Positions 1-64,000 of a stretch of DNA of 64,000 nucleotides are shown piece after piece. Numbering within the stretch: position 1 is the first letter of the stretch; each line of letters begins with the position of its first letter. Below the pieces are notes generated by a model. The model searched no databases and was not told where the DNA came from. It worked only from the letters and a program-made list of their open reading frames with translations. Source of the DNA: Marivirga arenosa (GTDB taxonomy: Bacteria; Bacteroidota; Bacteroidia; Cytophagales; Cyclobacteriaceae); assembly GCF_030503895.2 (NCBI RefSeq), contig NZ_CP129970.2:2775001-2839000 (forward strand). The letters run 5' to 3'. Position numbers and translations under genes: made by a program.

Positions 1-740
1 CAGATATCAAGGTATTTAGAAGGAATGGTTGTTTCAAGATTAGGAATGGATTTTATATGGCCATTTAAACCCAATCCGTACAAGGCACATATTACCGCGT
101 CTGCAACATCTGTTTTTACTTTAGCCTCACCAAAATAATATTCAAACCCTTCTATATTTTGAAACTGGCTTTCCCTTAAAATCTTCTGATAAACATTAAA
201 TGCTAAACTACTTTTGATCTTTTTGCTCTTCAATAGTCCTGGATAAACCTCAATTGCATTTATAGAGCTGATTTTATCAAAGGGCAAAATAGATAAATCT
301 ATTCCTTTTGATTTTAATTCACCTAATAGGGTAATGGCAACGGTAGCATTGCTAGTTAAAAAACTAAAGGATGGACTTAATGGAGTTTTCCCAAATTCTT
401 TTTTAATAAATAAGTCAGTTTGCCTCCAAGCAATAGGATTTTCCTTTTGAGTTGGATTAGATTGAAAAATATTAATGGGATTACTTTTTATAATCTCTTG
501 AAATAATTTTGGAAACTGTAGGGGAGCATCAATTCCTAGTGTAATTTTATGTGTATCCGATTTTTCTGCTATAATTTTTTCAATTTCTTCTTTTATTGCA
601 TAAATAGTGAGTTTTTCAGCCATAGTAAGCCTTAATTCACCATTAAATGTTTCTAAAATACAAAGTCCATGATTTTTTCCACTCCAACCACCAACATCCC
701 AGCCAATGGATATTTCCTGATTTTTTAGTTCTTTTGTCAT
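1..740 (-). CDS. DUF429 family protein (3' end cut by window edge)
   Basis: The ATG start is at 740 and the frame stays open to base 1, so the first 246 residues are visible and the C-terminus lies outside the window. DUF429 proteins are predicted to have an RNase H-like fold and possible nuclease activity; their cellular role is not established. Acidic positions that fit such a fold are D15 (in IGWDVGGW), D71 (GIDAP), E164 (EVYPG) and D211/D214 (TDVADAVICAL, the usual C-terminal DUF429 signature). No signal peptide or membrane segment is seen, so it is probably cytoplasmic. It is divergent from plsC with only 22 bp between the start codons, so both promoters must overlap that gap or the neighbouring coding sequence. 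The family call rests on motif recognition only. Confidence 0.7.
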   Translation of the reverse strand, partial: MTKELKNQEISIGWDVGGWSGKNHGLCILETFNGELRLTMAEKLTIYAIKEEIEKIIAEKSDTHKITLGIDAPLQFPKLFQEIIKSNPINIFQSNPTQKENPIAWRQTDLFIKKEFGKTPLSPSFSFLTSNATVAITLLGELKSKGIDLSILPFDKISSINAIEVYPGLLKSKKIKSSLAFNVYQKILRESQFQNIEGFEYYFGEAKVKTDVADAVICALYGLGLNGHIKSIPNLETTIPSKYLDI

Positions 741-762
741 TTGCTAATTTTAGCCTTTACGC

Positions 763-1506
763 ATGCGAAACTTTTTCAAGAAAATATACACTTTTTGGTG
801 TGCAATTGTTTTTGTAGGATTATTCATAATCTTATTTCCTTTTTATTTGATTATAATTTTCAATAAAAATTGGCATCGTCATTGTATCGTTGTCAATAGA
901 ATTTGGGCGAATATCGCATTGTTTTTAGTAGGGATTAAAAAAGAATTTAAGGGAAAAGAATATATTGATGTAAAGCAGCAATATGTATATTGTGCAAATC
1001 ATTTTTCATTATTGGATATTGTAAGCTTTGGTTTTGCCCCTCAATCAGTAGTGTATGTAGGCAAAAGTTCTTTAGCTAAAATACCTTTATTCGGTTATAT
1101 GTTTAAGAAGCTGCATGTTACGGTAAATAGGGCAAGTAAAACGCATTCCTACAAAGCATTTCAATTAGCATTAAAAAAAATGGGAGAGGATCGATCCTTA
1201 GTGATGTTTCCTGAAGGTGGGATTTTGTCAAGGAAAATTCCTGAAATGGCTCGATTTAAAGATGGCGCGTTTAGAGCAGCAATTATAAAACAAATTCCAA
1301 TTGTACCTGTGACGCTTCCAGATAATTGGATAATTTTACCAGACGAAAAAATTCCATTGATTTCAAGAAGAAAAATGAGGATGGTTTATCATGAACCAAT
1401 TTCTACCGAGGGGCTCAATATGGAGGATGTACCAGCGTTAAAAGAAAAGGTTTTTGATATTATTTCTGAGGAATTAAAAACTCAAATTGAGTATGAGTAT
1501 CAATAA
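763..1506 (+). CDS. plsC: 1-acyl-sn-glycerol-3-phosphate acyltransferase (PlsC family)
   Basis: Predicted to transfer an acyl chain to lysophosphatidic acid to make phosphatidic acid at the inner face of the cytoplasmic membrane. A hydrophobic N-terminal segment (about residues 10-33) is followed by the HX4D catalytic motif (H80-D85, NHFSLLD), the FPEGG substrate motif around 149-153 and an IPIVPVTLP motif near 178-186. At 247 residues it has the usual family length. Its last codons overlap the start of gatC, suggesting co-transcription. A related lyso-lipid or ornithine-lipid acyltransferase cannot be excluded, because PlsC paralogues differ mainly in substrate. A second, longer acyltransferase lies at 58509-60194. 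Confidence 0.85.
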   Translation: MRNFFKKIYTFWCAIVFVGLFIILFPFYLIIIFNKNWHRHCIVVNRIWANIALFLVGIKKEFKGKEYIDVKQQYVYCANHFSLLDIVSFGFAPQSVVYVGKSSLAKIPLFGYMFKKLHVTVNRASKTHSYKAFQLALKKMGEDRSLVMFPEGGILSRKIPEMARFKDGAFRAAIIKQIPIVPVTLPDNWIILPDEKIPLISRRKMRMVYHEPISTEGLNMEDVPALKEKVFDIISEELKTQIEYEYQ

Positions 1507-1780
1507 AGAAACATTAGAGAAAATAGCACATTTAGCGAGATTAGAATTTGAGGAAGATTCAAAGGATAAAATGCTTGCTGACATGAATAATATGCTTTCT
1601 TTTGTAGAGAAACTTCAAGAGTTAGATACGGATAATGTGGAACCATTAGATTCTATGTCATTTGAAGTTAATCAAATGAGAGATGATGAAGTAAAAAATC
1701 AACTTTCTCATGAACAGGGATTAAAAAATGCTCCTAAAAAGGATGCTAACTATATTAGAGTACCAAAAGTAATTGAATAA
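1493..1780 (+). CDS. gatC: Asp-tRNA(Asn)/Glu-tRNA(Gln) amidotransferase subunit C
   Basis: GatC is the small scaffold subunit of the GatCAB amidotransferase, which converts misacylated Glu-tRNA(Gln) or Asp-tRNA(Asn). The 95-residue protein has the typical opening (SINKETLEKIAHLARLEF), the central helix with MLADMNNMLSFVEKL, the LDTDNVEPL turn and a C-terminal IRVPKVIE strand. A TTG at 1487 would add two residues, but the ATG at 1493 gives the usual GatC N-terminus and is chosen here. The start overlaps the plsC end by 14 bases. gatA and gatB are not in this window, which is common for Bacteroidota. Confidence 0.93.
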   Translation: MSINKETLEKIAHLARLEFEEDSKDKMLADMNNMLSFVEKLQELDTDNVEPLDSMSFEVNQMRDDEVKNQLSHEQGLKNAPKKDANYIRVPKVIE

Positions 1781-1787
1781 TTACCTT

Positions 1788-4700
1788 ATGAATAATATTA
1801 ATTTTTGGAAAAACTGGAGAAATAAATACAGGAGCATTTATCAGGTGCTCCTTTTTCTTTTTGTCATTACAATGGCTTTTAGTTTTTACTCTCAGGTGAA
1901 TAGCTATGATATAGCTTTTCCTAAAGAAGTGGTAAGAAAGACTCAAAGTATAGAATTGTCATTACAAAACGTACATAACTTTGTATTTGACTTAGCGGTT
2001 CCAGCCAGAAGTTATATAGTATTTCAATCTTTTTTATCATTAGGAAATGGCTTTCAAGTATCAGATACCTATTTATTAACAGCTATAATATTTTTAGCTT
2101 TTTCTATCCTAATGACCGCTTCAACATACCTAAGCAGATGGTGGTTTATTATTCTTCAATCAGTTTTTGTGATATGGATTATCACACTGAAAATACAATT
2201 CCTCGGATTGTTTGGTTTTGAAAATCAGTTATTTACTTTCGTTTTTGTAACTCTGATTTTAGCAGTGGGTTATTACTTTCATGCTTTTAATGAAGAAGCT
2301 AGTTTATTTAAAAGATGGTTATTTTTTGCAGTTTTATTAACTGCAATATTGATTTTGATTAATACAGCTTCAACCGTAGAAGCACCAATAGTATTTATTA
2401 CTCACCATGGTATTATAGTTCCTGTGATACTTGCTATCATTTTTATTTTCAATGTAGCTTATGATATAATTCTACATATTCTTTACTTGTTGGCAGCAAA
2501 GAAGAATCGAGATGGTAGTTCAAATTTAGTGCACTTCATCATCATTTCAATGCTCTATTTAATTTATGTAGGCTTAACATTTGCTAAAAATGATGGCTTG
2601 CTCAGTATTGAAATTATTTATTTGGATGAGTTCGTACTTCTAGGAATATCTGCAATACTAGGGATTTGGGGATTTAGAAAAAGAAGCGAATTAATTGAAA
2701 AGCAATTAATATTCAGGCCACTAGGTGGATATGTGTATTTAGCCATGGGAATTATGGCTTTTGCTGTCTTGATCTGGATTTTTAGAACTGGAAATGATCC
2801 CTTGATTGATACTTTTGAAGATATGATCATCTTCTCTCATATTGGATTTGGCGTTTTATTTTTCTTTTATGTCCTCTATAATTTTGTAGCATTACTAAAT
2901 TCTGGATTAGGAATATATCCTGTAGTATTCAGACCAGTTAATATTCCTTACAATTTGGTTAGAGCGGTTGGTTTTGGAATTGTTGCAGTGTTAATTTTAA
3001 GAGTTTCTTATTTACCTTACTATCAGGCAATATCAGGATATTATAATGGCCTTGCAGATTATTATGAATACATAGGAGAGGAGGAGAAAGCTCTCACTAC
3101 TTATAAAATTGCGAGACAATATGCGGTAACTTCTCACAAGCATAACTTTGAGATAGGTAAAAGTGAATATGAGAAGAAAAACTGGGCGGAAGCATCATCT
3201 TATTTTTCACAAGCAAATTATAAAAGACCGAGTGTTCAAGCTTATTTGAATAAAGTGCAAGCGCAGTTAAATGCAAATTTAATATTCGAGTCCTTATTTA
3301 CGTTAGAAGAGGCTCAAAAAGACTTTCCTGATAATGCATATTTGCATAACATGAGAGGCTTAGTTTACGAACGTCTTAATAAAACCGACTCCTCCTTTAT
3401 TTATTTTGATGCAGCAAATAGAGCTGCCTCAGATAGTGAAATTGAAGAAGTGTCTAGTGTAAATAGATTGGCTTTATTCACTAAAAAAGGTATTGACGAA
3501 GATTTACCTGAAACTGGTATTTTAAATGAAAAAAGTGTCCCGTATAAGGCTAATTACTTTGCTTTAGCAAATAGAAAGCGAAAGTATATTGACACTGTTG
3601 TACTTTCAGCTTCTGATATGCCTGAAGTTTTAACTTACAATGATTTTTCTTTAATTTTTAATCAATCCTTAAATAAAACGATCGAAAATAAACCATTCAG
3701 TTCTGATTCAATCAACTGGTTGATTAGTAAAGCTGAGAATAAGGATTTCGCAAAATCTTTAAAATATGTTTCCTCAGCTCGTTTAAATTATTCTGGTCAA
3801 ATAAATGATGCTTATAGTTACATTTATGAACTAGAAAATGAAAACATTGCCGATGCCGGCTTTTATTATTTACTTCATGGATTATGGTATTTAGATCAAA
3901 AGGCTTACAGTGAAGCAGAAAATCATTTTGCTAAAGCAGCAGATTTAAAAATGAGTAAAGCCAATACGTATAGAACAATAGCTTTAATTTTGAATCAACA
4001 ACTATTTGAAGCGGCTCAATTGTATCAAAAACAAGTAAATGCGGAGTCTATTTCTGATGATTTATTAGATAATGATCCACTTTATCAAATGCTATTGGGA
4101 AATGTAGACCAATTACCTGACAGTTTTAAATACTTGTGGTTGAAAACTAATACTTCATTACAACAAGAATCAATTGATTCAATTAAAAATAGCTTAACTA
4201 ATTCTCCATTCTTATCCTTATTACGTTTAAATGAAGCTGAATCTCATATCAAAAATGCTCGATTCAAGCAAGCTAAGGATATATTGCAGAATTTGAATAT
4301 ACCAATTAGTGAAGAAGGCTTATCGATATATAAAAATAACTTAATCGCACTTTTAGTTACTTTTACTGATGATGAGAGTTTGGTTAATCAAGTAAAGGAG
4401 TCTAAATTACAAGTTTATCCTTATAACTATAAATTAGTGTGGGAAGCTTATAAATTGAAAAATACTAATGATAGAAAATCATTAGATAAAGTGATGAATA
4501 AGCTAGGACATGAGAATGCATTTTTTGAGTCCGCAGTTATTTTGAGTACTAAGTATTTTAATAAACAGGAGAAATTAGAAAAAGCTTATGAAATTTTAGT
4601 AGAAGCTAGCCGTTTGAATTCAGGGAATAGTAATATTTTAAAATTATATGCTTTACAAGCACTTCAATTAAATTTGAGTTCTTATGCTGAAGATTCTTAT

Positions 4701-4796
4701 GAAGAACTAGCAACCATGTTAAGTACTGACGAATGGGAGAATTTTTCTTCTCAATACGATTCAATTAAAAATAAAATGGAACAAATGCCGTGGTAA
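1788..4796 (+). CDS. Very large polytopic membrane protein with C-terminal TPR repeats
   Basis: I do not recognise a named family. The first 410 or so residues hold about ten hydrophobic segments. The remaining 580 or so residues are soluble and rich in helical TPR-like repeats (for example YYEYIGEEEKALTTYKIA, then AEASSYFSQANYKRP and AEDSYEELA). The TPR part is probably a protein-interaction platform attached to the membrane. An ATG at 1788 is preferred over an in-frame TTG at 1773 that lies inside gatC. It starts 7 bp after gatC, so it may belong to the same transcript. No enzymatic motif is visible. Its architecture suggests an envelope assembly or sensing role, but this is inference. Confidence 0.75.
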   Translation: MNNINFWKNWRNKYRSIYQVLLFLFVITMAFSFYSQVNSYDIAFPKEVVRKTQSIELSLQNVHNFVFDLAVPARSYIVFQSFLSLGNGFQVSDTYLLTAIIFLAFSILMTASTYLSRWWFIILQSVFVIWIITLKIQFLGLFGFENQLFTFVFVTLILAVGYYFHAFNEEASLFKRWLFFAVLLTAILILINTASTVEAPIVFITHHGIIVPVILAIIFIFNVAYDIILHILYLLAAKKNRDGSSNLVHFIIISMLYLIYVGLTFAKNDGLLSIEIIYLDEFVLLGISAILGIWGFRKRSELIEKQLIFRPLGGYVYLAMGIMAFAVLIWIFRTGNDPLIDTFEDMIIFSHIGFGVLFFFYVLYNFVALLNSGLGIYPVVFRPVNIPYNLVRAVGFGIVAVLILRVSYLPYYQAISGYYNGLADYYEYIGEEEKALTTYKIARQYAVTSHKHNFEIGKSEYEKKNWAEASSYFSQANYKRPSVQAYLNKVQAQLNANLIFESLFTLEEAQKDFPDNAYLHNMRGLVYERLNKTDSSFIYFDAANRAASDSEIEEVSSVNRLALFTKKGIDEDLPETGILNEKSVPYKANYFALANRKRKYIDTVVLSASDMPEVLTYNDFSLIFNQSLNKTIENKPFSSDSINWLISKAENKDFAKSLKYVSSARLNYSGQINDAYSYIYELENENIADAGFYYLLHGLWYLDQKAYSEAENHFAKAADLKMSKANTYRTIALILNQQLFEAAQLYQKQVNAESISDDLLDNDPLYQMLLGNVDQLPDSFKYLWLKTNTSLQQESIDSIKNSLTNSPFLSLLRLNEAESHIKNARFKQAKDILQNLNIPISEEGLSIYKNNLIALLVTFTDDESLVNQVKESKLQVYPYNYKLVWEAYKLKNTNDRKSLDKVMNKLGHENAFFESAVILSTKYFNKQEKLEKAYEILVEASRLNSGNSNILKLYALQALQLNLSSYAEDSYEELATMLSTDEWENFSSQYDSIKNKMEQMPW

Positions 4797-4879
4797 AATT
4801 CCGTTCATCAAATTTAATTTGAGGAATTGATGCTTCTGTCATAAATTTCACTAAATAACTATCAATTAATTTAAAATAA

Positions 4880-5599
4880 ATGGGACAAGCCGTTATAAAA
4901 ACACAAGATATTGCAAAGATCTACAGAATGGGGACTGAAACTGTGGAGGCTTTAAAATCTGTATCTATCAATATCGAAAAGGGAGAATATGTGGCATTCA
5001 TGGGACCTTCCGGATCAGGAAAATCTACACTAATGAATATCATTGGCTGCTTAGATACTCCTACAAGAGGAAAATATGAATTGGCAGGTCAAGATGTAAG
5101 TGAAACTTCCGAAAATGATTTAGCAGAAATTCGGAATAAGGAAATCGGCTTTGTTTTTCAAACTTTTAATTTATTACCAAGACAATCATCATTAGAAAAT
5201 GTAGCGCTGCCTTTAGTATATGCGGGTTATAGCAAGTCTGAAAGAGAAGAAAGAGCATTAGAGGTTTTAGGAAGTGTTGGCTTAGCTGAAAGAGCGTATC
5301 ACAAACCCAATGAGTTATCGGGTGGTCAGAGACAGCGTGTAGCTATTGCAAGAGCCCTTGTAAACAATCCTAGTATCATTCTTGCAGATGAACCAACAGG
5401 AAACTTAGATACCAAAACATCTTATGAAATCATGGAATTATTTCAATTATTACATGATCAGGGCAACACAATTGTGATGGTAACGCATGAGGATGATATT
5501 GCTCAATACGCTCATAGAATTATCAGAATGCGTGATGGATTAGTTGAAAGTGATAATGTTAATGATAACATCACGAGAGTTGGAACACAGGCGGTTTAA
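4880..5599 (+). CDS. ABC transporter ATP-binding protein, LolD/MacB type
   Basis: A stand-alone nucleotide-binding subunit of the LolD/MacB/FtsE-like class, whose members power mechanotransmission or lipoprotein-release transporters at the inner membrane. All core motifs are intact: Walker [10 protein letters not shown] at 42-50, Q-loop in VFQTFNLLP near 94, signature LSGGQ at 146-150, Walker B IILADE ending at D170-E171, and the H-loop in VMVTHEDD. No cognate FtsX/MacB-type permease is adjacent, so the partner must be elsewhere. It sits between the TPR membrane protein and the response regulator. Exact substrate cannot be read from the ATPase alone. Confidence 0.88.
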
Positions 5600-5649
5600 A
5601 TTCTACTTTTTACAATTCTTATTTTACTTATAATCAAGGATTCATTATT

Positions 5650-5675
5650 GGATAGTTGAAATCATTCAATTATCC
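5650..5675 (+). terminator. Possible terminator hairpin after the ABC ATPase gene
   Basis: A 10-bp inverted repeat (GGATAGTTGA / TCAATTATCC, one G-U pair, 6-base loop) lies between the ATPase gene and the response regulator. It lacks a clean T-run, so termination is uncertain. Confidence 0.35.
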
Positions 5676-5723
5676 TTATTATTGCACAATTCTAATTAAG
5701 ATTGCTTAATTTTAATATTGATT

Positions 5724-6374
5724 ATGACTGAGATATCTTACCCAATAAAAATATTGATTGCGGATGATCACGAAATACTAGCCAGTGGTATGTCATCAAT
5801 ATTATCTGCAAAAGAGGAGTTGTCAATAGTTGGAACGGTTTCAAATGGAAAGGAAGTATTAGATTTTCTTGCTAAAAATCCTGTTGATGTAGTCATCATG
5901 GATTTAAATATGCCTGTCTTAAATGGTATTGAAGCTACTGAAGAAATTAAGAAAAAATTTCCTGAAACTAAAATATTGATCCTTTCCATGTTTGATAGAG
6001 AAGGATATATTCAAAATGCACTAGATGTTGGAGTGGACGGTTATGTTCTCAAAAATGTTAGTGAAACAGAAATATTATCGGCTGTAAAACGATTAATGGA
6101 AGGGAAGACCTATTTTTCTCAGGATGTAATGGCAAAAATGGCCATGAAAATGAGAGTATATGGAGAATCTGATGGTGGTGTTAAATTAACCGATACAGAA
6201 CGAAAAATATTGCAACTGCTCAGTGAAGGAGATACATCCGGTGAAATTTCAGATAAACTTGACCTTTCTCCCAATACTATTACTTCTTATAGAAAATTAT
6301 TACTTCAAAAATTTGAAGCTAAGAACGTTTCTCATATGGTGAAAATGGCGTATGAGAAAGGTTATTTAGGCTAA
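5724..6374 (+). CDS. NarL/FixJ-family response regulator
   Basis: A two-domain transcription factor. The receiver domain shows the acidic pair D14-D15, the phosphoacceptor D60 (VVIMDLNMPV) and the conserved K110 (GYVLKN). The C-terminal LuxR-type helix-turn-helix covers about 155-216 (LTDTERKILQLLSEG through NTITSYRKLLL). The ATG at 5724 is preferred to a TTG at 5718. Regulators of this class work with HisKA_3 histidine kinases. A kinase of exactly that type lies 2.1 kb downstream on the opposite strand (8478-10286), a plausible but unproven partner. The gene ends 10 bp before lpxB and could be co-transcribed with it. Confidence 0.92.
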   Translation: MTEISYPIKILIADDHEILASGMSSILSAKEELSIVGTVSNGKEVLDFLAKNPVDVVIMDLNMPVLNGIEATEEIKKKFPETKILILSMFDREGYIQNALDVGVDGYVLKNVSETEILSAVKRLMEGKTYFSQDVMAKMAMKMRVYGESDGGVKLTDTERKILQLLSEGDTSGEISDKLDLSPNTITSYRKLLLQKFEAKNVSHMVKMAYEKGYLG

Positions 6375-6384
6375 ATCTAGAATT

Positions 6385-7491
6385 ATGAAGTATTACATAA
6401 TAGCAGGGGAGCGGTCTGGAGATTTACATGGAGGAAACTTAATTCAAGCCCTCAAATCAATTGATACTAATTCTGACGTTCGTTGCTGGGGCGGAGATAA
6501 AATGCAAAAAGCTGGAGGGGATTTAGTAGTCCATTATAAAGAAATGGCCTATATGGGTTTCTGGGAGGTACTTAAAAATTATGGTAAAATCAGTAAGAAA
6601 ATTCAATTCTGTAAAAAGGATTTGCTGGATTATAAACCAGATGCCTTAATTCTTATTGATTATGCTGGCTTTAATATGCGAATTGCCAAATTTGCCAAAG
6701 AAAATAATATTGCGGTTCATTATTATATTTCCCCAAAAATATGGGCCTGGAATCAAAAAAGAGCTTTTAACATTAAGCGCAATGTTGACCATATGTACGT
6801 AATTCTTCCTTTCGAAAAGGAATTTTACAAACGTTTTCATTTTGATGTTGATTATGTAGGCAATCCTCTTTTAGATGCTATTAGAGCTTTTGAGCCCAAT
6901 CCTGAGTTTAAATATAGAAATAAGGAAGTGATAGCAGTTTTACCAGGTAGCAGAGAGCAGGAGGTTTTACATATGCTTGCTAACCTTAAGGAGGTCACAA
7001 AAAAATTCCCTAAAGAGCAATTTGTAATTGCTGGTGTTAATAATCTGGATTCAGAATTATATGGAAATGTAGAAAATGAAGCAAACATTGATATATTATT
7101 TGAACAAACCTATGACTTATTAAGTCATGCAAAAGCTGCGATTGTGACATCTGGTACCGCAACTCTTGAAACTGCTTTATTTAAAGTGCCTCAAGTAGTC
7201 GTTTATAAAGCAGGTAAGATCTCCTTTGCAATTGCGAAGAGAGTAGTTAAAGTAAAGTTTATATCTCTGGTAAACCTTATCATGGGTAAGGAGGTAGTTA
7301 AAGAGTTAATTCAGGAGGATTTTACGGTAGAAAAAATTGCAAATGAATTACAAATGATATTACCTCAAGGTGAAAAATTTAAAAAACAAAAAACTGAATA
7401 TGAAGAACTGAGAAGTATTCTAGGTTCTGAAAATACTTCTCAGAATACAGCTGAGTTAATCATTAAAAATATCCAGCAAGATTCTTTATAA
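6385..7491 (+). CDS. lpxB: Lipid-A-disaccharide synthase
   Basis: Condenses UDP-2,3-diacylglucosamine with lipid X to form the lipid A disaccharide, at the cytoplasmic face of the inner membrane (GT19). The N-terminal GERSGDLHG (residues 8-16) is the LpxB signature; YISPKIWAWNQ near 112-122 and the C-terminal VTSGTATLETALF nucleotide-sugar motif are also present. The 368-residue length is normal. It confirms an LPS-bearing outer membrane. Its stop overlaps that of the convergent fmt gene by six bases, so no terminator fits between them. Confidence 0.95.
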   Translation: MKYYIIAGERSGDLHGGNLIQALKSIDTNSDVRCWGGDKMQKAGGDLVVHYKEMAYMGFWEVLKNYGKISKKIQFCKKDLLDYKPDALILIDYAGFNMRIAKFAKENNIAVHYYISPKIWAWNQKRAFNIKRNVDHMYVILPFEKEFYKRFHFDVDYVGNPLLDAIRAFEPNPEFKYRNKEVIAVLPGSREQEVLHMLANLKEVTKKFPKEQFVIAGVNNLDSELYGNVENEANIDILFEQTYDLLSHAKAAIVTSGTATLETALFKVPQVVVYKAGKISFAIAKRVVKVKFISLVNLIMGKEVVKELIQEDFTVEKIANELQMILPQGEKFKKQKTEYEELRSILGSENTSQNTAELIIKNIQQDSL

Positions 7492-8403
7492 TTTATTTCC
7501 TCTGAAAAAATCAGCGGTTGGCATCTTCTTTTTACCTTCAGGTTGAATATTCTCTAATGAAATAATACCAGGATTGCATTGAATATGTAAATAGCTTTTA
7601 TGATCGCTTATAATTTCTCCAATATTTCCCGTCTTATTTTTATCAACTATTGAAGAGGAATGAATTTTATATTTTTTATCATTTATAATTGCCCATGCAC
7701 TAGGAAAAGGATTTAATCCCCGGATGTAGTTGTAGAGTTTTTCTGCAGGCTGATCCCATTTCAATTCAGTATTTTCTTTGAATAATTTAGGAGCATGCTT
7801 CAATTTTTGATTCTCATCTTGCGGAGTAAGCGCATAATCATCATTTTCGATAGCTTGAACCGTTTTTAATACTAGATCAGCTCCCTTTTTCATAAGTCTT
7901 TCGTAAACTTCTCCCGTGGTATCCACATCTGAAATAGATTCTTTTTCTTGCATAATTATGCTCCCTGTATCTATTTCATGTTTTAAAAAGAATGTAGTTA
8001 AACCAGTTTCTTTTTCTCCATTCATAACCGCCCAATGGATAGGAGCTGCTCCTCTATATTGTGGCAGGAGGGATGCATGTAAATTAAATGTACCAATTTC
8101 AGGCATTGACCATACCGCTTCTGGAAGCATCCTAAAAGCAACTACTACTTGTAGATTAGCATTCAAGTCTTTAAGTTCTTTTTGAAAGTTCGGGTCTTTT
8201 AAATTGGTCGGCTGTAATATTTTTAAACCTACAGACTGTGCATATTCCTTCACTGGAGAAATTGACATTTTTTGACCTCTACCTTTAGGCTTATCTGGAG
8301 CAGTAATTACTGCTGCTATATCATATTTATTTTCAACTAATATTTTTAATGAAGGTACCGCAAAATCAGGAGTACCCATATATACAATTCTTAATTTATT
8401 CAT
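7486..8403 (-). CDS. fmt: Methionyl-tRNA formyltransferase
   Basis: Formylates initiator Met-tRNA using 10-formyl-tetrahydrofolate. The catalytic triad is intact: N107 and H109 in FNLHASLLP and D145 in HEIDTG, together with the SLLPQYRGAAPI loop. The N-terminal MGTPDFAVPSL is diagnostic and the 305-residue length is normal. A TATCTTTG element sits only 5 bp upstream of the ATG, so the mRNA may be leaderless or nearly so. No def gene is next to it, unlike in many other bacteria. Confidence 0.96.
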   Translation of the reverse strand: MNKLRIVYMGTPDFAVPSLKILVENKYDIAAVITAPDKPKGRGQKMSISPVKEYAQSVGLKILQPTNLKDPNFQKELKDLNANLQVVVAFRMLPEAVWSMPEIGTFNLHASLLPQYRGAAPIHWAVMNGEKETGLTTFFLKHEIDTGSIIMQEKESISDVDTTGEVYERLMKKGADLVLKTVQAIENDDYALTPQDENQKLKHAPKLFKENTELKWDQPAEKLYNYIRGLNPFPSAWAIINDKKYKIHSSSIVDKNKTGNIGEIISDHKSYLHIQCNPGIISLENIQPEGKKKMPTADFFRGNKL

Positions 8404-8407
8404 ATCA

Positions 8408-8415
8408 CAAAGATA
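8408..8415 (-). promoter_or_regulatory. Bacteroidota -7 promoter element of fmt
   Basis: On the minus strand this reads TATCTTTG, matching the TAnnTTTG -7 consensus. No good TTTG -33 box is seen at the expected distance. The start codon is five bases downstream, which predicts a very short or absent leader. Confidence 0.55.
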
Positions 8416-8477
8416 GGAATGTAGATATGAATTATTAAGAGGAACTAGTGATTAAGTTAAAATTGGAGGAGTTAATT

Positions 8478-10286
8478 TTAAGCAAGTTTGCTTTTGTAAT
8501 TTTGACTTTTAATGTTTTCTTCCACCTCTTTTACAGGGATATTCATGACAACATTAATACCTTGTCCAGGTTTTGAATTAAAATAAACAGCACCATTAAT
8601 AGTATTAATACGAGCGTAAATACTTCTCATACCTAAGCCTGAATCTACAACATTTTGTACATCAAATCCTTTACCATCATCCTCATAAAACAAATTAATT
8701 TCATCATCTACCAAGCTTATCTGAATAGAAATCTGTTGAGCTTCAGCATGTTTGATAGTATTATTAATTAATTCTAAAACTATATGGTAGATATTCCTTT
8801 CTATTTCCAGACTCAAGCGTTTTTGTAAACCGTATATTGATAAATCAGCATTTATTTTCTCTGCATCATTTATAGTTCTAACAATGTCTTTTAAGGCTGT
8901 TTCAAGTCCAAAACGACTTAACATATCGGTAGATAAATTGTGGGAGATCTCTCGGGTTTCTTTTATGGCTTCATTAATATTGATTAGCAATTTTTCCCTT
9001 AAGCTTTCAGAATCTCCATTTTGACCTGATTGAAATAATAATTTTATTGAGGATAGTCGAGCACCCAATCTGTCATGCAGATCACTAGCAATTCTATTCC
9101 TTTCTTCTTCCTGGCCGTGCATCATAGCATTAAGCTCTTTTAATTCCTGTTCTGTCTTCATGTTTGCAATTTCCTCATTCTTCAATTTTTTAAGGTAATC
9201 TTGCTTTTGAAGGAAGAACCATATAGTAGATATGACCAATAATACTAAGAAGAAACTGAGGCCAAGGAATAAATTTTTCTGAAAGTTTTTCTGCTCAATA
9301 GCCTTTTGCTGTTCTTTAATTTCAGCTTCTTTGAGTTCGGTTTCGTATTTAGTTTCCAGGTTTTTAACCTCTTTCATTCTTTCGGTACTATATAAAGAGT
9401 CTCTGAGGTTATTAAATTTTTCAAAAAAATTAGATGCTTCTTGAACTTCACCTAATTGCATTTTCACTTTAACAATATTTGAATATAAGTGCATTTTTCT
9501 ATATTCATCTCCAACCTTTTTTGCCAATTGAAGACTTTTTTCATATTTATCCAGGCTCTCTTGGTATTTTTTTTCTTTTAATAAAATATTACCAACAGAC
9601 ATATATTCTTGGGCAACCATGTAATCATTATCTAAAAATTTAGATAATTCTAATGCTTTGTTATAACTTTTGATAGATGCATCTAAATTTTCTTCATTTT
9701 CATACAAGACACCTAAATTATGATAAATGGAAGCAATATTAAATGTGTCCTTTATTTTATTAAATGATTGGAGTGAATTTAAATAATAATAAATTGCTGA
9801 ATCATTATTAGAGAAAATAGTATCTTTAGAGGCATAAATAGTACCAATATTCATATTTATTATTGCCTTTCTTCTATCTTTAGTATTCCCTATTAATTTA
9901 TTTGCAGCTTTATAATATTCAAGTGCTAATTTTATATTGGAAGGATTATAGTAATTACCTAGATTATTATAATTACTAACTAAACCTCTATCGTAATTTA
10001 ATTTTTTATTAATTCTTATGGCATCATAATAATAATTTAGAGCTAATTCTTTATTTTCTGTTTGATTATAATTGATTCCTAAATAATTGTATGATTTTGA
10101 GATCCCCAATGAATCATTATTTGATTTGAATAATTCAACCGCCTTTAAAAAATAATTTATTGATGAATCATATTCTTTTCTAGATCGTAAAGATTTAGCT
10201 TTTTCATAAAATGTATTTTCTGACTTTTGGCAAATGGTATTCAGAGAATAGATGAAAAGTAACCAGATTATTATTAATGATCTCAT
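8478..10286 (-). CDS. TPR-containing sensor histidine kinase (HisKA_3 type)
   Basis: N-terminal signal-like segment (1-19), six or more TPR units (about 25-300) predicted to be periplasmic, a coiled coil (about 303-335), one membrane helix (338-360), then a cytoplasmic kinase. The dimerisation/phosphoacceptor box EERNRIASDLHDRLGARLSS places the phosphorylated histidine at H404. The ATPase domain has ELINNTIKHA (N-box), YEDDGKGFD and GLGMRSI (G-boxes). Such TPR kinases pair with LuxR-type regulators; the one at 5724-6374 is the nearest candidate. It is 35 bp downstream of the tiny lipoprotein gene at 10322-10471 and probably co-transcribed with it. Confidence 0.9.
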   Translation of the reverse strand: MRSLIIIWLLFIYSLNTICQKSENTFYEKAKSLRSRKEYDSSINYFLKAVELFKSNNDSLGISKSYNYLGINYNQTENKELALNYYYDAIRINKKLNYDRGLVSNYNNLGNYYNPSNIKLALEYYKAANKLIGNTKDRRKAIINMNIGTIYASKDTIFSNNDSAIYYYLNSLQSFNKIKDTFNIASIYHNLGVLYENEENLDASIKSYNKALELSKFLDNDYMVAQEYMSVGNILLKEKKYQESLDKYEKSLQLAKKVGDEYRKMHLYSNIVKVKMQLGEVQEASNFFEKFNNLRDSLYSTERMKEVKNLETKYETELKEAEIKEQQKAIEQKNFQKNLFLGLSFFLVLLVISTIWFFLQKQDYLKKLKNEEIANMKTEQELKELNAMMHGQEEERNRIASDLHDRLGARLSSIKLLFQSGQNGDSESLREKLLININEAIKETREISHNLSTDMLSRFGLETALKDIVRTINDAEKINADLSIYGLQKRLSLEIERNIYHIVLELINNTIKHAEAQQISIQISLVDDEINLFYEDDGKGFDVQNVVDSGLGMRSIYARINTINGAVYFNSKPGQGINVVMNIPVKEVEENIKSQNYKSKLA

Positions 10287-10321
10287 TATTCTAAGATACT
10301 ATAATGAGATTACAAAAAAAA

Positions 10322-10471
10322 TTACTCTTCGATATCAGTATTTGTAGATTCACTACATCCTGAAGTACATTCAGTAGTATCAAAATTTGGTTCTTCGATT
10401 AATTCACAAGCTGAGAATGTAAATATTGAAGCTAATATTAATGCGTATTTGATTGTTTTTAAAGTCTTCAT
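10322..10471 (-). CDS. 49-residue lipoprotein
   Basis: A short reading frame starting ATG at 10471 and ending TAA at 10322. It has a charged N-terminus, a hydrophobic stretch (ALILASIFTF) and a lipobox FSAC with the lipidated cysteine at residue 22. The mature part is only 28 residues, acidic (EE near both ends), and has two further cysteines in an ECTSGCSES segment. It is a typical lipoprotein precursor in miniature. Placement immediately upstream of the TPR histidine kinase suggests a periplasmic partner or ligand for that sensor, which is inference. No family is recognised. Confidence 0.72.
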   Translation of the reverse strand: MKTLKTIKYALILASIFTFSACELIEEPNFDTTECTSGCSESTNTDIEE

Positions 10472-10832
10472 AATCCTATTGTTTAGTGTTGTTAATGATT
10501 TTACAATATTAGGACTATTTAACTAATTGGAAAACACTAGTTTAGAGGTTATTTAAATTATTATTTGGGCTTATATTTATTACCTATTCTTATTCTATCC
10601 AATAAAAAAGGGGTGAAATTAAAATAAAAATGGGGTTTTTAATCGACTTTAATCTTTATAATAAAATAATAATGTAGATTTTTAAATTGTTGAAAATCAA
10701 TGGTAAAGCTGGGTTTTAACTATTTCTTAGGCTTTTCATTAGTATTATATCATCAGATTAAAATTAAATTATTAACCACCAAATTGAAATAGAACTACCC
10801 CTAAAATAGTTTAAAATACCCCATTTATGGTG
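10472..10832. other. AT-rich spacer without recognised gene
   Basis: Between the small lipoprotein gene and the ncRNA promoter this stretch is very AT-rich, with homopolymer A and T runs. I find no convincing reading frame or hairpin. It presumably holds the promoter of the lipoprotein-kinase unit; the closest match on the minus strand is a one-mismatch -7 box (TAATATTG) near 10510. Confidence 0.5.
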
Positions 10833-10863
10833 TTTGACAGAAGTTCTCACTGTGCTACCTTTG
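10833..10863 (+). promoter_or_regulatory. Perfect Bacteroidota promoter of the ncRNA candidate
   Basis: TTTG at 10833-10836, exactly 19 bases, then TACCTTTG at 10856-10863. This matches the TTTG-N19-TAnnTTTG consensus of the Bacteroidota primary sigma factor without mismatch. Transcription should start at about 10867-10870. Confidence 0.8.
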
Positions 10864-10866
10864 AAA

Positions 10867-11017
10867 TGTCGTTAATCAATTATGCTTTAGGCATTCAACC
10901 AAGACCTTTAATTATATAGCGACATCACCCGATAAGATGGGACATATTAAAAGTGATAGATAACTTCTCCCCTATTGTTGTTAAGATATCATTTGTTCCA
11001 TCTTAGAGGGTTTTTTT
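10867..11017 (+). ncRNA. Structured small RNA or attenuating leader, about 150 nt, unknown family
   Basis: A transcription unit without a reading frame: perfect promoter at its 5' end and an intrinsic terminator at its 3' end. Domain 1 is closed by UGUCG (10867-10871) with CGACA (10920-10924) and contains an AUGC/GCAU hairpin (10882-10894). Domain 2 is closed by ACCC-GA-UAAGAUGG (10927-10940) with CCAUCUUA-GA-GGGU (10998-11011), giving 12 Watson-Crick pairs around a tandem G-A mismatch, with inner UGAUA/UAUCA pairing. Seven T residues follow. It does not resemble tmRNA, SRP RNA, 6S RNA or a riboswitch that I know. It could be a trans-acting sRNA or a terminating leader of the gene at 11075. 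Confidence 0.65.
10998..11017 (+). terminator. Intrinsic terminator of the ncRNA candidate
   Basis: The 3' arm of the closing stem (CCATCTTAGAGGGT) is directly followed by TTTTTTT. Its 5' arm is at 10927-10940, so the loop is an entire folded domain rather than a short tetraloop. Confidence 0.7.
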
Positions 11018-11074
11018 AGCTTTAATAAAAAATATACATATGTAGCATAGGGGCTATCATTAAAACCGCATAAG

Positions 11075-12154
11075 ATGACATACTCCAGTACTACATCCAT
11101 AAAGAGTACCTTTCTAGCCAAGCATCATCTATTGCAAAAGAAAATGAATCCTGCATTAAAAATGCTTGCAGAAGTTACAGATTCTACACGTTCATTTTTG
11201 GTATTATGGGATGAAGATTTCCAACAAATTTATTCTGTTGAAAATGATCAACATACTGAAATAACTTTAGATATAAATTCATTTAAGTCTAAAATAGCTC
11301 GATTACAACAAGAAGTTATTTATGTGCCAGATTTTAAACTGCACACATTATTTAATAAAATTGATATTTTTAATGATTTTGAAGAGGGTAGACAATTACT
11401 TATTTATCCTTTAGTAGATGATGATCAGCAAATTAAGGGTATGCTAGGAATTATGTTGCCTGATCATCATAAAAATGATTTTGATCAATTATTTCAAAAG
11501 ATGGAATCATTAGGTGAATATATTAATTCAATATTTCATTCCTATTTAGATGAACTAATTAATCATTCACTTTACCAATTGAATTTTGATAATTTACCCT
11601 CTTCTTTTTTTGAATCAGAAATTAACCAGGATTCGGAAATATTAGATGTTAAATTTAGTAAGCACCTTATGAGAAAGCACCCTGCTTTTGAATTTGAGGA
11701 ATCAAAAAGTAAAAGGCTTAGTAAGCTATTGAGCATGCCTCTATCTGATTTTTATGAAAATATCAGACAAGTAGGAGGAGATCATAATATGGAATATGTT
11801 TATGGTTGTACTAACAAAACAATGGAGAAAAGATACTATTTGATTAAGCTTTATATCAAAAGAATTGAAGATGGTAGATTTAAATTCTTTGGAGTCCTTG
11901 AAGATTTCAATCTACAAAAGGCTTACTCTACTTTGCTTGATCAAATTATATTTGATATTTCCCATATCATGAGAAGACCTGTAGTAACTATGAAAGGTCT
12001 TACTAATTTAATTGACATTGAAAAATTCGATCGAAATGATCTTCAAGAAATATCTTCTAAAATAAAGACAGTTTCTGAAGAGATGGAAGATTATATAAGA
12101 TCGATGTTTAGGATATATGAGGCCAAACAAGATTCCATATATCACTTAGGTTAA
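11075..12154 (+). CDS. GAF/PAS-like protein with a DHp-like helix but no kinase ATPase domain
   Basis: 359 residues, no signal peptide or membrane helix. Residues about 15-155 look like a GAF domain (SFLVLWDEDFQQIYSVEND, LLIYPLVDDDQQIKGMLGI). Residues about 165-280 look PAS-like, ending FKFFGVLEDFNLQKA. The C-terminus (285-350) resembles a histidine-kinase dimerisation domain, with H297 in FDISHIMRRPVVTMKGL, strikingly like the H-box SVSHNIRGPVASLEGL of the kinase at 13665. The protein then ends, with no HATPase domain. It may act as a phosphotransfer or dimerisation partner. The start codon sits in an ATAAGATG octamer that repeats the ncRNA stem. Confidence 0.65.
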   Translation: MTYSSTTSIKSTFLAKHHLLQKKMNPALKMLAEVTDSTRSFLVLWDEDFQQIYSVENDQHTEITLDINSFKSKIARLQQEVIYVPDFKLHTLFNKIDIFNDFEEGRQLLIYPLVDDDQQIKGMLGIMLPDHHKNDFDQLFQKMESLGEYINSIFHSYLDELINHSLYQLNFDNLPSSFFESEINQDSEILDVKFSKHLMRKHPAFEFEESKSKRLSKLLSMPLSDFYENIRQVGGDHNMEYVYGCTNKTMEKRYYLIKLYIKRIEDGRFKFFGVLEDFNLQKAYSTLLDQIIFDISHIMRRPVVTMKGLTNLIDIEKFDRNDLQEISSKIKTVSEEMEDYIRSMFRIYEAKQDSIYHLG

Positions 12155-12159
12155 TGATA

Positions 12160-12190
12160 AAACCGGAGCAATATTGCTCCGGTTTTTATA
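12160..12190. terminator. Bidirectional terminator between the GAF/DHp gene and kbl
   Basis: Perfect inverted repeat AAACCGGAGCAA / TTGCTCCGGTTT with a T-run on the plus strand and A-run upstream, placed between convergent genes, so it can serve both. Confidence 0.88.
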
Positions 12191-12191
12191 C

Positions 12192-13379
12192 TTATATAAT
12201 TCCTAATTCTTTTCCAACTCTTGTAAACGCATCAATTGCCATATCCAAATGTTCCTTTTCATGAGCAGCTGATAACTGCACTCTGATTCTTGCCTGCTCT
12301 TTTGGTACTACAGGATAGAAAAATCCAATGACATAAATTCCTTCTTCCAACAATCTGTCTGCAAATTTTTGTGATAATGCAGCATCATAAACCATAATAG
12401 GAACAATTGCTGAATCACCATCCTTTATATCAAAACCTGCGCTTTTAATGTTCTCTTTAAAGTAATTAACATTATTTTCTAACTTATCTCTAAGTTCAGT
12501 AGAGCTACTTAATAAATCAAAAACAGCTATAGATGCTCCTACAATTGCAGGAGCTAAGGAATTGGAGAATAAATAAGGTCTTGATTTTTGGCGTAGCATA
12601 TCAATGATTTCTTTTCTACCAGAAGTAAATCCACCCATAGCACCGCCCAATGCTTTTCCTAAAGTACCAGTAATAATATCCACTCTACCCATAACATTGT
12701 TGAGTTCGTGGGTACCTCTACCTGTCTTACCAATAAAACCAGTAGCATGACAATCATCTACCATAACAAGGGCATCATATTTTTCAGCTAAATCGCAAAT
12801 CTTATCTAATTGAGCCACATAGCCATCCATAGAGAATACACCGTCAGTCACTATAATTTTACTATTAGCTCCCTCAGCTTTCTTTAATTGCTCTTCTAAA
12901 TCATCCATATCATTATTTTGGTAACGATATCTTGCCGCTTTACATAATCTCACACCATCAATAATTGAAGCGTGATTTAAAGAGTCGGATATGATAGCAT
13001 CTTCCGGGCCTAAAATTGGTTCGAAAACTCCACCATTAGCGTCAAATGCTGCAGCATATAATATGGTATCTTCTGTGCCTAAGAAATCTGCTATTTTTTG
13101 CTCTAGTTCTTTATGGATATCTTGTGTACCGCAAATGAACCTTACCGAGGACATTCCAAATCCATGAGTATCTAAGGTTTTTTTTGCAGCTTCTAATACC
13201 TTTGGATGAGATGATAAACCTAAATAATTATTAGAACAAAAGTTTAGTACTTCTTTTCCAGTATCAGTTTTAATAGCTGCTCCCTGTGGAGTAGTAATAA
13301 TTCTTTCCTTTTTATAAAGGCCATCTTTTTCTAGCTGTTCAAGTTCACCTTGTAATTTACTTTGAAGATTTCCGTACAT
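12192..13379 (-). CDS. kbl: Glycine C-acetyltransferase (2-amino-3-ketobutyrate CoA ligase)
   Basis: PLP enzyme of the alpha-oxoamine synthase family that cleaves 2-amino-3-ketobutyrate with CoA to glycine and acetyl-CoA in threonine degradation. The PLP lysine is K242 in [15 protein letters not shown]208 and H211 lie in [10 protein letters not shown]. The full 395 residues match Kbl length. 8-amino-7-oxononanoate synthase and serine palmitoyltransferase are relatives, but the overall sequence ([20 protein letters not shown]) fits Kbl best. No threonine dehydrogenase gene is nearby. A TATCTTTG -7 element lies 24 bp upstream. Confidence 0.93.
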
Positions 13380-13402
13380 ATTGTTTTCTTTTTGACTTTA
13401 AG

Positions 13403-13410
13403 CAAAGATA
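13403..13410 (-). promoter_or_regulatory. -7 promoter element of kbl
   Basis: Minus-strand TATCTTTG, the TAnnTTTG motif. It predicts transcription start near 13396 and a leader of about 17 bases. The -33 region is weak. Confidence 0.5.
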
Positions 13411-13664
13411 AGTTTCATTGGATTATTCTCCAGTAAAACTTTAATAATAAAACTGTATTATTTATTCCTTTTTTTAATGTTTTCTGAATGTAAGCTAAGT
13501 GAAATTACAGTTTTTAATAACTGATCAATAAGTAATTCCACTTACTTTTATCTTAATAACCCAAATAAAAGGCACTATTTTTATTTTCAATTCAATTTAT
13601 ACAACTGTAATGTATTTCGATTAAGCCATTTTTTTATACTATGAATCGGGTATAAATTTGAAAT

Positions 13665-15122
13665 ATGATTGAACATTTAGACCATAAACTGATTAAGAAT
13701 CTTAATGTTCCCTTTTCCGTAAATCAAGATATGGATAAGAGCTTTATCGCTTTTGCAGATGTATTTGAAAATTGTAATGATCCAATGTTTATCATTGATC
13801 TGGATTCTTGCAAAATTTTAAAAATAAACGATGAATTTTTAAAAAATAAAGAACTTTTATCTGATGCTTTAGATTATTTTAAAAATAAAGTTGAAGAGTT
13901 TGGACTCAATCAAACTATTAATTTTCAAGCTGATGGGTTTAAAATTTACTTTAATAAATTATATAATTCAGATGGTAAGGCTCTTGTACAAATATTAAAT
14001 CTAGAAAAATTTAACCTAGAGAATAAAGCAACTAAATCAGAAAATCACTTTTTAGCCTCATTAAACAAAAACAAATTACTTAACAAAATCCCTAGTGGCA
14101 TAATTTTCACCAATGATGAATTTGAATCCATTTGGTATAATGAAAGAATAAAACAGTTATTTGGTCGTGAGTTTGAAAATAGATTTAAGTTTATAGATGC
14201 CATTTATATAAAGGATATTTCTGCGTTTTGGAACAAAATTAATAAGCTTAAATCTGGCCTTCAGGAAATTAGTTTCTCTTGTGTCATCAGGAATTTTAGT
14301 AAATCAAAAGAAATATTCATTGATGCTACAGTTGTAAAAGTTGACTCAATTGAAAAATCGGATAATGGTTATGTTTTTATTCTAAAAGATGTAACTGAAA
14401 ACATTCATTTTTCGGAAGAGATTACAAAACAGAATTTAGCTTTAAATCAGATTAACCACGAATTAGATAAGTTTTTGTACAGTGTATCTCATAACATACG
14501 AGGTCCTGTTGCTTCTTTAGAAGGACTATTGAAGGTAATTGAGATTTCAGACGTTCAAACAGTTAACGAACTTAAACATCATTTAAGATTGAATTTAAGG
14601 CTGTTAAATGGCTTTGTGAATGATATAAGTAATGTAGCAACAAATATTCATACACATGTTAATTTAAAAGAAGTTAACCTCAGAGATTTGGTTGAGCAAT
14701 TAATATTATTTGTTAATAATATTTATAATCTTAAGCCAAAAGTAACACTAAAAATACCTAATGATTATAGCATTAGAACTGATGATGATAGATTAGAAAT
14801 TATCATTAAATACATACTTAAAAATAGTTTTCAATACAGAGATACAGGGAAAGATGCTTTTAAAATTGAGGTTTCTGTTACCCAAAATGAAGATTTCCAT
14901 TTAATTGAAATTACTGATAATGGAATTGGAATCCCTGAAAAGGTTAAACCTCACATATTTGATATGTTCTATAGAGGAACAGAATTATCAAATGGAAATG
15001 GAATGGGTTTATATAACAGTAGAGAGATACTGAAAAAGATAGGAGGGACTATGAATGTGGAAAGTAAAGATAGAGAATGGACCACAGCAAAAATTTACCT
15101 TCCAATTAATAATAAAGAATAA
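13665..15122 (+). CDS. Cytoplasmic PAS-domain sensor histidine kinase
   Basis: Two PAS-like regions (about 28-115 and 140-250, the latter ending VFILKDVTENIHFSEE) precede a HisKA domain with the phosphoacceptor H276 in YSVSHNIRGPVASLEG. The ATPase domain follows, with the N-box ILKNSFQYRD, G1 box ITDNGIGIP, F-box HIFDMFYRG and G2 box NGMGLYNSREIL. No membrane segment is seen, so it senses an internal signal or is recruited by a partner. No response regulator is adjacent. Its H-box closely resembles that of the ATPase-less protein at 11075, suggesting the two could form heterodimers or share an ancestor. Confidence 0.9.
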   Translation: MIEHLDHKLIKNLNVPFSVNQDMDKSFIAFADVFENCNDPMFIIDLDSCKILKINDEFLKNKELLSDALDYFKNKVEEFGLNQTINFQADGFKIYFNKLYNSDGKALVQILNLEKFNLENKATKSENHFLASLNKNKLLNKIPSGIIFTNDEFESIWYNERIKQLFGREFENRFKFIDAIYIKDISAFWNKINKLKSGLQEISFSCVIRNFSKSKEIFIDATVVKVDSIEKSDNGYVFILKDVTENIHFSEEITKQNLALNQINHELDKFLYSVSHNIRGPVASLEGLLKVIEISDVQTVNELKHHLRLNLRLLNGFVNDISNVATNIHTHVNLKEVNLRDLVEQLILFVNNIYNLKPKVTLKIPNDYSIRTDDDRLEIIIKYILKNSFQYRDTGKDAFKIEVSVTQNEDFHLIEITDNGIGIPEKVKPHIFDMFYRGTELSNGNGMGLYNSREILKKIGGTMNVESKDREWTTAKIYLPINNKE

Positions 15123-15153
15123 AGCCTCATCAAAATTTAGATGAGGCTTTATC
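15121..15153. terminator. Bidirectional terminator
   Basis: AAAGCCTCATC / GATGAGGCTTT stem around a 9-base loop directly at the stop codon of the histidine kinase gene, facing the convergent porin-like gene. Confidence 0.85.
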
Positions 15154-15175
15154 AATATTTTATTTAAAATTAGTT

Positions 15176-15766
15176 TCAGAGAATATAAAAAAGACCAAAA
15201 GTAGGTGTGAAAGTATTTGGTCCTAAAACTATTTCATTTGATATAGCACTCGTATTGCTTCCTGCCGGTGTATTCGAAACTCTTCTATAAGTAAATAAAT
15301 TCAATTCAAAATTGAAACCTATTTTAGATCCAGGTGTAAATAAAATTCCTGGATTTAGGTTAAATGAAAAAGTTGATAAATCATTTAGGTCTGTATTGCT
15401 ATTACCAGTAATAGCATTTGATCCACCAAAGCCAAGTCCAATTCTTCCGGCTCCATAGAAAAATAAGCTTTCTCCTAATTCCATATAATATCGAGCTTCA
15501 GGACCTATCGAAAATGTATTAGTCCTTACAAAATCGTTAGCACCAATATTATTTCTTTGGGTATTGTACCCTAAAGTACCACCAAAAGAAATATTATCAT
15601 TAATGAAATAATGAATATTGGGTGAAATCGTAATGCTTTGAATATCAGCATTATCAGAGCTTCTAAATTGAGCACTTCCGCCAATTAATAAGTTCCCAGA
15701 GCTGATTTGGGTATAGCCAGTATGTGCTATAACTATAAGGGCAATAATTAATAATTTACTTTTCAT
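15176..15766 (-). CDS. Outer-membrane beta-barrel protein
   Basis: 196 residues with a clear signal peptide (MKSKLLIIALIVIAHTGYTQ) and a mature part made of alternating amphipathic strands (ISFGGTLGYNTQRNN, FSIGPEARYYMEL, FFYGAGRIGLGFGG) that ends in FGLFYIL, fitting an eight-stranded OmpW/OmpX-like barrel. The short C-terminus ends in a hydrophobic residue rather than phenylalanine. It has its own terminators on both sides and appears monocistronic. Specific function is unknown. Confidence 0.75.
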   Translation of the reverse strand: MKSKLLIIALIVIAHTGYTQISSGNLLIGGSAQFRSSDNADIQSITISPNIHYFINDNISFGGTLGYNTQRNNIGANDFVRTNTFSIGPEARYYMELGESLFFYGAGRIGLGFGGSNAITGNSNTDLNDLSTFSFNLNPGILFTPGSKIGFNFELNLFTYRRVSNTPAGSNTSAISNEIVLGPNTFTPTFGLFYIL

Positions 15767-15848
15767 TTTAGTTGATTTTAAATTTCAGATGCAATTATAA
15801 CTTAAAAAATATTCATTTAATTGTTAAACGTGTATTATGGTAATAAAC

Positions 15849-15887
15849 AAAAAAGCTCAGATCAAAAATTTTGATCTGAGCTTTTTT
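15849..15887 (-). terminator. Terminator of the DUF6588-like gene
   Basis: Long perfect inverted repeat AAAAAAGCTCAGATCAAAA / TTTTGATCTGAGCTTTTTT just after the stop of the 15902-16930 gene, with T-runs on both strands. Confidence 0.88.
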
Positions 15888-15901
15888 GTTATTTTTTCTT
15901 T

Positions 15902-16930
15902 TTAACGGATATTTAATCCTAATCCAACAGATAAAGTGTTGTATTTTTGGATAGTATAATCAACATTTAAAGCTAAAACCCATAAAATTTTCACTCTAGC
16001 TCCAACAGTAAATCTTGGGCCACCAGCTCCATCGAAAGCAATGTCAACTGGATCAGTAACATCTATTTCTTCAGGAGTACCTTGGTTGAATACATAATCG
16101 CCTTTCATAGCGAAGTTAGAATTCACAATATTTACACCTAAACCAGCATAAGGAGTGAAGAATAATAATTTTTTAGAGATTATAGCTTGAACAGTAGTAG
16201 CACTCGCATTGAACTCAGCAAATTGATCAGCTGCTTGATCAATTTGGTAGGTAGTAGTAATTCTATTAAAGCCTACTAAAGCTGATAAATCAAACGGTAA
16301 TAACTTCATTCCAGGAATCCACTGTTTGAAATCATGCTTAACACCTAATCCGAATGATCTAAAACTTAAATCACCTACATTAACTTCAGGAGTTAATCTT
16401 AAGATTAAATCTGTATTCTTTACAATGCCAACACCTAACTGCACAGTAGGAGTCGGAACTGCTAGAGGACCAGGTAAATCACTTAAACCGAAACCATCAG
16501 GTGCACCAATTGCTTGTTCGAAATCATAAGTTTGACCATCAATTTCTCTAGATCCAAAAATCTCTAATTGTGCTTCGGTAGATCCACCAGTAAAAGTAGG
16601 AAGCATATTATCAGATGAATTAATTAGTCTTAAATTATTATATTCAGAAGCAACAAATTCAAACTGAGAAGCGGCATCTGGTATTACAGCAAAATTCATA
16701 TTCACAGTTAAATCAAAACCTAATGTTTTGTGTGGTTTTGCAGTATTGTACCAACCATTTGCTAATCCATTACCTAATGAAGCAGCGAATGGATTCATAT
16801 AGTCTTTTAAATAAGTATTGGCATCACCTAAACTACTTTGAATCAAAGATTCAAATTCTTGAGCTTTAGTGGTTTGAATATTAGCAATACAAAAAATCGC
16901 TAATGAAAGTATTGTAATTATTCTTTTCAT
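15902..16930 (-). CDS. Exported DUF6588-like protein, probably outer-membrane barrel
   Basis: 342 residues with signal peptide (cleavage probably after KAQ, residue 24). The mature N-terminus carries a pattern known from a Bacteroidota family of unknown function: a helical start (FESLIQSSLGDANTYLKDYMNPFAASLG), then NGWYNTAKPHKTLGFDLT. The rest is rich in beta strands with alternating residues (GARVKILWVLALNVDYT, YNTLSVGLGLNIR), consistent with a barrel. Gene context (monocistronic, flanked by a terminator) gives no further clue. The family name is from memory. Confidence 0.65.
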   Translation of the reverse strand: MKRIITILSLAIFCIANIQTTKAQEFESLIQSSLGDANTYLKDYMNPFAASLGNGLANGWYNTAKPHKTLGFDLTVNMNFAVIPDAASQFEFVASEYNNLRLINSSDNMLPTFTGGSTEAQLEIFGSREIDGQTYDFEQAIGAPDGFGLSDLPGPLAVPTPTVQLGVGIVKNTDLILRLTPEVNVGDLSFRSFGLGVKHDFKQWIPGMKLLPFDLSALVGFNRITTTYQIDQAADQFAEFNASATTVQAIISKKLLFFTPYAGLGVNIVNSNFAMKGDYVFNQGTPEEIDVTDPVDIAFDGAGGPRFTVGARVKILWVLALNVDYTIQKYNTLSVGLGLNIR

Positions 16931-16998
16931 ATTATTTAATTTTAGTAGAAACGTATGTAAAAGTATTGATTTTATATTTAAAAGTTAAATTTAGTTTA

Positions 16999-18072
16999 TT
17001 AATCAAATAATTTCAGAAAGTTTTCAGTATTAGATTTGACAGAGTAGTGGTTTTGAATATACTTCCGTCCTCTTTTACCTAATTCATTTCTTAAGTCATT
17101 ATTATCCAATAATTTTTTCAAACCATTTATCCATTCAGAATCATTTGAAGCTATTATACCAGCATTACTCTCCTCTAATATTTTTTGATTGACACCTACA
17201 GGAGAAGCAATGACAGCCTTATTTATACTCATATATTGAAGCATCTTAAAACCACATTTCCCTTTACTCCATATATCATCGGATAATGGCATAATTCCGA
17301 TATCAATCTGATTCAAGTCTTCAATTTCAGAAGTTTTACTCCATTTTATAAATCGTATGTAATTGACATTAAAATCTGGCTTTTGGTTGGAAATAATTAA
17401 TAACTCAAAGTCATATTTTTGATTAAGCTGATCTAAAATAGGAATTAGGGGAGATAGATATTGTAAGGTAGAATGCGTTCCAGTCCATCCAATAGTGATT
17501 TTTTCATTTTCTTTTTGGATTACTTTATTTTCATGATAGCCAGTGTCTATGGTTGTAGGGTTTATAATTACATTTTGATTGTATCTTTTTGCATAATCAG
17601 CTAAATATTGATTCCCTGCACTTACCTTATAACTCCATTTACAAATACTTCTGACTTTCCTTTTCCATTTTAAAATTGCTTTTAAGGATCCTTTTTCATT
17701 AGGATCATCTAACCAAATCGCATCATCAAAATCATAAATGATTTTCTTTTTCAGAACTTTAACGCTAAACCATTCAAAAAATGCAGGCCCAATTGGAGAT
17801 GCTTCCCTATGTATAAAAATTCGGTCATATTTTCTAATAAAAAATAAAAGTGCAATTCTCTTGAAATAAGATAATAGTATCCAAATTGACTTTTGGATTG
17901 ATGAACCATTTTTATATAAAATATTCCATGCTTTTATATTAAGAAAGGGTGCAATGTCGTATTTATAGCCATACGATTTTAAAATTTCGAAATATTGTTC
18001 AAATCTAAATCGCTGACTAGGAGCTTCATCAGTTGGGTAAGGACAAACAAATAATATTTGCTTTTTACTCAT
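16999..18072 (-). CDS. Glycosyltransferase, family 4-like
   Basis: 357 residues, cytoplasmic, GT-B fold. The N-terminus FVCPYPTDEAPSQRFRFEQYF and the C-terminal donor-binding region CGFKMLQYMSINKAVIASPVGVNQKI are typical of group 1 glycosyltransferases that build polysaccharide or glycolipid. Its start overlaps the end of the PhzF gene by eight bases, so both are probably translated from one message. No other polysaccharide genes are nearby, so the acceptor is unknown. Confidence 0.8.
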   Translation of the reverse strand: MSKKQILFVCPYPTDEAPSQRFRFEQYFEILKSYGYKYDIAPFLNIKAWNILYKNGSSIQKSIWILLSYFKRIALLFFIRKYDRIFIHREASPIGPAFFEWFSVKVLKKKIIYDFDDAIWLDDPNEKGSLKAILKWKRKVRSICKWSYKVSAGNQYLADYAKRYNQNVIINPTTIDTGYHENKVIQKENEKITIGWTGTHSTLQYLSPLIPILDQLNQKYDFELLIISNQKPDFNVNYIRFIKWSKTSEIEDLNQIDIGIMPLSDDIWSKGKCGFKMLQYMSINKAVIASPVGVNQKILEESNAGIIASNDSEWINGLKKLLDNNDLRNELGKRGRKYIQNHYSVKSNTENFLKLFD

Positions 18073-18979
18073 TTATTTGAGGTATAATGATTTCACCACT
18101 ACCAACATGTACACATGATCCACCAACCAATACTTTTGAAATTTTACCTGCTTCTTGTACAATTTTCATTTTTATCTGACTAGGCCTTTGCATAGTATAG
18201 CCTTGTTCGCCTATTCTGATGGTACTCAAATCAGCCATATTGTAATTATGTAAATATGAAGCCAATGGGCCATGTGCGCTGCCCGTTGCAGGATCTTCAG
18301 GTACTCCTATATGTGGAGCAAACATTCGGCTGTAGGTCAAATTATTTTTATTAACTGTTTCTAATGAAAAAGCCATTACTCCTGTAATAAATATTTCATC
18401 TAAGATTTCGCTGAAAAGCTCATTATTTAACTTCATATTATCAATTGCAGCTTTTGATTTTAATGGGATAATTAGAAATGGATTACCACAATTCACAATT
18501 CTGCATGGAAAATCTTCTTCAATATCATCTTCTTTAACAGATATTAAAGAAGACACTAATTTTTTATCTTTAAAGGTTTGTTCAAATTTCGGTAGTGGTT
18601 GTTCCATTAATATTTTTGAGATTTCACTCTCTTCTTTCTGGAACTGAACCTTTAAATCTCCAATATTTTGTTCTAAAATTAGCTCTAAATCATTTTTAGG
18701 TATTATATCTTTTATTTTCAACAAATAGAATGCAGTTCCAATAGTAGGGTGGCCCGCTGTTGGCAATTCCATACCTGGCGTAAAGATTCTCATTTTTACA
18801 TCACCATCATGAGCAGGCTTATTCAAAAAAACTGATTCCGAAAGATTTAATTCTTTAGCAATTTTAAGCATCTGTTCTGAGGATAAATTATCAGCATCAT
18901 CAAAAATAGCTAGAGGATTTCCTCCGAAAGGTTCAGATGTAAAAACATCAATTATTTGAAATTGTATAGTTTCGCTCAT
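18065..18979 (-). CDS. PhzF-family isomerase-like protein
   Basis: 304 residues with the two-fold repeated diaminopimelate-epimerase-like architecture. The conserved FTSEPFGGNPLAIF motif (13-26), the catalytic-type glutamate E48 in LNLSESVF and the second-half DPATGSAHGPLASY motif are present. PhzF itself isomerises dihydro-3-hydroxyanthranilate in phenazine synthesis, but most relatives have unknown substrates, and no other phenazine genes occur here. It precedes the glycosyltransferase gene with an 8-base overlap. Confidence 0.88.
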   Translation of the reverse strand: MSETIQFQIIDVFTSEPFGGNPLAIFDDADNLSSEQMLKIAKELNLSESVFLNKPAHDGDVKMRIFTPGMELPTAGHPTIGTAFYLLKIKDIIPKNDLELILEQNIGDLKVQFQKEESEISKILMEQPLPKFEQTFKDKKLVSSLISVKEDDIEEDFPCRIVNCGNPFLIIPLKSKAAIDNMKLNNELFSEILDEIFITGVMAFSLETVNKNNLTYSRMFAPHIGVPEDPATGSAHGPLASYLHNYNMADLSTIRIGEQGYTMQRPSQIKMKIVQEAGKISKVLVGGSCVHVGSGEIIIPQINE

Positions 18980-19039
18980 GCTCTAAATTAGTAAAAAAGA
19001 TTGAACAAAATAGCATAATAAAGTATCCGAAAAGCATAA

Positions 19040-19072
19040 AAAAGGCTCATTTTTTTAAAAAATGAGCCTTTA
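19040..19072 (-). terminator. Terminator after floA
   Basis: AAAGGCTCATTTTTT / AAAAAATGAGCCTTT inverted repeat located 20 bp after the floA stop, with a T-run on the minus strand. Confidence 0.85.
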
Positions 19073-19092
19073 AATTAATTGTTAATTATTGT

Positions 19093-20103
19093 CTATTTAT
19101 CGTCTCCTTTTTTACCACCAGAAGATTTTTTTCCTGAACTAGTTCCTTTGTCATTGCCAGAAATAGACTCTCTCATATCAGTATCAGCTTGAATATTCTG
19201 CATTCTGTAATAATCCATTATCCCTAGATTTCCACTTCTGAATGACTCTGCTATAGCTTGAGGTACTTCTGCTTCCGCCTGAATTACATTTGCTCTTGCT
19301 TCCTGAGCTTTAGCTCTCATTTCTTGTTCTTCAGCAACGGCCATAGCTCTTCTTTCCTCTGCTTTTGCCTCAGCAACTTTTAAGTCTGCTGATGCTTGGT
19401 CAGTTTGAAGTTTGGCGCCAATGTTTGCCCCAACGTCCACATCCGCAATATCAATTGAAAGTATTTCAAATGCAGTACCTGCATCTAATCCTCTTTGTAA
19501 TACTAATTTAGAAATCTTATCAGGGTTTTCTAATACATTTTTATGTGAGTTAGCAGAACCGATAGAAGTAACTATACCTTCACCTACTCGAGCTAAGATT
19601 GTATCTTCACCGGCACCCCCAACTAATTGTTGGATGTTTGCTCTAACGGTTACTCTTGCAATGGCAATTAATTGTATACCATCTGCAGCAACCGCTGCAA
19701 CTTTAGGTGTTGTAATTACTTTCGGATTAACTGATATTTGAACAGCTTCAAACACATCTCTACCCGCAAGATCAATAGCGGTTGCCTGCTTAAACCCTAA
19801 AGTAATATTTGCTTTATCTGCTGAAATCAATGCTTTAATTACATTAGGGACATTACCACCTGCCAAGTAGTGTGTCTCTAATTCATTGGTAGTAACTTCT
19901 AGTCCTGCTTTTGTAGCGGTAATCATAGATTCCACTATAATTCTTGGCGGAACCTTCCTGATTCTCATAAAAACAAGCTCGAATAAACCTACTTTAACAC
20001 CAGAAAATATCGCGGTTATCCAAAGGTTGATAGGTACAAAATACAGGAATACAAAAAATAATACTATTCCTGCGATTACAATAAAGATTAATGATGTGTC
20101 CAT
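19093..20103 (-). CDS. floA: Flotillin-like protein FloA
   Basis: 336 residues. One hydrophobic N-terminal anchor (about 5-27), an SPFH/band-7 domain, a long Ala/Glu-rich coiled coil ([21 protein letters not shown]) and a basic Lys/Gly/Ser tail. FloA scaffolds membrane microdomains and keeps client complexes together. It lies one base after an NfeD-type gene, the conserved partner arrangement for this family. The lysine-rich tail ([14 protein letters not shown]) is a lineage-specific extension with no known function. Confidence 0.93.
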
Positions 20104-20104
20104 A

Positions 20105-20566
20105 TTATTTAATTGGTTCTACAAATATTCGTTTATGATCTATTTTTATAATTTGAATTTCTTGTCCTGCACCTATCCATTCCCCCTTACTTCTTACTTC
20201 GTAAACTTTACCAAATATTTCAGCTTTTCCAATAGGTTTTAAATCAGAAATAGTTTTACCTTTTTCGCCAACCTGAAATGTATAAACATCTGAATCATTT
20301 ACTTTGCTTTTAATACTAGATTTTAAAGAAAATCTATCCCAAGATGCTGATTTAAAACTAAAGATAATAGCTGCTACAGTAACAATTCCAGTGATTCCAA
20401 CTGTCCAATAACCAGCTATATTTCCATAATCATCAAAAACGATGAAGATACCTACTATGGTAAGTAAAAGGCCGATCACTCCAACAAATGTAGTGCCTGG
20501 AACAAAAATAAGCTCAGCTATAATTAATGCTAAGCCAGCTAAAATAAGAAATATTATACCTACCAT
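20105..20566 (-). CDS. NfeD-like membrane protein (short form)
   Basis: 153 residues counted from the ATG at 20566; a TTG at 20575 is a less likely start. Three hydrophobic segments (about 2-20, 25-42, 48-68) are followed by a C-terminal OB-fold domain ([30 protein letters not shown]), the hallmark of NfeD. This is the short form lacking the ClpP-like protease domain. It is coupled to floA and follows proS by about 30 bp, so the three form one unit. The OB domain is thought to help flotillin function. Confidence 0.88.
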
Positions 20567-20597
20567 ATGATGCAAATAAAACTAAAAATAATTAAAA

Positions 20598-22076
20598 TTA
20601 GTAAGCTTTTGCAAAAAGCACTCTTTTATTTGACGGTTTTCCAGTATAAATACATGTACCTGCTTCCTCTTCAGCATCAAGAGGAATACACCTGATAGTA
20701 GCCTTCGTTTCTTCTTTTATTTTTTCTTCTGTTTCAGCAGTTCCATCCCAGTGAGCACTTACAAATCCTCCTTTATTTTCAATAATATTTTTGAACTCTT
20801 CATATGTATCAACTTTTACTGTATTCTCAGTTCTAAAGTCTTTGGCTTTTTTGTAAATATTATTTTGAATTGCTTCTAAAGTATCCTCAATAATTGATTC
20901 AATACCTTCAATATTCACTGTATTCTTCTCTTTAGTATCTCTTCTAGCTAATTCAACAGTTCCATTTTCTAAATCTCTCGGCCCAATTGCAATTCTTAAA
21001 GGCACTCCTTTCAATTCCCATTCTGCAAATTTAAATCCAGGCTTATGGGTATCTCTATTGTCGAATTTCACAGTAATCCTTTTTTTCTTCAAGCTTTTTC
21101 TTAGCTTTTCTGCTACTTCAGCAATTCTGTTCTGATCTTCTTCTGATTTAAAAATAGGAACAATTACTACTTGAATTGGAGCTAATCTAGGAGGTAAGAC
21201 AAGCCCGTCATCATCTGAGTGAGCCATTACTAAGGCCCCCATTAATCTGGTACTAACGCCCCAGGAAGTTCCCCAAACATATTCTTGTTTTCCACCATCC
21301 TTTGTGGCAAATTTTACATCAAAAGCTTTAGCAAAATTCTGGCCTAAAAAGTGCGATGTTCCAGCTTGTAATGCTTTTCCATCTTGCATAAGTCCTTCAA
21401 TACAATACGTTTCTAGAGCCCCAGCAAATCTTTCACTTTCAGATTTCAATCCTTTTATTACTGGTAATGCCATGAATTCTTCAGCAAATTCAGCATAGAT
21501 ATTGATCATTCTTTCGGTTTCTTCAATAGCTTCGTGCTTAGTAGCATGAGCAGTGTGTCCTTCTTGCCAAAGAAATTCTGCTGTTCTAAGAAAAAGACGA
21601 GTACGCATTTCCCATCTTACTACATTTGCCCACTGATTGATTAAAAGAGGTAAATCCCGATAGGATTGAATCCAATTTCTATAAGTATTCCAAATGATAG
21701 TTTCAGAGGTAGGTCTTACAATTAATTCTTCCTCTAATTTAGCATCTGGATCTACAATTATACCTTTACCATTTTCATCGTTTTTCAATCGATAATGGGT
21801 AACAACTGCACATTCTTTTGCAAAACCTTCAACATGAGCGGCCTCTTTACTAAGATATGATTTTGGAATGAATAAAGGAAAATACGCATTCTGATGACCT
21901 GTTTCCTTAAACATATCGTCCAATTGTCTTTGCATTTTTTCCCAAATGGAAAAACCATAGGGCTTGATGATCATACTTCCTCTAACTGCTGAATTCTCAG
22001 CTAAATCCGCTCTTTTTACTAATTCGTTGTACCAAAGCGAGTAATCTTCACTTCTTTTTGGTAATCCTTTCGCCAT
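20598..22076 (-). CDS. proS: Prolyl-tRNA synthetase (archaeal/eukaryotic-type)
   Basis: Class II synthetase charging tRNA(Pro). The N-terminus ([24 protein letters not shown]) and the lack of the large editing insertion between motifs 2 and 3 place it in the shorter archaeal/eukaryotic-like ProRS class common in Bacteroidota. Motif 2 ([24 protein letters not shown]) and motif 3 ([21 protein letters not shown]) are intact. The C-terminus ends in aromatic/aliphatic residues (LFAKAY) as in that class. It heads the proS-nfeD-floA unit. Length 492 residues is normal. Confidence 0.96.
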
Positions 22077-22202
22077 TTTATATAATTTGGTATGAAGTTT
22101 GTATCAATATTTAATGTTAATTATCACAAAGAGATTTCATATATTGGAAATCAATTTGCGATGATAAACGTTGTAAAATTAGAAACATTAAATTATGTAG
22201 CC

Positions 22203-23660
22203 ATGAAAACCTTAAGCTTTATACTATTTATTAGCATATTTTTTATGCCGAACATAGGTTTTTCTCAATCTGATTTAAAAGTTGAGAATGATGACCTTTA
22301 TTTTAATTCCAAAGATAGAAAAGTATTGAATGAAAAGATTGCTTTGGAAGAGAAACGCAGAGCAGAGCAATTAAAAAAATCGGGCTATGATTATGATCAA
22401 TTTGAATCGGATTCAGATTTTCGTGATTTAAAAAATAATGAAAAAGAAAATAATGCAGAGCTAAATCAAGCGCCACCAGTTGCTGAAAACACTGAGGAAG
22501 GCTGGTATTATGATGAAAGTGCAGCCAGACAAGGGAGAAACCCCCAAACTGGGAATCGTATGGCTCAAACTCAGATCTATAATTATTATGGTATGAATTC
22601 ATGGATGTATGGATGGAATGATCCGTGGATGTTTAATTCATGGGCTAATAGAGGTTTTTACGACCCTTTCTTTTATCGTCCAGGTTTCAATGTTGGATTT
22701 GGTTGGAATTCATGGGGTGGTTCTTATTGGTCTGTAGGATACGGAAGAGGTTTCTACGATCCATTTTTCTATGACCCATTCTGGGGTAATCCATATGCCT
22801 ATGGGAATCCATGGAGAAACCCTTACTGGGGAGGAAATTCTTTATGGGCTTATCATAATGGTTATAGAAATGGCTTCTACGATGGTTATTATACTGGCTT
22901 ATATCAAAACAGATTTTATGGTGATTACAGCAATAGCAGAAGAAACAGAACTTATACTAGTAGGCCAAGAATTACTAGATCTGTAGATAATACAAGAGTG
23001 GCAAGTACAAGAAGCAGAAATGTTAATTCGTATAATGCAAGTAGAAATGTTGGTACGGACAGAAGCAGAACTGCATTAAGAAGTACCAACACAGCTGATA
23101 GATCATCAAGATTAGCTGCAACTTCTGCAAGAACTGCAAGCAGTAGAGTTTCTACACCTAGAAGTTCAAATAATCCAGTTTACAGTAGATCATCTAGGAC
23201 AGCAGAATATGCGAGAACTGCATCTACTTCTGATAGAGGAGCAAGAACTGCAGTTTACAATGGAGATAGAACTAGGTCTTCTTACACGAGTAGTAGAACA
23301 GGTAGATCTAATAATGCTGTAGATAATTCAATATACTACAATAGTTCTAGAACTAATAGAACTACATATTCTTCAGGAAGAAGCTCTAATTCTGATAGAT
23401 CGAGTGGTTTCGGTTCCAGTTCCAGAAGTAGCAGCTCGTTTGGTAGATCTACTGGCGCAAGTAGAAGTAGTTCTTCGTTTGGAAGATCATCCGGTTCGAG
23501 TAGAAGTTCTTCTTCATTTGGAAGATCATCTTCTTCTTCAAGATCAAGTAGCTCTTACAACAGATCTTCATCAAGTAGTAGATCATCTTCTAGCAGCAGG
23601 TCCTCTAGTAGTAGTTCAAGAGGAAGCAGCTCTTCCCGAGGAGGAAGAGGTGGTAGATAA
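22203..23660 (+). CDS. Secreted low-complexity protein with Trp/Tyr/Gly-rich core and Ser/Arg tandem repeats
   Basis: I read 485 residues from the ATG at 22203, which gives a proper signal peptide (MKTLSFILFISIFFMPNIGFSQ). An ATG at 22092 in the same frame would bury it behind 37 residues and is rejected. After a charged linker (residues about 23-120) come aromatic repeats (FYDPFFYRPGFN, FYDPFFYDPFWGNP). The last 200 residues are almost only Ser, Arg, Thr, Asn and Gly, ending in four 13-residue tandem repeats and GGRGGR. The tail is strongly basic. Comparable proteins exist in Bacteroidota but have no assigned role; adhesion or polymer binding are guesses. Confidence 0.75.
   Translation: MKTLSFILFISIFFMPNIGFSQSDLKVENDDLYFNSKDRKVLNEKIALEEKRRAEQLKKSGYDYDQFESDSDFRDLKNNEKENNAELNQAPPVAENTEEGWYYDESAARQGRNPQTGNRMAQTQIYNYYGMNSWMYGWNDPWMFNSWANRGFYDPFFYRPGFNVGFGWNSWGGSYWSVGYGRGFYDPFFYDPFWGNPYAYGNPWRNPYWGGNSLWAYHNGYRNGFYDGYYTGLYQNRFYGDYSNSRRNRTYTSRPRITRSVDNTRVASTRSRNVNSYNASRNVGTDRSRTALRSTNTADRSSRLAATSARTASSRVSTPRSSNNPVYSRSSRTAEYARTASTSDRGARTAVYNGDRTRSSYTSSRTGRSNNAVDNSIYYNSSRTNRTTYSSGRSSNSDRSSGFGSSSRSSSSFGRSTGASRSSSSFGRSSGSSRSSSSFGRSSSSSRSSSSYNRSSSSSRSSSSSRSSSSSSRGSSSSRGGRGGR
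23442..23597 (+). repeat. Four 39-bp tandem repeats coding GRSxxxSRSSSSF-type units
   Basis: Units at 23442, 23481, 23520 and 23559 encode GRSTGASRSSSSF, GRSSGSSRSSSSF, GRSSSSSRSSSSY and NRSSSSSRSSSSS; a partial unit precedes them. Codon use within the units has drifted (TCT, TCA, AGT, AGC mixed), so the protein pattern is conserved beyond the DNA repeat. Confidence 0.85.
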
Positions 23661-23668
23661 TATTTAAG

Positions 23669-23698
23669 AGCACCTGTTAAAGGGTGCTTTTTTTAAAT
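23669..23698 (+). terminator. Terminator after the Ser/Arg-repeat gene
   Basis: AGCACC / GGTGCT stem with an 8-base loop, followed by TTTTTTT, eight bases after the stop codon. Confidence 0.88.
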
Positions 23699-23766
23699 TA
23701 ACCCTTACTTTTCAGAGTATTTACAATACAACTACGTCTAAACTTCAACTTTTTAAATTTAGTAAA

Positions 23767-25326
23767 ATGAAAACGTCCGTTTATATATTTGCGGTTTTTG
23801 CGAGTGTAATGATGGCTTTTGATTCATCAGCTCAAGTGCCTTTATACACTGCTGACGCTGTTAGGTTCAGTCAGACCGATGGAGGAGGTTCAGCTCGCTT
23901 TGTCGGCTTAGGTGGAGCTAATGTTTCTTTAGGTGGTGACATCAGTAGTATTTCAGCTAACCCCGCTGGTTTAGGATTTTATAATCGATCTTCATGGGCT
24001 ATTTCTCCTGTTTTAAGACTAGGACAATTCAACTCAACCTATGAAGGGAATAATACTTTTAATGTGGGAGGGAATTTTCAAATTCCTAATTTGGGATTTG
24101 TTTTGCAAAACCGATTTGAGGAATATGCAGATTCGAAATGGATTTCTGGAGCTTTTGGATTAGCAATAAATCAAAAGCAAAGTTTCTATAATAACATTAA
24201 TTATAACGGAACTGTAAGTCAAAATGAAAACGGAATTGCTTATGATTTTACTGAAAATGCCCTAACTCCTTTTTTAAGTGACAATGGTTTCAGAGAATTT
24301 AATACACAAAATGAAATTGATGATGTAGCTAATTCAAATGCTTATACCTACTTAGCTTATCAAACTTATTTATTACAGACTTTTAACACTGAGAATAATA
24401 CATTTTTAATAGATCGATATGATTTTGATGGGGATACGGGTGGTTATTTAACACAATCAGCAGATCAGAGAGAAAATATTGACACCTATAGTGGAATTAC
24501 TACTTTGGATGTTTCCTACGGTGCAAACTATAATGACAAGATATATATAGGAGCAGCACTTAATGTGAATTTTCTTAATTATAGAATGGTACGGAGTTTT
24601 AGAGAGACCCCAGATAATTCATTTCTTAACTACATGGATTTAAATGAAGAAACTATGATTACTGGTGCTGGAGCTGCTTTTACTTTAGGAGCTATTTATA
24701 AACCCATAAACATTTTAAATGTAGGCTTCTCTTATACTAGTCCAACTTTTATTTCCATGAACGAAACACAAGACATAGCTATGGAAACTTTCTTTTTCTT
24801 TAATCCTGAAACAGGTGAAGAGAATATTAGCTATGAAGAAGAAATAATTAATGAAGTCCCGTCTTATAGCCTAAGATTACCCCAAAAAGTGTCTGTTGGT
24901 GCTACTACTTTCATATCAAAATATGGGTTTATAACAGCAGATTTGGAATATGTTGATTATGCTTCGGCAAGATATAGTAGTACAAATGGAGCATTTGATG
25001 GAGATGTCCCTGAGGTTGGAAATAATTTGAATAGTACTTTTAATTTAAAAGTTGGGGCAGAAGGAAGGCTTAATATTTTTCGGGCCAGAGTAGGTTACGC
25101 TTATTTTGATAATCCTTATAAAAATTTCAATCTTAATAGACAATCAATTTCTGCTGGAATTGGTATAATGAAAAAGAATGGATTTTTTATTGATGCAACA
25201 TACCGATTGAGCAGTTTTGATAATCCTGATTTTGTTGCTTATTCTAGTAGTGATATGAGTAGTGACGTAATAAGATCGGAATCAGATATTTCAAATTTCA
25301 GGCTAACAATAGGTAAGAGTTTATAA
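23767..25326 (+). CDS. OmpP1/FadL-family outer-membrane transporter
   Basis: 519 residues with a signal peptide (cleavage near SSAQ, residue 23). The mature start (VPLYTADAVRFSQTDGGGSARFVGLGGANVSLGGDISS) and the ISANPAGLGFYN motif are typical of Bacteroidota FadL/OmpP1-type 14-stranded barrels, many of which are automatically labelled hemin receptor. Homologues take up hydrophobic compounds across the outer membrane; the substrate here is unknown. Flanked by two terminators, it is monocistronic. Confidence 0.85.
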   Translation: MKTSVYIFAVFASVMMAFDSSAQVPLYTADAVRFSQTDGGGSARFVGLGGANVSLGGDISSISANPAGLGFYNRSSWAISPVLRLGQFNSTYEGNNTFNVGGNFQIPNLGFVLQNRFEEYADSKWISGAFGLAINQKQSFYNNINYNGTVSQNENGIAYDFTENALTPFLSDNGFREFNTQNEIDDVANSNAYTYLAYQTYLLQTFNTENNTFLIDRYDFDGDTGGYLTQSADQRENIDTYSGITTLDVSYGANYNDKIYIGAALNVNFLNYRMVRSFRETPDNSFLNYMDLNEETMITGAGAAFTLGAIYKPINILNVGFSYTSPTFISMNETQDIAMETFFFFNPETGEENISYEEEIINEVPSYSLRLPQKVSVGATTFISKYGFITADLEYVDYASARYSSTNGAFDGDVPEVGNNLNSTFNLKVGAEGRLNIFRARVGYAYFDNPYKNFNLNRQSISAGIGIMKKNGFFIDATYRLSSFDNPDFVAYSSSDMSSDVIRSESDISNFRLTIGKSL

Positions 25327-25333
25327 TTAAAAT

Positions 25334-25360
25334 AGGCCAGTACTGAACTGGCCTTCTATT
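25334..25360. terminator. Bidirectional terminator between fadL-like and aroK genes
   Basis: AGGCCAG / CTGGCCT perfect stem with a 7-base loop between convergent genes. Confidence 0.75.
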
Positions 25361-25856
25361 ACTTTATTTTTTTTATTATAGTCTCATCCCAACTTTCTAG
25401 TATTATTTCAGCCTGTTCGTAGTATCTAATTCTTTTAGTTTTTAAATCTTCTAATAATCTAAAAGCTTCTTGTTTAGACTTGCATTGATTGAACATTGGC
25501 CTCACATTAGTTTCAGGTTTCCATACTCTTGAAGCAATATCCTCAATGGGTGGATTTAGGAAAATTGTTTTTCCTGCACTGGCCATAAGTTTTAAATTTT
25601 CATTGAAACAAGGAGTACCACCTCCGGTTGATAGAACTAATCCATGATAATTATCTATTAATTTATTAAGATAAAAGCTTTCTAAGTTTCTAAAATGGTC
25701 TTCACCCTCGGTTTTAAAAATATTTTTTATGCTCTCTCCTTCATTATTCTCAATTACCTCGTCTAAGTCAAAAAATGAATTTCTAGTTTCACGGGCCCAA
25801 ATCTTTCCCCAGTGGCTTTTACCACTTCCTGGAAGCCCTAAAAGAAAATATCGCAT
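25359..25856 (-). CDS. aroK: Shikimate kinase
   Basis: Phosphorylates shikimate at the 3-OH in the chorismate pathway. Walker A GLPGSGKS (7-14), the DxD pair D30/D32 that binds magnesium and shikimate, R56 (HFRNLE), the GGG triad at 78-80 and the lid arginine R119 (NVRPMF) are all present. At 165 residues it is normal sized. It is the last gene of the DUF1599, DoxX-like, aroK unit, with spacers of only 1 and 3 bp. Confidence 0.92.
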   Translation of the reverse strand: MRYFLLGLPGSGKSHWGKIWARETRNSFFDLDEVIENNEGESIKNIFKTEGEDHFRNLESFYLNKLIDNYHGLVLSTGGGTPCFNENLKLMASAGKTIFLNPPIEDIASRVWKPETNVRPMFNQCKSKQEAFRLLEDLKTKRIRYYEQAEIILESWDETIIKKIK

Positions 25857-25859
25857 TAA

Positions 25860-26951
25860 TTATAAGTTTTCTCTGACATCAATTGGGTTAGGTACATCAT
25901 TAAAATGCCATTTATCTAAAATAGTTCCATCTTTAACTAAAACTAAGCCAGGATTAGACCGAATAATAGTTTTTAAAACTGTAGCATCTGCATAATAGAA
26001 ATTAGCTTTTAGCCCTCGCAATGCTTTAATTCTGAGTACATCCTCCGCTGAAGAAGAAGTTAATATGATGGGTTCAATACCTGGGCCTAATCTTGATAAA
26101 AGATCATTGACTTCTATTAAGCCACCAGTATTAGCATTAGCAATATCATATGCAATTATCAAAAGTTTCTGCCCATTCAAAAGATATTGTGTTTTATCAC
26201 CTGATTCATCCCACGAAGCAAAATCAGTTATTTTAGGAGTAGAGGCTTCTGGGTTTGTAATTTCATGTCCCACTAGTTTATAGCCCTCTTCCTCAGACAT
26301 ATACTCATAAGACTTGATTTCTTCTCCATCCTTTTCAAAAGTATATTGAAATTTTGGGTTTTCTTTCGCTTTCATAGCATCAGGAATATTAGTCCCAATT
26401 TTGTAAGCTCTAAAATCGATAATAGGAAGGTGCTTTACAGAATAGATACATAAAAGTAAGCTAATTGCAGTAACGCAGACTACTATTACATTTTTAGGCC
26501 CAAATGTACTTTCTTTTATTTTATCAATATTAAAATATAAGAACCCTATTAGAACTAATAGAATTACATCTTTTGTGAAGGATTGCCAAGGAGTTAAAGT
26601 AATGGCATCTCCAAAACATCCGCAGTCTGTTACTTTATTAAAGTATGCCGTATAAAAGGTCAGAAAAGTGAAGAATACAATCATGATGCTTAGCAAATTC
26701 ATTGTGTATCTTACTCTCCACCTAATCATTAGGGCAATTCCTAATGTTACTTCTAACACATTTAAAACGATTCCTATAACTAAAGCATAAGGCTCAAAAA
26801 TTGAAAAGAATGAAGCAATATCCCCAGCAAAAACCGCAAAATATTCTTCTAGTTTTATGGCTGTTCCCACAGGGTCTACAACCTTTACTAAACCACTAAA
26901 TACGAATAAACCTCCAACTATATATCTAACAATATCAATAACTGTTCTCAT
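25860..26951 (-). CDS. BT_3928-like DoxX/MauE membrane protein with redox-dead thioredoxin-like C-terminus
   Basis: Four membrane helices (about 8-25, 50-77, 84-103, 127-142) form a DoxX/MauE-like domain with a CGCF motif (C110, C112) at the membrane edge, then a fifth helix (about 153-170). The C-terminal 180 residues resemble a thioredoxin fold (LLIIAYDIANANTGGLIEVNDLL, NPGLVLVKDGTILDKWHFND) but have no CxxC active site. The family is characteristic of Bacteroidota and poorly understood. MauE relatives handle disulphides, so a periplasmic redox role is possible. One base separates it from the DUF1599 gene. Confidence 0.78.
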   Translation of the reverse strand: MRTVIDIVRYIVGGLFVFSGLVKVVDPVGTAIKLEEYFAVFAGDIASFFSIFEPYALVIGIVLNVLEVTLGIALMIRWRVRYTMNLLSIMIVFFTFLTFYTAYFNKVTDCGCFGDAITLTPWQSFTKDVILLVLIGFLYFNIDKIKESTFGPKNVIVVCVTAISLLLCIYSVKHLPIIDFRAYKIGTNIPDAMKAKENPKFQYTFEKDGEEIKSYEYMSEEEGYKLVGHEITNPEASTPKITDFASWDESGDKTQYLLNGQKLLIIAYDIANANTGGLIEVNDLLSRLGPGIEPIILTSSSAEDVLRIKALRGLKANFYYADATVLKTIIRSNPGLVLVKDGTILDKWHFNDVPNPIDVRENL

Positions 26952-26952
26952 A

Positions 26953-27495
26953 TTATTTTTTTTCTTTTAATTTGATTAAACAGAAAACGGCATAATTAAT
27001 CATATCCTGATAATTTGCTTTTACAGGCTCAGATATCAAAGTTTTACCTTGATTATCTTCAATTTGTTTCACTCTATAAAGTTTCATTAAAATGATGTCT
27101 GTTATAGAACTGATTCTCATATCACGCCATGCTTCTCCATAATCATGATTTTTATCAAGTAATAATGCTAAGGTCTCGTCAGCCACTGCCTGATATTTGG
27201 GCATTAATTCATCTGCAGAAATTTCCAGGGGAGCTTTTTCATCTAAGGATTCTTGAATAATGGCTATTATAGAGTAGTTAATAATTCCGATAAATTCATT
27301 TTTTATATCCTCTTCAATTTTTTGAGTACCTTTTTCCTGAATTGATCTTATTCGCTGAGCTTTAATAAATAATTGGTCAGTTATGGAGGGTAATCTTAAA
27401 ATTCTCCATGCCGTACCGTAATCTTTTGTCTTCTTTTCAAAAACATCTTTACACAGCGCAATAACTTCCTTATATTCGCTCTCGGTTTGGGTCAT
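26953..27495 (-). CDS. DUF1599 protein with two tandem copies of the domain
   Basis: 180 residues from the ATG at 27495. Two copies are obvious: KDYGTAWRILRLPSITDQLFIKAQRIRSIQE in the first half and HDYGEAWRDMRISSITDIILMKLYRVKQIED in the second. Each has an acidic-tyrosine-glycine turn and an Ile-Thr-Asp helix start. No signal peptide. Function is unknown. It is divergent from folP and first in the unit with the DoxX-like and shikimate kinase genes, so a link to chorismate/folate metabolism is conceivable but unproven. Confidence 0.85.
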   Translation of the reverse strand: MTQTESEYKEVIALCKDVFEKKTKDYGTAWRILRLPSITDQLFIKAQRIRSIQEKGTQKIEEDIKNEFIGIINYSIIAIIQESLDEKAPLEISADELMPKYQAVADETLALLLDKNHDYGEAWRDMRISSITDIILMKLYRVKQIEDNQGKTLISEPVKANYQDMINYAVFCLIKLKEKK

Positions 27496-27534
27496 CAAAT
27501 AGCGTTTTAATTTAAAATTCTACTTTAAAAATAT

Positions 27535-28392
27535 TTGGAAGCGAAAGATAAAGCATTTTCTCATAAAAAAACACTTCTTGTAAAAGGGAACTTAATGGAT
27601 TTGTCAGATCCCAAAGTGATGGGGATTTTGAATACTACTCCCGATTCCTTTTATGATGGCGGAAAAAACTTAAAATTGGATCATGCGCTTCACACAGTAG
27701 AGAAAATGCTTGATGATGGTTTAGATATTTTGGATGTAGGTGGATATTCGACTAGACCAAACGCTAAAGACGTTGCTGTTGATGAGGAAAAGCAAAGAGT
27801 TTTACCTTTAATTGAATCCGTAAACAAGAGATTCCCTGATTTAGTTATTTCAATAGATACTTTTAGATCTGATGTAGCAAAAGAGGCTATTGAATCCGGG
27901 GCATCTATAATAAATGATGTTTCTGGAGGTAATTTAGATGATCAAATGTTTCAAAGGGTGGCAGATTTGAATGTCCCCTACATATTGATGCACATGAGAG
28001 GAACACCTGCCACAATGCAGAAACTGAATCAATATGATCACCTTATAAAAGATGTAACCTTTGAATTAAGTCAGAAGCTTAATAAACTTCGAAAGTTAGC
28101 AATAAATGATGTAATCATTGATCCTGGCTTTGGCTTTGCAAAAAGTCGAGAGCAGAATTATGAAATACTTGATAATTTAACCTATTTTGAAGTATTAGAT
28201 TGTCCTATTTTAGTTGGAGTATCTCGAAAGTCAATGATTTATAAAACTTTAGAGACTAATGCTGAGAATGCTTTAAACGGGACAACGGCTTTAAATATGG
28301 TTGCATTAATGAATGGAGCTAGTATATTAAGGGTTCATGATGTGAAAGAGGCGAAAGAAACGATAAAATTATATAATCAACTGAAAAATTGA
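27535..28392 (+). CDS. folP: Dihydropteroate synthase
   Basis: Joins p-aminobenzoate to dihydropterin pyrophosphate in folate synthesis. Motifs: ILNTTPDSF with N33, DVGGYSTRP loop, SIDTF, INDVSGG, DPGFGFAK, and GVSRKS for sulphonamide/pABA binding. The start is TTG at 27535, because the first ATG (27595) would remove a conserved strand (TLLVKGNLMDL) found in homologues. The stop overlaps the start of cdaA, so translation is coupled. Confidence 0.95.
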   Translation: MEAKDKAFSHKKTLLVKGNLMDLSDPKVMGILNTTPDSFYDGGKNLKLDHALHTVEKMLDDGLDILDVGGYSTRPNAKDVAVDEEKQRVLPLIESVNKRFPDLVISIDTFRSDVAKEAIESGASIINDVSGGNLDDQMFQRVADLNVPYILMHMRGTPATMQKLNQYDHLIKDVTFELSQKLNKLRKLAINDVIIDPGFGFAKSREQNYEILDNLTYFEVLDCPILVGVSRKSMIYKTLETNAENALNGTTALNMVALMNGASILRVHDVKEAKETIKLYNQLKN

Positions 28393-29243
28393 TATTTGGA
28401 TTTAACATAGGGTTTTTAGAAGTCAGTTTTGTCGATGTTTTGGATATCGCCTTAGTGAGTTTTCTTTTATTTCAGGTTTATAGCCTGATGAGAGGAAGTG
28501 TTGCGGTACGTATTTTTGTAGGCTTCCTATCACTATATTTAATCTATTTGGTTGTTCGTGCAGCAGAAATGGAACTGCTCTCTGCTATTTTAGGACAATT
28601 TATGGGGGTTGGGGTGATTGCAGCCATAATCCTTTTCCAGCAAGAAATTAGGAAATTCCTGTTACTCTTAGGGAAAACTACTTCTTTTAATTCCGAAAAC
28701 GGATTCTTATCTAATTTACCTTGGAAAAAACGTAAAAGAGGGGATGAATTTAATATTACACCTTTGATAGAAGCTTCTAAATCTCTTGGAGGTACTAATA
28801 CAGGTGCTTTGATTGTATTATCAAAAGGATCAGAATTGAAGTTTTATGCAGAATCAGGTGATTCAATTGATGCTATTGTCTCAAAAAGATTATTAATTTC
28901 AATTTTTAATAAAACCAGTCCTTTGCACGATGGGGCTGTAATAATACATAAAGGAAGAATAACTGCAGCAAGATGCGTTTTACCAGTGACAGAGAAAGAC
29001 GTTCCTGCTCAATTTGGATTAAGACATAAAGCTGCAATTGGAATGTCGGAAGCTACTGATACCATTATTTTGATTGTTTCAGAAGAAACCGGACAATTAT
29101 CAGTTGCCAGAAACGGTACAATATTCCATAATCTTTCCAACCAAGAAATACGATCTAAAATAAATGAGTACCTATCTGAAGACACTAAGGAAAAATCTAA
29201 AGATTCTAAAAATGAATCTTCACCTCAAGAGGTAGTTCAATAG
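28389..29243 (+). CDS. cdaA: Membrane diadenylate cyclase (CdaA/DacA type)
   Basis: Makes cyclic di-AMP from two ATP at the cytoplasmic membrane. Three N-terminal helices (about 14-33, 38-57, 65-84) precede the DAC catalytic domain with DGA (181-183, HDGAVIIHKGRI) and an RHK motif (212-214, LRHKAAIGMSE) where most family members have RHR. The start is a TTG overlapping the folP stop by four bases; the next ATG would delete the first helix. A charged tail of about 25 residues follows. No CdaR or GlmM gene is adjacent, unlike in Firmicutes. Confidence 0.93.
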   Translation: MIFGFNIGFLEVSFVDVLDIALVSFLLFQVYSLMRGSVAVRIFVGFLSLYLIYLVVRAAEMELLSAILGQFMGVGVIAAIILFQQEIRKFLLLLGKTTSFNSENGFLSNLPWKKRKRGDEFNITPLIEASKSLGGTNTGALIVLSKGSELKFYAESGDSIDAIVSKRLLISIFNKTSPLHDGAVIIHKGRITAARCVLPVTEKDVPAQFGLRHKAAIGMSEATDTIILIVSEETGQLSVARNGTIFHNLSNQEIRSKINEYLSEDTKEKSKDSKNESSPQEVVQ

Positions 29244-29398
29244 ATTTTATAAAATCATTGTAATTGATAATCAATTAGTTATATTTTATTTCAGATAAAA
29301 TTCAAAAAAGTTTTCAGACAGGGGTTACTTTTTTATTGCGAACAGTATATACCTATACAAACACAAATTTTATTCATACACCTGTTTAACACGAAAAG

Positions 29399-29430
29399 CC
29401 TTCTTTGAAAAAAGAAGGTTTTTCTTTTTT
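29399..29430 (+). terminator. Terminator upstream of the crotonase gene
   Basis: CCTTCTTT-GAAA-AAAGAAGG stem with a GAAA tetraloop followed by a long T-rich tract. It closes the folP-cdaA unit, although it stands about 155 bp after the cdaA stop. Confidence 0.88.
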
Positions 29431-29459
29431 ATACCCCACTGCTTTTTGATATTTACATT

Positions 29460-30233
29460 ATGGAATTTATCAAAGTAAATAATCAATATAGAAAGCATAT
29501 AGCGCTAATAAATCTTAATCGACCAAAAGAATTAAATGCATTAAATCTGCAATTGATGACAGAATTGAAAAATGCATTACAAACTTTAGATGAAGATGAC
29601 AGCGTTAGAGTAATCATACTAACTGGAAACGAAAAGGCCTTTGCGGCAGGAGCAGATATCAAGCAAATGGCAGGAAAAACTGCAATTGATATGCTCAATG
29701 TTGATCAATTCAGTACCTGGGATCAAATTAAAAAAACAAAGAAGCCTTTAATTGCGGCAGTGTCAGGTTTCGCATTAGGCGGTGGTTGTGAATTAGCCAT
29801 GACTTGCGACATGATAGTAGCATCTGAAACCGCTAAATTTGGTCAGCCAGAGATCAAAATCGGAGTAATGCCAGGAGCTGGAGGAACTCAAAGACTTACT
29901 CGTGCTATAGGAAAAGCTAAAGCAATGGAGTTAGTTTTAACAGGTAACTTTATTAGTGCTGAAGAAGCTATGAGTTATGGCTTGGTAAATAAAGTTGTTC
30001 CTACTGAGATGTATTTAGAAGCAGCTTCAGATTTAGCAGAACAAATAGCTCAGATGTCTCCAGTAGCCGCAAAATTAGCTAAAGAATCAGTAAATAGAGC
30101 CTTTGAAACGCATTTGGATGAAGGCTTACATTTCGAACGTAAAAACTTTTATTTAACATTTGCTTCTGAAGATCAAACGGAAGGTATGAATGCATTTGTT
30201 GAAAAAAGAAAGCCTGATTTTAAAGGGAAATAA
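29460..30233 (+). CDS. Enoyl-CoA hydratase (crotonase family)
   Basis: 257 residues, cytoplasmic. Oxyanion-hole motif AAGADIKQM (62-70), ALGGGCELAMTCDMI (105-119) with E111, and GQPEIKIGVMPGAGGTQRL with E131. The two glutamates at the spacing of 20 are those of active hydratases that add water to trans-2-enoyl-CoA in fatty acid beta-oxidation. It is followed after 8 bp by the aminotransferase gene, suggesting co-transcription, though a joint pathway is not obvious. Confidence 0.92.
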   Translation: MEFIKVNNQYRKHIALINLNRPKELNALNLQLMTELKNALQTLDEDDSVRVIILTGNEKAFAAGADIKQMAGKTAIDMLNVDQFSTWDQIKKTKKPLIAAVSGFALGGGCELAMTCDMIVASETAKFGQPEIKIGVMPGAGGTQRLTRAIGKAKAMELVLTGNFISAEEAMSYGLVNKVVPTEMYLEAASDLAEQIAQMSPVAAKLAKESVNRAFETHLDEGLHFERKNFYLTFASEDQTEGMNAFVEKRKPDFKGK

Positions 30234-30241
30234 TCCGAATA

Positions 30242-31294
30242 ATGAATTATAATTTTTATCCAGGACCTTCCAAAGTCTATCCTCAAATCGCAACATATTT
30301 TCAAGAGGCGATGGATTTGGGTATTTTGGAGAAAAATCATAGATCAGATTCATTCCATGAGCTTTTTGCTTCTACTAAAACCTTATTAAAATCAAAATTA
30401 AATATCCCATTAGATTATGAGATTGTAATGGTTTCCTCAGCAACGGAATGCTGGGAAATCATTGCACAATCTTTTGTTAAGAATGCCTCAATGCATCATT
30501 ATAATGGTGCTTTTGGGGAAAAGTGGTTTAATTATACATCTAAGATTCATCCTTCATCTGAAGGGCAGGAATTTAACATTTCCGAAGTTCCTGAATTTAA
30601 AAACCCAACACATTCTCCTGAATTAATTGCTTTAACGCATAACGAAACTTCCAATGGTTATGCAATTCCTGAAAGCTATCAAAAATACATACGGAATCTT
30701 TTTCCAGATAGCTTAATAGCTTATGATGCAACGTCTTCTATGGCTGGCTATGACTTAAACTGGGATTTAGGAGATATTTGGTATGCTTCAGTTCAAAAAT
30801 GTTTTGGCTTGCCCTCGGGAATGGCCATTATGGTTGTAAGCCCAAAAGCAATAGGGGTAGCAAAAGAAATTGGTGATAATAAATTTTATAATTCATTTAA
30901 TTTCGTTTTAAAAAATGCCCGCAAGAATGAAACGCATTACACTCCTAACATTAGTAACATCTTTCTTTTAAATAGATTGATGCAAAATGTTGAAAATATC
31001 AGAGCGATTTATAAGAACTTGATTGAGCGTAAAGAAGTATTTTTCAATCAATTAAATGACATAGATTATTTAACTCCCATTATAACAAATCCTGAATTTC
31101 AATCTGATACTGTTTTTTGCCTGTCTACGGATGAAAGTAAACTAAAAAGTATAAAGCAAGTTGCTGATAAAAAGGGTTTTATCTTAGGGAATGGTTATGG
31201 GGAATTAAAAGATACAACCCTTAGAATTGCAAATTTCCCAGCTATTCCAAACCAACATTATATTGAATTAATTAATTTCTTTCAGCAAGTATAA
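30242..31294 (+). CDS. SerC-like class V aminotransferase
   Basis: 350 residues, PLP-dependent. Opening NFYPGPSKVYPQI resembles the NFSAGP start of phosphoserine aminotransferase; PLP lysine is K186 in SVQKCFGLPSG; the YDATSSMAGYDL strand contains the PLP-binding aspartate. It differs enough from classic SerC (no IPKNHRMIT-like region, different active-site neighbours) that the substrate is uncertain; phosphoserine, or another small amino/oxo acid as in alanine-glyoxylate aminotransferases, are possible. The serA gene is not in the window. Confidence 0.78.
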   Translation: MNYNFYPGPSKVYPQIATYFQEAMDLGILEKNHRSDSFHELFASTKTLLKSKLNIPLDYEIVMVSSATECWEIIAQSFVKNASMHHYNGAFGEKWFNYTSKIHPSSEGQEFNISEVPEFKNPTHSPELIALTHNETSNGYAIPESYQKYIRNLFPDSLIAYDATSSMAGYDLNWDLGDIWYASVQKCFGLPSGMAIMVVSPKAIGVAKEIGDNKFYNSFNFVLKNARKNETHYTPNISNIFLLNRLMQNVENIRAIYKNLIERKEVFFNQLNDIDYLTPIITNPEFQSDTVFCLSTDESKLKSIKQVADKKGFILGNGYGELKDTTLRIANFPAIPNQHYIELINFFQQV

Positions 31295-31323
31295 ATTTTT
31301 AGTAAGAAGCTAATTATTTATTG

Positions 31324-31331
31324 TACTTTTG
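31324..31331 (+). promoter_or_regulatory. -7 promoter element of the marC-rnhA unit
   Basis: TACTTTTG fits TAnnTTTG and lies 16 bp before the marC ATG. It argues against an upstream TTG start at 31321, which would lie before the transcription start. No clear -33 box. Confidence 0.5.
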
Positions 31332-31347
31332 CGCAAAATTTTTAGAC

Positions 31348-31911
31348 ATGCTGAATTTTAAAGAAATTATTTCAGTATCACTTATCCTATTTTCGGTAAT
31401 TGATATTTTGGGTTCTGTGCCAATTGTTATGGATCTAAGGAAAAAATTAGGTCACATACAGTCGGGTAAAGCTACAATTGTGGCTGGTATTATAATGATT
31501 GTATTTCTTTTTTTAGGGGAATCTATTCTTAAATTATTTGGATTAGATGTAGCGTCTTTCGCCATTGCTGGTGCGATTGTAATGTTTTTGATTGGTATGG
31601 AAATGGTGCTTGGTATAGTGCTATTTAAGCATGAAGACAGCTCTGCTTCAAGTGCCTCTATTATGCCAATAGCTTTTCCCCTTATAGCAGGAGCAGGTAC
31701 GATGACTACATTAATATCTTTAAAGGCAGAATATCAAACTTTAAATATCATTATTGGAGTAGTCATTAATTTACTTTTAGTTTTTGTAGTTTTGAAAACT
31801 TGTGGATGGTTGGAAAGAAAAATTGGTCAAGCAGGCTTCAGTATTTTAAGAAAGGTGTTTGGTATAATCTTATTAGCTATTTCAATAAAACTATTTAAAA
31901 ACTTCTTTTAA
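31348..31911 (+). CDS. MarC family integral membrane protein
   Basis: 187 residues with six hydrophobic segments, matching the MarC/UPF0056 family. Typical features are the opening FKEIISVSLILFSVIDILGSVPIV, a second-half PIAFPLIAGAGTMTTLISLKA and the closing helix. Despite the name, the family has no proven transport or resistance role. The ATG at 31348 is used. The stop and the rnhA ATG overlap by one base (TAATG), so they are translationally coupled. Confidence 0.9.
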   Translation: MLNFKEIISVSLILFSVIDILGSVPIVMDLRKKLGHIQSGKATIVAGIIMIVFLFLGESILKLFGLDVASFAIAGAIVMFLIGMEMVLGIVLFKHEDSSASSASIMPIAFPLIAGAGTMTTLISLKAEYQTLNIIIGVVINLLLVFVVLKTCGWLERKIGQAGFSILRKVFGIILLAISIKLFKNFF

Positions 31912-32363
31912 TGATTGTAATACATACAGATGGTTCTGCTTTAGGAAATCCTGGCCCTGGTGGCTATGGTATTGTGCTTCGTTTTGGAGACAAAGTAAAA
32001 GAGCTATCTGCTGGTTTTAGAAATACTACTAATAATAGAATGGAATTATTAGCTATTATTGTAGCTATTAAAAGTTTAAAAACTAAAAAATATCCTGTTC
32101 ATATTTATAGTGATTCCAAATACGTTGTGGATTCCATTACAAAAGGATGGCTGTCTAACTGGGTTAAGAAAGGCTTCAAAGGAAAGAAAAATGTGGACCT
32201 ATGGAAGCAATATCTTGAAGTAAGCCAAGGCTATGATTTGAAGTTTCACTGGGTGAAAGGACATGCTGGAAATCCTGATAACGAAAGGTGCGATCAACTA
32301 GCAGTGTTTAAAGCTGAAAATGGCCCACATGCTATTGATGAAGGATTTGAAAAAAATATATAA
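31911..32363 (+). CDS. rnhA: Ribonuclease HI
   Basis: Degrades RNA in RNA-DNA hybrids. The catalytic carboxylates D7, E45, D68 and D128 are present with H118 of the flexible loop; HTDGSALGNPGPGGYG and HWVKGHAGNPDNERCDQLA are diagnostic. At 150 residues it is standard and includes the basic handle region (WVKKGFKGKKNVDLW). Coupled to marC by a one-base overlap. Confidence 0.97.
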   Translation: MIVIHTDGSALGNPGPGGYGIVLRFGDKVKELSAGFRNTTNNRMELLAIIVAIKSLKTKKYPVHIYSDSKYVVDSITKGWLSNWVKKGFKGKKNVDLWKQYLEVSQGYDLKFHWVKGHAGNPDNERCDQLAVFKAENGPHAIDEGFEKNI

Positions 32364-32387
32364 GCTTAATTTGATATAAGCTTTTTG
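32362..32387 (+). terminator. Possible weak terminator after rnhA
   Basis: AAGCTT / AAGCTT stem with a 10-base loop, overlapping the rnhA stop and followed by TTTT. Short stem, so read-through into the next gene is likely. Confidence 0.45.
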
Positions 32388-32400
32388 ATTTCAAGGTGAT

Positions 32401-32880
32401 ATGAATAAAATAGGTTTTTTAATAATCAGTATCTTTATTTTAAGCGTTTCTATTTCTAAAGCTCAAAATTATAAAACAGCTGTAGGAGTAAGAGGTGGAT
32501 TTCCTACCGGTTTAAATGCTAAGTATTTTTTTACTAAAAAGGATGCTGTAGAAGCAATAGTTTCAGCCTATAGAGGAGGTTTTGAAATTACTGCTTTGTA
32601 TGAAAAACAATCAAATGCTTTTGATATACCATATTTAGAATGGTATTATGGAGGTGGTTTTCATGCAGGTTTTTTTAATGCTGATATTGCACGTCCAGGC
32701 TATTATTTCGAAGGCAGAGGAAGAGGATTTACAATAGGCTTAGATGGAGTTATTGGATTGGAATATGTATTCACTAATATTCCTTGGGTGTTGGGGATAG
32801 ACTTAAAACCAACCTATGATTTTACTCCTAATCCTGGTATTTGGTTTGGAGGCGGAATTTCATTTAGATTTTACTTCTAA
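32401..32880 (+). CDS. Small exported outer-membrane-like protein
   Basis: 159 residues with a signal peptide (MNKIGFLIISIFILSVSISKAQ). The mature part has alternating strands rich in Gly and aromatic residues (YKTAVGVRGGFPTGLNAKYFF, FTIGLDGVIGLEYVF, WFGGGISFRFYF) and ends with phenylalanine, the usual outer-membrane barrel signal. Probably a six- to eight-stranded barrel. No specific family recognised. It lies between rnhA and trmN6 with short spacers. Confidence 0.72.
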   Translation: MNKIGFLIISIFILSVSISKAQNYKTAVGVRGGFPTGLNAKYFFTKKDAVEAIVSAYRGGFEITALYEKQSNAFDIPYLEWYYGGGFHAGFFNADIARPGYYFEGRGRGFTIGLDGVIGLEYVFTNIPWVLGIDLKPTYDFTPNPGIWFGGGISFRFYF

Positions 32881-32894
32881 TTTAACTTACAGTT

Positions 32895-33608
32895 GTGTCT
32901 GAATTTATATTCAAAAAGTTTTCTGTGAAGCAAAAAGACAATGCAGCAAAAATAACCACAGACGCAACCGTTTTTGCAACACAATTAGAAATTCCTGATA
33001 AGGTAAATCGTGTATTAGAAATCGGAACTGGTACTGGTGTATTATCATTAATACTCGCTCAGAGATTTGAAAATATACATATTGATGCAATTGATATTAA
33101 TGAAAAAGCTTCCAATGAGGCTAGCTATAATTTTGATAATTCAGTTTGGCATGAAAGGCTAAATGCTATAAATGTAGACTTTAGGCAATATAATATTGGT
33201 TCAAAATATGACTTAATATTTACTAATCCTCCTTTTTTCAATAACCATCTACAGTCCAAGTTAAATCAAGCTAAAAATACAGCATATCATACTGACCAAT
33301 TATCTTTTCAGGATTTAGCAAAAGGAATAGAATTGAATATAGCTGATGGGGGAGAGCTTCATATTATGCTTCCGGAATTTGAAATGAAGCTCTTTGAAAT
33401 GGAAATCAATAAATTAGGATTTAACTGTTTTAAAAGTATTTGCTTAATGCATAAGCCTAATTCGAAGACAATTAGGTTATTTAAATCTTTTAAAAGAGAA
33501 GAGATTAGTACAAAAATCCAAAATGGGAAGATATATATAAGGGATGAAAATAATAATTTCCACCCCTTTTATATATCACTAATGAAAGATTTCTTAACTA
33601 TATTTTAG
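32895..33608 (+). CDS. trmN6: tRNA1(Val) A37 N6-methyltransferase-like protein
   Basis: 237 residues, SAM-dependent methyltransferase. SAM motif LEIGTGTGVLSL (41-52), acidic DAIDIN (64-69) and the N6-adenine motif NPPFF (111-115) are present, and the opening FKKFSVKQKDNAAKITTDA matches YfiC/TrmN6. The start is GTG at 32895. Its stop overlaps the stop of the convergent saccharopine-dehydrogenase-like gene by four bases. RNA target follows from family similarity only. Confidence 0.88.
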   Translation: MSEFIFKKFSVKQKDNAAKITTDATVFATQLEIPDKVNRVLEIGTGTGVLSLILAQRFENIHIDAIDINEKASNEASYNFDNSVWHERLNAINVDFRQYNIGSKYDLIFTNPPFFNNHLQSKLNQAKNTAYHTDQLSFQDLAKGIELNIADGGELHIMLPEFEMKLFEMEINKLGFNCFKSICLMHKPNSKTIRLFKSFKREEISTKIQNGKIYIRDENNNFHPFYISLMKDFLTIF

Positions 33609-34945
33609 TCTTCAATCTCAATTATATTTTCATTGAATTGTACACCCATTGTATTCAATTCTTTTAAAATGGGTTCGTAAATTTCTTTCTTTGTTGGGAT
33701 TTGAACACCTCTTAGATTGATGTTATGATTAAGAATGTTTTTGATAGCAATTCCCATTGGCCAACCAACAGTTTTCGACATAGCGGTTTCTAACTGATCA
33801 TCTCCTTTTGAAACTATTGATGAGTCCAGTCTATATTTCTTGCCATCAAGTTCGTATTCAAACTGATGCTGCATAACAATCATGTCTTTGTCCTCAGGCT
33901 CTAAACTCATCTTTGCTTCCATAATAGCTTGCATCACTTGTGCAGGACTTCCTTCCATAATGGGTACTTTCTTGTCTTCGAAAATGCCTAACCACTTAAG
34001 TTTTTTAAAGGTTTCAGAGTTCATTTCTAAACCTAAATAATCACATAGTTTTTCTTCTATAGGCTTAACTTTATCATAGGGTAAGAAAGCATTAAAGAAA
34101 TCACGAATTGTCATCTCATCAAGGGCCTCCATTTTGTAAGTGTCATCTGTTACCCCTAATTGCACAAATACATCCCAAGCATCGCAGAATCCTGCTTTTC
34201 TGAATGTCCCTCTAATAAGAGTAGGGATTTCTTCAATACCATAGACTTTTCTATATTTAAGTGAGTTTCTATTCGGATAGCCTTCAAAATCTCCTAATCC
34301 ATTTACTTCAATCTTTTCATATCGGCTAAATAATTTATGGTAGGGTATGTATTTGTATTTCCCATTTCTTATAAACTGCGCTGTTCCCTGTCCTGCTAAT
34401 ACCACATTTCGAGGATTCCATGAGAATTTATAGTGCCATGGATTATTATCGCTTTCTGGCGCTACTAATCCTCCTGTATAGGATTTAAAAGAAGTTAATT
34501 TCGCGCCTTGCTCATGAATTTTGTCCATTGCTTCCATTGCAGTCATATGATCGATACCCGGATCTAAACCACATTCCATCAGAATGAGAATGTTTTTACT
34601 TTTTGCAATGTCAGATAAATCTTCAATATCCTGACTATTATAAGAAGCTGTTACCATATGTTTTCCAGAATCAACACAAGCAGTAGCTACTTTTGGGTGA
34701 AATCTTGCAGGCAACATAGAAATAACTAAATCAGCTTTAGCGATTTCATCCTGAGTTTGTATTTCATTTAATATATCGAATTGGATAAAAGAGGTATTCG
34801 GATGATTTCCGGCTTTTTCCTCAGCTAGTTTGATATCAAAATCTCCTATTTTAATATGCCAATTTTCTTTTTCAGCATTAGATTTTAAATAATTGATAAG
34901 TGAAGTTGCAGAGCGACCCGCCCCTAAAAGTAAGATGTTTTGCAT
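33605..34945 (-). CDS. Saccharopine dehydrogenase family protein
   Basis: 446 residues counted from the ATG at 34945. Rossmann motif LLLGAGRSATSLINYL at the N-terminus, AKADLVISMLPARFHPKVATACVDSGKHMVTASY and ECGLDPGIDHMTAM are typical of the Lys9/LYSN-like saccharopine dehydrogenase (C-C domain) family. It could act in lysine breakdown or a related reductive step; no partner enzyme is adjacent. A GTG at 34963 would add six residues but falls at the predicted transcription start, so the ATG is preferred. Confidence 0.87.
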   Translation of the reverse strand: MQNILLLGAGRSATSLINYLKSNAEKENWHIKIGDFDIKLAEEKAGNHPNTSFIQFDILNEIQTQDEIAKADLVISMLPARFHPKVATACVDSGKHMVTASYNSQDIEDLSDIAKSKNILILMECGLDPGIDHMTAMEAMDKIHEQGAKLTSFKSYTGGLVAPESDNNPWHYKFSWNPRNVVLAGQGTAQFIRNGKYKYIPYHKLFSRYEKIEVNGLGDFEGYPNRNSLKYRKVYGIEEIPTLIRGTFRKAGFCDAWDVFVQLGVTDDTYKMEALDEMTIRDFFNAFLPYDKVKPIEEKLCDYLGLEMNSETFKKLKWLGIFEDKKVPIMEGSPAQVMQAIMEAKMSLEPEDKDMIVMQHQFEYELDGKKYRLDSSIVSKGDDQLETAMSKTVGWPMGIAIKNILNHNINLRGVQIPTKKEIYEPILKELNTMGVQFNENIIEIED

Positions 34946-34968
34946 AGTTTTTTTAGTTTCCACAACGA

Positions 34969-34976
34969 CAAAGTTA
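34969..34976 (-). promoter_or_regulatory. -7 promoter element of the saccharopine-dehydrogenase-like gene
   Basis: Minus-strand TAACTTTG, matching TAnnTTTG, 23 bp before the ATG. The -33 region is poor. Confidence 0.45.
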
Positions 34977-35025
34977 TTAATATGAAAAGCACAAAAAACT
35001 CAGATGAGTAAAAAATATTGAAATA

Positions 35026-35041
35026 TGTTATTTCCATAACA
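35026..35041. promoter_or_regulatory. Candidate CRP/FNR-like operator dyad
   Basis: TGTTA-N6-TAACA (TGTTATTTCCATAACA), a perfect dyad with the half-site spacing of CRP/FNR-family sites. It lies in the divergent region between the saccharopine-dehydrogenase-like gene and cheR. Single occurrence, so this is only a candidate. Confidence 0.35.
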
Positions 35042-35245
35042 ATTTGTAAGAACAATGCTTAATTATTGCAGATATAATTAATTAATCTTAATATTAAATG
35101 ACATTTTATTATTTTTAAGCTAATCGAAGTATTGACTAGATTTTCAAAGAAATTAATATAAAATCATACATCTAGCATATTTTTTAAGATGATTTTTATT
35201 AATTGGGATGAGATATAGTTTTAAAGTAGAATTGATGTAATTCAA

Positions 35246-36076
35246 ATGAATAGACAGGATATAGAAATATCGGATTTGAGGCGCATAACTGAGTTGGTGA
35301 AAGAACAGTACAGATATGATTTCACCAATTATGCCATGTCCTCATTTCGAAGAAGGATACTCAGAATTATGGAGCTCTATAAATTTGGGTCTGCAGATTT
35401 GTTAATCAAAAGACTAAAAGATGATAGATCCTTTTTCGATGAATTTATTGCTGAGATCACAGTAAATGTGACTGAGATGTTCCGAGATCCTCCATTTTGG
35501 AGAGAATTACGTGATAACGTAATTCCCAATATACTATTAAATCATAACACTATTAGTATATGGCACGCTGGCTGCTCCTCTGGTGAAGAAGTTTTTTCTA
35601 TGGCCATTTTACTAAAGGAAATGGGTATTTTACATAAAGCAAAAATTATTGCAACCGATATTGATAAAGTAATACTGGAAAAAGCTAAAAAAGGTCATTA
35701 CTCCATGAAAAATATGGAGCTAAATGAAAAAAACTATATCCGATTCGAAGGGAAGAATAATTTCAAAGATTATTTCAAGGAAGAAAACGGTAAAGCCGTA
35801 ATGGATAAATCACTTATAGAAAATGTATCTTTTAGGGAACATGATTTAGTTCAAGGTGTGGTTTTCAATAAATTTGACTTAATTCTTTGTAGAAATGTGA
35901 TGATTTACTTCAATCAAAACCTGCAAAATGAAGTATTAAAGAAACATCATGAAAGCTTATTTAAATATGGCTATTTGGTCATTGGCTCTAAAGAATCTTT
36001 AATATGGTGTGAAATTGCCAATAAGTTTATCGTAGTTAATAACGAAGAAAAAATTTATAAGAAAATTAAAGACTGA
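35246..36076 (+). CDS. cheR: CheR-type protein-glutamate methyltransferase
   Basis: 276 residues: an N-terminal helical domain (about 5-75, LVKEQYRYDFTNYAMSSFRRRI), then the SAM-binding domain with TVNVTEMFRDP (72-82), HAGCSSGEE (107-115) and LILCRNVMIYF. CheR methylates glutamates on chemoreceptor coiled coils. No receptor, CheA or CheW gene is in the window. The gene leads a cluster with CheB and a PP2C sensor cascade, so the substrate may be the coiled coil of the 37738 protein or a distant receptor. Spacer to cheB is 22 bp. Confidence 0.92.
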   Translation: MNRQDIEISDLRRITELVKEQYRYDFTNYAMSSFRRRILRIMELYKFGSADLLIKRLKDDRSFFDEFIAEITVNVTEMFRDPPFWRELRDNVIPNILLNHNTISIWHAGCSSGEEVFSMAILLKEMGILHKAKIIATDIDKVILEKAKKGHYSMKNMELNEKNYIRFEGKNNFKDYFKEENGKAVMDKSLIENVSFREHDLVQGVVFNKFDLILCRNVMIYFNQNLQNEVLKKHHESLFKYGYLVIGSKESLIWCEIANKFIVVNNEEKIYKKIKD

Positions 36077-36098
36077 GGTCTGTACAAAAAAGTACTCA

Positions 36099-36692
36099 AT
36101 GGCTCGATTTAATCTCGATAATAAATATAAGGCTATAGTAATCGGTGGATCTGCAGGTAGTTTTCAAGGGATAACTCAAATACTATCTTCAATTCCTGCT
36201 GATTTCAGCTTACCTATTATCCTATGTTTGCACAGACTAAAACATGTGCGAAATGGGTTTGTTGAGGCATTATCTATTAAAAGTATTAAGCCAGTTGTTG
36301 AGCCATATGATAAGGAAAACATTAAAAGAGGGAAGGTATATTTAGCACCGGCTAACTATCACTTATCCGTTGAGTTAGGAAACTCTTTTGCTTTATCGAC
36401 CGAAGAAATGTTTAATAATTCAAGACCTGCAATTGATATTACTTTAGAGACTGCAGCCTATAATTATAGAGATAAATTAATCGGTATTTTGCTATCTGGA
36501 GCAAATAAAGATGGAGCTTTAGGAATGAAAAGAATAAAAGACCGAAAAGGTTTGACCATTATCCAAGATCCTGAAGAATGTATGATTGATACTATGCCAA
36601 CAGCAGCAAAAAAGATTACAGAAATAGATTATGTTTTAAAAGTCCAAGAGATCGTTCAATTCCTTAAAGAATTGGACAAAATGTATAAATGA
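36099..36692 (+). CDS. CheB-type methylesterase domain protein without receiver domain
   Basis: 197 residues corresponding to the catalytic domain only. The triad is S18 (GGSAGS), H45 (LCLHRLKH) and D138 (SGANKDGA); NSRPAIDITLETAA is the usual substrate-side motif. Classical CheB has an N-terminal receiver controlled by CheA; its absence means activity here is not gated by phosphorylation of the same chain. It would remove methyl groups added by the neighbouring CheR, or deamidate glutamines. Confidence 0.92.
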   Translation: MARFNLDNKYKAIVIGGSAGSFQGITQILSSIPADFSLPIILCLHRLKHVRNGFVEALSIKSIKPVVEPYDKENIKRGKVYLAPANYHLSVELGNSFALSTEEMFNNSRPAIDITLETAAYNYRDKLIGILLSGANKDGALGMKRIKDRKGLTIIQDPEECMIDTMPTAAKKITEIDYVLKVQEIVQFLKELDKMYK

Positions 36693-36741
36693 TTTTTAAT
36701 TTATTGCCTTAAAAGCAATACAATTATATATATTTGGTAAT

Positions 36742-36759
36742 GTTTGTTTTTTAACAAAC
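36742..36759 (+). terminator. Possible weak hairpin after the cheR-cheB pair
   Basis: GTTTGTT / AACAAAC stem with a TTTT loop, 50 bp after the cheB stop. AT-rich and without a following T-run, so weak. Confidence 0.35.
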
Positions 36760-36884
36760 GTAATTTATTTAGAATTCAACAATTTGAAAAAGTTGATTGT
36801 AAGATGTAGTTACTTTCTGATGATAGTTTAATAATTAGATTTCAGAAAATAATGTTACATTTTCATTAACAGAGTTGTGATTAT

Positions 36885-37709
36885 ATGAAAGCATTATATA
36901 GAAATTTAGCGCTTATTACTTCTTTACTTTTTACCCTGAGCATCATAGGGTTAGCTTACTATCTGTTTATTTTTCCTGAAAGAATAGCAAATGTTACGCA
37001 TTTAATCAGTTTAGATGAGGTATCAGAAATGAAGCCAATACTGAATGAGTTGTATTTATTTGCTGGTGTTTCAGTTTTACTGGGATTTTTAGCTATTTTA
37101 CTTCACTTATTCAATAAAAGCTCTGATAATGACAATAATGTAGTCTACATTGAGAAATTTAAAGAGAAGAAGGAAAACAAGAAGAATGAGCAATCACAAG
37201 ATGATGATTCCAATATTGATGATGATTTAAAAGAAATCAATGCTACCCTCAAGAAGATTTCTGATGTTAAAGCCAAAGCCGAAAAGCTATTATCTCATTT
37301 AGCAGATGAATTGGAAGCGAGTCAAGCGGCCATTTATTTAGCAGATAAACTGGATGGTAAAAATGTAATCAAATTATTTGCTGCATATGCTTTCGTGTTA
37401 CCTGAAAGTCAAACAGTATCATACGAATTTGGTGAAGGCCTTGCAGGTCAAGTAGCTAAAGAACAAAAATTAATTAATATTACAGATATTCCGAAAGGCT
37501 ACATCAAGATATTATCTGGTTTGGGAGAATCTAATCCTGCTCATCTTATTTTATGTCCTATCATGAAGGATGATAAATTATTAGGTGTTGCTGAAATAGC
37601 TTCTTTCAAAGCTTTTAACAATACTCAAGAAGTTTTAGTGGAAAGATCTTTAGCATTGCTTGCAAATGATTTAGATAAAGCTAAACCAAAAGAAACAGAG
37701 GAAAAATAA
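36885..37709 (+). CDS. Two-helix membrane protein with cytoplasmic GAF domain
   Basis: 274 residues. Membrane helices at about 8-30 and 55-78, a charged linker and coiled coil (about 90-140, LKEINATLKKISDVKAKAEKLL), then a GAF domain to about 268 (QAAIYLADKLDGKNVIKLFAAYAF, GEGLAGQVAKEQ, ILCPIMKDDKLLGVAEIAS). The GAF closely parallels the one in the next gene (AEGLVGQSAIEQ, LIVPLITDEKVYGVLEFAG), indicating duplication. No output domain. It probably feeds the adjacent phosphatase, 28 bp downstream, by dimerising with its GAF; this is inference. Confidence 0.75.
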   Translation: MKALYRNLALITSLLFTLSIIGLAYYLFIFPERIANVTHLISLDEVSEMKPILNELYLFAGVSVLLGFLAILLHLFNKSSDNDNNVVYIEKFKEKKENKKNEQSQDDDSNIDDDLKEINATLKKISDVKAKAEKLLSHLADELEASQAAIYLADKLDGKNVIKLFAAYAFVLPESQTVSYEFGEGLAGQVAKEQKLINITDIPKGYIKILSGLGESNPAHLILCPIMKDDKLLGVAEIASFKAFNNTQEVLVERSLALLANDLDKAKPKETEEK

Positions 37710-37737
37710 TTCATTTTTTAGTATCAAAGAATTCAAT

Positions 37738-40700
37738 ATGTTTAAAAACATAAAAATCGGGACTAAAATTACTGCAATTCTACTTTTTGTGGTATTAGTG
37801 AGTGTTATCACGGTTAGTTTTATTACCTATAACATGAATCGAGATTCAATCGAAAAATTGAATTTTGATAAATTAATGTCTCATACTAATCAGAAGGCTG
37901 ATAAGATTGATAATATATTTGAAGGGATTCAAAATAATGCCAATCACATATCAGGTTTGATTTCAATTCAAAGCGGGGTTAGAAAATATCAGGAAGAAGA
38001 CACAACCTTAAATGTTGATAGCCTTCAATCAGCAATATTATATGAAATAGAAACTGATATCAGATCATTTGTTGAAAATTACTCTATTGATGCAGTAATG
38101 ATTACTGATTTAAGTGGTGATATTATTTTCAATTCTAATAACTCTATTGAACAACTTAATACAGGTTCAAACATTAAGGATTTAAATGAATCATTCTACA
38201 AACTAGCTATTAATTCAGCTACTTTTAATACTCCTGAAAATTTCGGTGATACAGAGTATGTTTTATATGGTATGCCATTAATTGATGATTATAATAGTCC
38301 TGCAGGATTATTAATAATGGCAAAGAAAATGGAATCCATTTATGAAATAGTGAATTCTAATCAAACCAATTTCAAATCATTTGAGAGCATCCTAACTGCT
38401 CAAGAAGATAACAAAGCGCTTTATTTATCTAAACTAAAGCATAAAAATGACAGTTTAGCTCCATCATTTGTAATGCTAAAGGATAATAATTCTGTTGGAG
38501 TTCAAAAGGCAGCACTGGGTCAGAAAGGATATTCGAAAGATGTTAATTATATGGATGAGGATGTCCTTTCTGCCTGGACTTCAATTCCAACAGTGGGGTG
38601 GGGGATTTCATCCTTTATTACGCAGGAGGAGGTCAATAAGCAATTATCTGGCTTAATAAGCAAATTTGTATATACTGGAATTATCATTCTCATATTATCA
38701 CTTATTATTTCAGTTATTTTCTCAAGAGTTTTATTAAACCCTATTTTATCATTAAAAGAAACTTTAAAACTATTAGGAAAAGGTATACTTCCGAATAATG
38801 TACCTAAAAATTCAGATGATGAAATTGGTGAAATGGCTACCATTTTAGATGGTTATGTTTCATCATTAAAGAATACTGCAAATTTTGCAAAGCAAATTGG
38901 AGAAGGTGATTTTAAAGCTGACTTCAAACCTATATCTGAGGAAGATACATTAGGTAATTCATTAATTAACATGCGTAACTCTATTCAGGAAGCTGAAATT
39001 AGAGATAAGGAACGTAACTGGATTGTTACCGGTGTTGCTGAAATTGGCGAAATCCTAAGAAGTAATGATGATTTAGAGCAGCTTGGTGACGAAATTTTGA
39101 TGTATGTTACTAAGAAGATTGATGCTATTCAAGGTGCATTTTATGTGCTTAATGATGATGATTCAGATAATCATTTCCTTGAAATGAAATCAAGCTACGC
39201 TTACAATAAAAAGAAATATCTAAAGGCTCAATTCAAATTTGCCGAAGGACTTGTAGGGCAATCAGCTATTGAACAAGATACATTATTAAGAACTGAAATT
39301 CCTTATGACTATATAAGTGTTACTTCAGGTTTGCTAGGGGATAAAAGACCAAGCTGTATACTAATTGTACCATTAATTACAGATGAAAAAGTATATGGTG
39401 TTTTAGAATTTGCTGGATTCCATAGATTCGATTCTAGTCAAATAAAGTTTGTTGAAGAAATTAGTTTGATTATTGCCAGAACGGTATTCAACATAAAAGT
39501 AAATGAAAGAACGCGTAAATTATTGGCTGAGTCTCAAACCATGAGTCAGGAGCTTCAAGAACAACAAGAAGTTTTAAGACAAAACGCAGAAGAGATGGAA
39601 GCTACTCAAGAAGAGTTGAAGCGTACTAACCAAAGGTTAGAGGATCAGATCGAAGAGGTAAATAGAACTCAGAAACGTATGCAGTTGCTTCTTGAAAATG
39701 CTTCTGAGGTTATTACAATTTATGAAAAGGACGGTACGGTTCGATATATTTCTCCTTCAGTAGAGAAGATTTTAGGATACAAACAGGAAGATATTATCGA
39801 TACCACGGAGCTTGATAAAGTTCATCCAGATTCTAAAGATGAAGTACATCAGCAATTCTTGCATTTGGTTGATAATCCTGATGAATCAATCACTATGCAG
39901 CATCAGTATTTAAACAGTGATAATGAATATGTATGGGTAGAGGTTACAGGAACTAATCAATTAGAAGACCCTGCCATCCAAGGTATTATATTCAATACCA
40001 GAGATATTACTGAAAGAAGAAGGGCTGAGCAGGAAGAGCGCATGAGAAGTAAAATGCAGGCGCTTTCTGAAAACTCAATAGATTTAATTACCAGAATTGA
40101 TAATGAAGGTAAGTTCTTCTATGTGAACCCGATGATTGAACGTTATACAGGTAAAAGGCCTGATGAAGTAATTCAAAAGGGATTGCATGAAGCTGATATT
40201 GAGCCGAAAATCGTTGAGGCTTGGGCTGAATTACTAAATAGAGTTAGAGAAGAAAACGAAAAAGTAACTGAAGAGGTAGATTTCCCTTCTGAAATGGGAG
40301 ATAGGGTCATGCAGGTAAATGCTATTCCTGAATATGACGAAGAGAAAGTATTAGAGTCTGTATTAGTAGTTTCTCATGATATTACAGATCGTAAAGCCAT
40401 TGAATTAGAAATTGCTTCTAAGAATAAAAAGATTACGGAATCTATCAATTATGCGAAGAGGATTCAAGGTGCAATCTTGCCTAACAATCAAGTGATTAGA
40501 CAACAGCTACCTGATTCATTTATCCTGTATAAAGCTAAGGATGTGGTAAGTGGTGACTTCCCATGGTACATAGAGGTAGATGATGTAATTTACATAGCAG
40601 CTGTGGATTGTACAGGACACGGTGTGCCGGGTGCCTTAATATCATTAATTGGATACTTCTTGTTAAATGATATTGTTCGCTCTCAAAAAATCACTGATCC

Positions 40701-41187
40701 TGGTGTGATTTTAGATAAGTTAGATGCAGGAGTTACATCAACTTTAAGACAGGATAGAGATGATTCCACTACAAAAGATGGTATGGATATCGCATTCTGT
40801 AAAATAGATAAGAAGAAAAATCAAATTGAATACTCCGGAGCTCATAGGCCTTTATATTATTTACATGCCAATGGTGAGTTAGATGAAATTAAAGGTAATA
40901 AATTCCCAATTGGTGGTGGTATTTATCGTAACCAAACCAATTTTGATAATCATAAGATTAAGTATAAAACAGGAGATTCAATTTATTTCTGTTCAGATGG
41001 ATTCCCAGATCAATTTGGTGGGCCACAAAATAGAAAATTTGGACCTAAGCGTTTGAGAAAGACTATAGTCGATAATCATGGTAAAAACATGGATGAAATG
41101 CATGTAATATTTGATGAAGCTTGGGAAAACTGGAAAGCTGATTATAAACAGACAGATGATGTGTTGTTAATCGGTATTAGATTTTAA
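37738..41187 (+). CDS. Membrane sensor serine phosphatase: Cache-like, HAMP, GAF, PAS-PAS, SpoIIE/PP2C (SiaA-like)
   Basis: 1149 residues. Helix 1 (about 11-30), a 275-residue periplasmic sensor region (Cache-like pattern AVMITDLSGDIIFNSN), helix 2 (about 311-332), HAMP (333-385), GAF (about 445-585), a coiled coil (595-650, QNAEEMEATQEELKRTNQRL), two PAS domains (about 650-760 and 770-885), then a SpoIIE-type PP2C phosphatase from about 925. Metal-binding aspartates D940 (SGDF), D957 (VDCTGHGVPG), D1087 (CSDGFPDQFG) and D1141 (QTDDVLLIG) are intact, so it should be active. With the two following genes it matches SiaA-SiaB-SiaC of Pseudomonas, where SiaA dephosphorylates SiaC. The GAF and PAS insertions are additions to that model. 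Confidence 0.88.
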   Translation: MFKNIKIGTKITAILLFVVLVSVITVSFITYNMNRDSIEKLNFDKLMSHTNQKADKIDNIFEGIQNNANHISGLISIQSGVRKYQEEDTTLNVDSLQSAILYEIETDIRSFVENYSIDAVMITDLSGDIIFNSNNSIEQLNTGSNIKDLNESFYKLAINSATFNTPENFGDTEYVLYGMPLIDDYNSPAGLLIMAKKMESIYEIVNSNQTNFKSFESILTAQEDNKALYLSKLKHKNDSLAPSFVMLKDNNSVGVQKAALGQKGYSKDVNYMDEDVLSAWTSIPTVGWGISSFITQEEVNKQLSGLISKFVYTGIIILILSLIISVIFSRVLLNPILSLKETLKLLGKGILPNNVPKNSDDEIGEMATILDGYVSSLKNTANFAKQIGEGDFKADFKPISEEDTLGNSLINMRNSIQEAEIRDKERNWIVTGVAEIGEILRSNDDLEQLGDEILMYVTKKIDAIQGAFYVLNDDDSDNHFLEMKSSYAYNKKKYLKAQFKFAEGLVGQSAIEQDTLLRTEIPYDYISVTSGLLGDKRPSCILIVPLITDEKVYGVLEFAGFHRFDSSQIKFVEEISLIIARTVFNIKVNERTRKLLAESQTMSQELQEQQEVLRQNAEEMEATQEELKRTNQRLEDQIEEVNRTQKRMQLLLENASEVITIYEKDGTVRYISPSVEKILGYKQEDIIDTTELDKVHPDSKDEVHQQFLHLVDNPDESITMQHQYLNSDNEYVWVEVTGTNQLEDPAIQGIIFNTRDITERRRAEQEERMRSKMQALSENSIDLITRIDNEGKFFYVNPMIERYTGKRPDEVIQKGLHEADIEPKIVEAWAELLNRVREENEKVTEEVDFPSEMGDRVMQVNAIPEYDEEKVLESVLVVSHDITDRKAIELEIASKNKKITESINYAKRIQGAILPNNQVIRQQLPDSFILYKAKDVVSGDFPWYIEVDDVIYIAAVDCTGHGVPGALISLIGYFLLNDIVRSQKITDPGVILDKLDAGVTSTLRQDRDDSTTKDGMDIAFCKIDKKKNQIEYSGAHRPLYYLHANGELDEIKGNKFPIGGGIYRNQTNFDNHKIKYKTGDSIYFCSDGFPDQFGGPQNRKFGPKRLRKTIVDNHGKNMDEMHVIFDEAWENWKADYKQTDDVLLIGIRF

Positions 41188-41281
41188 CTAGTAAAAGTTT
41201 AATTATTAATAAAATTATTTAATTTAAGGCTTGAAATAAATTTAGCTGTTATTTAAATCGGCTTTTTAACCTATTAACAAC

Positions 41282-41824
41282 ATGAAGTATATATACGACC
41301 TACATAAAACCATGCTGTCTAGAAACCTTATTTTGGTATATGAGGGTGAGTTCACCCAGGAAATTACCAAGTCAGTTTTGGCAATGGCAGAAAGAAACAT
41401 GGATTCTATGGGTGAGGAGTCTAGCATTAAACGGAAAGTATTTAATGTAATGGTAGAGTGTTTACAAAATATTGTAAAACATTCTGATGATTTTAATCCA
41501 CTTTCAGCAAAAAGAAATGCTGCAATTTTTATTATTGGTAAAGAAGACGATAGATATGTAGTGACTAGTGGTAATCCAGTTGATAAGGAAACAGCAGATT
41601 CTCTGAAAGAGAGAATTGATAGCATAAATAAACTAGATAAAGATGGATTAAAGGCTATGTATAAGGATATTATTAAATCAAATAGCTTATCCGATAAAGG
41701 TGGTGCTGGCTTAGGATTTGTTGATATGGCGCGTAAGTCTGGTCAAAAATTAGAATATGATTTTGAAGACATGGGAGAAGGATTTTATTTCTTTTCTTTA
41801 ACCACTACGATTTTGAGATTTTAA
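41282..41824 (+). CDS. SiaB-family protein kinase
   Basis: 180 residues, a GHKL-fold kinase of the SiaB/DUF6272 group. N-box VECLQNIVKHS (58-68) and a glycine-rich G-box DKGGAGLGFVDMARKSG (138-154) indicate ATP binding. In Pseudomonas SiaB phosphorylates SiaC on a threonine, opposing the SiaA phosphatase. Position between a SiaA-like and a SiaC-like gene makes the assignment firm as family, while activity is inferred. It is 94 bp after the phosphatase gene and 47 bp before the siaC-like gene. Confidence 0.85.
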   Translation: MKYIYDLHKTMLSRNLILVYEGEFTQEITKSVLAMAERNMDSMGEESSIKRKVFNVMVECLQNIVKHSDDFNPLSAKRNAAIFIIGKEDDRYVVTSGNPVDKETADSLKERIDSINKLDKDGLKAMYKDIIKSNSLSDKGGAGLGFVDMARKSGQKLEYDFEDMGEGFYFFSLTTTILRF

Positions 41825-41871
41825 AATCTAAATTTTAGTTTAACTTTAAATTATAAAATATAAAATTAAAT

Positions 41872-42234
41872 ATGGAAATCATTAACCTAGAAGGAACAGA
41901 AGATACCCCCAAAATATTATTAGATAAAGGAAATGGTATATTTGAAATTTCAGGACGCTCTTTACCTGAAGATTCAGCTGAGTTTTATCAACCAATACTA
42001 GATTGGATTTCTGCTTACGGAGAAGATCCTAATCCTGAAACTTTATTTACTTTTAAACTAGAATATTTTAATACGGCTTCTTCAAAATTAATTTTGGATG
42101 TGCTTTCATCTCTAGAGGATATTGATGGGGTTACTATTGATTGGTATTTCCATGAAGATGATGAAGATATGGAAGAAGCAGGAGAGGAATTTTCAGAATT
42201 GGTTGAAATTCCATTCGAATTTAAAACGTATTAA
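41872..42234 (+). CDS. SiaC-family regulatory phosphoprotein (DUF1987)
   Basis: 120 residues, acidic. The core EYFNTASSKLILDVL contains T68, the same position as the regulatory threonine T68 of Pseudomonas SiaC. Unphosphorylated SiaC there activates the diguanylate cyclase SiaD. No GGDEF-domain gene lies in this window, so the effector here must be distant or of another type. The N-terminus (IINLEGTEDTPKILLDKGNGIFEISGRSLPED) is typical of the family. A strong terminator follows after 25 bp. Confidence 0.88.
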   Translation: MEIINLEGTEDTPKILLDKGNGIFEISGRSLPEDSAEFYQPILDWISAYGEDPNPETLFTFKLEYFNTASSKLILDVLSSLEDIDGVTIDWYFHEDDEDMEEAGEEFSELVEIPFEFKTY

Positions 42235-42259
42235 TTCTAGATAAATTTATTTATCATTT

Positions 42260-42293
42260 ATAGGCCATAGATAAGAATGGCCTATTGTTTTTT
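42260..42293 (+). terminator. Strong terminator after the siaC-like gene
   Basis: ATAGGCCAT / ATGGCCTAT perfect 9-bp stem with an 8-base loop followed by TGTTTTTTA. It separates the phosphatase-kinase-phosphoprotein unit from the transporter gene 30 bp further on. Confidence 0.85.
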
Positions 42294-42323
42294 ATCAATA
42301 ATTAGTAAAAACCGTCTTTTTAT

Positions 42324-45300
42324 ATGAGTGAAGAGATACTCAAAGCCTTAACTCAACTATTTGGAATTATCACCAAGCAGGATGGAGGGGTAACCGAAAA
42401 AGAAAGAAATTTTGTTATCGGTTTCTTCCAGCAAGAGCTCGACCAAGACTCTATTAAAGAATATTTAGAGCTTTACGATAAGTTAGTAGGCTGGGGTGTT
42501 GAACCTGAAAAAGAGGAAGAAGATGGAAAAGCTAAAAAGAAAAAACTCACCTCAGTAAGAGACTCTGTTCGTACTCTTGCAATCTGTAAAAAGATCAATA
42601 AAACTCTAACCCAAAAGCAGAAAGTTGTTGTACTTATAAAGCTTTTGGAAATGGTTTCTGCTGACAAAAACTTTACTCCTCAAAGAATGGAAATCATTGA
42701 TACGGTTTCCAATGTCTTTAACATTGTTAAAGATGAGTTTAAGCTAATTGAAAGTTTTGTAATCAAGTCTGATTCAAAAGAACTTGTTCAATTTGAGGAT
42801 ATCTTAGCTGTTAATAATGATACTCCGGCTGAAGATGCACTTCATGTTCATGCTGATATAGACGGAGAGATACTATTCTTGAATGTTAGAAGTGTCGATA
42901 TGTATTTTGTAAAATACACTGGCACTGAAGAAATAAATTTAAATGGTTTTATCATGAAAACAGATTCTGTTTATCTGTTTTCTCATGGTAGTACTATTAA
43001 AACACCTAAAGGTGCAGCCTTATACTATTCTGAATTAATTCGAAAGTTCTTATCCGATGCTGAACAGGTTAATTTATCTTTTAATGCAGAAGATATTGTG
43101 CTTCAGTTTCCAAATGGGGAACTAGGATTAAGAAACGTTAATGTTTTTGAAGGGCCTGGAGAATTAGTCGGAATAATGGGAGCTTCAGGAGCTGGTAAGA
43201 CCACTCTAATGAATGTGTTGGCTGGAATTCATCCTCCAACTAGCGGCCATATTAAAATTAACGGTTTAGATCTAAATGAAGATAAAGAGGAGCTTCAAGG
43301 GATCATAGGATATGTATCTCAGGATGATTTACTAATTGAAGAGCTTACAGTTTACCAGAACTTGTATTATAATGCTAAGCTTTGCTTTGCTAATATGTCT
43401 GAAGAAGATATTCATCAAAGAGTGATGGATACTTTAGAGAATCTTGGACTGGAACAAAGAAAAGATTTAAGAGTAGGAGGAGTTTTAGATAAAACTATTT
43501 CTGGTGGACAAAGGAAAAGACTAAATATTGCACTGGAGCTAATTAGAGAGCCTGCCGTAATGTTTGTGGATGAACCAACTTCAGGTTTGTCATCAAGAGA
43601 TTCAGAAAATGTAATTGATTTACTGAAAGAGTTAACCTTGAAAGGTAAACTTATATTTGTAGTAATCCACCAACCATCATCTGACATTTATAAAATGTTT
43701 GATAAGATGGTTATAATGGATACAGGAGGTTACCAGATATTCTATGGACATCCAGTTGAAGCCGTAACCTATTTTAAGAAAACAACTAATCAAGTTGATG
43801 CGGATAGGGGAGTATGTCCAACATGTGGTAATGTTAACCCGGAACAAATTTTTAATATAGTTGAGGCGAAAGTTGTAGATGAATATGGTCAGCTAACCAA
43901 TAAAAGAAAAGTTAATCCAACTCAGTGGAGAGAATTTTATCATGATCATTTTGATCATAAACCAGTTAAAGAAGAAGAAAAAGCCCCACCATCTACTTTA
44001 GCTATTCCTAATAAATTAAAGCAAACTGTAATTTTCACGGTTCGGGATACGCTTTCTAAATTAAGCAATAAACAGTATTTATTTATTAACTTATTAGAAG
44101 CTCCATTTCTTGCTCTATTACTTGCATTCATTATTAAATACAGAAGTGCACCTACAGGGGATGATTATATCTACAGATTTAATGATAATTTACCTGCATT
44201 TTTATTGATGAGTATCATTGTGGCCTTATTTATGGGGCTAACAGTTAGTGCGGAAGAGATTATTAGGGATAGAAAAATTCTTAAACGTGAGTCATTCTTG
44301 AATTTAAGCTGGAATAGCTATTTGCTATCTAAAATCACCATTTTATTTACGTTATCAGCTATTCAAACTTTAACTTATGTTATAATAGGTGTGTTAGTAC
44401 TGGAAATACGAGACGCCACCATTAGTATGTGGGCTATTTTATTTACCACCTCATGCTTTGCCAATGTTTTAGGTCTGAACGTAAGTGCAGCATTTAAATC
44501 AGCTGTTACAGTCTACATCCTAATTCCTTTATTATTAATACCTCAAATGATTTTGAGTGGTTTATTATTTAGTTTTGATAAGCTAAATGATTTCATAAGT
44601 ACAAAAGGTAAGGTGCCTATTGTAGCTGATTTAATGACGTCAAGATGGGCATATGAAGCGTTAGCGGTTGACATGTTTAAAAATAATGGATATCAGGAAT
44701 ATTTTTATGATATCGAGTCTGATGAAAAGACGGCTGATTTTAAATCTTCTTTCTTAACTAAAAAAATCAGGGAAAAACTTAGAGTGATTGAAAATAATCT
44801 TGGTTCTGATGAAATAAAAGCGAAGGAAGAGACAGAAAATGCAATTGAGATTATCTATAATGCAATCAATAAAGAGCCTTTCAAAGGTAGTTTAGAAGGC
44901 AAGGACTTAGAGCAATTGCTAAATCCAGAATCTATCAATAAGGAGAAAATATCAATGATCAGTAGCTATACCGATGAATTGAGAGATCATTATATAAATG
45001 AATTTAATTTAGCAGTTAAAAAGAAAGAGACCTTACAATTCCATTTAGAAAATGATTCAGCTTATCAGTTTAATCTAAATGAAGCTAAAGATCTATATTT
45101 TAATGAAAGTTTATCTGATTTAGTAAGAAACCTCACAGTTGAGGATAGGGTTATTGAATTTAAAGGTGAATTGATTCAACAGATTGATCCTGTTTTCAAT
45201 ACACCGGAAAAACCCAATAATCCATTAAATTATAGGACACATTTCTTTGCTCCTGAAAAGTATTTTGCAGGGATTTACATGGATACTTTTTATTTTAACA

Positions 45301-45413
45301 TACTTGTTATATGGTTCATGTCTTTAATTTTATATATTACGCTATATTTTGAGCTGTTTAGAAAAGCTTTAGAGTTTTTTGGTAATATTAAATTGAAGAA
45401 AAAAGATTCCTAA
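42324..45413 (+). CDS. TerB-like domain fused to ABCG-type ABC transporter (ATPase plus permease)
   Basis: 1029 residues. The N-terminal 145 residues look like a TerB tellurite-resistance/acidic-helix domain (LTQLFGIITKQDGGVTEKERNF, LLEMVSADKNFTPQRMEIID). A beta-rich stretch (about 175-245, possibly FHA-like) follows. The ATPase has Walker A GASGAGKTT (286-294), signature ISGGQ (392-396) and Walker B VMFVDE (412-417). A two-cysteine knuckle CPTC (498-501) lies after the ATPase. Membrane helices start at about 588 and give an ABC2/ABCG permease, interrupted before the last helix (about 995-1015) by a hydrophilic insert of more than 200 residues, probably extracytoplasmic. Substrate is unknown. 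Confidence 0.83.
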   Translation: MSEEILKALTQLFGIITKQDGGVTEKERNFVIGFFQQELDQDSIKEYLELYDKLVGWGVEPEKEEEDGKAKKKKLTSVRDSVRTLAICKKINKTLTQKQKVVVLIKLLEMVSADKNFTPQRMEIIDTVSNVFNIVKDEFKLIESFVIKSDSKELVQFEDILAVNNDTPAEDALHVHADIDGEILFLNVRSVDMYFVKYTGTEEINLNGFIMKTDSVYLFSHGSTIKTPKGAALYYSELIRKFLSDAEQVNLSFNAEDIVLQFPNGELGLRNVNVFEGPGELVGIMGASGAGKTTLMNVLAGIHPPTSGHIKINGLDLNEDKEELQGIIGYVSQDDLLIEELTVYQNLYYNAKLCFANMSEEDIHQRVMDTLENLGLEQRKDLRVGGVLDKTISGGQRKRLNIALELIREPAVMFVDEPTSGLSSRDSENVIDLLKELTLKGKLIFVVIHQPSSDIYKMFDKMVIMDTGGYQIFYGHPVEAVTYFKKTTNQVDADRGVCPTCGNVNPEQIFNIVEAKVVDEYGQLTNKRKVNPTQWREFYHDHFDHKPVKEEEKAPPSTLAIPNKLKQTVIFTVRDTLSKLSNKQYLFINLLEAPFLALLLAFIIKYRSAPTGDDYIYRFNDNLPAFLLMSIIVALFMGLTVSAEEIIRDRKILKRESFLNLSWNSYLLSKITILFTLSAIQTLTYVIIGVLVLEIRDATISMWAILFTTSCFANVLGLNVSAAFKSAVTVYILIPLLLIPQMILSGLLFSFDKLNDFISTKGKVPIVADLMTSRWAYEALAVDMFKNNGYQEYFYDIESDEKTADFKSSFLTKKIREKLRVIENNLGSDEIKAKEETENAIEIIYNAINKEPFKGSLEGKDLEQLLNPESINKEKISMISSYTDELRDHYINEFNLAVKKKETLQFHLENDSAYQFNLNEAKDLYFNESLSDLVRNLTVEDRVIEFKGELIQQIDPVFNTPEKPNNPLNYRTHFFAPEKYFAGIYMDTFYFNILVIWFMSLILYITLYFELFRKALEFFGNIKLKKKDS

Positions 45414-45493
45414 GTTGAGTGCGACTTGCTAGCTTCAGTTAAAGATGGATTTATAGCAAGAGTTAAAAAAATAAATATTTTAAAAAAGGAGAA

Positions 45494-45524
45494 TTTGTAT
45501 TAACTAAGGGAATTTCTATTTTTG
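45494..45524 (+). promoter_or_regulatory. Perfect Bacteroidota promoter of the lipoprotein gene
   Basis: TTTG at 45494-45497, 19 bases, TATTTTTG at 45517-45524. Exact match to the consensus. It predicts transcription start near 45530, which supports the ATG at 45545 as start of the lipoprotein rather than that at 45527. Confidence 0.78.
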
Positions 45525-45544
45525 TTATGATAAAAAAGAATTAT

Positions 45545-46450
45545 ATGAAAAACATACTCTTAGGACTGTTGGCTATCCTTACAGTTCTTTCTTCTTGTGA
45601 CTCGAAGAAAAAACCTTCCGCAGATGAAATATCCGGTGTGTTGGATTCTGTTAAAATAGAAGAACCATCTATTTCTGAGGATGTCATATCTGATATCATT
45701 CAGCAGATTCCGTCTCCTTTGGAAATTTCAACCTTATTAAAAGAATCTGAGACAAAATACGATAAAGAATATCTGAACGATCCGGAAAAGATTTCAGATT
45801 ATAACAGTAACTATAAAAAAGCATTAGCGCTTGGTGTTTATGGTACTGATTTAGGTTATACAAATATTTATGAGCAAAATCAAGATGCTTTATTTTATTT
45901 GAATTCAATCAAATCACTAGCAGATGATTTAAGCATCGGACAATTCTTTGATATTGGTACTATCAAAAGGTTGGCTACTAATAGTAAAAACTTAGATTCT
46001 TTATTGCTAATCACAACTAAGAACTTCAATAACATCAACAATTACTTACAAGAGCAAAAACGTTCTAACCTTAGTATTTTGTTGTTATCAGGTGGCTGGC
46101 TAGAGGCATTATATATAGTTTCTAGGGTGTCTGAAAAAAATCCTGATAATGAAGAATTAAAAGAGACAATAGCTGAACAAAAAGTAATTATGGATAACGT
46201 AGTGCTTTTGATGTCATTTTACAAAGATAATGATCCAAACATCAAGCAGTTATCTGATCGATTTACTAAACTACAGGAGGAATTTAATAAAATAGAAATT
46301 AAAACTGTTTATCGTGAACCTACATATGAAGTTGTAGATGGCATGCTTGTTGTTAAGGACAACAGTACAAGTGAAATTATAATGAAGGACGAGAATATTG
46401 AGTCTATCAGAAATCAGGTTTACGAAATTAGAAAGAACATTATTAACTAA
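45545..46450 (+). CDS. Lipoprotein of unknown function
   Basis: 301 residues from the ATG at 45545. Signal peptide MKNILLGLLAILTVLSSC with lipobox LSSC, the cysteine at residue 18. The mature part is helical, acidic, without a recognised domain; blocks such as PSPLEISTLLKESETKYDKEYLN and the C-terminal region with IRNQVYEIRKNIIN suggest coiled coils. The spacing of 8 bp to the next secreted-protein gene implies co-transcription. A promoter of its own lies upstream, so it need not be made with the ABCG transporter. Confidence 0.8.
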   Translation: MKNILLGLLAILTVLSSCDSKKKPSADEISGVLDSVKIEEPSISEDVISDIIQQIPSPLEISTLLKESETKYDKEYLNDPEKISDYNSNYKKALALGVYGTDLGYTNIYEQNQDALFYLNSIKSLADDLSIGQFFDIGTIKRLATNSKNLDSLLLITTKNFNNINNYLQEQKRSNLSILLLSGGWLEALYIVSRVSEKNPDNEELKETIAEQKVIMDNVVLLMSFYKDNDPNIKQLSDRFTKLQEEFNKIEIKTVYREPTYEVVDGMLVVKDNSTSEIIMKDENIESIRNQVYEIRKNIIN

Positions 46451-46458
46451 GAAATTAT

Positions 46459-46887
46459 ATGAAAAAGCTAATCTTTGCATTAGGAATTATATTTGTAACT
46501 GCTTCTGTACAACAATCGTTTGCTCAGTGTAATACTGAAAAACATGTTGAAGCATGTATTCCTAAATTACAATCAGGCTTTACTTTTTTGAAGAGCTATA
46601 ATATCGATGGTCAAGGTGGAGCAAAAGATAAGGTAGAATACTCTTACGTATTCACTAAAGGAGCTACATATCAAGTAATGATTTGTAATGAAGGTTCTGG
46701 TACAGATGGAATCGTTTTAACATTATATGATTCAAATAGAAATAAAGTAGCTTCCACTAAATATGAGGGGTCAACTTTATCTAGTATAGCATTTCCGTGC
46801 CAGGTAACAGGCATTTATTATATAACTTTTACTTTTGAAGGAAGCTCCAATTATTGTGGTGGTAGTGTCCTCGGATTTAAGCGTTAA
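46459..46887 (+). CDS. Small secreted beta-sandwich protein with several cysteines
   Basis: 142 residues with signal peptide (MKKLIFALGIIFVTASVQQSFAQ). The mature protein has five cysteines (CNTEKHVEAC near the start, then VMIC, FPC and NYC). The strand pattern (YSYVFTKGATYQVMICNEG, IVLTLYDSNRNKVASTKYEG, GIYYITFTFEG) resembles a PPC/C2-like beta-sandwich found at the end of secreted proteases. Here it stands alone. It ends the lipoprotein unit and is followed by a terminator. Function unknown. Confidence 0.75.
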   Translation: MKKLIFALGIIFVTASVQQSFAQCNTEKHVEACIPKLQSGFTFLKSYNIDGQGGAKDKVEYSYVFTKGATYQVMICNEGSGTDGIVLTLYDSNRNKVASTKYEGSTLSSIAFPCQVTGIYYITFTFEGSSNYCGGSVLGFKR

Positions 46888-46907
46888 TAGTGACTACATT
46901 ATAATTT

Positions 46908-46935
46908 AAAAGCAGGTTTTACCTGCTTTTTTTAT
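46908..46935 (+). terminator. Terminator after the secreted beta-sandwich gene
   Basis: AAAGCAGGT / ACCTGCTTT stem with a TTT loop followed by TTTT. Confidence 0.9.
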
Positions 46936-46960
46936 TTATAATCTTTTTTATTGAATCATA

Positions 46961-47602
46961 ATGCGACAAACAGTAAGTTTTCAACATAAAGCAGTTTATT
47001 ATCAAACTGGAGAAATAACAGATCACACAAAAGAATTATGGTTTGTTTTACATGGCTATGGTCAATTGCCTCAATACTTTATTAGGAAGTTTAAGGATAT
47101 TGAAAATGAGAAAAGGGTTATAATAGCACCAGGAGGGTTATCAAAATTTTATTTAGAAGGCTTTTATGGCAGAGTTGGGTCATCATGGATGACAAAAGAA
47201 GAAAGGCTTTTAGATATTGAAAATTACATAGTTTATTTAAATGCTCTAGCAGATCAACTATTAGAAAAGGTAAACTCAAATATGAAAATCACTTTATTAG
47301 GCTTTTCACAAGGAACTGCTACTGTCTGCAGATGGGCAGAGAAGTTAGATTTTCAATTTGAGAAACTCATTTTACATTCAGGTGCTTTTCCACCAGATGT
47401 TAGCTTTAAACACTTAGGAGATATACTTAAAGATAAGCAAGTGTATATGTTAAGAGGAGATCAGGATGAGTTTATAAATGAAGAAAGGGAAAGAGAACAA
47501 GAGGAATTGATTAATAAACTAAATTTAAAAGTGAATCATATTGAATTTAAAGGGAAACATGATATTCACATTGATTCATTAAAAGATATTATTAAGCAGT
47601 AG
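46961..47602 (+). CDS. Alpha/beta hydrolase, phospholipase/carboxylesterase family
   Basis: 213 residues, no signal peptide. Oxyanion motif LHGYGQ (29-34 region), nucleophile in GFSQG, acid in RGDQDEFI and histidine in KGKHDIHID, in the right order for a serine hydrolase. Relatives cleave short-chain esters or lysophospholipids. It overlaps the convergent glycosyltransferase gene by 11 bases at the 3' ends. Confidence 0.85.
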   Translation: MRQTVSFQHKAVYYQTGEITDHTKELWFVLHGYGQLPQYFIRKFKDIENEKRVIIAPGGLSKFYLEGFYGRVGSSWMTKEERLLDIENYIVYLNALADQLLEKVNSNMKITLLGFSQGTATVCRWAEKLDFQFEKLILHSGAFPPDVSFKHLGDILKDKQVYMLRGDQDEFINEEREREQEELINKLNLKVNHIEFKGKHDIHIDSLKDIIKQ

Positions 47603-48359
47603 CATTTTGACGTGTTTTTAATTCGGAGGCTGGTTTATATTTTTTAAACCAGCTTTTTATTTTCATTTGTATTACGCCAAAAATAGCTTCTTTAAATATC
47701 TTTTTTGACATTTTAGAAACCCCTTTACTTCTATCTGTGAAAATTATTGGGACTTCCTCAATTCCAAATCCGTATTTCCAGGCAGTAAACTTCATTTCAA
47801 TTTGAAATGCATAACCAATAAACTTTATCTCTTCAAGTTTAATGGTTTCTAAAATTGACCTGTGATAACAGATGAAACCAGCGGTAGCATCATAAACAGG
47901 AAGACCTGTTATGAATTTCACATATTTGCTAGCCATATAAGACATGAGAACTCTTCCCATCGGCCAATTCACTACATTTACTCCTGTTTTGTAACGAGAA
48001 CCTATAGTTAATTGTATATCTGGTTTTTTACATGCTTTAAGCAATTCTAAGAGATCTAATGGATTATGAGAGAAGTCAGCATCCATTTCAAATATGTATT
48101 CGTAATTATGCTTTAAAGCGTATTTAAAACCTTCTATATAAGCTGTACCTAGTCCTAGCTTACCAAGCCTTTCTATGATGTGTAACTGTCCAGAGTATTC
48201 TTCTTGTAATGACTTTACAATTTCAGCTGTTCCATCTGGTGAATTATCATCAATAATTAATATCTCAAATCTTTCTGACAGAAGAAAAACTGCGCGAATG
48301 ATGTCCTCAATATTTTCACGCTCATTGTAAGTCGGTATGATTACTAAATTCTCTTTCAT
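47592..48359 (-). CDS. Polyprenol-phosphate mannosyltransferase-like GT2 protein
   Basis: 255 residues, GT-A fold. VIIPTYNERENIEDII (start), LIIDDNSPDGTAEIV (nucleotide-binding aspartates), GLGTAYIEGFKYAL and FEMDADFSHNP (DxD-type) are classic for dolichol/polyprenol-phosphate mannose synthases, which load a lipid-linked sugar donor for membrane glycosyltransferases. It has no C-terminal membrane domain. Overlaps the esterase gene by 11 bases, tail to tail. Confidence 0.9.
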   Translation of the reverse strand: MKENLVIIPTYNERENIEDIIRAVFLLSERFEILIIDDNSPDGTAEIVKSLQEEYSGQLHIIERLGKLGLGTAYIEGFKYALKHNYEYIFEMDADFSHNPLDLLELLKACKKPDIQLTIGSRYKTGVNVVNWPMGRVLMSYMASKYVKFITGLPVYDATAGFICYHRSILETIKLEEIKFIGYAFQIEMKFTAWKYGFGIEEVPIIFTDRSKGVSKMSKKIFKEAIFGVIQMKIKSWFKKYKPASELKTRQNATA

Positions 48360-48428
48360 AAAACGCTATGAACTTCAAAACTAAAAAATCTTTTCTGATA
48401 TTGCCGATCAATTACACAAAAGAATTTT

Positions 48429-48944
48429 ATGACTGGTAGAAAATGTATTTTTTTAGATCGAGATGGAGTTTTAAATGAAGAAAGAGGAGAATATACATAT
48501 AAATTAAATGACTTTAATATATTAAATGGTGTTCCTGATGCTTTAAAAATGCTAAAGGAAAACGGATATTTATTGATAGTTATTACAAACCAGGCAGGAA
48601 TTGCGAAAGGGCTATATTCAGCCGAAGATGTTATGAATTGTCATAATTATTTACAAGGCCAAACGGGAAGTTTTATTGATGATCTTTATTATTGTCCACA
48701 TCATCCAATTACCACTCAATCCTTATTACGGAAACCTGATAGCCTAATGCTTGAAAAGGCTATGGCAAAATGGAATATCGATCCAAATGCTTCATTTATG
48801 GTAGGAGATTCAAAAAGGGATATTGAGGCTGCTGAGCGAGTTGGTGTAAAAGGTATACTTATCGGAGATAAAGAAAGCCCTGAAAAAGAAACACCCCATG
48901 AAGAAAATCTATGGGGTGCAGTTCAAAATATTATATTGATATGA
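48429..48944 (+). CDS. HAD phosphatase, GmhB/HisB-N-like, lacking part of the zinc site
   Basis: 171 residues. HAD motifs: D10-D12 (FLDRDGVLN), ITNQAG (52-57), RKPD (101-104) and GDSKRD (126-131). GmhB removes the 7-phosphate of D-glycero-manno-heptose bisphosphate. Typical GmhB has a zinc knuckle CxH ... CxC; here C89 and H91 remain (YYCPHHP) but the second pair is replaced by SLL (TTQSLLRKP). So zinc binding may be lost or weak and the substrate may differ. It is divergent from the GT2 gene and convergent with purB. Confidence 0.82.
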   Translation: MTGRKCIFLDRDGVLNEERGEYTYKLNDFNILNGVPDALKMLKENGYLLIVITNQAGIAKGLYSAEDVMNCHNYLQGQTGSFIDDLYYCPHHPITTQSLLRKPDSLMLEKAMAKWNIDPNASFMVGDSKRDIEAAERVGVKGILIGDKESPEKETPHEENLWGAVQNIILI

Positions 48945-50288
48945 TTAAATACCGGTATAATTAAAAGGAGTTATATCTTTTAATTCATTTTTTATCGTAT
49001 CTGAAACATCAAGCTGATCAATAAATTCAGAGATTGTATTCTGTGTAATCTTCTCATTCTTCCTTGTCAAAGCTTTTAAAGCCTCATAAGGAGATGGATA
49101 AGCTTCTCTTCTTAAAATAGTTTGAATAGCCTCAGCTACTACAGCCCAGTTTTCATTTAAATCAGATTTGATAGCACCTTGATTTAACTCCAGTTTATTT
49201 AATCCTTTTTTAAGCGATTCAAACGCAATGACTCCATGCGCTAAAGGAACTCCTATATTTCTTAAAACGGTAGAATCCGTTAAATCTCTTTGCAATCTTG
49301 ATATTGGAAGTTTTGCTGCTAAATGCTCTAAAAGTGCATTGGCAATTCCCAAATTACCTTCTGCGTTTTCAAAATCGATCGGATTTACTTTATGTGGCAT
49401 CGCAGATGAACCAACCTCATTTTTAGAAATCTTTTGTTTAAAATAGTTCATGCTAATGTATTGCCATACATCTTTACTTAAATCTAATAGAATCGTATTA
49501 ATTCTTTTAAAATTATCGAATAAAGCTGCTAAATGGTCGTAATGTTCTATTTGAGTAGTGGGTTCAGATCGTTTTAAACCCAAATATTTTTCACAAAAGT
49601 TATCACCAAATTCTTTCCAATTGATATTAGGATAGGCAACATGATGCGCATTAAAATTACCAGTAGCGCCACCAAATTTGGCTGCAAAAGGTATTGTATT
49701 ATATAAATTTAGTTGTTCTTCAATCCTTGTTGCAAATACATGAATTTCTTTTCCTAGTCGCGTAGGGGAAGCAGGTTGCCCGTGTGTTTTAGCCAGCATA
49801 GGAACACCTTTCCACTCATTTGAATATTTACTTACGATCTCTTTAACTTCTCCTAAGAGCGGTAAATATACTTTTTCAGTAGCCTCTTTTAATAATAAAG
49901 GAGTGGCGGTATTGTTGATGTCTTGTGAAGTTAAACCAAAGTGAATAAATTCTTTTTGGCCTCCAATTCCTAAATCATCAAATTTTTGTTTTAAAAAATA
50001 TTCGACTGCTTTTACATCATGATTTGTAGTCTTTTCAATTTCCTTAATGACTAATGCATCTTTTTCCGAAAAATCAGAGACCAAGGATCTCATTTTAGGA
50101 AACAAGCTTTTATCAAAATCCTTTAACTGAGGTAATGGTAGCTCACATAATGCAATGAAATATTCTACCTCAATATGCACTCTATATCTTATCAAACCCC
50201 ATTCTGAGAAGAATTCAGCAAGGTTTTGTGTTTTATTTCTGTAGCGTCCATCTATTGGAGATATAGCAGTTAAAGTAGTTAATTTCAT
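48945..50288 (-). CDS. purB: Adenylosuccinate lyase
   Basis: Catalyses two fumarate eliminations in purine synthesis. The MKLTTLTAISPIDGRYRNKT opening is that of the longer E. coli-like PurB class, and SSAMPHKVNPIDFENAEGN is the fumarase-superfamily signature loop. 447 residues from the ATG at 50288; an upstream in-frame TTG at 50309 coincides with the -7 box and is rejected. Confidence 0.96.
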   Translation of the reverse strand: MKLTTLTAISPIDGRYRNKTQNLAEFFSEWGLIRYRVHIEVEYFIALCELPLPQLKDFDKSLFPKMRSLVSDFSEKDALVIKEIEKTTNHDVKAVEYFLKQKFDDLGIGGQKEFIHFGLTSQDINNTATPLLLKEATEKVYLPLLGEVKEIVSKYSNEWKGVPMLAKTHGQPASPTRLGKEIHVFATRIEEQLNLYNTIPFAAKFGGATGNFNAHHVAYPNINWKEFGDNFCEKYLGLKRSEPTTQIEHYDHLAALFDNFKRINTILLDLSKDVWQYISMNYFKQKISKNEVGSSAMPHKVNPIDFENAEGNLGIANALLEHLAAKLPISRLQRDLTDSTVLRNIGVPLAHGVIAFESLKKGLNKLELNQGAIKSDLNENWAVVAEAIQTILRREAYPSPYEALKALTRKNEKITQNTISEFIDQLDVSDTIKNELKDITPFNYTGI

Positions 50289-50306
50289 GGTTATAAATTT
50301 AAAGGG

Positions 50307-50314
50307 CAAAGATA
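50307..50314 (-). promoter_or_regulatory. -7 promoter element of purB
   Basis: Minus-strand TATCTTTG (TAnnTTTG). Predicted leader of about 12 bases. The -33 position holds a TCTG, one mismatch from TTTG, at a 19-20-base spacing. Confidence 0.55.
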
Positions 50315-50348
50315 AGTAATTTAGATTCGAGGCAGAAGCGAATGTTGA

Positions 50349-50630
50349 CTAAGCTTTTATAGTTCTAAACCATTTCCAGTCAGCATAGAAAGTTCCAAAT
50401 GGTATTAAGGAAGCAAGTAAAGATAAAAAGCTAAGTTTCAAATTCCATTTATATTTGCTAGCCACAATGATTACCAATGAACAGTAAGCAATAAATAATA
50501 CTCCATGAGCCATACCCACAAAATAATTAGGTTGGGGCATATTCATTGAATATTTTAGCGGCATAGTAATTCCTAGTAATAAATATGAAATTCCTTCTAA
50601 TATGGCGGTTATTCTAAGTGCCTGAAGCAT
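50349..50630 (-). CDS. DUF3817 small membrane protein
   Basis: 93 residues with three hydrophobic segments (about 6-24, 38-58, 66-84). The ILEGISYLLLGITMPLKY start, the GMAHGVLFIAYC middle and the PFGTFYADWKW end are typical of DUF3817. Function unknown. It lies in the purB promoter region upstream of purB and is transcribed in the same direction. Confidence 0.85.
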   Translation of the reverse strand: MLQALRITAILEGISYLLLGITMPLKYSMNMPQPNYFVGMAHGVLFIAYCSLVIIVASKYKWNLKLSFLSLLASLIPFGTFYADWKWFRTIKA

Positions 50631-50770
50631 AATTGTTAATTATTATATTGAAATGCAAAGAAAGTCGCTAGTTTAGTTTTAACCAATGTTTTTTACATAA
50701 ATAACTATTGTAATTAGGTGGGTGTTATAATATTTAACATTTTTGTATTTTGAATAAATTAGTAGAATAA

Positions 50771-51151
50771 ATGGAGTTAAAAGGAAAAGTTATTGACATT
50801 CTTCCTGAAGAAAAGGGACAAGGAAAGAATGGAGAGTGGAGAAAACAATCTTATATAATTGAAACTCAAGAACAATATCCTAAAAAAGTATGTGCAGAGG
50901 CTTGGGGTGATAAAATAGATGGTTTCAATATCAAGAAAGGGGAAGAGCTAACGGCAAAAATAAATATTGATAGCAGAGAATATAATGGCAAGTGGTATAC
51001 AAATGTAAAAATTTGGTCAGTAGAAAAAGCTTCTGATGGGAATTTAGGTGGAATTCCAAATGCATCTACACCACCTCCTGCGGGCCCACCAGCTTCCGGA
51101 GCTCAAGATACTCCACCACCTCCAAGTGAAGATGATGAATTACCATTTTAA
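50771..51151 (+). CDS. DUF3127 OB-fold protein with SSB-like acidic C-terminal tip
   Basis: 126 residues. Residues 1-95 carry the DUF3127 domain, a predicted OB fold (GKVIDILPEEKGQGKNGEW, YPKKVCAEAWGDKID, GEELTAKINIDSREYNGKWY). A Pro/Gly/Ala-rich flexible linker follows, and the chain ends SEDDELPF. That last motif copies the acidic-hydrophobic tip of single-stranded DNA-binding protein (DDxIPF/DDxLPF) by which SSB recruits repair and replication proteins. So this may be a DNA-metabolism adaptor. The similarity of the tip is seen directly; function is inferred. Confidence 0.88.
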   Translation: MELKGKVIDILPEEKGQGKNGEWRKQSYIIETQEQYPKKVCAEAWGDKIDGFNIKKGEELTAKINIDSREYNGKWYTNVKIWSVEKASDGNLGGIPNASTPPPAGPPASGAQDTPPPPSEDDELPF

Positions 51152-51160
51152 TTAAAGAAA

Positions 51161-51196
51161 TTGTCTTCCTATTTACCTTGATAAATAGGAAGGCAA
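51161..51196. terminator. Hairpin between the DUF3127 gene and the dehydrogenase gene
   Basis: 15-base inverted repeat TTGTCTTCCTATTTA / TAAATAGGAAGGCAA (one mismatch) in the gap between convergent genes. It lacks a long T-run on either strand but is well placed. Confidence 0.6.
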
Positions 51197-52129
51197 TTAG
51201 TAGCCCCTTTCAGTATCTACCATTAGGTTATTTGATTTACCTTTGATTACAGCTTCATAAGCTATTTTAAAACTTTGTTTCACATCTTCAAGCAAAGTTA
51301 TTCCAGAAATATGAGGTGTAATTATGCACTTAGAATGCTCCCAAAGCTTGGAGCTTTTTGGTAAAGGCTCTTCTTTGAATACATCCAAAACGGCATTTCG
51401 TAGTTGATTTTTGTCTAAAGCAATTAATAAGTCATCTTCATTTACAGAATGGCCTCTACCAATATTAATAAAAAATGCATTTTGAAGAGAGGAAAAGAAT
51501 GAAGAGTCAAAAATGTTATAGGTGTTTTCGGTAGCAGGTAGCGTATTAATTATGATTGCTTCAGGATCAATATTATCAATTTCAAATTTCTCAATTGGGA
51601 CGCATACATCAAAAAATTCCTTGTTCTTTCCGCTGGTGTTTACCCCCACAATATTTTTAACCAACGGTTGTAGAACTTGGGCTATGTCTGTACTGATATT
51701 TCCCGTTCCAAAAATGATAACACTTTGCTTTGAGAGGGATTTAGGCACTACTTGGTCCCATGTTTTAGTTGATTGATTTACATTATATAAATTAGATTTA
51801 TTTAAATCTTCAAGTATGTAGGTTAAACAATATTCAGCCATTCTCTGGCCCATTTTACCTTTTGTTTTGGTCAGTTTTAAGTTTTCTGGAAGGTTTAATC
51901 TCATGAAACTATCAACTCCTGCTCCAAAAGAGTGTATCCATTCTAAATGGTCTATGCTTTGATCTTTTAAAAAATTGAATCCTCCTATGTACTGACAATC
52001 AGGAAGTAGAGTACTGATTTCATCCTTGTTTTGTGCAACTAAGCAATTCAATTCTTCATATTCTTCTTTTATGAAATCATGAAAGCCTTCAGCTAGTTTC
52101 CCGTAAGTAAGTATATTCTTTTTAGCCAT
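51197..52129 (-). CDS. D-2-hydroxyacid dehydrogenase
   Basis: 310 residues with the NAD-binding motif IFGTGNISTDIAQVL, catalytic arginine and glutamate in INIGRGHSV and FKEEPLP, and the histidine of CIITPHISG. Related enzymes reduce glyoxylate or hydroxypyruvate (GhrA-type) or other 2-oxoacids. Substrate unknown. It follows the RluA-like gene by 9 bp on the minus strand and is likely co-transcribed with it. Confidence 0.87.
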   Translation of the reverse strand: MAKKNILTYGKLAEGFHDFIKEEYEELNCLVAQNKDEISTLLPDCQYIGGFNFLKDQSIDHLEWIHSFGAGVDSFMRLNLPENLKLTKTKGKMGQRMAEYCLTYILEDLNKSNLYNVNQSTKTWDQVVPKSLSKQSVIIFGTGNISTDIAQVLQPLVKNIVGVNTSGKNKEFFDVCVPIEKFEIDNIDPEAIIINTLPATENTYNIFDSSFFSSLQNAFFINIGRGHSVNEDDLLIALDKNQLRNAVLDVFKEEPLPKSSKLWEHSKCIITPHISGITLLEDVKQSFKIAYEAVIKGKSNNLMVDTERGY

Positions 52130-52138
52130 AATTTTTGA

Positions 52139-53041
52139 TTATGCCTTCGCAACTAAATTACGAAAGTTTGAAGGGGGAACTAGTTCAAACTTTAAATGTT
52201 CCCCAGTTATGGGGTGCTTTAATTCAATAAGATTTGCATGTAAAGCCACTCTACCCAAAGGATTTTTCTTGGCTGTATATTTTTTATCACCGGTTACGGG
52301 ATGTCCGAAGTGAGCCATCTGAACCCTAATTTGGTTTTTAAAACCCGTATTTAATCTAAATTCAAGCATTGAATATGCATTAGATTGTTTTAAGACATGG
52401 AAATGACTAATGGCTTCAGTGGCATTATTTGGAGTGTCCACTACAAATACTCGATTGTTTTTATTGCTTCTTAGATAATTTTTCAAGGTTCCATTTGCTT
52501 GCTTCACTTTACCCTCTACTACCGCAACATACTTTCTATCAATTACATAATCTTCCCAAGAGTTTTGAAGCAGCTCTTGTACTTTTTTACTTTTAGCAAA
52601 TAATAATATTCCAGAAGCCTCCCTTTCCAACCTATGGATAATGTATACTCTGCTATTTGGACCAACAGCTTCAACATGTTCTTTTAAAATCTGAACTGCA
52701 TTTTTCTTTTTTTCCTTTAAAGAGGCAACAGATAATAAACCTGCTTCTTTTTCAATTACAATTAAATCTTGGTCTTCATAAATAATATTTAACTTTTGAA
52801 GCTTTACCTTTTTTGATGGTTTAGACCAATTGATTTCCATTGTATCACCCTTTTTTAAAGGATGATTAAACTGAGTAATTACATCCCCATTTATTCGGAT
52901 TTGACCACCTCCCATTATTGATTTTAGTAAAGGCTTTTTTTTACTAGAAAAGAATTCGATAAGATACTTAAATAATTCACTATCTTTTTCAATTTTATAG
53001 CGCTTAAGCTCTTGATTAGCAGGCATTGACTTTTTGTTCAT
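52139..53041 (-). CDS. RluA-family pseudouridine synthase-like protein with Glu at the catalytic Asp position
   Basis: 300 residues: an N-terminal S4 RNA-binding domain (LLKSIMGGGQIRINGDVI) then the RluA catalytic domain (LIVIEKEAGLLSV, TGFKNQIRVQMAHFGHPVTGDKKY). The catalytic motif normally reads HRLD; here it is HRLEREASGI with E139 (codon GAA at the key position). All characterised pseudouridine synthases use Asp there, so activity is in doubt. The rest of the fold looks intact. It may be an RNA-binding relic, or an active variant. Confidence 0.8.
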   Translation of the reverse strand: MNKKSMPANQELKRYKIEKDSELFKYLIEFFSSKKKPLLKSIMGGGQIRINGDVITQFNHPLKKGDTMEINWSKPSKKVKLQKLNIIYEDQDLIVIEKEAGLLSVASLKEKKKNAVQILKEHVEAVGPNSRVYIIHRLEREASGILLFAKSKKVQELLQNSWEDYVIDRKYVAVVEGKVKQANGTLKNYLRSNKNNRVFVVDTPNNATEAISHFHVLKQSNAYSMLEFRLNTGFKNQIRVQMAHFGHPVTGDKKYTAKKNPLGRVALHANLIELKHPITGEHLKFELVPPSNFRNLVAKA

Positions 53042-53098
53042 AGATGCAAAATTCTATATAAGTAGCGGTCTTTACAAATATGCAGACCATATTCAATT

Positions 53099-53135
53099 AA
53101 AAAGCCCTTCAAAATCTTTTGAAGGGCTTTCTTAA
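53099..53135 (-). terminator. Terminator of the par-dapB-lepB operon
   Basis: AAAGCCCTTCAAAA / TTTTGAAGGGCTTT perfect stem 30 bp after the lepB stop, followed by TTTTT on the minus strand. Confidence 0.9.
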
Positions 53136-53159
53136 ATTTTTATTTAATACTTGTTATGC

Positions 53160-54281
53160 TTATTCAATTCCAGAAAATATACGCTCCCATCTTATTTTAT
53201 TGAAAAATGACTGATTAGGATCCATACTCATCCAGATAAACAATGCTTTTCCCACAACGTGATCTTTAGGAACAAATCCCCAATAGCGACTATCCCATGA
53301 ATTGTGACGATTATCTCCCATCATAAAGAAGTAATCTTGAGAGAATGTATATTCATTTACTTGTTGGCCTTCAATGAATAATTTATCGTCTTTAATTTGC
53401 ACATCTTCAAGGTGTTCGTAATACCTAAGTACATCACCGTACATTAATAGGTTTTTATGATTTATTTTTATGGTTTGCCCTTCTTTCGGAACATAAATAG
53501 GGCCGTAAAAATCTTTATTCCAATTTGTTTCCGGTGTTTTAGGGAAAGTAGATGGATCTACATCTGTGCTGTCTGTAGAAAGGATTTGACCATTTTTATA
53601 GGTAGGAGAAAATATGATATCATCAATAAAATTTAATGATTTCATTCTTTCTATATCTTTTGGTTCAGCATGTACTCGATATCCATACCCTGGTTCATAC
53701 ACCTTGTCCCATATATTATAATCTTCAAAAACCCTGTCTCTAATGGTTTGCTTAGTTTTTATAAAGTAACTAAACTGTATATCTTCAGGTACATAAGCTT
53801 TTTCATCATTTATGTATAAAGTTGCATCAATAACCTGCACTTTATCTCCTGGGATTCCAACACATCTTTTAATGTAGTATTCTCTTAAATCTAATGGATA
53901 TTGGAGTTCCTCAGGATAATTAAAAACTACTGCATCATTTCTTTTTACCTCACTGAACCCGGGAATTCTCACTTGAGGAAGTTGAATCCAGTCTAAATAG
54001 GCAGGCACATTTTCAGTTCCATAAAATCTTCTATGAGTTAAAGGTAATTGAAGTGGTGTTCTAGGTGTTCTTGGTCCATAGTGTAATTTACTTACAAACA
54101 AATAATCACCAACTAGTAATGTTCCTTCCATTGATGGCGTAGGAATCACAAAAGCTTCAAGAGTAGCCCATCTTATTATTGTAGCTGCAATTACAGCAAA
54201 AATTAATGCATCTACCCATTCTCTTAATTTAGATTTGGGCTTAGCAGGTTTCTTTTTTTTATTGAAAAAAGGAATTTTCAT
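53160..54281 (-). CDS. lepB: Signal peptidase I
   Basis: Cleaves signal peptides of exported proteins at the periplasmic side. One N-terminal helix (about 25-42), nucleophile S50 (IPTPSMEGTLL), general base K138 (EYYIKRCVGIPGDKV) and the GDNRHNSWDSRYWG box are present. The 373 residues exceed E. coli length because of a long insertion between the K-box and the GDN box, common in Bacteroidota. Last gene of the parA-parB-DUF5683-dapB-lepB unit. Confidence 0.96.
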   Translation of the reverse strand: MKIPFFNKKKKPAKPKSKLREWVDALIFAVIAATIIRWATLEAFVIPTPSMEGTLLVGDYLFVSKLHYGPRTPRTPLQLPLTHRRFYGTENVPAYLDWIQLPQVRIPGFSEVKRNDAVVFNYPEELQYPLDLREYYIKRCVGIPGDKVQVIDATLYINDEKAYVPEDIQFSYFIKTKQTIRDRVFEDYNIWDKVYEPGYGYRVHAEPKDIERMKSLNFIDDIIFSPTYKNGQILSTDSTDVDPSTFPKTPETNWNKDFYGPIYVPKEGQTIKINHKNLLMYGDVLRYYEHLEDVQIKDDKLFIEGQQVNEYTFSQDYFFMMGDNRHNSWDSRYWGFVPKDHVVGKALFIWMSMDPNQSFFNKIRWERIFSGIE

Positions 54282-54284
54282 ATC

Positions 54285-54995
54285 TTATAATTTTAAGAAG
54301 TCATCAATTTTAACAACTCCTTTTTGAGCTGGTAACCACTCGGCTACTAAAACAGCACCTTGAACAAAGCCATCTCGGCTATAAGCTTCATGTTCTATGC
54401 TAATTTGATCCACTTCTGACTTGTAAGTTATTTTGTGTGTACCTGGTATTTCTCCAATTCTTTCTGAAGTAATTGGAACCTCATTATCTTTTACATTGCT
54501 ATCGTTTTTCCACGATGAATATCCTATATGTTCTTCAATTACACCTTCAGCTAAAGTAATAGCAGTGCCACTAGGCGCATCTTTCTTATGAGTATGATGT
54601 ACTTCTACCATAGAGGGCTTATAGAGGTCGTGAGGACTCATAAGCTTAGCTAAGAACTTATTCAGTTTGAAAAATAAATTTACACCTATTGAAAAATTGG
54701 ATGCATATAAGAATGTTCCATCATTTTCCTGACATATTTTTTCGATTTCGGATAATTTATCTAACCAGCCGGTAGTTCCTGATAAAACAGGTAAATTATG
54801 CTCCAAACAGAATTTTATGTTTTCAAAAGCAGCTTCAGGGTGGGTGAATTCTATCGCCACATCGGCTTGTTCAGCTAAAGTAGGCATCAGCGTATCGTTT
54901 ACATCAACTGTGGCTACTAGGCTATGTCCTCTTTGAATGGCATATTCCTCTATAGCTTTTCCCATTTTACCGTGACCAATTAGAAGTATTTTCAT
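54285..54995 (-). CDS. dapB: 4-hydroxy-tetrahydrodipicolinate reductase
   Basis: NAD(P)H-dependent step of lysine/diaminopimelate synthesis. Nucleotide motif GHGKMG (7-12), EVHHTHKKDAPSGTA with H133/H134 and K137 for catalysis. At 236 residues it is shorter than E. coli DapB (about 270) but typical for Bacteroidota. Overlaps the DUF5683 gene by one base and precedes lepB by 3 bp. Confidence 0.96.
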   Translation of the reverse strand: MKILLIGHGKMGKAIEEYAIQRGHSLVATVDVNDTLMPTLAEQADVAIEFTHPEAAFENIKFCLEHNLPVLSGTTGWLDKLSEIEKICQENDGTFLYASNFSIGVNLFFKLNKFLAKLMSPHDLYKPSMVEVHHTHKKDAPSGTAITLAEGVIEEHIGYSSWKNDSNVKDNEVPITSERIGEIPGTHKITYKSEVDQISIEHEAYSRDGFVQGAVLVAEWLPAQKGVVKIDDFLKL

Positions 54996-55600
54996 TATTT
55001 CAATCTAAAATTTAGCGTTAAACCTGCAGTCATATTATTGTAAGGATTTCTTTTAACTTCAGGCTGTACATTTAAACTTAAATCGGGATTTATATTAAAT
55101 TCCCTTAAATGGGCATCAACCGTAGCATCAACAATATTTAGTATATAGAAAAGGCCCGAAAGGATTATCCAGTAATCTCTATCTCTCTTGTATCGGTCAA
55201 TTGTACGATTACTTCTTTCCAAATCGAATCCTATGTCAATGTAATTTTGAATTTGATCATTATTTTCTGCTATACCATCATTCAAGTTGATGTATATATT
55301 CCGGAACAATAAGTAATTTTGATGATTTTGTTTGATTTGATTAATCGCTAAGGCTCCTAATGCATAAACGATTGGTATTTTCCAATATTTTTCATTGTAA
55401 AACTGACCCATTCCCGGAATAATAGCCGAATACAAGGCTGCTCTTCTTGGGGAATGGATAGTATCTTGAGATTGAAATTGCTGTATTTCTTTATTTTCAT
55501 TTGCTAACCGTAGGTTTGAAGAATCAGCTCTTTGTAACTCTTGACCTTTTGCAAATACAGATGCAAATAAAAATATGAAAACGAATAAAGATTTTTGCAT
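54995..55600 (-). CDS. DUF5683 membrane-associated protein
   Basis: 201 residues with a signal peptide (LFVFIFLFASVFAKG). The AALYSAIIPGMGQFYNEKYWKIPIVYALGALAINQI block, with its conserved PGMGQFYN turn and hydrophobic helix, marks the DUF5683 family, which is restricted mainly to Bacteroidota. A second hydrophobic helix is seen near 144-160. Unknown role. It is embedded between parB and dapB with 1-bp spacing, a frequent order in this phylum. Confidence 0.82.
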   Translation of the reverse strand: MQKSLFVFIFLFASVFAKGQELQRADSSNLRLANENKEIQQFQSQDTIHSPRRAALYSAIIPGMGQFYNEKYWKIPIVYALGALAINQIKQNHQNYLLFRNIYINLNDGIAENNDQIQNYIDIGFDLERSNRTIDRYKRDRDYWIILSGLFYILNIVDATVDAHLREFNINPDLSLNVQPEVKRNPYNNMTAGLTLNFRLK

Positions 55601-55601
55601 T

Positions 55602-56516
55602 TTAAAGTTCTACTGAAAGAATGTCTAAAATTCTATTTAAATCATCCTTAGATAAGAAAGGAATTTTAATTTCTCCTTTGTTATTTTTATCAATTTTCAT
55701 ACCAACTTTAGTGCCAAAATGTGAAGAAAGTTTAGTTTGAACTTGTTTTGCTTCATATGGCATCTCAGCTTTTGCTTGCTTATCTTTTTCTTTGCCTTCA
55801 CCACTTGTGAGTTCACGAACTAATGCTTCAACTTTTCTTACAGAAAGATCATCTTTCAATATTTTATTGAAAACATCCAGCTGTTTATATATATCATCAA
55901 TATTGATTATAGCACGAGCATGCCCCATACTAATTTTTTTATCTCTGATAGCTGATTGTATATCAGGTGGAAGTTTTAACAATCTTAAATAATTATTAAC
56001 GGTTGATCTATTTTTACCTACCCTATCACCTAATTGCTCTTGTTTTAAATCACATTCTGTTAGTAATCGCTGATAACTAAGTGCTATTTCAATAGAATTA
56101 AGATTTTCTCTTTGAATATTCTCAATTAAAGCCATTTCAAGCATCTGCTGATCATCAGCAGTTCTTATGTAGGCTGGAATGCTTTTTAGTCCTGCTAATT
56201 TTGAAGCTTGGGTTCTTCTTTCACCTGATATTAGCTGGTAACTATCTTTACTTAATTTTCTAACCGTAATGGGTTGAATAATTCCTTGAACTTTTATTGA
56301 CTCCGCTAATTCTTCTAATGCTTGTTTGTCAAAATCAGTTCTTGGTTGAAAAGGATTTACTTCAATATCCTCAATTGAAATTTCGTTAATAGAAGCTCCG
56401 CCTGAGAAATCTGTAATATCCTGATTACCTTTTTTTGAAGATTCCTTATTAGAATCCGAATCTTCTAAAAGAGCGCCTAAGCCTCTTCCTAATGCTTTTC
56501 TGGGTTTCTTTGCCAT
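55602..56516 (-). CDS. parB: Chromosome partitioning protein ParB
   Basis: 304 residues. N-terminal region with the arginine patch GERRTQASKLAGL (CTP-binding box), then the helix-turn-helix (KQEQLGDRVGKNRSTVNNYLRLL) and a C-terminal dimerisation domain. ParB spreads from parS sites and recruits SMC. The N-terminal KALGRGLGALL peptide is the usual ParA-stimulating tip. Immediately follows parA. Confidence 0.95.
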   Translation of the reverse strand: MAKKPRKALGRGLGALLEDSDSNKESSKKGNQDITDFSGGASINEISIEDIEVNPFQPRTDFDKQALEELAESIKVQGIIQPITVRKLSKDSYQLISGERRTQASKLAGLKSIPAYIRTADDQQMLEMALIENIQRENLNSIEIALSYQRLLTECDLKQEQLGDRVGKNRSTVNNYLRLLKLPPDIQSAIRDKKISMGHARAIINIDDIYKQLDVFNKILKDDLSVRKVEALVRELTSGEGKEKDKQAKAEMPYEAKQVQTKLSSHFGTKVGMKIDKNNKGEIKIPFLSKDDLNRILDILSVEL

Positions 56517-56519
56517 CCG

Positions 56520-57293
56520 CTATTTACCTAATCCGTTATTGTTAATGATTTCTTTTGCTAAATTTAAATAACTTATTGCTCCTTTACTTTCAGCATCATG
56601 AGCAATTGCAGGCAATCCAAAACTTGGTGATTCACTCAATTTAATATTTCGAGGGATCAAAGTCTCAAATACCATTTTGTTAAAATGCTGTTTTACCTCA
56701 TCTACAACCTGATTTGATAAGTTCAAACGAACATCATACATGGTTAACAATATTCCTTCAATTTCTAAATCTTTATTCAAGCGAGTTTGAATAATTTTAA
56801 TTGTATTCAATAATTTACCAAGACCTTCAAGGGCAAAGTATTCGCACTGTACAGGGATAATTACGGAATCAGCAGCAGTAAGGGCATTAATCGTAATTAA
56901 ACCTAATGAAGGAGAACAATCAATGATAATGAAGTCGTACTTTTTCCGCACTTTTTTCAATGCCTCTTTCATACGCTCTTCTCTATTCTTGATGTTTACC
57001 ATTTCAACTTCGGCACCTACTAGGTTAATATGCGAAGGTAAAATGTGTAAATAATCTAAATCAGTCTCAACGATGATGTCTTGGGCATCAACCTCATCCA
57101 CCATACATTCATAAATACTGCTTTCTATCTCTTTTGGGTTATATCCTATACCAGAGGTAGAATTGGCTTGTGGATCAGCATCAACAATTAATGTTTTATA
57201 CTCCAATGCGGCTAAACTTGCTGCCAAATTGATAGCTGATGTTGTTTTACCTACTCCCCCTTTTTGATTAGCAATTGAAATTACTTTACCCAT
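56520..57293 (-). CDS. parA: Chromosome partitioning ATPase ParA
   Basis: 257 residues. Deviant Walker A KGGVGKTT (11-18) with the signature lysine, then [11 protein letters not shown], and IIDCSPSLG Walker B-type motif. Positions ParB-parS complexes on the nucleoid. First gene of the five-gene minus-strand unit; the -7 box is about 125 bp upstream, giving a long leader. Confidence 0.96.
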
Positions 57294-57416
57294 ATGATTT
57301 TTAAATTTTAGCTTTAAAAAAGTTATTCAGTAAGCTGACTTTTCATTTAGGCTTGCGTAAAATATTGGAGAACCGAGCAAGTTTCTATTTCAGCTACTAA
57401 ATTTTTTAGCGAACCA

Positions 57417-57424
57417 CAAAGATA
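57417..57424 (-). promoter_or_regulatory. -7 promoter element upstream of parA
   Basis: Minus-strand TATCTTTG. It predicts a leader of about 115 bases. The -33 region is poor. Confidence 0.45.
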
Positions 57425-57475
57425 AAATTTTATATGAGAAATTGAATGGATTTTTCATATTGCTTTTATCAGAAT

Positions 57476-58537
57476 CTATATAAAATCTACATCCACATTC
57501 AGAGGATATTTCATTAAATACTGCACAGCTTCTTCCATTGTAAGTCCTTCAAATAATACACGATGAAGTATTTCGGTTATAGGAGCTCTAACTTTAAAAC
57601 TTTCTGCTATTCTTTTGGCAATCATGATGGTATTTACTCCTTCTGCCACCTCAGCCATGTCTGTTAAAATTGCATTAAGATTTTCTCCTTCTGCTAATCT
57701 TTTTCCTACCGTAAAGTTTCTACTTAAGGTAGAGTGGGAGGTAGCCATCAAATCACCAATACCGGCTAATCCTATAAATGAACGTACATTTCCGCCTAGT
57801 GCTTTCCCCAAGTAGATCATCTCAGCCATTCCTCTGCTGATAAGAAGAGATCGGGCATTTTCTCCTAATCCTAGACCTGATAATGCCCCTGATGCGATAG
57901 CAATTATATTTTTGAGTACACCACAAAGTTCAATACCAATTAAGTCGGGGTTTCCATAAACTTGAAAGCGATCGCTTCTTAATAATTGTTGCCCTATTTG
58001 AATTACTTCATTAAAATGACTCGCTACCACAGTGGCTGCAGGCATTCCTTGCGAGATTTCTTTGGCGAGGTTTGGTCCTGCTAGGCAACCCACCCTTACT
58101 ACAACACTTTCATCCATTATTACTTCACTCATGGTTTTGATATGGTGCCTTTCGAGCATCTTCATATCTTGTAAGCTTTTACCTTCAGGAAGGTTAAGGT
58201 TTAAACCTTTTGTACCGTGAATTAATATATGGTAGGGATGTAAAAAAGGGGATAAGCTTTTAATCATTTCCCGGAAATTGGCCGATGGAACCACTGGAAA
58301 AATAATATCACAACTTTTGGCTAGGTGTTCTAAATCATCCGTAGCTTCAATTTTTTTATTAATTTGATAACTGTTCCATTCTCCAGTTTCATTTATACTT
58401 TTTAATGTTTCCTGATTTCTTGCATAAAGAATAACATCAGTATTTTCAGCCAACAGATTTGCAACCGCCAAGCCGAAACTTCCAGCGCCAATAACTCCAA
58501 TCGGTTTATTAAATATATTTTTCGAGGCCATACCCAT
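57476..58537 (-). CDS. gpsA: Glycerol-3-phosphate dehydrogenase (NAD(P)+)
   Basis: Makes sn-glycerol-3-phosphate from dihydroxyacetone phosphate for phospholipid synthesis. GAGSFG nucleotide motif (17-22), LIHGTKGLN, GPNLAKEISQGMP and the GLAGIGDLMATSHSTLSRN catalytic region are present. Its start overlaps the end of the PlsB-like gene by 29 bases, an ordering that puts G3P production next to its acylation. Confidence 0.95.
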   Translation of the reverse strand: MGMASKNIFNKPIGVIGAGSFGLAVANLLAENTDVILYARNQETLKSINETGEWNSYQINKKIEATDDLEHLAKSCDIIFPVVPSANFREMIKSLSPFLHPYHILIHGTKGLNLNLPEGKSLQDMKMLERHHIKTMSEVIMDESVVVRVGCLAGPNLAKEISQGMPAATVVASHFNEVIQIGQQLLRSDRFQVYGNPDLIGIELCGVLKNIIAIASGALSGLGLGENARSLLISRGMAEMIYLGKALGGNVRSFIGLAGIGDLMATSHSTLSRNFTVGKRLAEGENLNAILTDMAEVAEGVNTIMIAKRIAESFKVRAPITEILHRVLFEGLTMEEAVQYLMKYPLNVDVDFI

Positions 58538-60194
58538 CTAATCTGTTTCTGTAAAAATATAATAGATTGATATCCATAGTGGTGATATCACCTTCCTTGG
58601 TTTTTATGAGTGGTCTTTTTGAATGATACATTCCTAAGTTTAAAAGACCGTGTTGAATAATATTGTCAATATCTTCATTCATATGTTCTGCCTGAGACAT
58701 TCTCCCTTCTGAAACTCTATCATCAATTTTATTTTTTATTCTCAGACAAGTATTTCTGAATTCATTAAAATTGATGACTAAGTCTTCATCAGGAAGTCTT
58801 AATAAAGAGAATAGATCTAACTTCTTATTTCGTTTTTTAATCATTTCAAAAGCAGTAAATGCAATTAGATGACTTGAAAAAACTCTAGCTATTATACTGT
58901 ATTGCTCTACTATTTTATCTGCGAGCATTCTTGTATACTCTGACTCTCTTTGCTTGTTTACTGTTATTTGATCTTGGAAAATAAAGTATTCTTTAGGTGA
59001 TATTGCTTTGCCTGTTGAATCAAAACTTTCACCTTCCCAATTTACTTTATTGCCTAATATATCCATAGGCTCACCAATTGATACTGAAATATCGGAACCT
59101 TTGGTAAAGAATTTAAATAAGAAGGTTATGATTTTGTAGGAAGAAGAAAACTCATCATTTTCCACATAATAACGCTCTTGCCCTCTTTTTTCTAAGTATT
59201 GCCTAATCAAGCTAGGTGCTTCTAAAACAAAGTGGTAGTTCAAACTTACAGGAACAATAAAAATCTTTTCTGCCTTATCTCCATGTTCTTGATAATTAGA
59301 TCTTTGAGCTTCTATAGCAGTGCCTAGTAATCCTAATTTCAAATCTTTTTCAACTCTGCCATCTCTCGATCTAGTACCACCAGGAAAGAATAAACTCTGA
59401 CAACCTTTTTTTAAGGCTAATGCTGAATATGATTTTAGGGTTTCTAAATAAATCATATTCTTTTTTCTTCTATCTACCTTATAGGCTCCTAAACTATTCA
59501 TGAAATAGGCAATGATACTAATGTTGAATAGGTTAAGGCCAGCACCATAAATAACTGGAGGTAATCCTAAAGTATAAATTACCCATCCAATTAATATGGA
59601 ATCAAGATTACTAGAATGTGTAGGCACTATAACAACAGTGCCTTTTTTTGCTAATTCTCTTAATTTTTCAACTTCACCATTGATTTGTATTTTATCATTC
59701 ATGGTAAGTTGATTACTCCAAAAGCCGCCTAATTTCTTAACTCGAGCAGCATTCAAAAGTCTGTTAAAACCAAAGGTAGCTAAGCCTCTTGCGAATCTAT
59801 AATGGCTCGTATTGAAATTCCCAGCGATCTCTTCAGCATATCTTTCAATTATCTTGTAAAGGATTTCATTTGCTTTTTTCTCATCTTTCGTTTTCTGTTG
59901 AGAAATTTCTAATAAATCGTGCTTTACCTTAGCCCAAAACTCATATTCATCATCTGGGTCTACCTTCCAGGGGGTTTGTCTGATTCTGGTTTTTTCTTTA
60001 TATAAAGTAGTTTCTAACTCTTCAATTAAAGCTGTCTTATTTCGAGTGTTGCTTTTTATTCTCTCGTAAGCTTCATCAATAACCTCCTTTATGAATTTTT
60101 TTCGGTTACGACTGAGCTGTACCACTGGCCATTCCCTGGGGCCGGGAAGAATAGGTTCATATTTACGTTTACTTCTATATCGCTTTAATTTCAT
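58509..60194 (-). CDS. PlsB-like glycerol-3-phosphate acyltransferase
   Basis: 561 residues, soluble or peripheral. The acyltransferase core has HSSNLD (HX4D), an YKVDRRKK region, FPGGTRSRDGRV and IFIVPVSLNYHFV. An N-terminal helical region of about 170 residues precedes it and a C-terminal 160-residue region follows, as in the PlsB class. Together with the overlapping gpsA this points to acylation of glycerol-3-phosphate as the first step of phospholipid assembly. A 1-acyl-G3P acyltransferase function remains possible. Confidence 0.82.
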   Translation of the reverse strand: MKLKRYRSKRKYEPILPGPREWPVVQLSRNRKKFIKEVIDEAYERIKSNTRNKTALIEELETTLYKEKTRIRQTPWKVDPDDEYEFWAKVKHDLLEISQQKTKDEKKANEILYKIIERYAEEIAGNFNTSHYRFARGLATFGFNRLLNAARVKKLGGFWSNQLTMNDKIQINGEVEKLRELAKKGTVVIVPTHSSNLDSILIGWVIYTLGLPPVIYGAGLNLFNISIIAYFMNSLGAYKVDRRKKNMIYLETLKSYSALALKKGCQSLFFPGGTRSRDGRVEKDLKLGLLGTAIEAQRSNYQEHGDKAEKIFIVPVSLNYHFVLEAPSLIRQYLEKRGQERYYVENDEFSSSYKIITFLFKFFTKGSDISVSIGEPMDILGNKVNWEGESFDSTGKAISPKEYFIFQDQITVNKQRESEYTRMLADKIVEQYSIIARVFSSHLIAFTAFEMIKKRNKKLDLFSLLRLPDEDLVINFNEFRNTCLRIKNKIDDRVSEGRMSQAEHMNEDIDNIIQHGLLNLGMYHSKRPLIKTKEGDITTMDINLLYFYRNRLDGYGLEKYI

Positions 60195-60200
60195 TTCGAT

Positions 60201-61361
60201 TTATCCTAATGCCTGCTTTAAATCCTGAATTAAATCTTCTATATCTTCTACTCCTACACTTAGTCTAATGAGTGAATCGGTTAATCCTATCTTCTCTCTT
60301 TCAGCTTTGGGGATGCTTGAATGTGTCATGCTAGCAGGGTGACCACATAATGACTCTACACCTCCTAATGATTCAGCTAATGCGAAAACTTCAAATTTCT
60401 CTAAAATTTCAATTGCAGCTTTTTGAGTATCATCCTTCAATGAAAAGGAAATCATTCCTCCAAAGTCATGCATTTGTTTGCTTGCAATATCATGATTTGG
60501 ATGGCTTTTAAATCCTGGCCAATACACCTTATTAACTTTAGGATGGGTTTTTAGAAAATTAGCCACTGTCACGCCATTTTCACAATGTCTTTGCATCCGA
60601 AGATGTAAAGTTTTTATACCTCTCAATACTAAAAAACAATCCTGAGGCCCTGGAACTGCACCACTTGCTTTTTGTATAAACCCTAATTTTTCTGATAAGG
60701 CTTTATTGTTTGTTGCAAGCGCACCCATAATTACATCGGAATGACCTGCAATATATTTTGTGATAGAATGCATTACAAGGTCTGCTCCTAAATCTAATGG
60801 GTTTTGAAGATAAGGAGTTGAAAAGGTGTTATCTACACATAACACTATATTATTGTGCTTTTTAGCAATGTTTGCAGCGGTTTTTATGTCAATTATGTTC
60901 ATCATTGGGTTGGTAGGAGTTTCAACCCAAATCAATTTTGTATTATCATTAATATATTTTTCGATTTCATTGGCATCACTCATATCGATAAAGTGAAACT
61001 TGATTCCTAACCCCTCAAATATTTGAGTGAATATTCTGTAGGTACCACCGTATAAATCATTAGTACTTATTACTTCATCCCCTGCTTTTAGCGTTTTTAA
61101 AACAGCATCAATGGCAGCTAAGCCCGAACCAAAAGTATGTCCGTAATCAGCATTTTCTAAAGCAGCAATGCTTTTTTCTAAAGCTTTTCGTGTGGGGTTA
61201 TTAGATCGGCTATATTCATACCCCTTATGTTTACCGGGTGATGATTGAACGTAAGTCGAAGTTTGGTAAATGGGAGTCATTATAGCACCAGTTGCAGAAT
61301 CGGGTTCTACCCCAGCGTGAATTGCTTTAGTTCCAAATCTGTAATTCTTTGACTTACTCAT
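60201..61361 (-). CDS. Cystathionine gamma-synthase/lyase family enzyme
   Basis: 386 residues, PLP enzyme of the Cys/Met metabolism family. FGTKAIHAGVEPDSATGAIMTPIYQTST start, TFGSGLAAIDAVL, and the PLP lysine in LVMHSITKYIAGHSDVIMG. MetB and cystathionine gamma-lyase cannot be told apart from the sequence by eye; both are plausible. It precedes the PlsB-like gene by 6 bp. Confidence 0.9.
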   Translation of the reverse strand: MSKSKNYRFGTKAIHAGVEPDSATGAIMTPIYQTSTYVQSSPGKHKGYEYSRSNNPTRKALEKSIAALENADYGHTFGSGLAAIDAVLKTLKAGDEVISTNDLYGGTYRIFTQIFEGLGIKFHFIDMSDANEIEKYINDNTKLIWVETPTNPMMNIIDIKTAANIAKKHNNIVLCVDNTFSTPYLQNPLDLGADLVMHSITKYIAGHSDVIMGALATNNKALSEKLGFIQKASGAVPGPQDCFLVLRGIKTLHLRMQRHCENGVTVANFLKTHPKVNKVYWPGFKSHPNHDIASKQMHDFGGMISFSLKDDTQKAAIEILEKFEVFALAESLGGVESLCGHPASMTHSSIPKAEREKIGLTDSLIRLSVGVEDIEDLIQDLKQALG

Positions 61362-61394
61362 GACATTAAATTTAATTCAGATTTAAAAATAACC

Positions 61395-62993
61395 TTATTT
61401 TGGATTAGAAGAACCGAAAAAGTCATTTAACTTTTTTGAAATCTCATTCTGATCTTGGTATTGCGGAGACAACGATGACTGCCCAGGGAAGTTTTCCATA
61501 TGCAGAGTTTGTGTTGGGAACGCAAAATTAATTCCTAATTTCTCTGCCAATTTCATAATACTGAATAATAGTTCTTCTTTATATTTTAACTCTTCTCCCC
61601 AAGTAGGTACATCTAAGAAGACATAAAACATGATATCAAGAGAGTAGGCAGACATGTTATTAAAATAAATATGGTAAAAGTCTTTCCAGGTGTAAGGATG
61701 ATCTTCAACAATTCTTTTTAGACCTTTAGTAAATGCTTCAATCAGATGTGGAGGTGTATCATAAGTGATCGTAATAGTCGTATAAAACCTTCTGTATTTC
61801 CGTAAACCATGATTATCCACGGCCATGTCGGCAAGTTTTCCATTCGGAACTGTAATTAAAGAATTTCTAAAAGTTCTTATTCTTGTAGATCTGAAACCTA
61901 CCTCTTCTACAGTTCCATCTATATCTCCTGCTGTAACCCAATCTCCAATTTGAAATGGTTTGTCAAATAGGATCATTAGTGATCCAAAGAAATTCTTAAT
62001 TGTATCCTGAGCAGCTAAAGCAAAGGCTAAACCACCTATAGAAATACCTGCAAGTAAGGCCGTTATGTCAAATCTTAAATTGTTAAGGATGTATAAGAAA
62101 CCGATAATGATCACGAATATCTTTAATACCCTTTTCAGAATAGGTACAATCTGATCATCCATTGTAGTTTCTGTCTGAGCTGCTTTTTTAAGCATATATT
62201 CGCCCAAAATGTCCACTATCTTATACGCCATTATGGTGCCAAATAATGGTAATAGTGCGTTTAAAAGAAGAATAAAGTAATGATTGAATGTAATGGGTAA
62301 TTGTAGAACTGGAACTAGAATTATCAAAATGCCTACAATAATCAATAAACTGAATGGTCTGGCTACTGGTAGTATATAATCATGAGCGATATTTCCGAAT
62401 CCTTTATTTTTTAGCAATTGAAAAAAGAGCCAGTCAAAAAACCAGCTTAATACCTTATGAATCAATACGCATATAATAATTAGGATTAATATGCTTATAT
62501 ATTGCCAGGTATGTAAACCTAATATACGCTGTGATCCCATTTTAGGAAGGATGTTCATCAGTTTATCCGTTCCAAATGGGTATATTTTTTGATGAAGTTC
62601 AGGAACTTTTTGTATTGTTCTTTTACTGAAGTACCATCTACTTTTTTGTTTTTCAATATAGATATCGGGAAACTCAATTTCAGTTAGATAGTATCTATTT
62701 TGACCCGTAGAGTCTGAGTAATCAGGATTATCTGGAATTTCATCTGCCTCAATCAATACACCTGCACCATCCAGTACTTGTTTTAATTGCGTGATGATTA
62801 ACTCTTTATCAATCCCTTTAACATAATTGGGGTTTAATGTTTTAGCTGCTTCCTCAGGTTTGAAGTTGTCTTCTTGAAGGTTTTTTAAGAAGGTATTTAC
62901 GGTTGCTTTTGGACTATTAAGCTTTGTGGAAGCATTATTCTGTCCTAATGCATTATGAATTAAGAATATGAAAGCAATTAAAAAGTATCTCAT
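61395..62993 (-). CDS. Mechanosensitive channel of the MscS family
   Basis: 532 residues with a signal peptide (MRYFLIAFIFLIHNALG), a periplasmic domain of about 140 residues, then five or so membrane helices (about 160-310). The pore helix and beta domain read AGISIGGLAFALAAQDTIKNFFGSL, FQIGDWVTAGDIDGTVEEVGFRSTRIRTFRNSLITVPNG, the MscS signature. Releases solutes on hypo-osmotic shock. Downstream of the beta-propeller-like gene by 2 bp. Confidence 0.92.
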   Translation of the reverse strand: MRYFLIAFIFLIHNALGQNNASTKLNSPKATVNTFLKNLQEDNFKPEEAAKTLNPNYVKGIDKELIITQLKQVLDGAGVLIEADEIPDNPDYSDSTGQNRYYLTEIEFPDIYIEKQKSRWYFSKRTIQKVPELHQKIYPFGTDKLMNILPKMGSQRILGLHTWQYISILILIIICVLIHKVLSWFFDWLFFQLLKNKGFGNIAHDYILPVARPFSLLIIVGILIILVPVLQLPITFNHYFILLLNALLPLFGTIMAYKIVDILGEYMLKKAAQTETTMDDQIVPILKRVLKIFVIIIGFLYILNNLRFDITALLAGISIGGLAFALAAQDTIKNFFGSLMILFDKPFQIGDWVTAGDIDGTVEEVGFRSTRIRTFRNSLITVPNGKLADMAVDNHGLRKYRRFYTTITITYDTPPHLIEAFTKGLKRIVEDHPYTWKDFYHIYFNNMSAYSLDIMFYVFLDVPTWGEELKYKEELLFSIMKLAEKLGINFAFPTQTLHMENFPGQSSLSPQYQDQNEISKKLNDFFGSSNPK

Positions 62994-62995
62994 TC

Positions 62996-64000
62996 TTAAA
63001 TATTAAATTTTAGTATGCTAAATGTATTGTCATGGCACTTATAGACATGAACTTCATTATCTTTGTTGTAGTAAATCATGGCTATTTTTGCTACACTTTC
63101 GATAGGTTGCTGATTAATCAATTGTCCTTCGCTGGTGTATAAATAAGTGAAATTTTGCTTTTTATCTGTTATAGCAATAATTTGTTTGTTAGCTGTTAAT
63201 TCATAATACTGAATTTCCATTTCCTCCTGATTTATGTAGTCCTTTTCAAACATGGTTTCACCAGTAGGTTTTAACAGACTAACTCTACTCAAGTCTTGTC
63301 GTGCTAATAAATAATTACGCTCAGTAGCATTTTTAACAATTTTAAAAAGTGTTTCTTTATTAGGCATATACAATTGGTCTTTTTCCTTTATCTGACCTGT
63401 AAAACTAACTTTAACCAACGCACCACCATTTGTGATGGTAGCTAAGTAGCTACTTTCAAAGTTATTGCCTACTTCAAAAAATAAGTTACCGGATAATCTA
63501 TCCTTAATGTCAATCGGAAAATTGGGTTTCATTTCTCCATTCCTACTCATGACATTTATTAAGCCATTTTCCTGCAAAACTACCATGAAGTCCTTGCTTC
63601 TAATTCGGATATGTTCTGGTCTAGCCGCTATTTTATCATTTATTTTTAATGGATCCCAAATACCTAAAGGATCACCATATTTGCTAACTAAATAAATGTC
63701 GCCATTTTCTTTAGCAACCAATAATCTGTAAGTCTTACTTTTATCATAATCAATTAGATTAAAATATTGATTTTCAACTTTTTCGTCTCCATATGACTTA
63801 GGAAAATACTCAAGTGCAATCCCATTTCTATCTAATATATAAACCTTCTCAGTGGTTGCGAATGCATATTGTAACTTGTTGTTTTGGTAGTAATCCATCT
63901 GGAATACATCTCCAATAATAGGGGCACTCAAAGGTTCTGACCATAATATATCCCCTTGAGAAGAGATTAAATGTAGATTGTAAGCTGAATCTTGGACTAA
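62996..64000 (-). CDS. Beta-propeller-like protein, 5' end beyond the window
   Basis: The frame is open from 64000 down to the stop at 62996; in-frame codons before the first candidate start (TTG 63931) still look coding (QDSAYNLHLISSQGDILWSEPL), so the gene starts outside. The visible 334 residues hold repeated beta-sheet blades (KLQYAFATTEKVYILDRNGIA, YRLLVAKENGDIYLVSKYG, MVVLQENGLINVMSRNGE). It resembles long Bacteroidota proteins of the DUF3352 type, a tentative assignment. Two bases separate it from the MscS gene. Confidence 0.68.
   Translation of the reverse strand, partial: LVQDSAYNLHLISSQGDILWSEPLSAPIIGDVFQMDYYQNNKLQYAFATTEKVYILDRNGIALEYFPKSYGDEKVENQYFNLIDYDKSKTYRLLVAKENGDIYLVSKYGDPLGIWDPLKINDKIAARPEHIRIRSKDFMVVLQENGLINVMSRNGEMKPNFPIDIKDRLSGNLFFEVGNNFESSYLATITNGGALVKVSFTGQIKEKDQLYMPNKETLFKIVKNATERNYLLARQDLSRVSLLKPTGETMFEKDYINQEEMEIQYYELTANKQIIAITDKKQNFTYLYTSEGQLINQQPIESVAKIAMIYYNKDNEVHVYKCHDNTFSILKFNI

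Follow-up and report, generated by a model that had tools for sequence, protein, structure and literature searches.

A structured small RNA lies on the plus strand of the window (the whole 64,000-nucleotide stretch of Marivirga arenosa DNA analysed here), modelled at positions 10864-11016 from its fold, a covariance model and covariation. An earlier note on this DNA had proposed a non-coding unit at this place, and re-reading the window bore out both its location and its sequence. Downstream follows a gene for a 359-aa protein (11075-12154, plus strand) that belongs to no Pfam or NCBIfam family and adjoins the RNA in 9/9 species, including the diverged species G008, where the downstream gene was confirmed. 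Among 39 genomes, this protein occurs in the nine Marivirga and weakly in one other genus; by eye, its C-terminal part resembles a histidine-kinase dimerisation segment without the ATPase domain. The divergent neighbour on the other side is a 49-aa lipoprotein-like ORF (10322-10471, minus strand), and behind it stands a TPR histidine kinase with HisKA_3 and HATPase_c domains (8478-10286, minus strand). The lipoprotein-like ORF is found near the RNA in eight of nine species, and the kinase in six, which are all those where it was looked for. The small ORF carries a conserved FTFSACELIEEPN and has a weak, sub-cut-off NCBIfam match to a pheromone model (E 0.0083).

Judged by sequence, the RNA has its own promoter and an intrinsic terminator. 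Its -7 box (10856-10863, plus strand) fits TANNTTTG in all nine homologues, reading TACCTTTG in eight and TACATTTG in G002. The Bacteroidota promoter has TTTG/TANNTTTG as its consensus, in which the final G of the -7 box stands at -5 (PMC6847099); because of this spacing, the 5′ end is expected near 10868. A -33 element, TTTG (10833-10836, plus strand), is separated from the -7 box by 19 nt, and the window sequence also reads TTGACA at 10834-10839. Both are confined to the window’s species. Since the relatives among the nine species compared are T-rich at that place while keeping the -7 box, TTGACA is incidental. The promoter that had been called perfect is so in the window’s species; for the family the description fails, the -33 TTTG and TTGACA having no counterpart in the relatives. 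Downstream, the terminator stem runs into seven T (11011-11017, plus strand). The unit is absent from a simple promoter and terminator scan of the window because that scan applied E. coli promoter rules and allowed terminator loops of 3-8 only.

The RNA folds into two hairpins, both with covariation. Hairpin 1 (10866-10925, plus strand) is closed by pairing of 10866-10873 with 10918-10925 and is not present in this form in G008. Hairpin 2 (10927-11011, plus strand) is also the terminator stem: ACCC (10927-10930) pairs with GGGU (11008-11011), followed by a tandem G-A mismatch and 12 pairs (10933-10944 with 10994-11005). Every element of the second domain as first described, the 12-pair stem, the tandem mismatch and the seven T, was located in the window; the mismatch is retained in four of nine species when the alignments are read by eye. 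The segment 10865-11020 has a folding energy of -41.8 kcal/mol, whereas its shuffled versions average -24.9 (sd 3.19, z -5.3) and 0/200 of them are as low. Folded singly, the G002 and G008 sequences are also well structured (z -5.79 and -3.65), the G008 fold lacking hairpin 1 in the form seen in the window.

Compensatory substitutions in relatives, on which the earlier note had let its proposal depend, are present in both alignments that were examined. In the MAFFT alignment of seven sequences, 99.5% of cells pair and 10 cells are changed on both sides compared with 4.0 in shuffles (0/500 as high). A weak measure, the number of pairs with two-sided change, gives 5, a value reached by 21/500 shuffles, and the 11 further pair types do not exceed shuffles (465/500). 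The nine-sequence alignment was fitted to the covariance model and is hence biased towards the model’s pairs; there, 98.1% of cells pair, 13/30 pairs are changed on both sides against 4.6 in shuffles and 28 cells against 7.3 (0/500 for each), and slid controls yield at most two pairs with two-sided change. These substitution patterns indicate that the fold is maintained by compensatory change.

The family was assembled stepwise. A blastn search of 39 relatives matched six further species of the genus strongly (72-84% identity), and a seven-sequence covariance model, run on 295 family genomes, added an eighth member in G002 (E 2.2e-9). The ninth, in G008, was found at the locus upstream of the downstream gene with filters off (42.1 bits, E 3.3e-7); the seven-sequence model with strict filters missed it, and the nine-sequence model, which contains it, recovers it. 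The nine-sequence model matched 10/390 family genomes, all Marivirga, and had no match in the other 83 family genera searched. Its positives are circular because the model contains those sequences; this does not apply to its negatives, but weak matches are lost under strict filters. The RNA was found in all ten Marivirga genomes searched, that is, nine species plus a second genome of the window’s species. A pattern scan of 84,980 genomes returned eight records, two of them Marivirga and the other six taken as chance; its exact pattern misses several known members. On these searches, the RNA is apparently restricted to one genus.

This structured RNA family is absent from Rfam 15. The whole window at the gathering threshold gave no match at the RNA, the unit searched at E up to 10 gave a single chance hit of 13.6 bits, where the gathering score is 100, and ten related loci gave none, so the earlier failure to assign a known family stands. 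By model score the RNA is not the genome’s 6S either: the RF00013 and RF01685 models, searched over the whole genome at E up to 10, had no match at it. That the RNA is nevertheless the 6S RNA of Marivirga, diverged beyond recognition by Rfam, would accord with its size of about 150 nt and free-standing gene, both features of 6S and 6S-Flavo, and with the finding of no 6S above cut-off anywhere in the window’s genome; yet its two separate hairpins with fixed loops are not the single rod with a central bubble, and three sub-threshold 6S-Flavo matches lie elsewhere, which leaves this identity very improbable. The best of the three, at G000:C1:2196956-2197110 on the minus strand (locus L039; 33.8 bits, gathering score 85, E 0.0045), is possibly a diverged 6S RNA of the window’s genome. 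A short coding gene was suggested by a 17-codon ATG ORF at RNA position 3 in the window, but the ATG precedes the expected transcript start, the helices change by compensation, an ATG ORF of at least 10 codons stands at that position in only 5/9 species and encodes differing peptides, and an ATG ORF of at least 10 codons is missing altogether from G006 and G008. The coding reading was rejected on this lack of conservation across nine species and has next to no probability left. A literature search whose scope ended before subscription journals and preprints found no report of a small RNA in Marivirga, no paper on a trans-encoded sRNA type I toxin-antitoxin system for Bacteroidetes and, among the matches listed for structured RNA and covariation in Cytophagales, none on Marivirga. 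The unit is almost certainly a real, undescribed and apparently genus-restricted structured sRNA.

While the stems drift, two single-stranded stretches do not: an element of hairpin 1 and the C-rich loop of hairpin 2. The former, CAACCAAGACCTTT (10896-10909, plus strand), reads A[AC]CCAARAYYUU in 9/9. The latter belongs to the apical TAAC-loop-GTTA (10961-10983, plus strand), whose 23 nt are invariant in seven species; it is the proposed pairing seed, with TCCCCTAT (10968-10975, plus strand) as its core. The apical loop reads UAACUUCUCCCCUAUUGUUGUUA in seven species, AACAGGUCCCCUAUACUGUU in G002 and GCUCCCCCUAUUGUUGUU in G008, so that UCCC(C)CUAU is common to nine, and the computed probability that the loop core is unpaired is at least 0.99 in 9/9. 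The RNA is non-coding and displays a conserved, accessible seed, as a trans-acting base-pairing sRNA does, and it probably acts mainly by base pairing through this C-rich loop.

Beside the RNA promoter lies an imperfect inverted repeat, the putative operator AATACCCC-ATTTAT-GGTGTTTG (10815-10836, plus strand). In the form ACCCC-N6-GGTGTTT, with GGTG exactly 27 bp before the -7 box, it is recognisable in 8/9 species, more weakly in G008; near the RNA promoter of G002 it is not recognisable. A distal ACCCC half-site (10797-10801, plus strand) stands 21 bp before the next half-site, a second copy of the operator, ATAACCTCTAAACTAGTGTTTT (10531-10552, minus strand), lies upstream of the lipoprotein-like ORF, and the same intergenic region contains ACCCC-N17-ACCCC on the opposite strand (10610-10636, minus strand). 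A matrix built from eight operators scored highest 53-89 bp upstream of the lipoprotein-like ORF in 7/7 species tested, each of these seven sites scoring above all 500 shuffles; the seven are the species with that ORF located, G002 and G008 being left out of the scoring. The bare pattern ACCCC-N16-18-ACCCC is not enriched in the genome (five matches, two in the RNA’s intergenic region and three inside ORFs, against seven for the reversed control) and was dropped as evidence; the longer pattern with GGTG has one match, the RNA promoter. Since the operator is common to the RNA promoter and the lipoprotein/kinase operon, the RNA is likely co-regulated with that operon.

The kinase resembles MctS, LiaS, UhpB, FimS, NarQ and NarX, in each case below cut-off. 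These kinases mostly pair with NarL/LuxR-type regulators. At the operator, TACCCCT fits TACYYMT, the NarL heptamer (PMC4886647), which is no more than suggestive of a NarL-type regulator.

Partners for the loop were sought with its complement, AACAATAGGGGAGAAG, which at up to two mismatches gave 62 non-self hits in eight genomes against 24 for the reversed pattern. This excess was dropped as evidence. Another ORF of at least 60 aa contains the hit in 58/62 cases, in 10 of them on the antisense strand of that ORF; hits common to orthologues of other genes look coding-driven. Of the remainder, L151 is in the peptide’s own frame and L096, L109 and L155 are in no ORF of at least 60 aa by the script’s rule, L096 being the peptide’s leader. 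One recurrent site falls where translation of a small hydrophobic ORF begins, an ORF for a 42-48 aa single-span membrane peptide (locus L157; in the window’s genome at G000:C1:2295826-2295951 from TTG, plus strand; start region AGGGGAGAAGUU). It is flanked by what are presumably a DUF502-like and a UvrD-like helicase gene. Neither Pfam nor NCBIfam matches the peptide, which contains one hydrophobic 19-residue span with a mean hydropathy of 2.2-2.8, as expected of a small single-span type I peptide. Orthologues (E < 1e-11) occur in 7/10 Marivirga genomes, representing six species, with diverged ORFs at the same position in G002 and G008; no peptide gene was found in G001, which is 86% complete. 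A -7 box precedes the ORF, TATATTTG in 5/6 species and TATATTTA in G007.

The start region of this candidate target matches 12 nt of the loop in six species. Across ten genomes, the exact 12-mer AGGGGAGAAGTT is present 24 times: eight times in the RNA itself, six times at the peptide ORF (five species) and ten times inside other ORFs; in G006, the sixth species, a single A-to-G change at the site keeps a G:U pair. Predicted loop-leader duplexes in the six species reach -22.3 to -30.5 kcal/mol, compared with -13.3 at best among 56 window leaders and -19.4 at best among 218 leaders of other fetched loci, controls that overstate the rarity because the candidate was picked by a genome-wide search with 62 hits. 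In these six species, at most 6/1000 shuffled leaders and 14/1000 shuffled loops are as low as the real duplex.

The diverged species G002 and G008 are fairer tests, and one of the two passed. In G008, examined after the candidate had been chosen, the duplex reaches -24.3 (1/1000 shuffled leaders and 9/1000 shuffled loops as low), and the leader pairs with other species’ loops only at -13.0 to -14.8. In G002, the value of -5.9 is at chance level (695 and 811 of 1000 shuffles as low), though the loop core is kept. The pairing accordingly beats nearly all shuffles in 7/8 species with the peptide ORF, G002 being the exception. In the mRNA itself, the target site is partly folded: its unpaired probability, where it was computed, averages 0.25-0.46. 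For the loop’s AUUGUUG half no partner was found, and the hairpin 1 element gave no clear signal against the peptide mRNA (28 to 272 of 300 shuffles as low).

With an assumed 16S tail sequence, the leaders pair more weakly than with the loop: the seven species that have the G-run give -8.4 to -12.2 kcal/mol, and G002 gives -4.8. The AGGGGAG need not be a ribosome site, because the anti-Shine-Dalgarno is hidden in Bacteroidia ribosomes, although the same source reports energies of -8 to -12 for some genes (PMC9976891).

The start of the peptide is ambiguous: an ATG is present in 5/6 species and lost in the window’s species, a TTG or GTG is present in 6/6, and the site falls in the translation start region with either. 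In the six species, positions -12 to -1 relative to the TTG are 11/12 invariant, against 2/28 upstream and 15/30 downstream. A first reading of this block as a Shine-Dalgarno-like leader site before the TTG was abandoned, since the in-frame ATG six codons before the TTG in 5/6 species turns the block into codons 3-6 (R-G-E-V), which lowers the weight of its conservation. Three of the four RGEV codons are identical, compared with 4/17 at other invariant residues (P about 0.09), which is only suggestive of synonymous conservation, and coding constraint is a real rival to target pairing. That the peptide mRNA is a true target is plausible, at slightly below an even chance.

A model that unites these observations, and for which belief and doubt are evenly balanced, is a free-standing trans-acting sRNA, probably under two-component control, regulated through its operator together with the kinase operon. 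A transcription factor that also controls the lipoprotein/TPR-kinase operon would act at the inverted repeat beside the RNA promoter, and would most simply be the kinase’s own NarL-type response regulator. Transcription would end at the RNA’s own terminator, whose hairpin would display the C-rich loop; the loop would pair with G-rich sites in mRNAs and block translation initiation, one candidate target being the mRNA of the membrane peptide. The fullest version, in which a two-component-driven sRNA silences a distant membrane peptide through a 12-15 nt loop seed as a type I-like pair that co-evolves, as in G008, is advanced only tentatively.

Two other readings accept the RNA and assign it differently. 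The unit might be the 5′ UTR of the gene at 11075-12154, with hairpin 2 as the terminator of an attenuator or riboswitch. It does occupy the position of such an element, directly upstream of the same gene in 9/9 species, and ATAGGGG (11046-11052, plus strand) complements the loop, its leader giving the -13.3 kcal/mol noted above as the best in the window. This pairing is not kept, however, falling to between -5.4 and -12.2 in the other eight species; the stretch between terminator and gene is poorly conserved in the alignment, and a casual rather than systematic look noticed no competing antiterminator. A cis leader is therefore unlikely.

More weight attaches to the possibility that the sRNA is real but its fixed loops bind a protein or other mRNAs, the peptide match being a coding coincidence. 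Conservation exceeds what the target needs, both in the AUUGUUG half of the loop and in the hairpin 1 element; G002 keeps the loop core without a target match, and the target block encodes RGEV. Against this, the G008 leader still pairs best with its own loop although the block is non-coding there, and the invariance just before the TTG contrasts sharply with the sequence just upstream. We regard this reading as a serious one, though short of probable.

The trans-acting model has partial parallels elsewhere. In GacA-RsmY/Z cascades, a NarL-family two-component system drives small RNAs whose repeated GGA loops titrate a protein. If the proposed NarL-type regulator is right, the Marivirga RNA would likewise be two-component-driven; unlike RsmY/Z, it shows a single C-rich loop. 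IstR-1/TisB of E. coli is a type I pair in which the RNA is complementary to the mRNA encoding a membrane peptide with a single span. AgrB/DinQ, also of E. coli, is similar in this respect, and DinQ starts with GTG (PMC3567139), where the Marivirga peptide has TTG or GTG at the corresponding place. In both E. coli pairs the partners adjoin, whereas the Marivirga RNA and peptide are about 490 kb apart and their pairing is predicted only.

Within the phylum, GibS of Bacteroides thetaiotaomicron was presented in 2020 as the first trans-encoded sRNA with identified targets (PMC7366714). GibS is likewise an intergenic Bacteroidota sRNA with a conserved promoter and terminator and a conserved unpaired seed for translation start regions, but its seed is a long unstructured 5′ end and its targets are metabolic (PMC7366714). 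The proposed seed of the Marivirga RNA is instead the apical loop of a terminator hairpin in a highly structured RNA; the sequences were compared via Rfam only. Most Bacteroidota mRNAs are without a Shine-Dalgarno and the ribosomes hide the anti-Shine-Dalgarno (PMC6847099, PMC9976891), which bears on how a C-rich seed would act.

Base-pairing sRNAs are little known in Bacteroidota. The Marivirga RNA adds a structured family missing from Rfam 15 and, being confined as far as searched to one genus, strongly covarying, linked by its operator to a kinase operon and provided with a candidate target, offers a compact test case. If the proposed function is true, few earlier examples would exist in Bacteroidota of a membrane peptide placed under signal-driven control by an sRNA.
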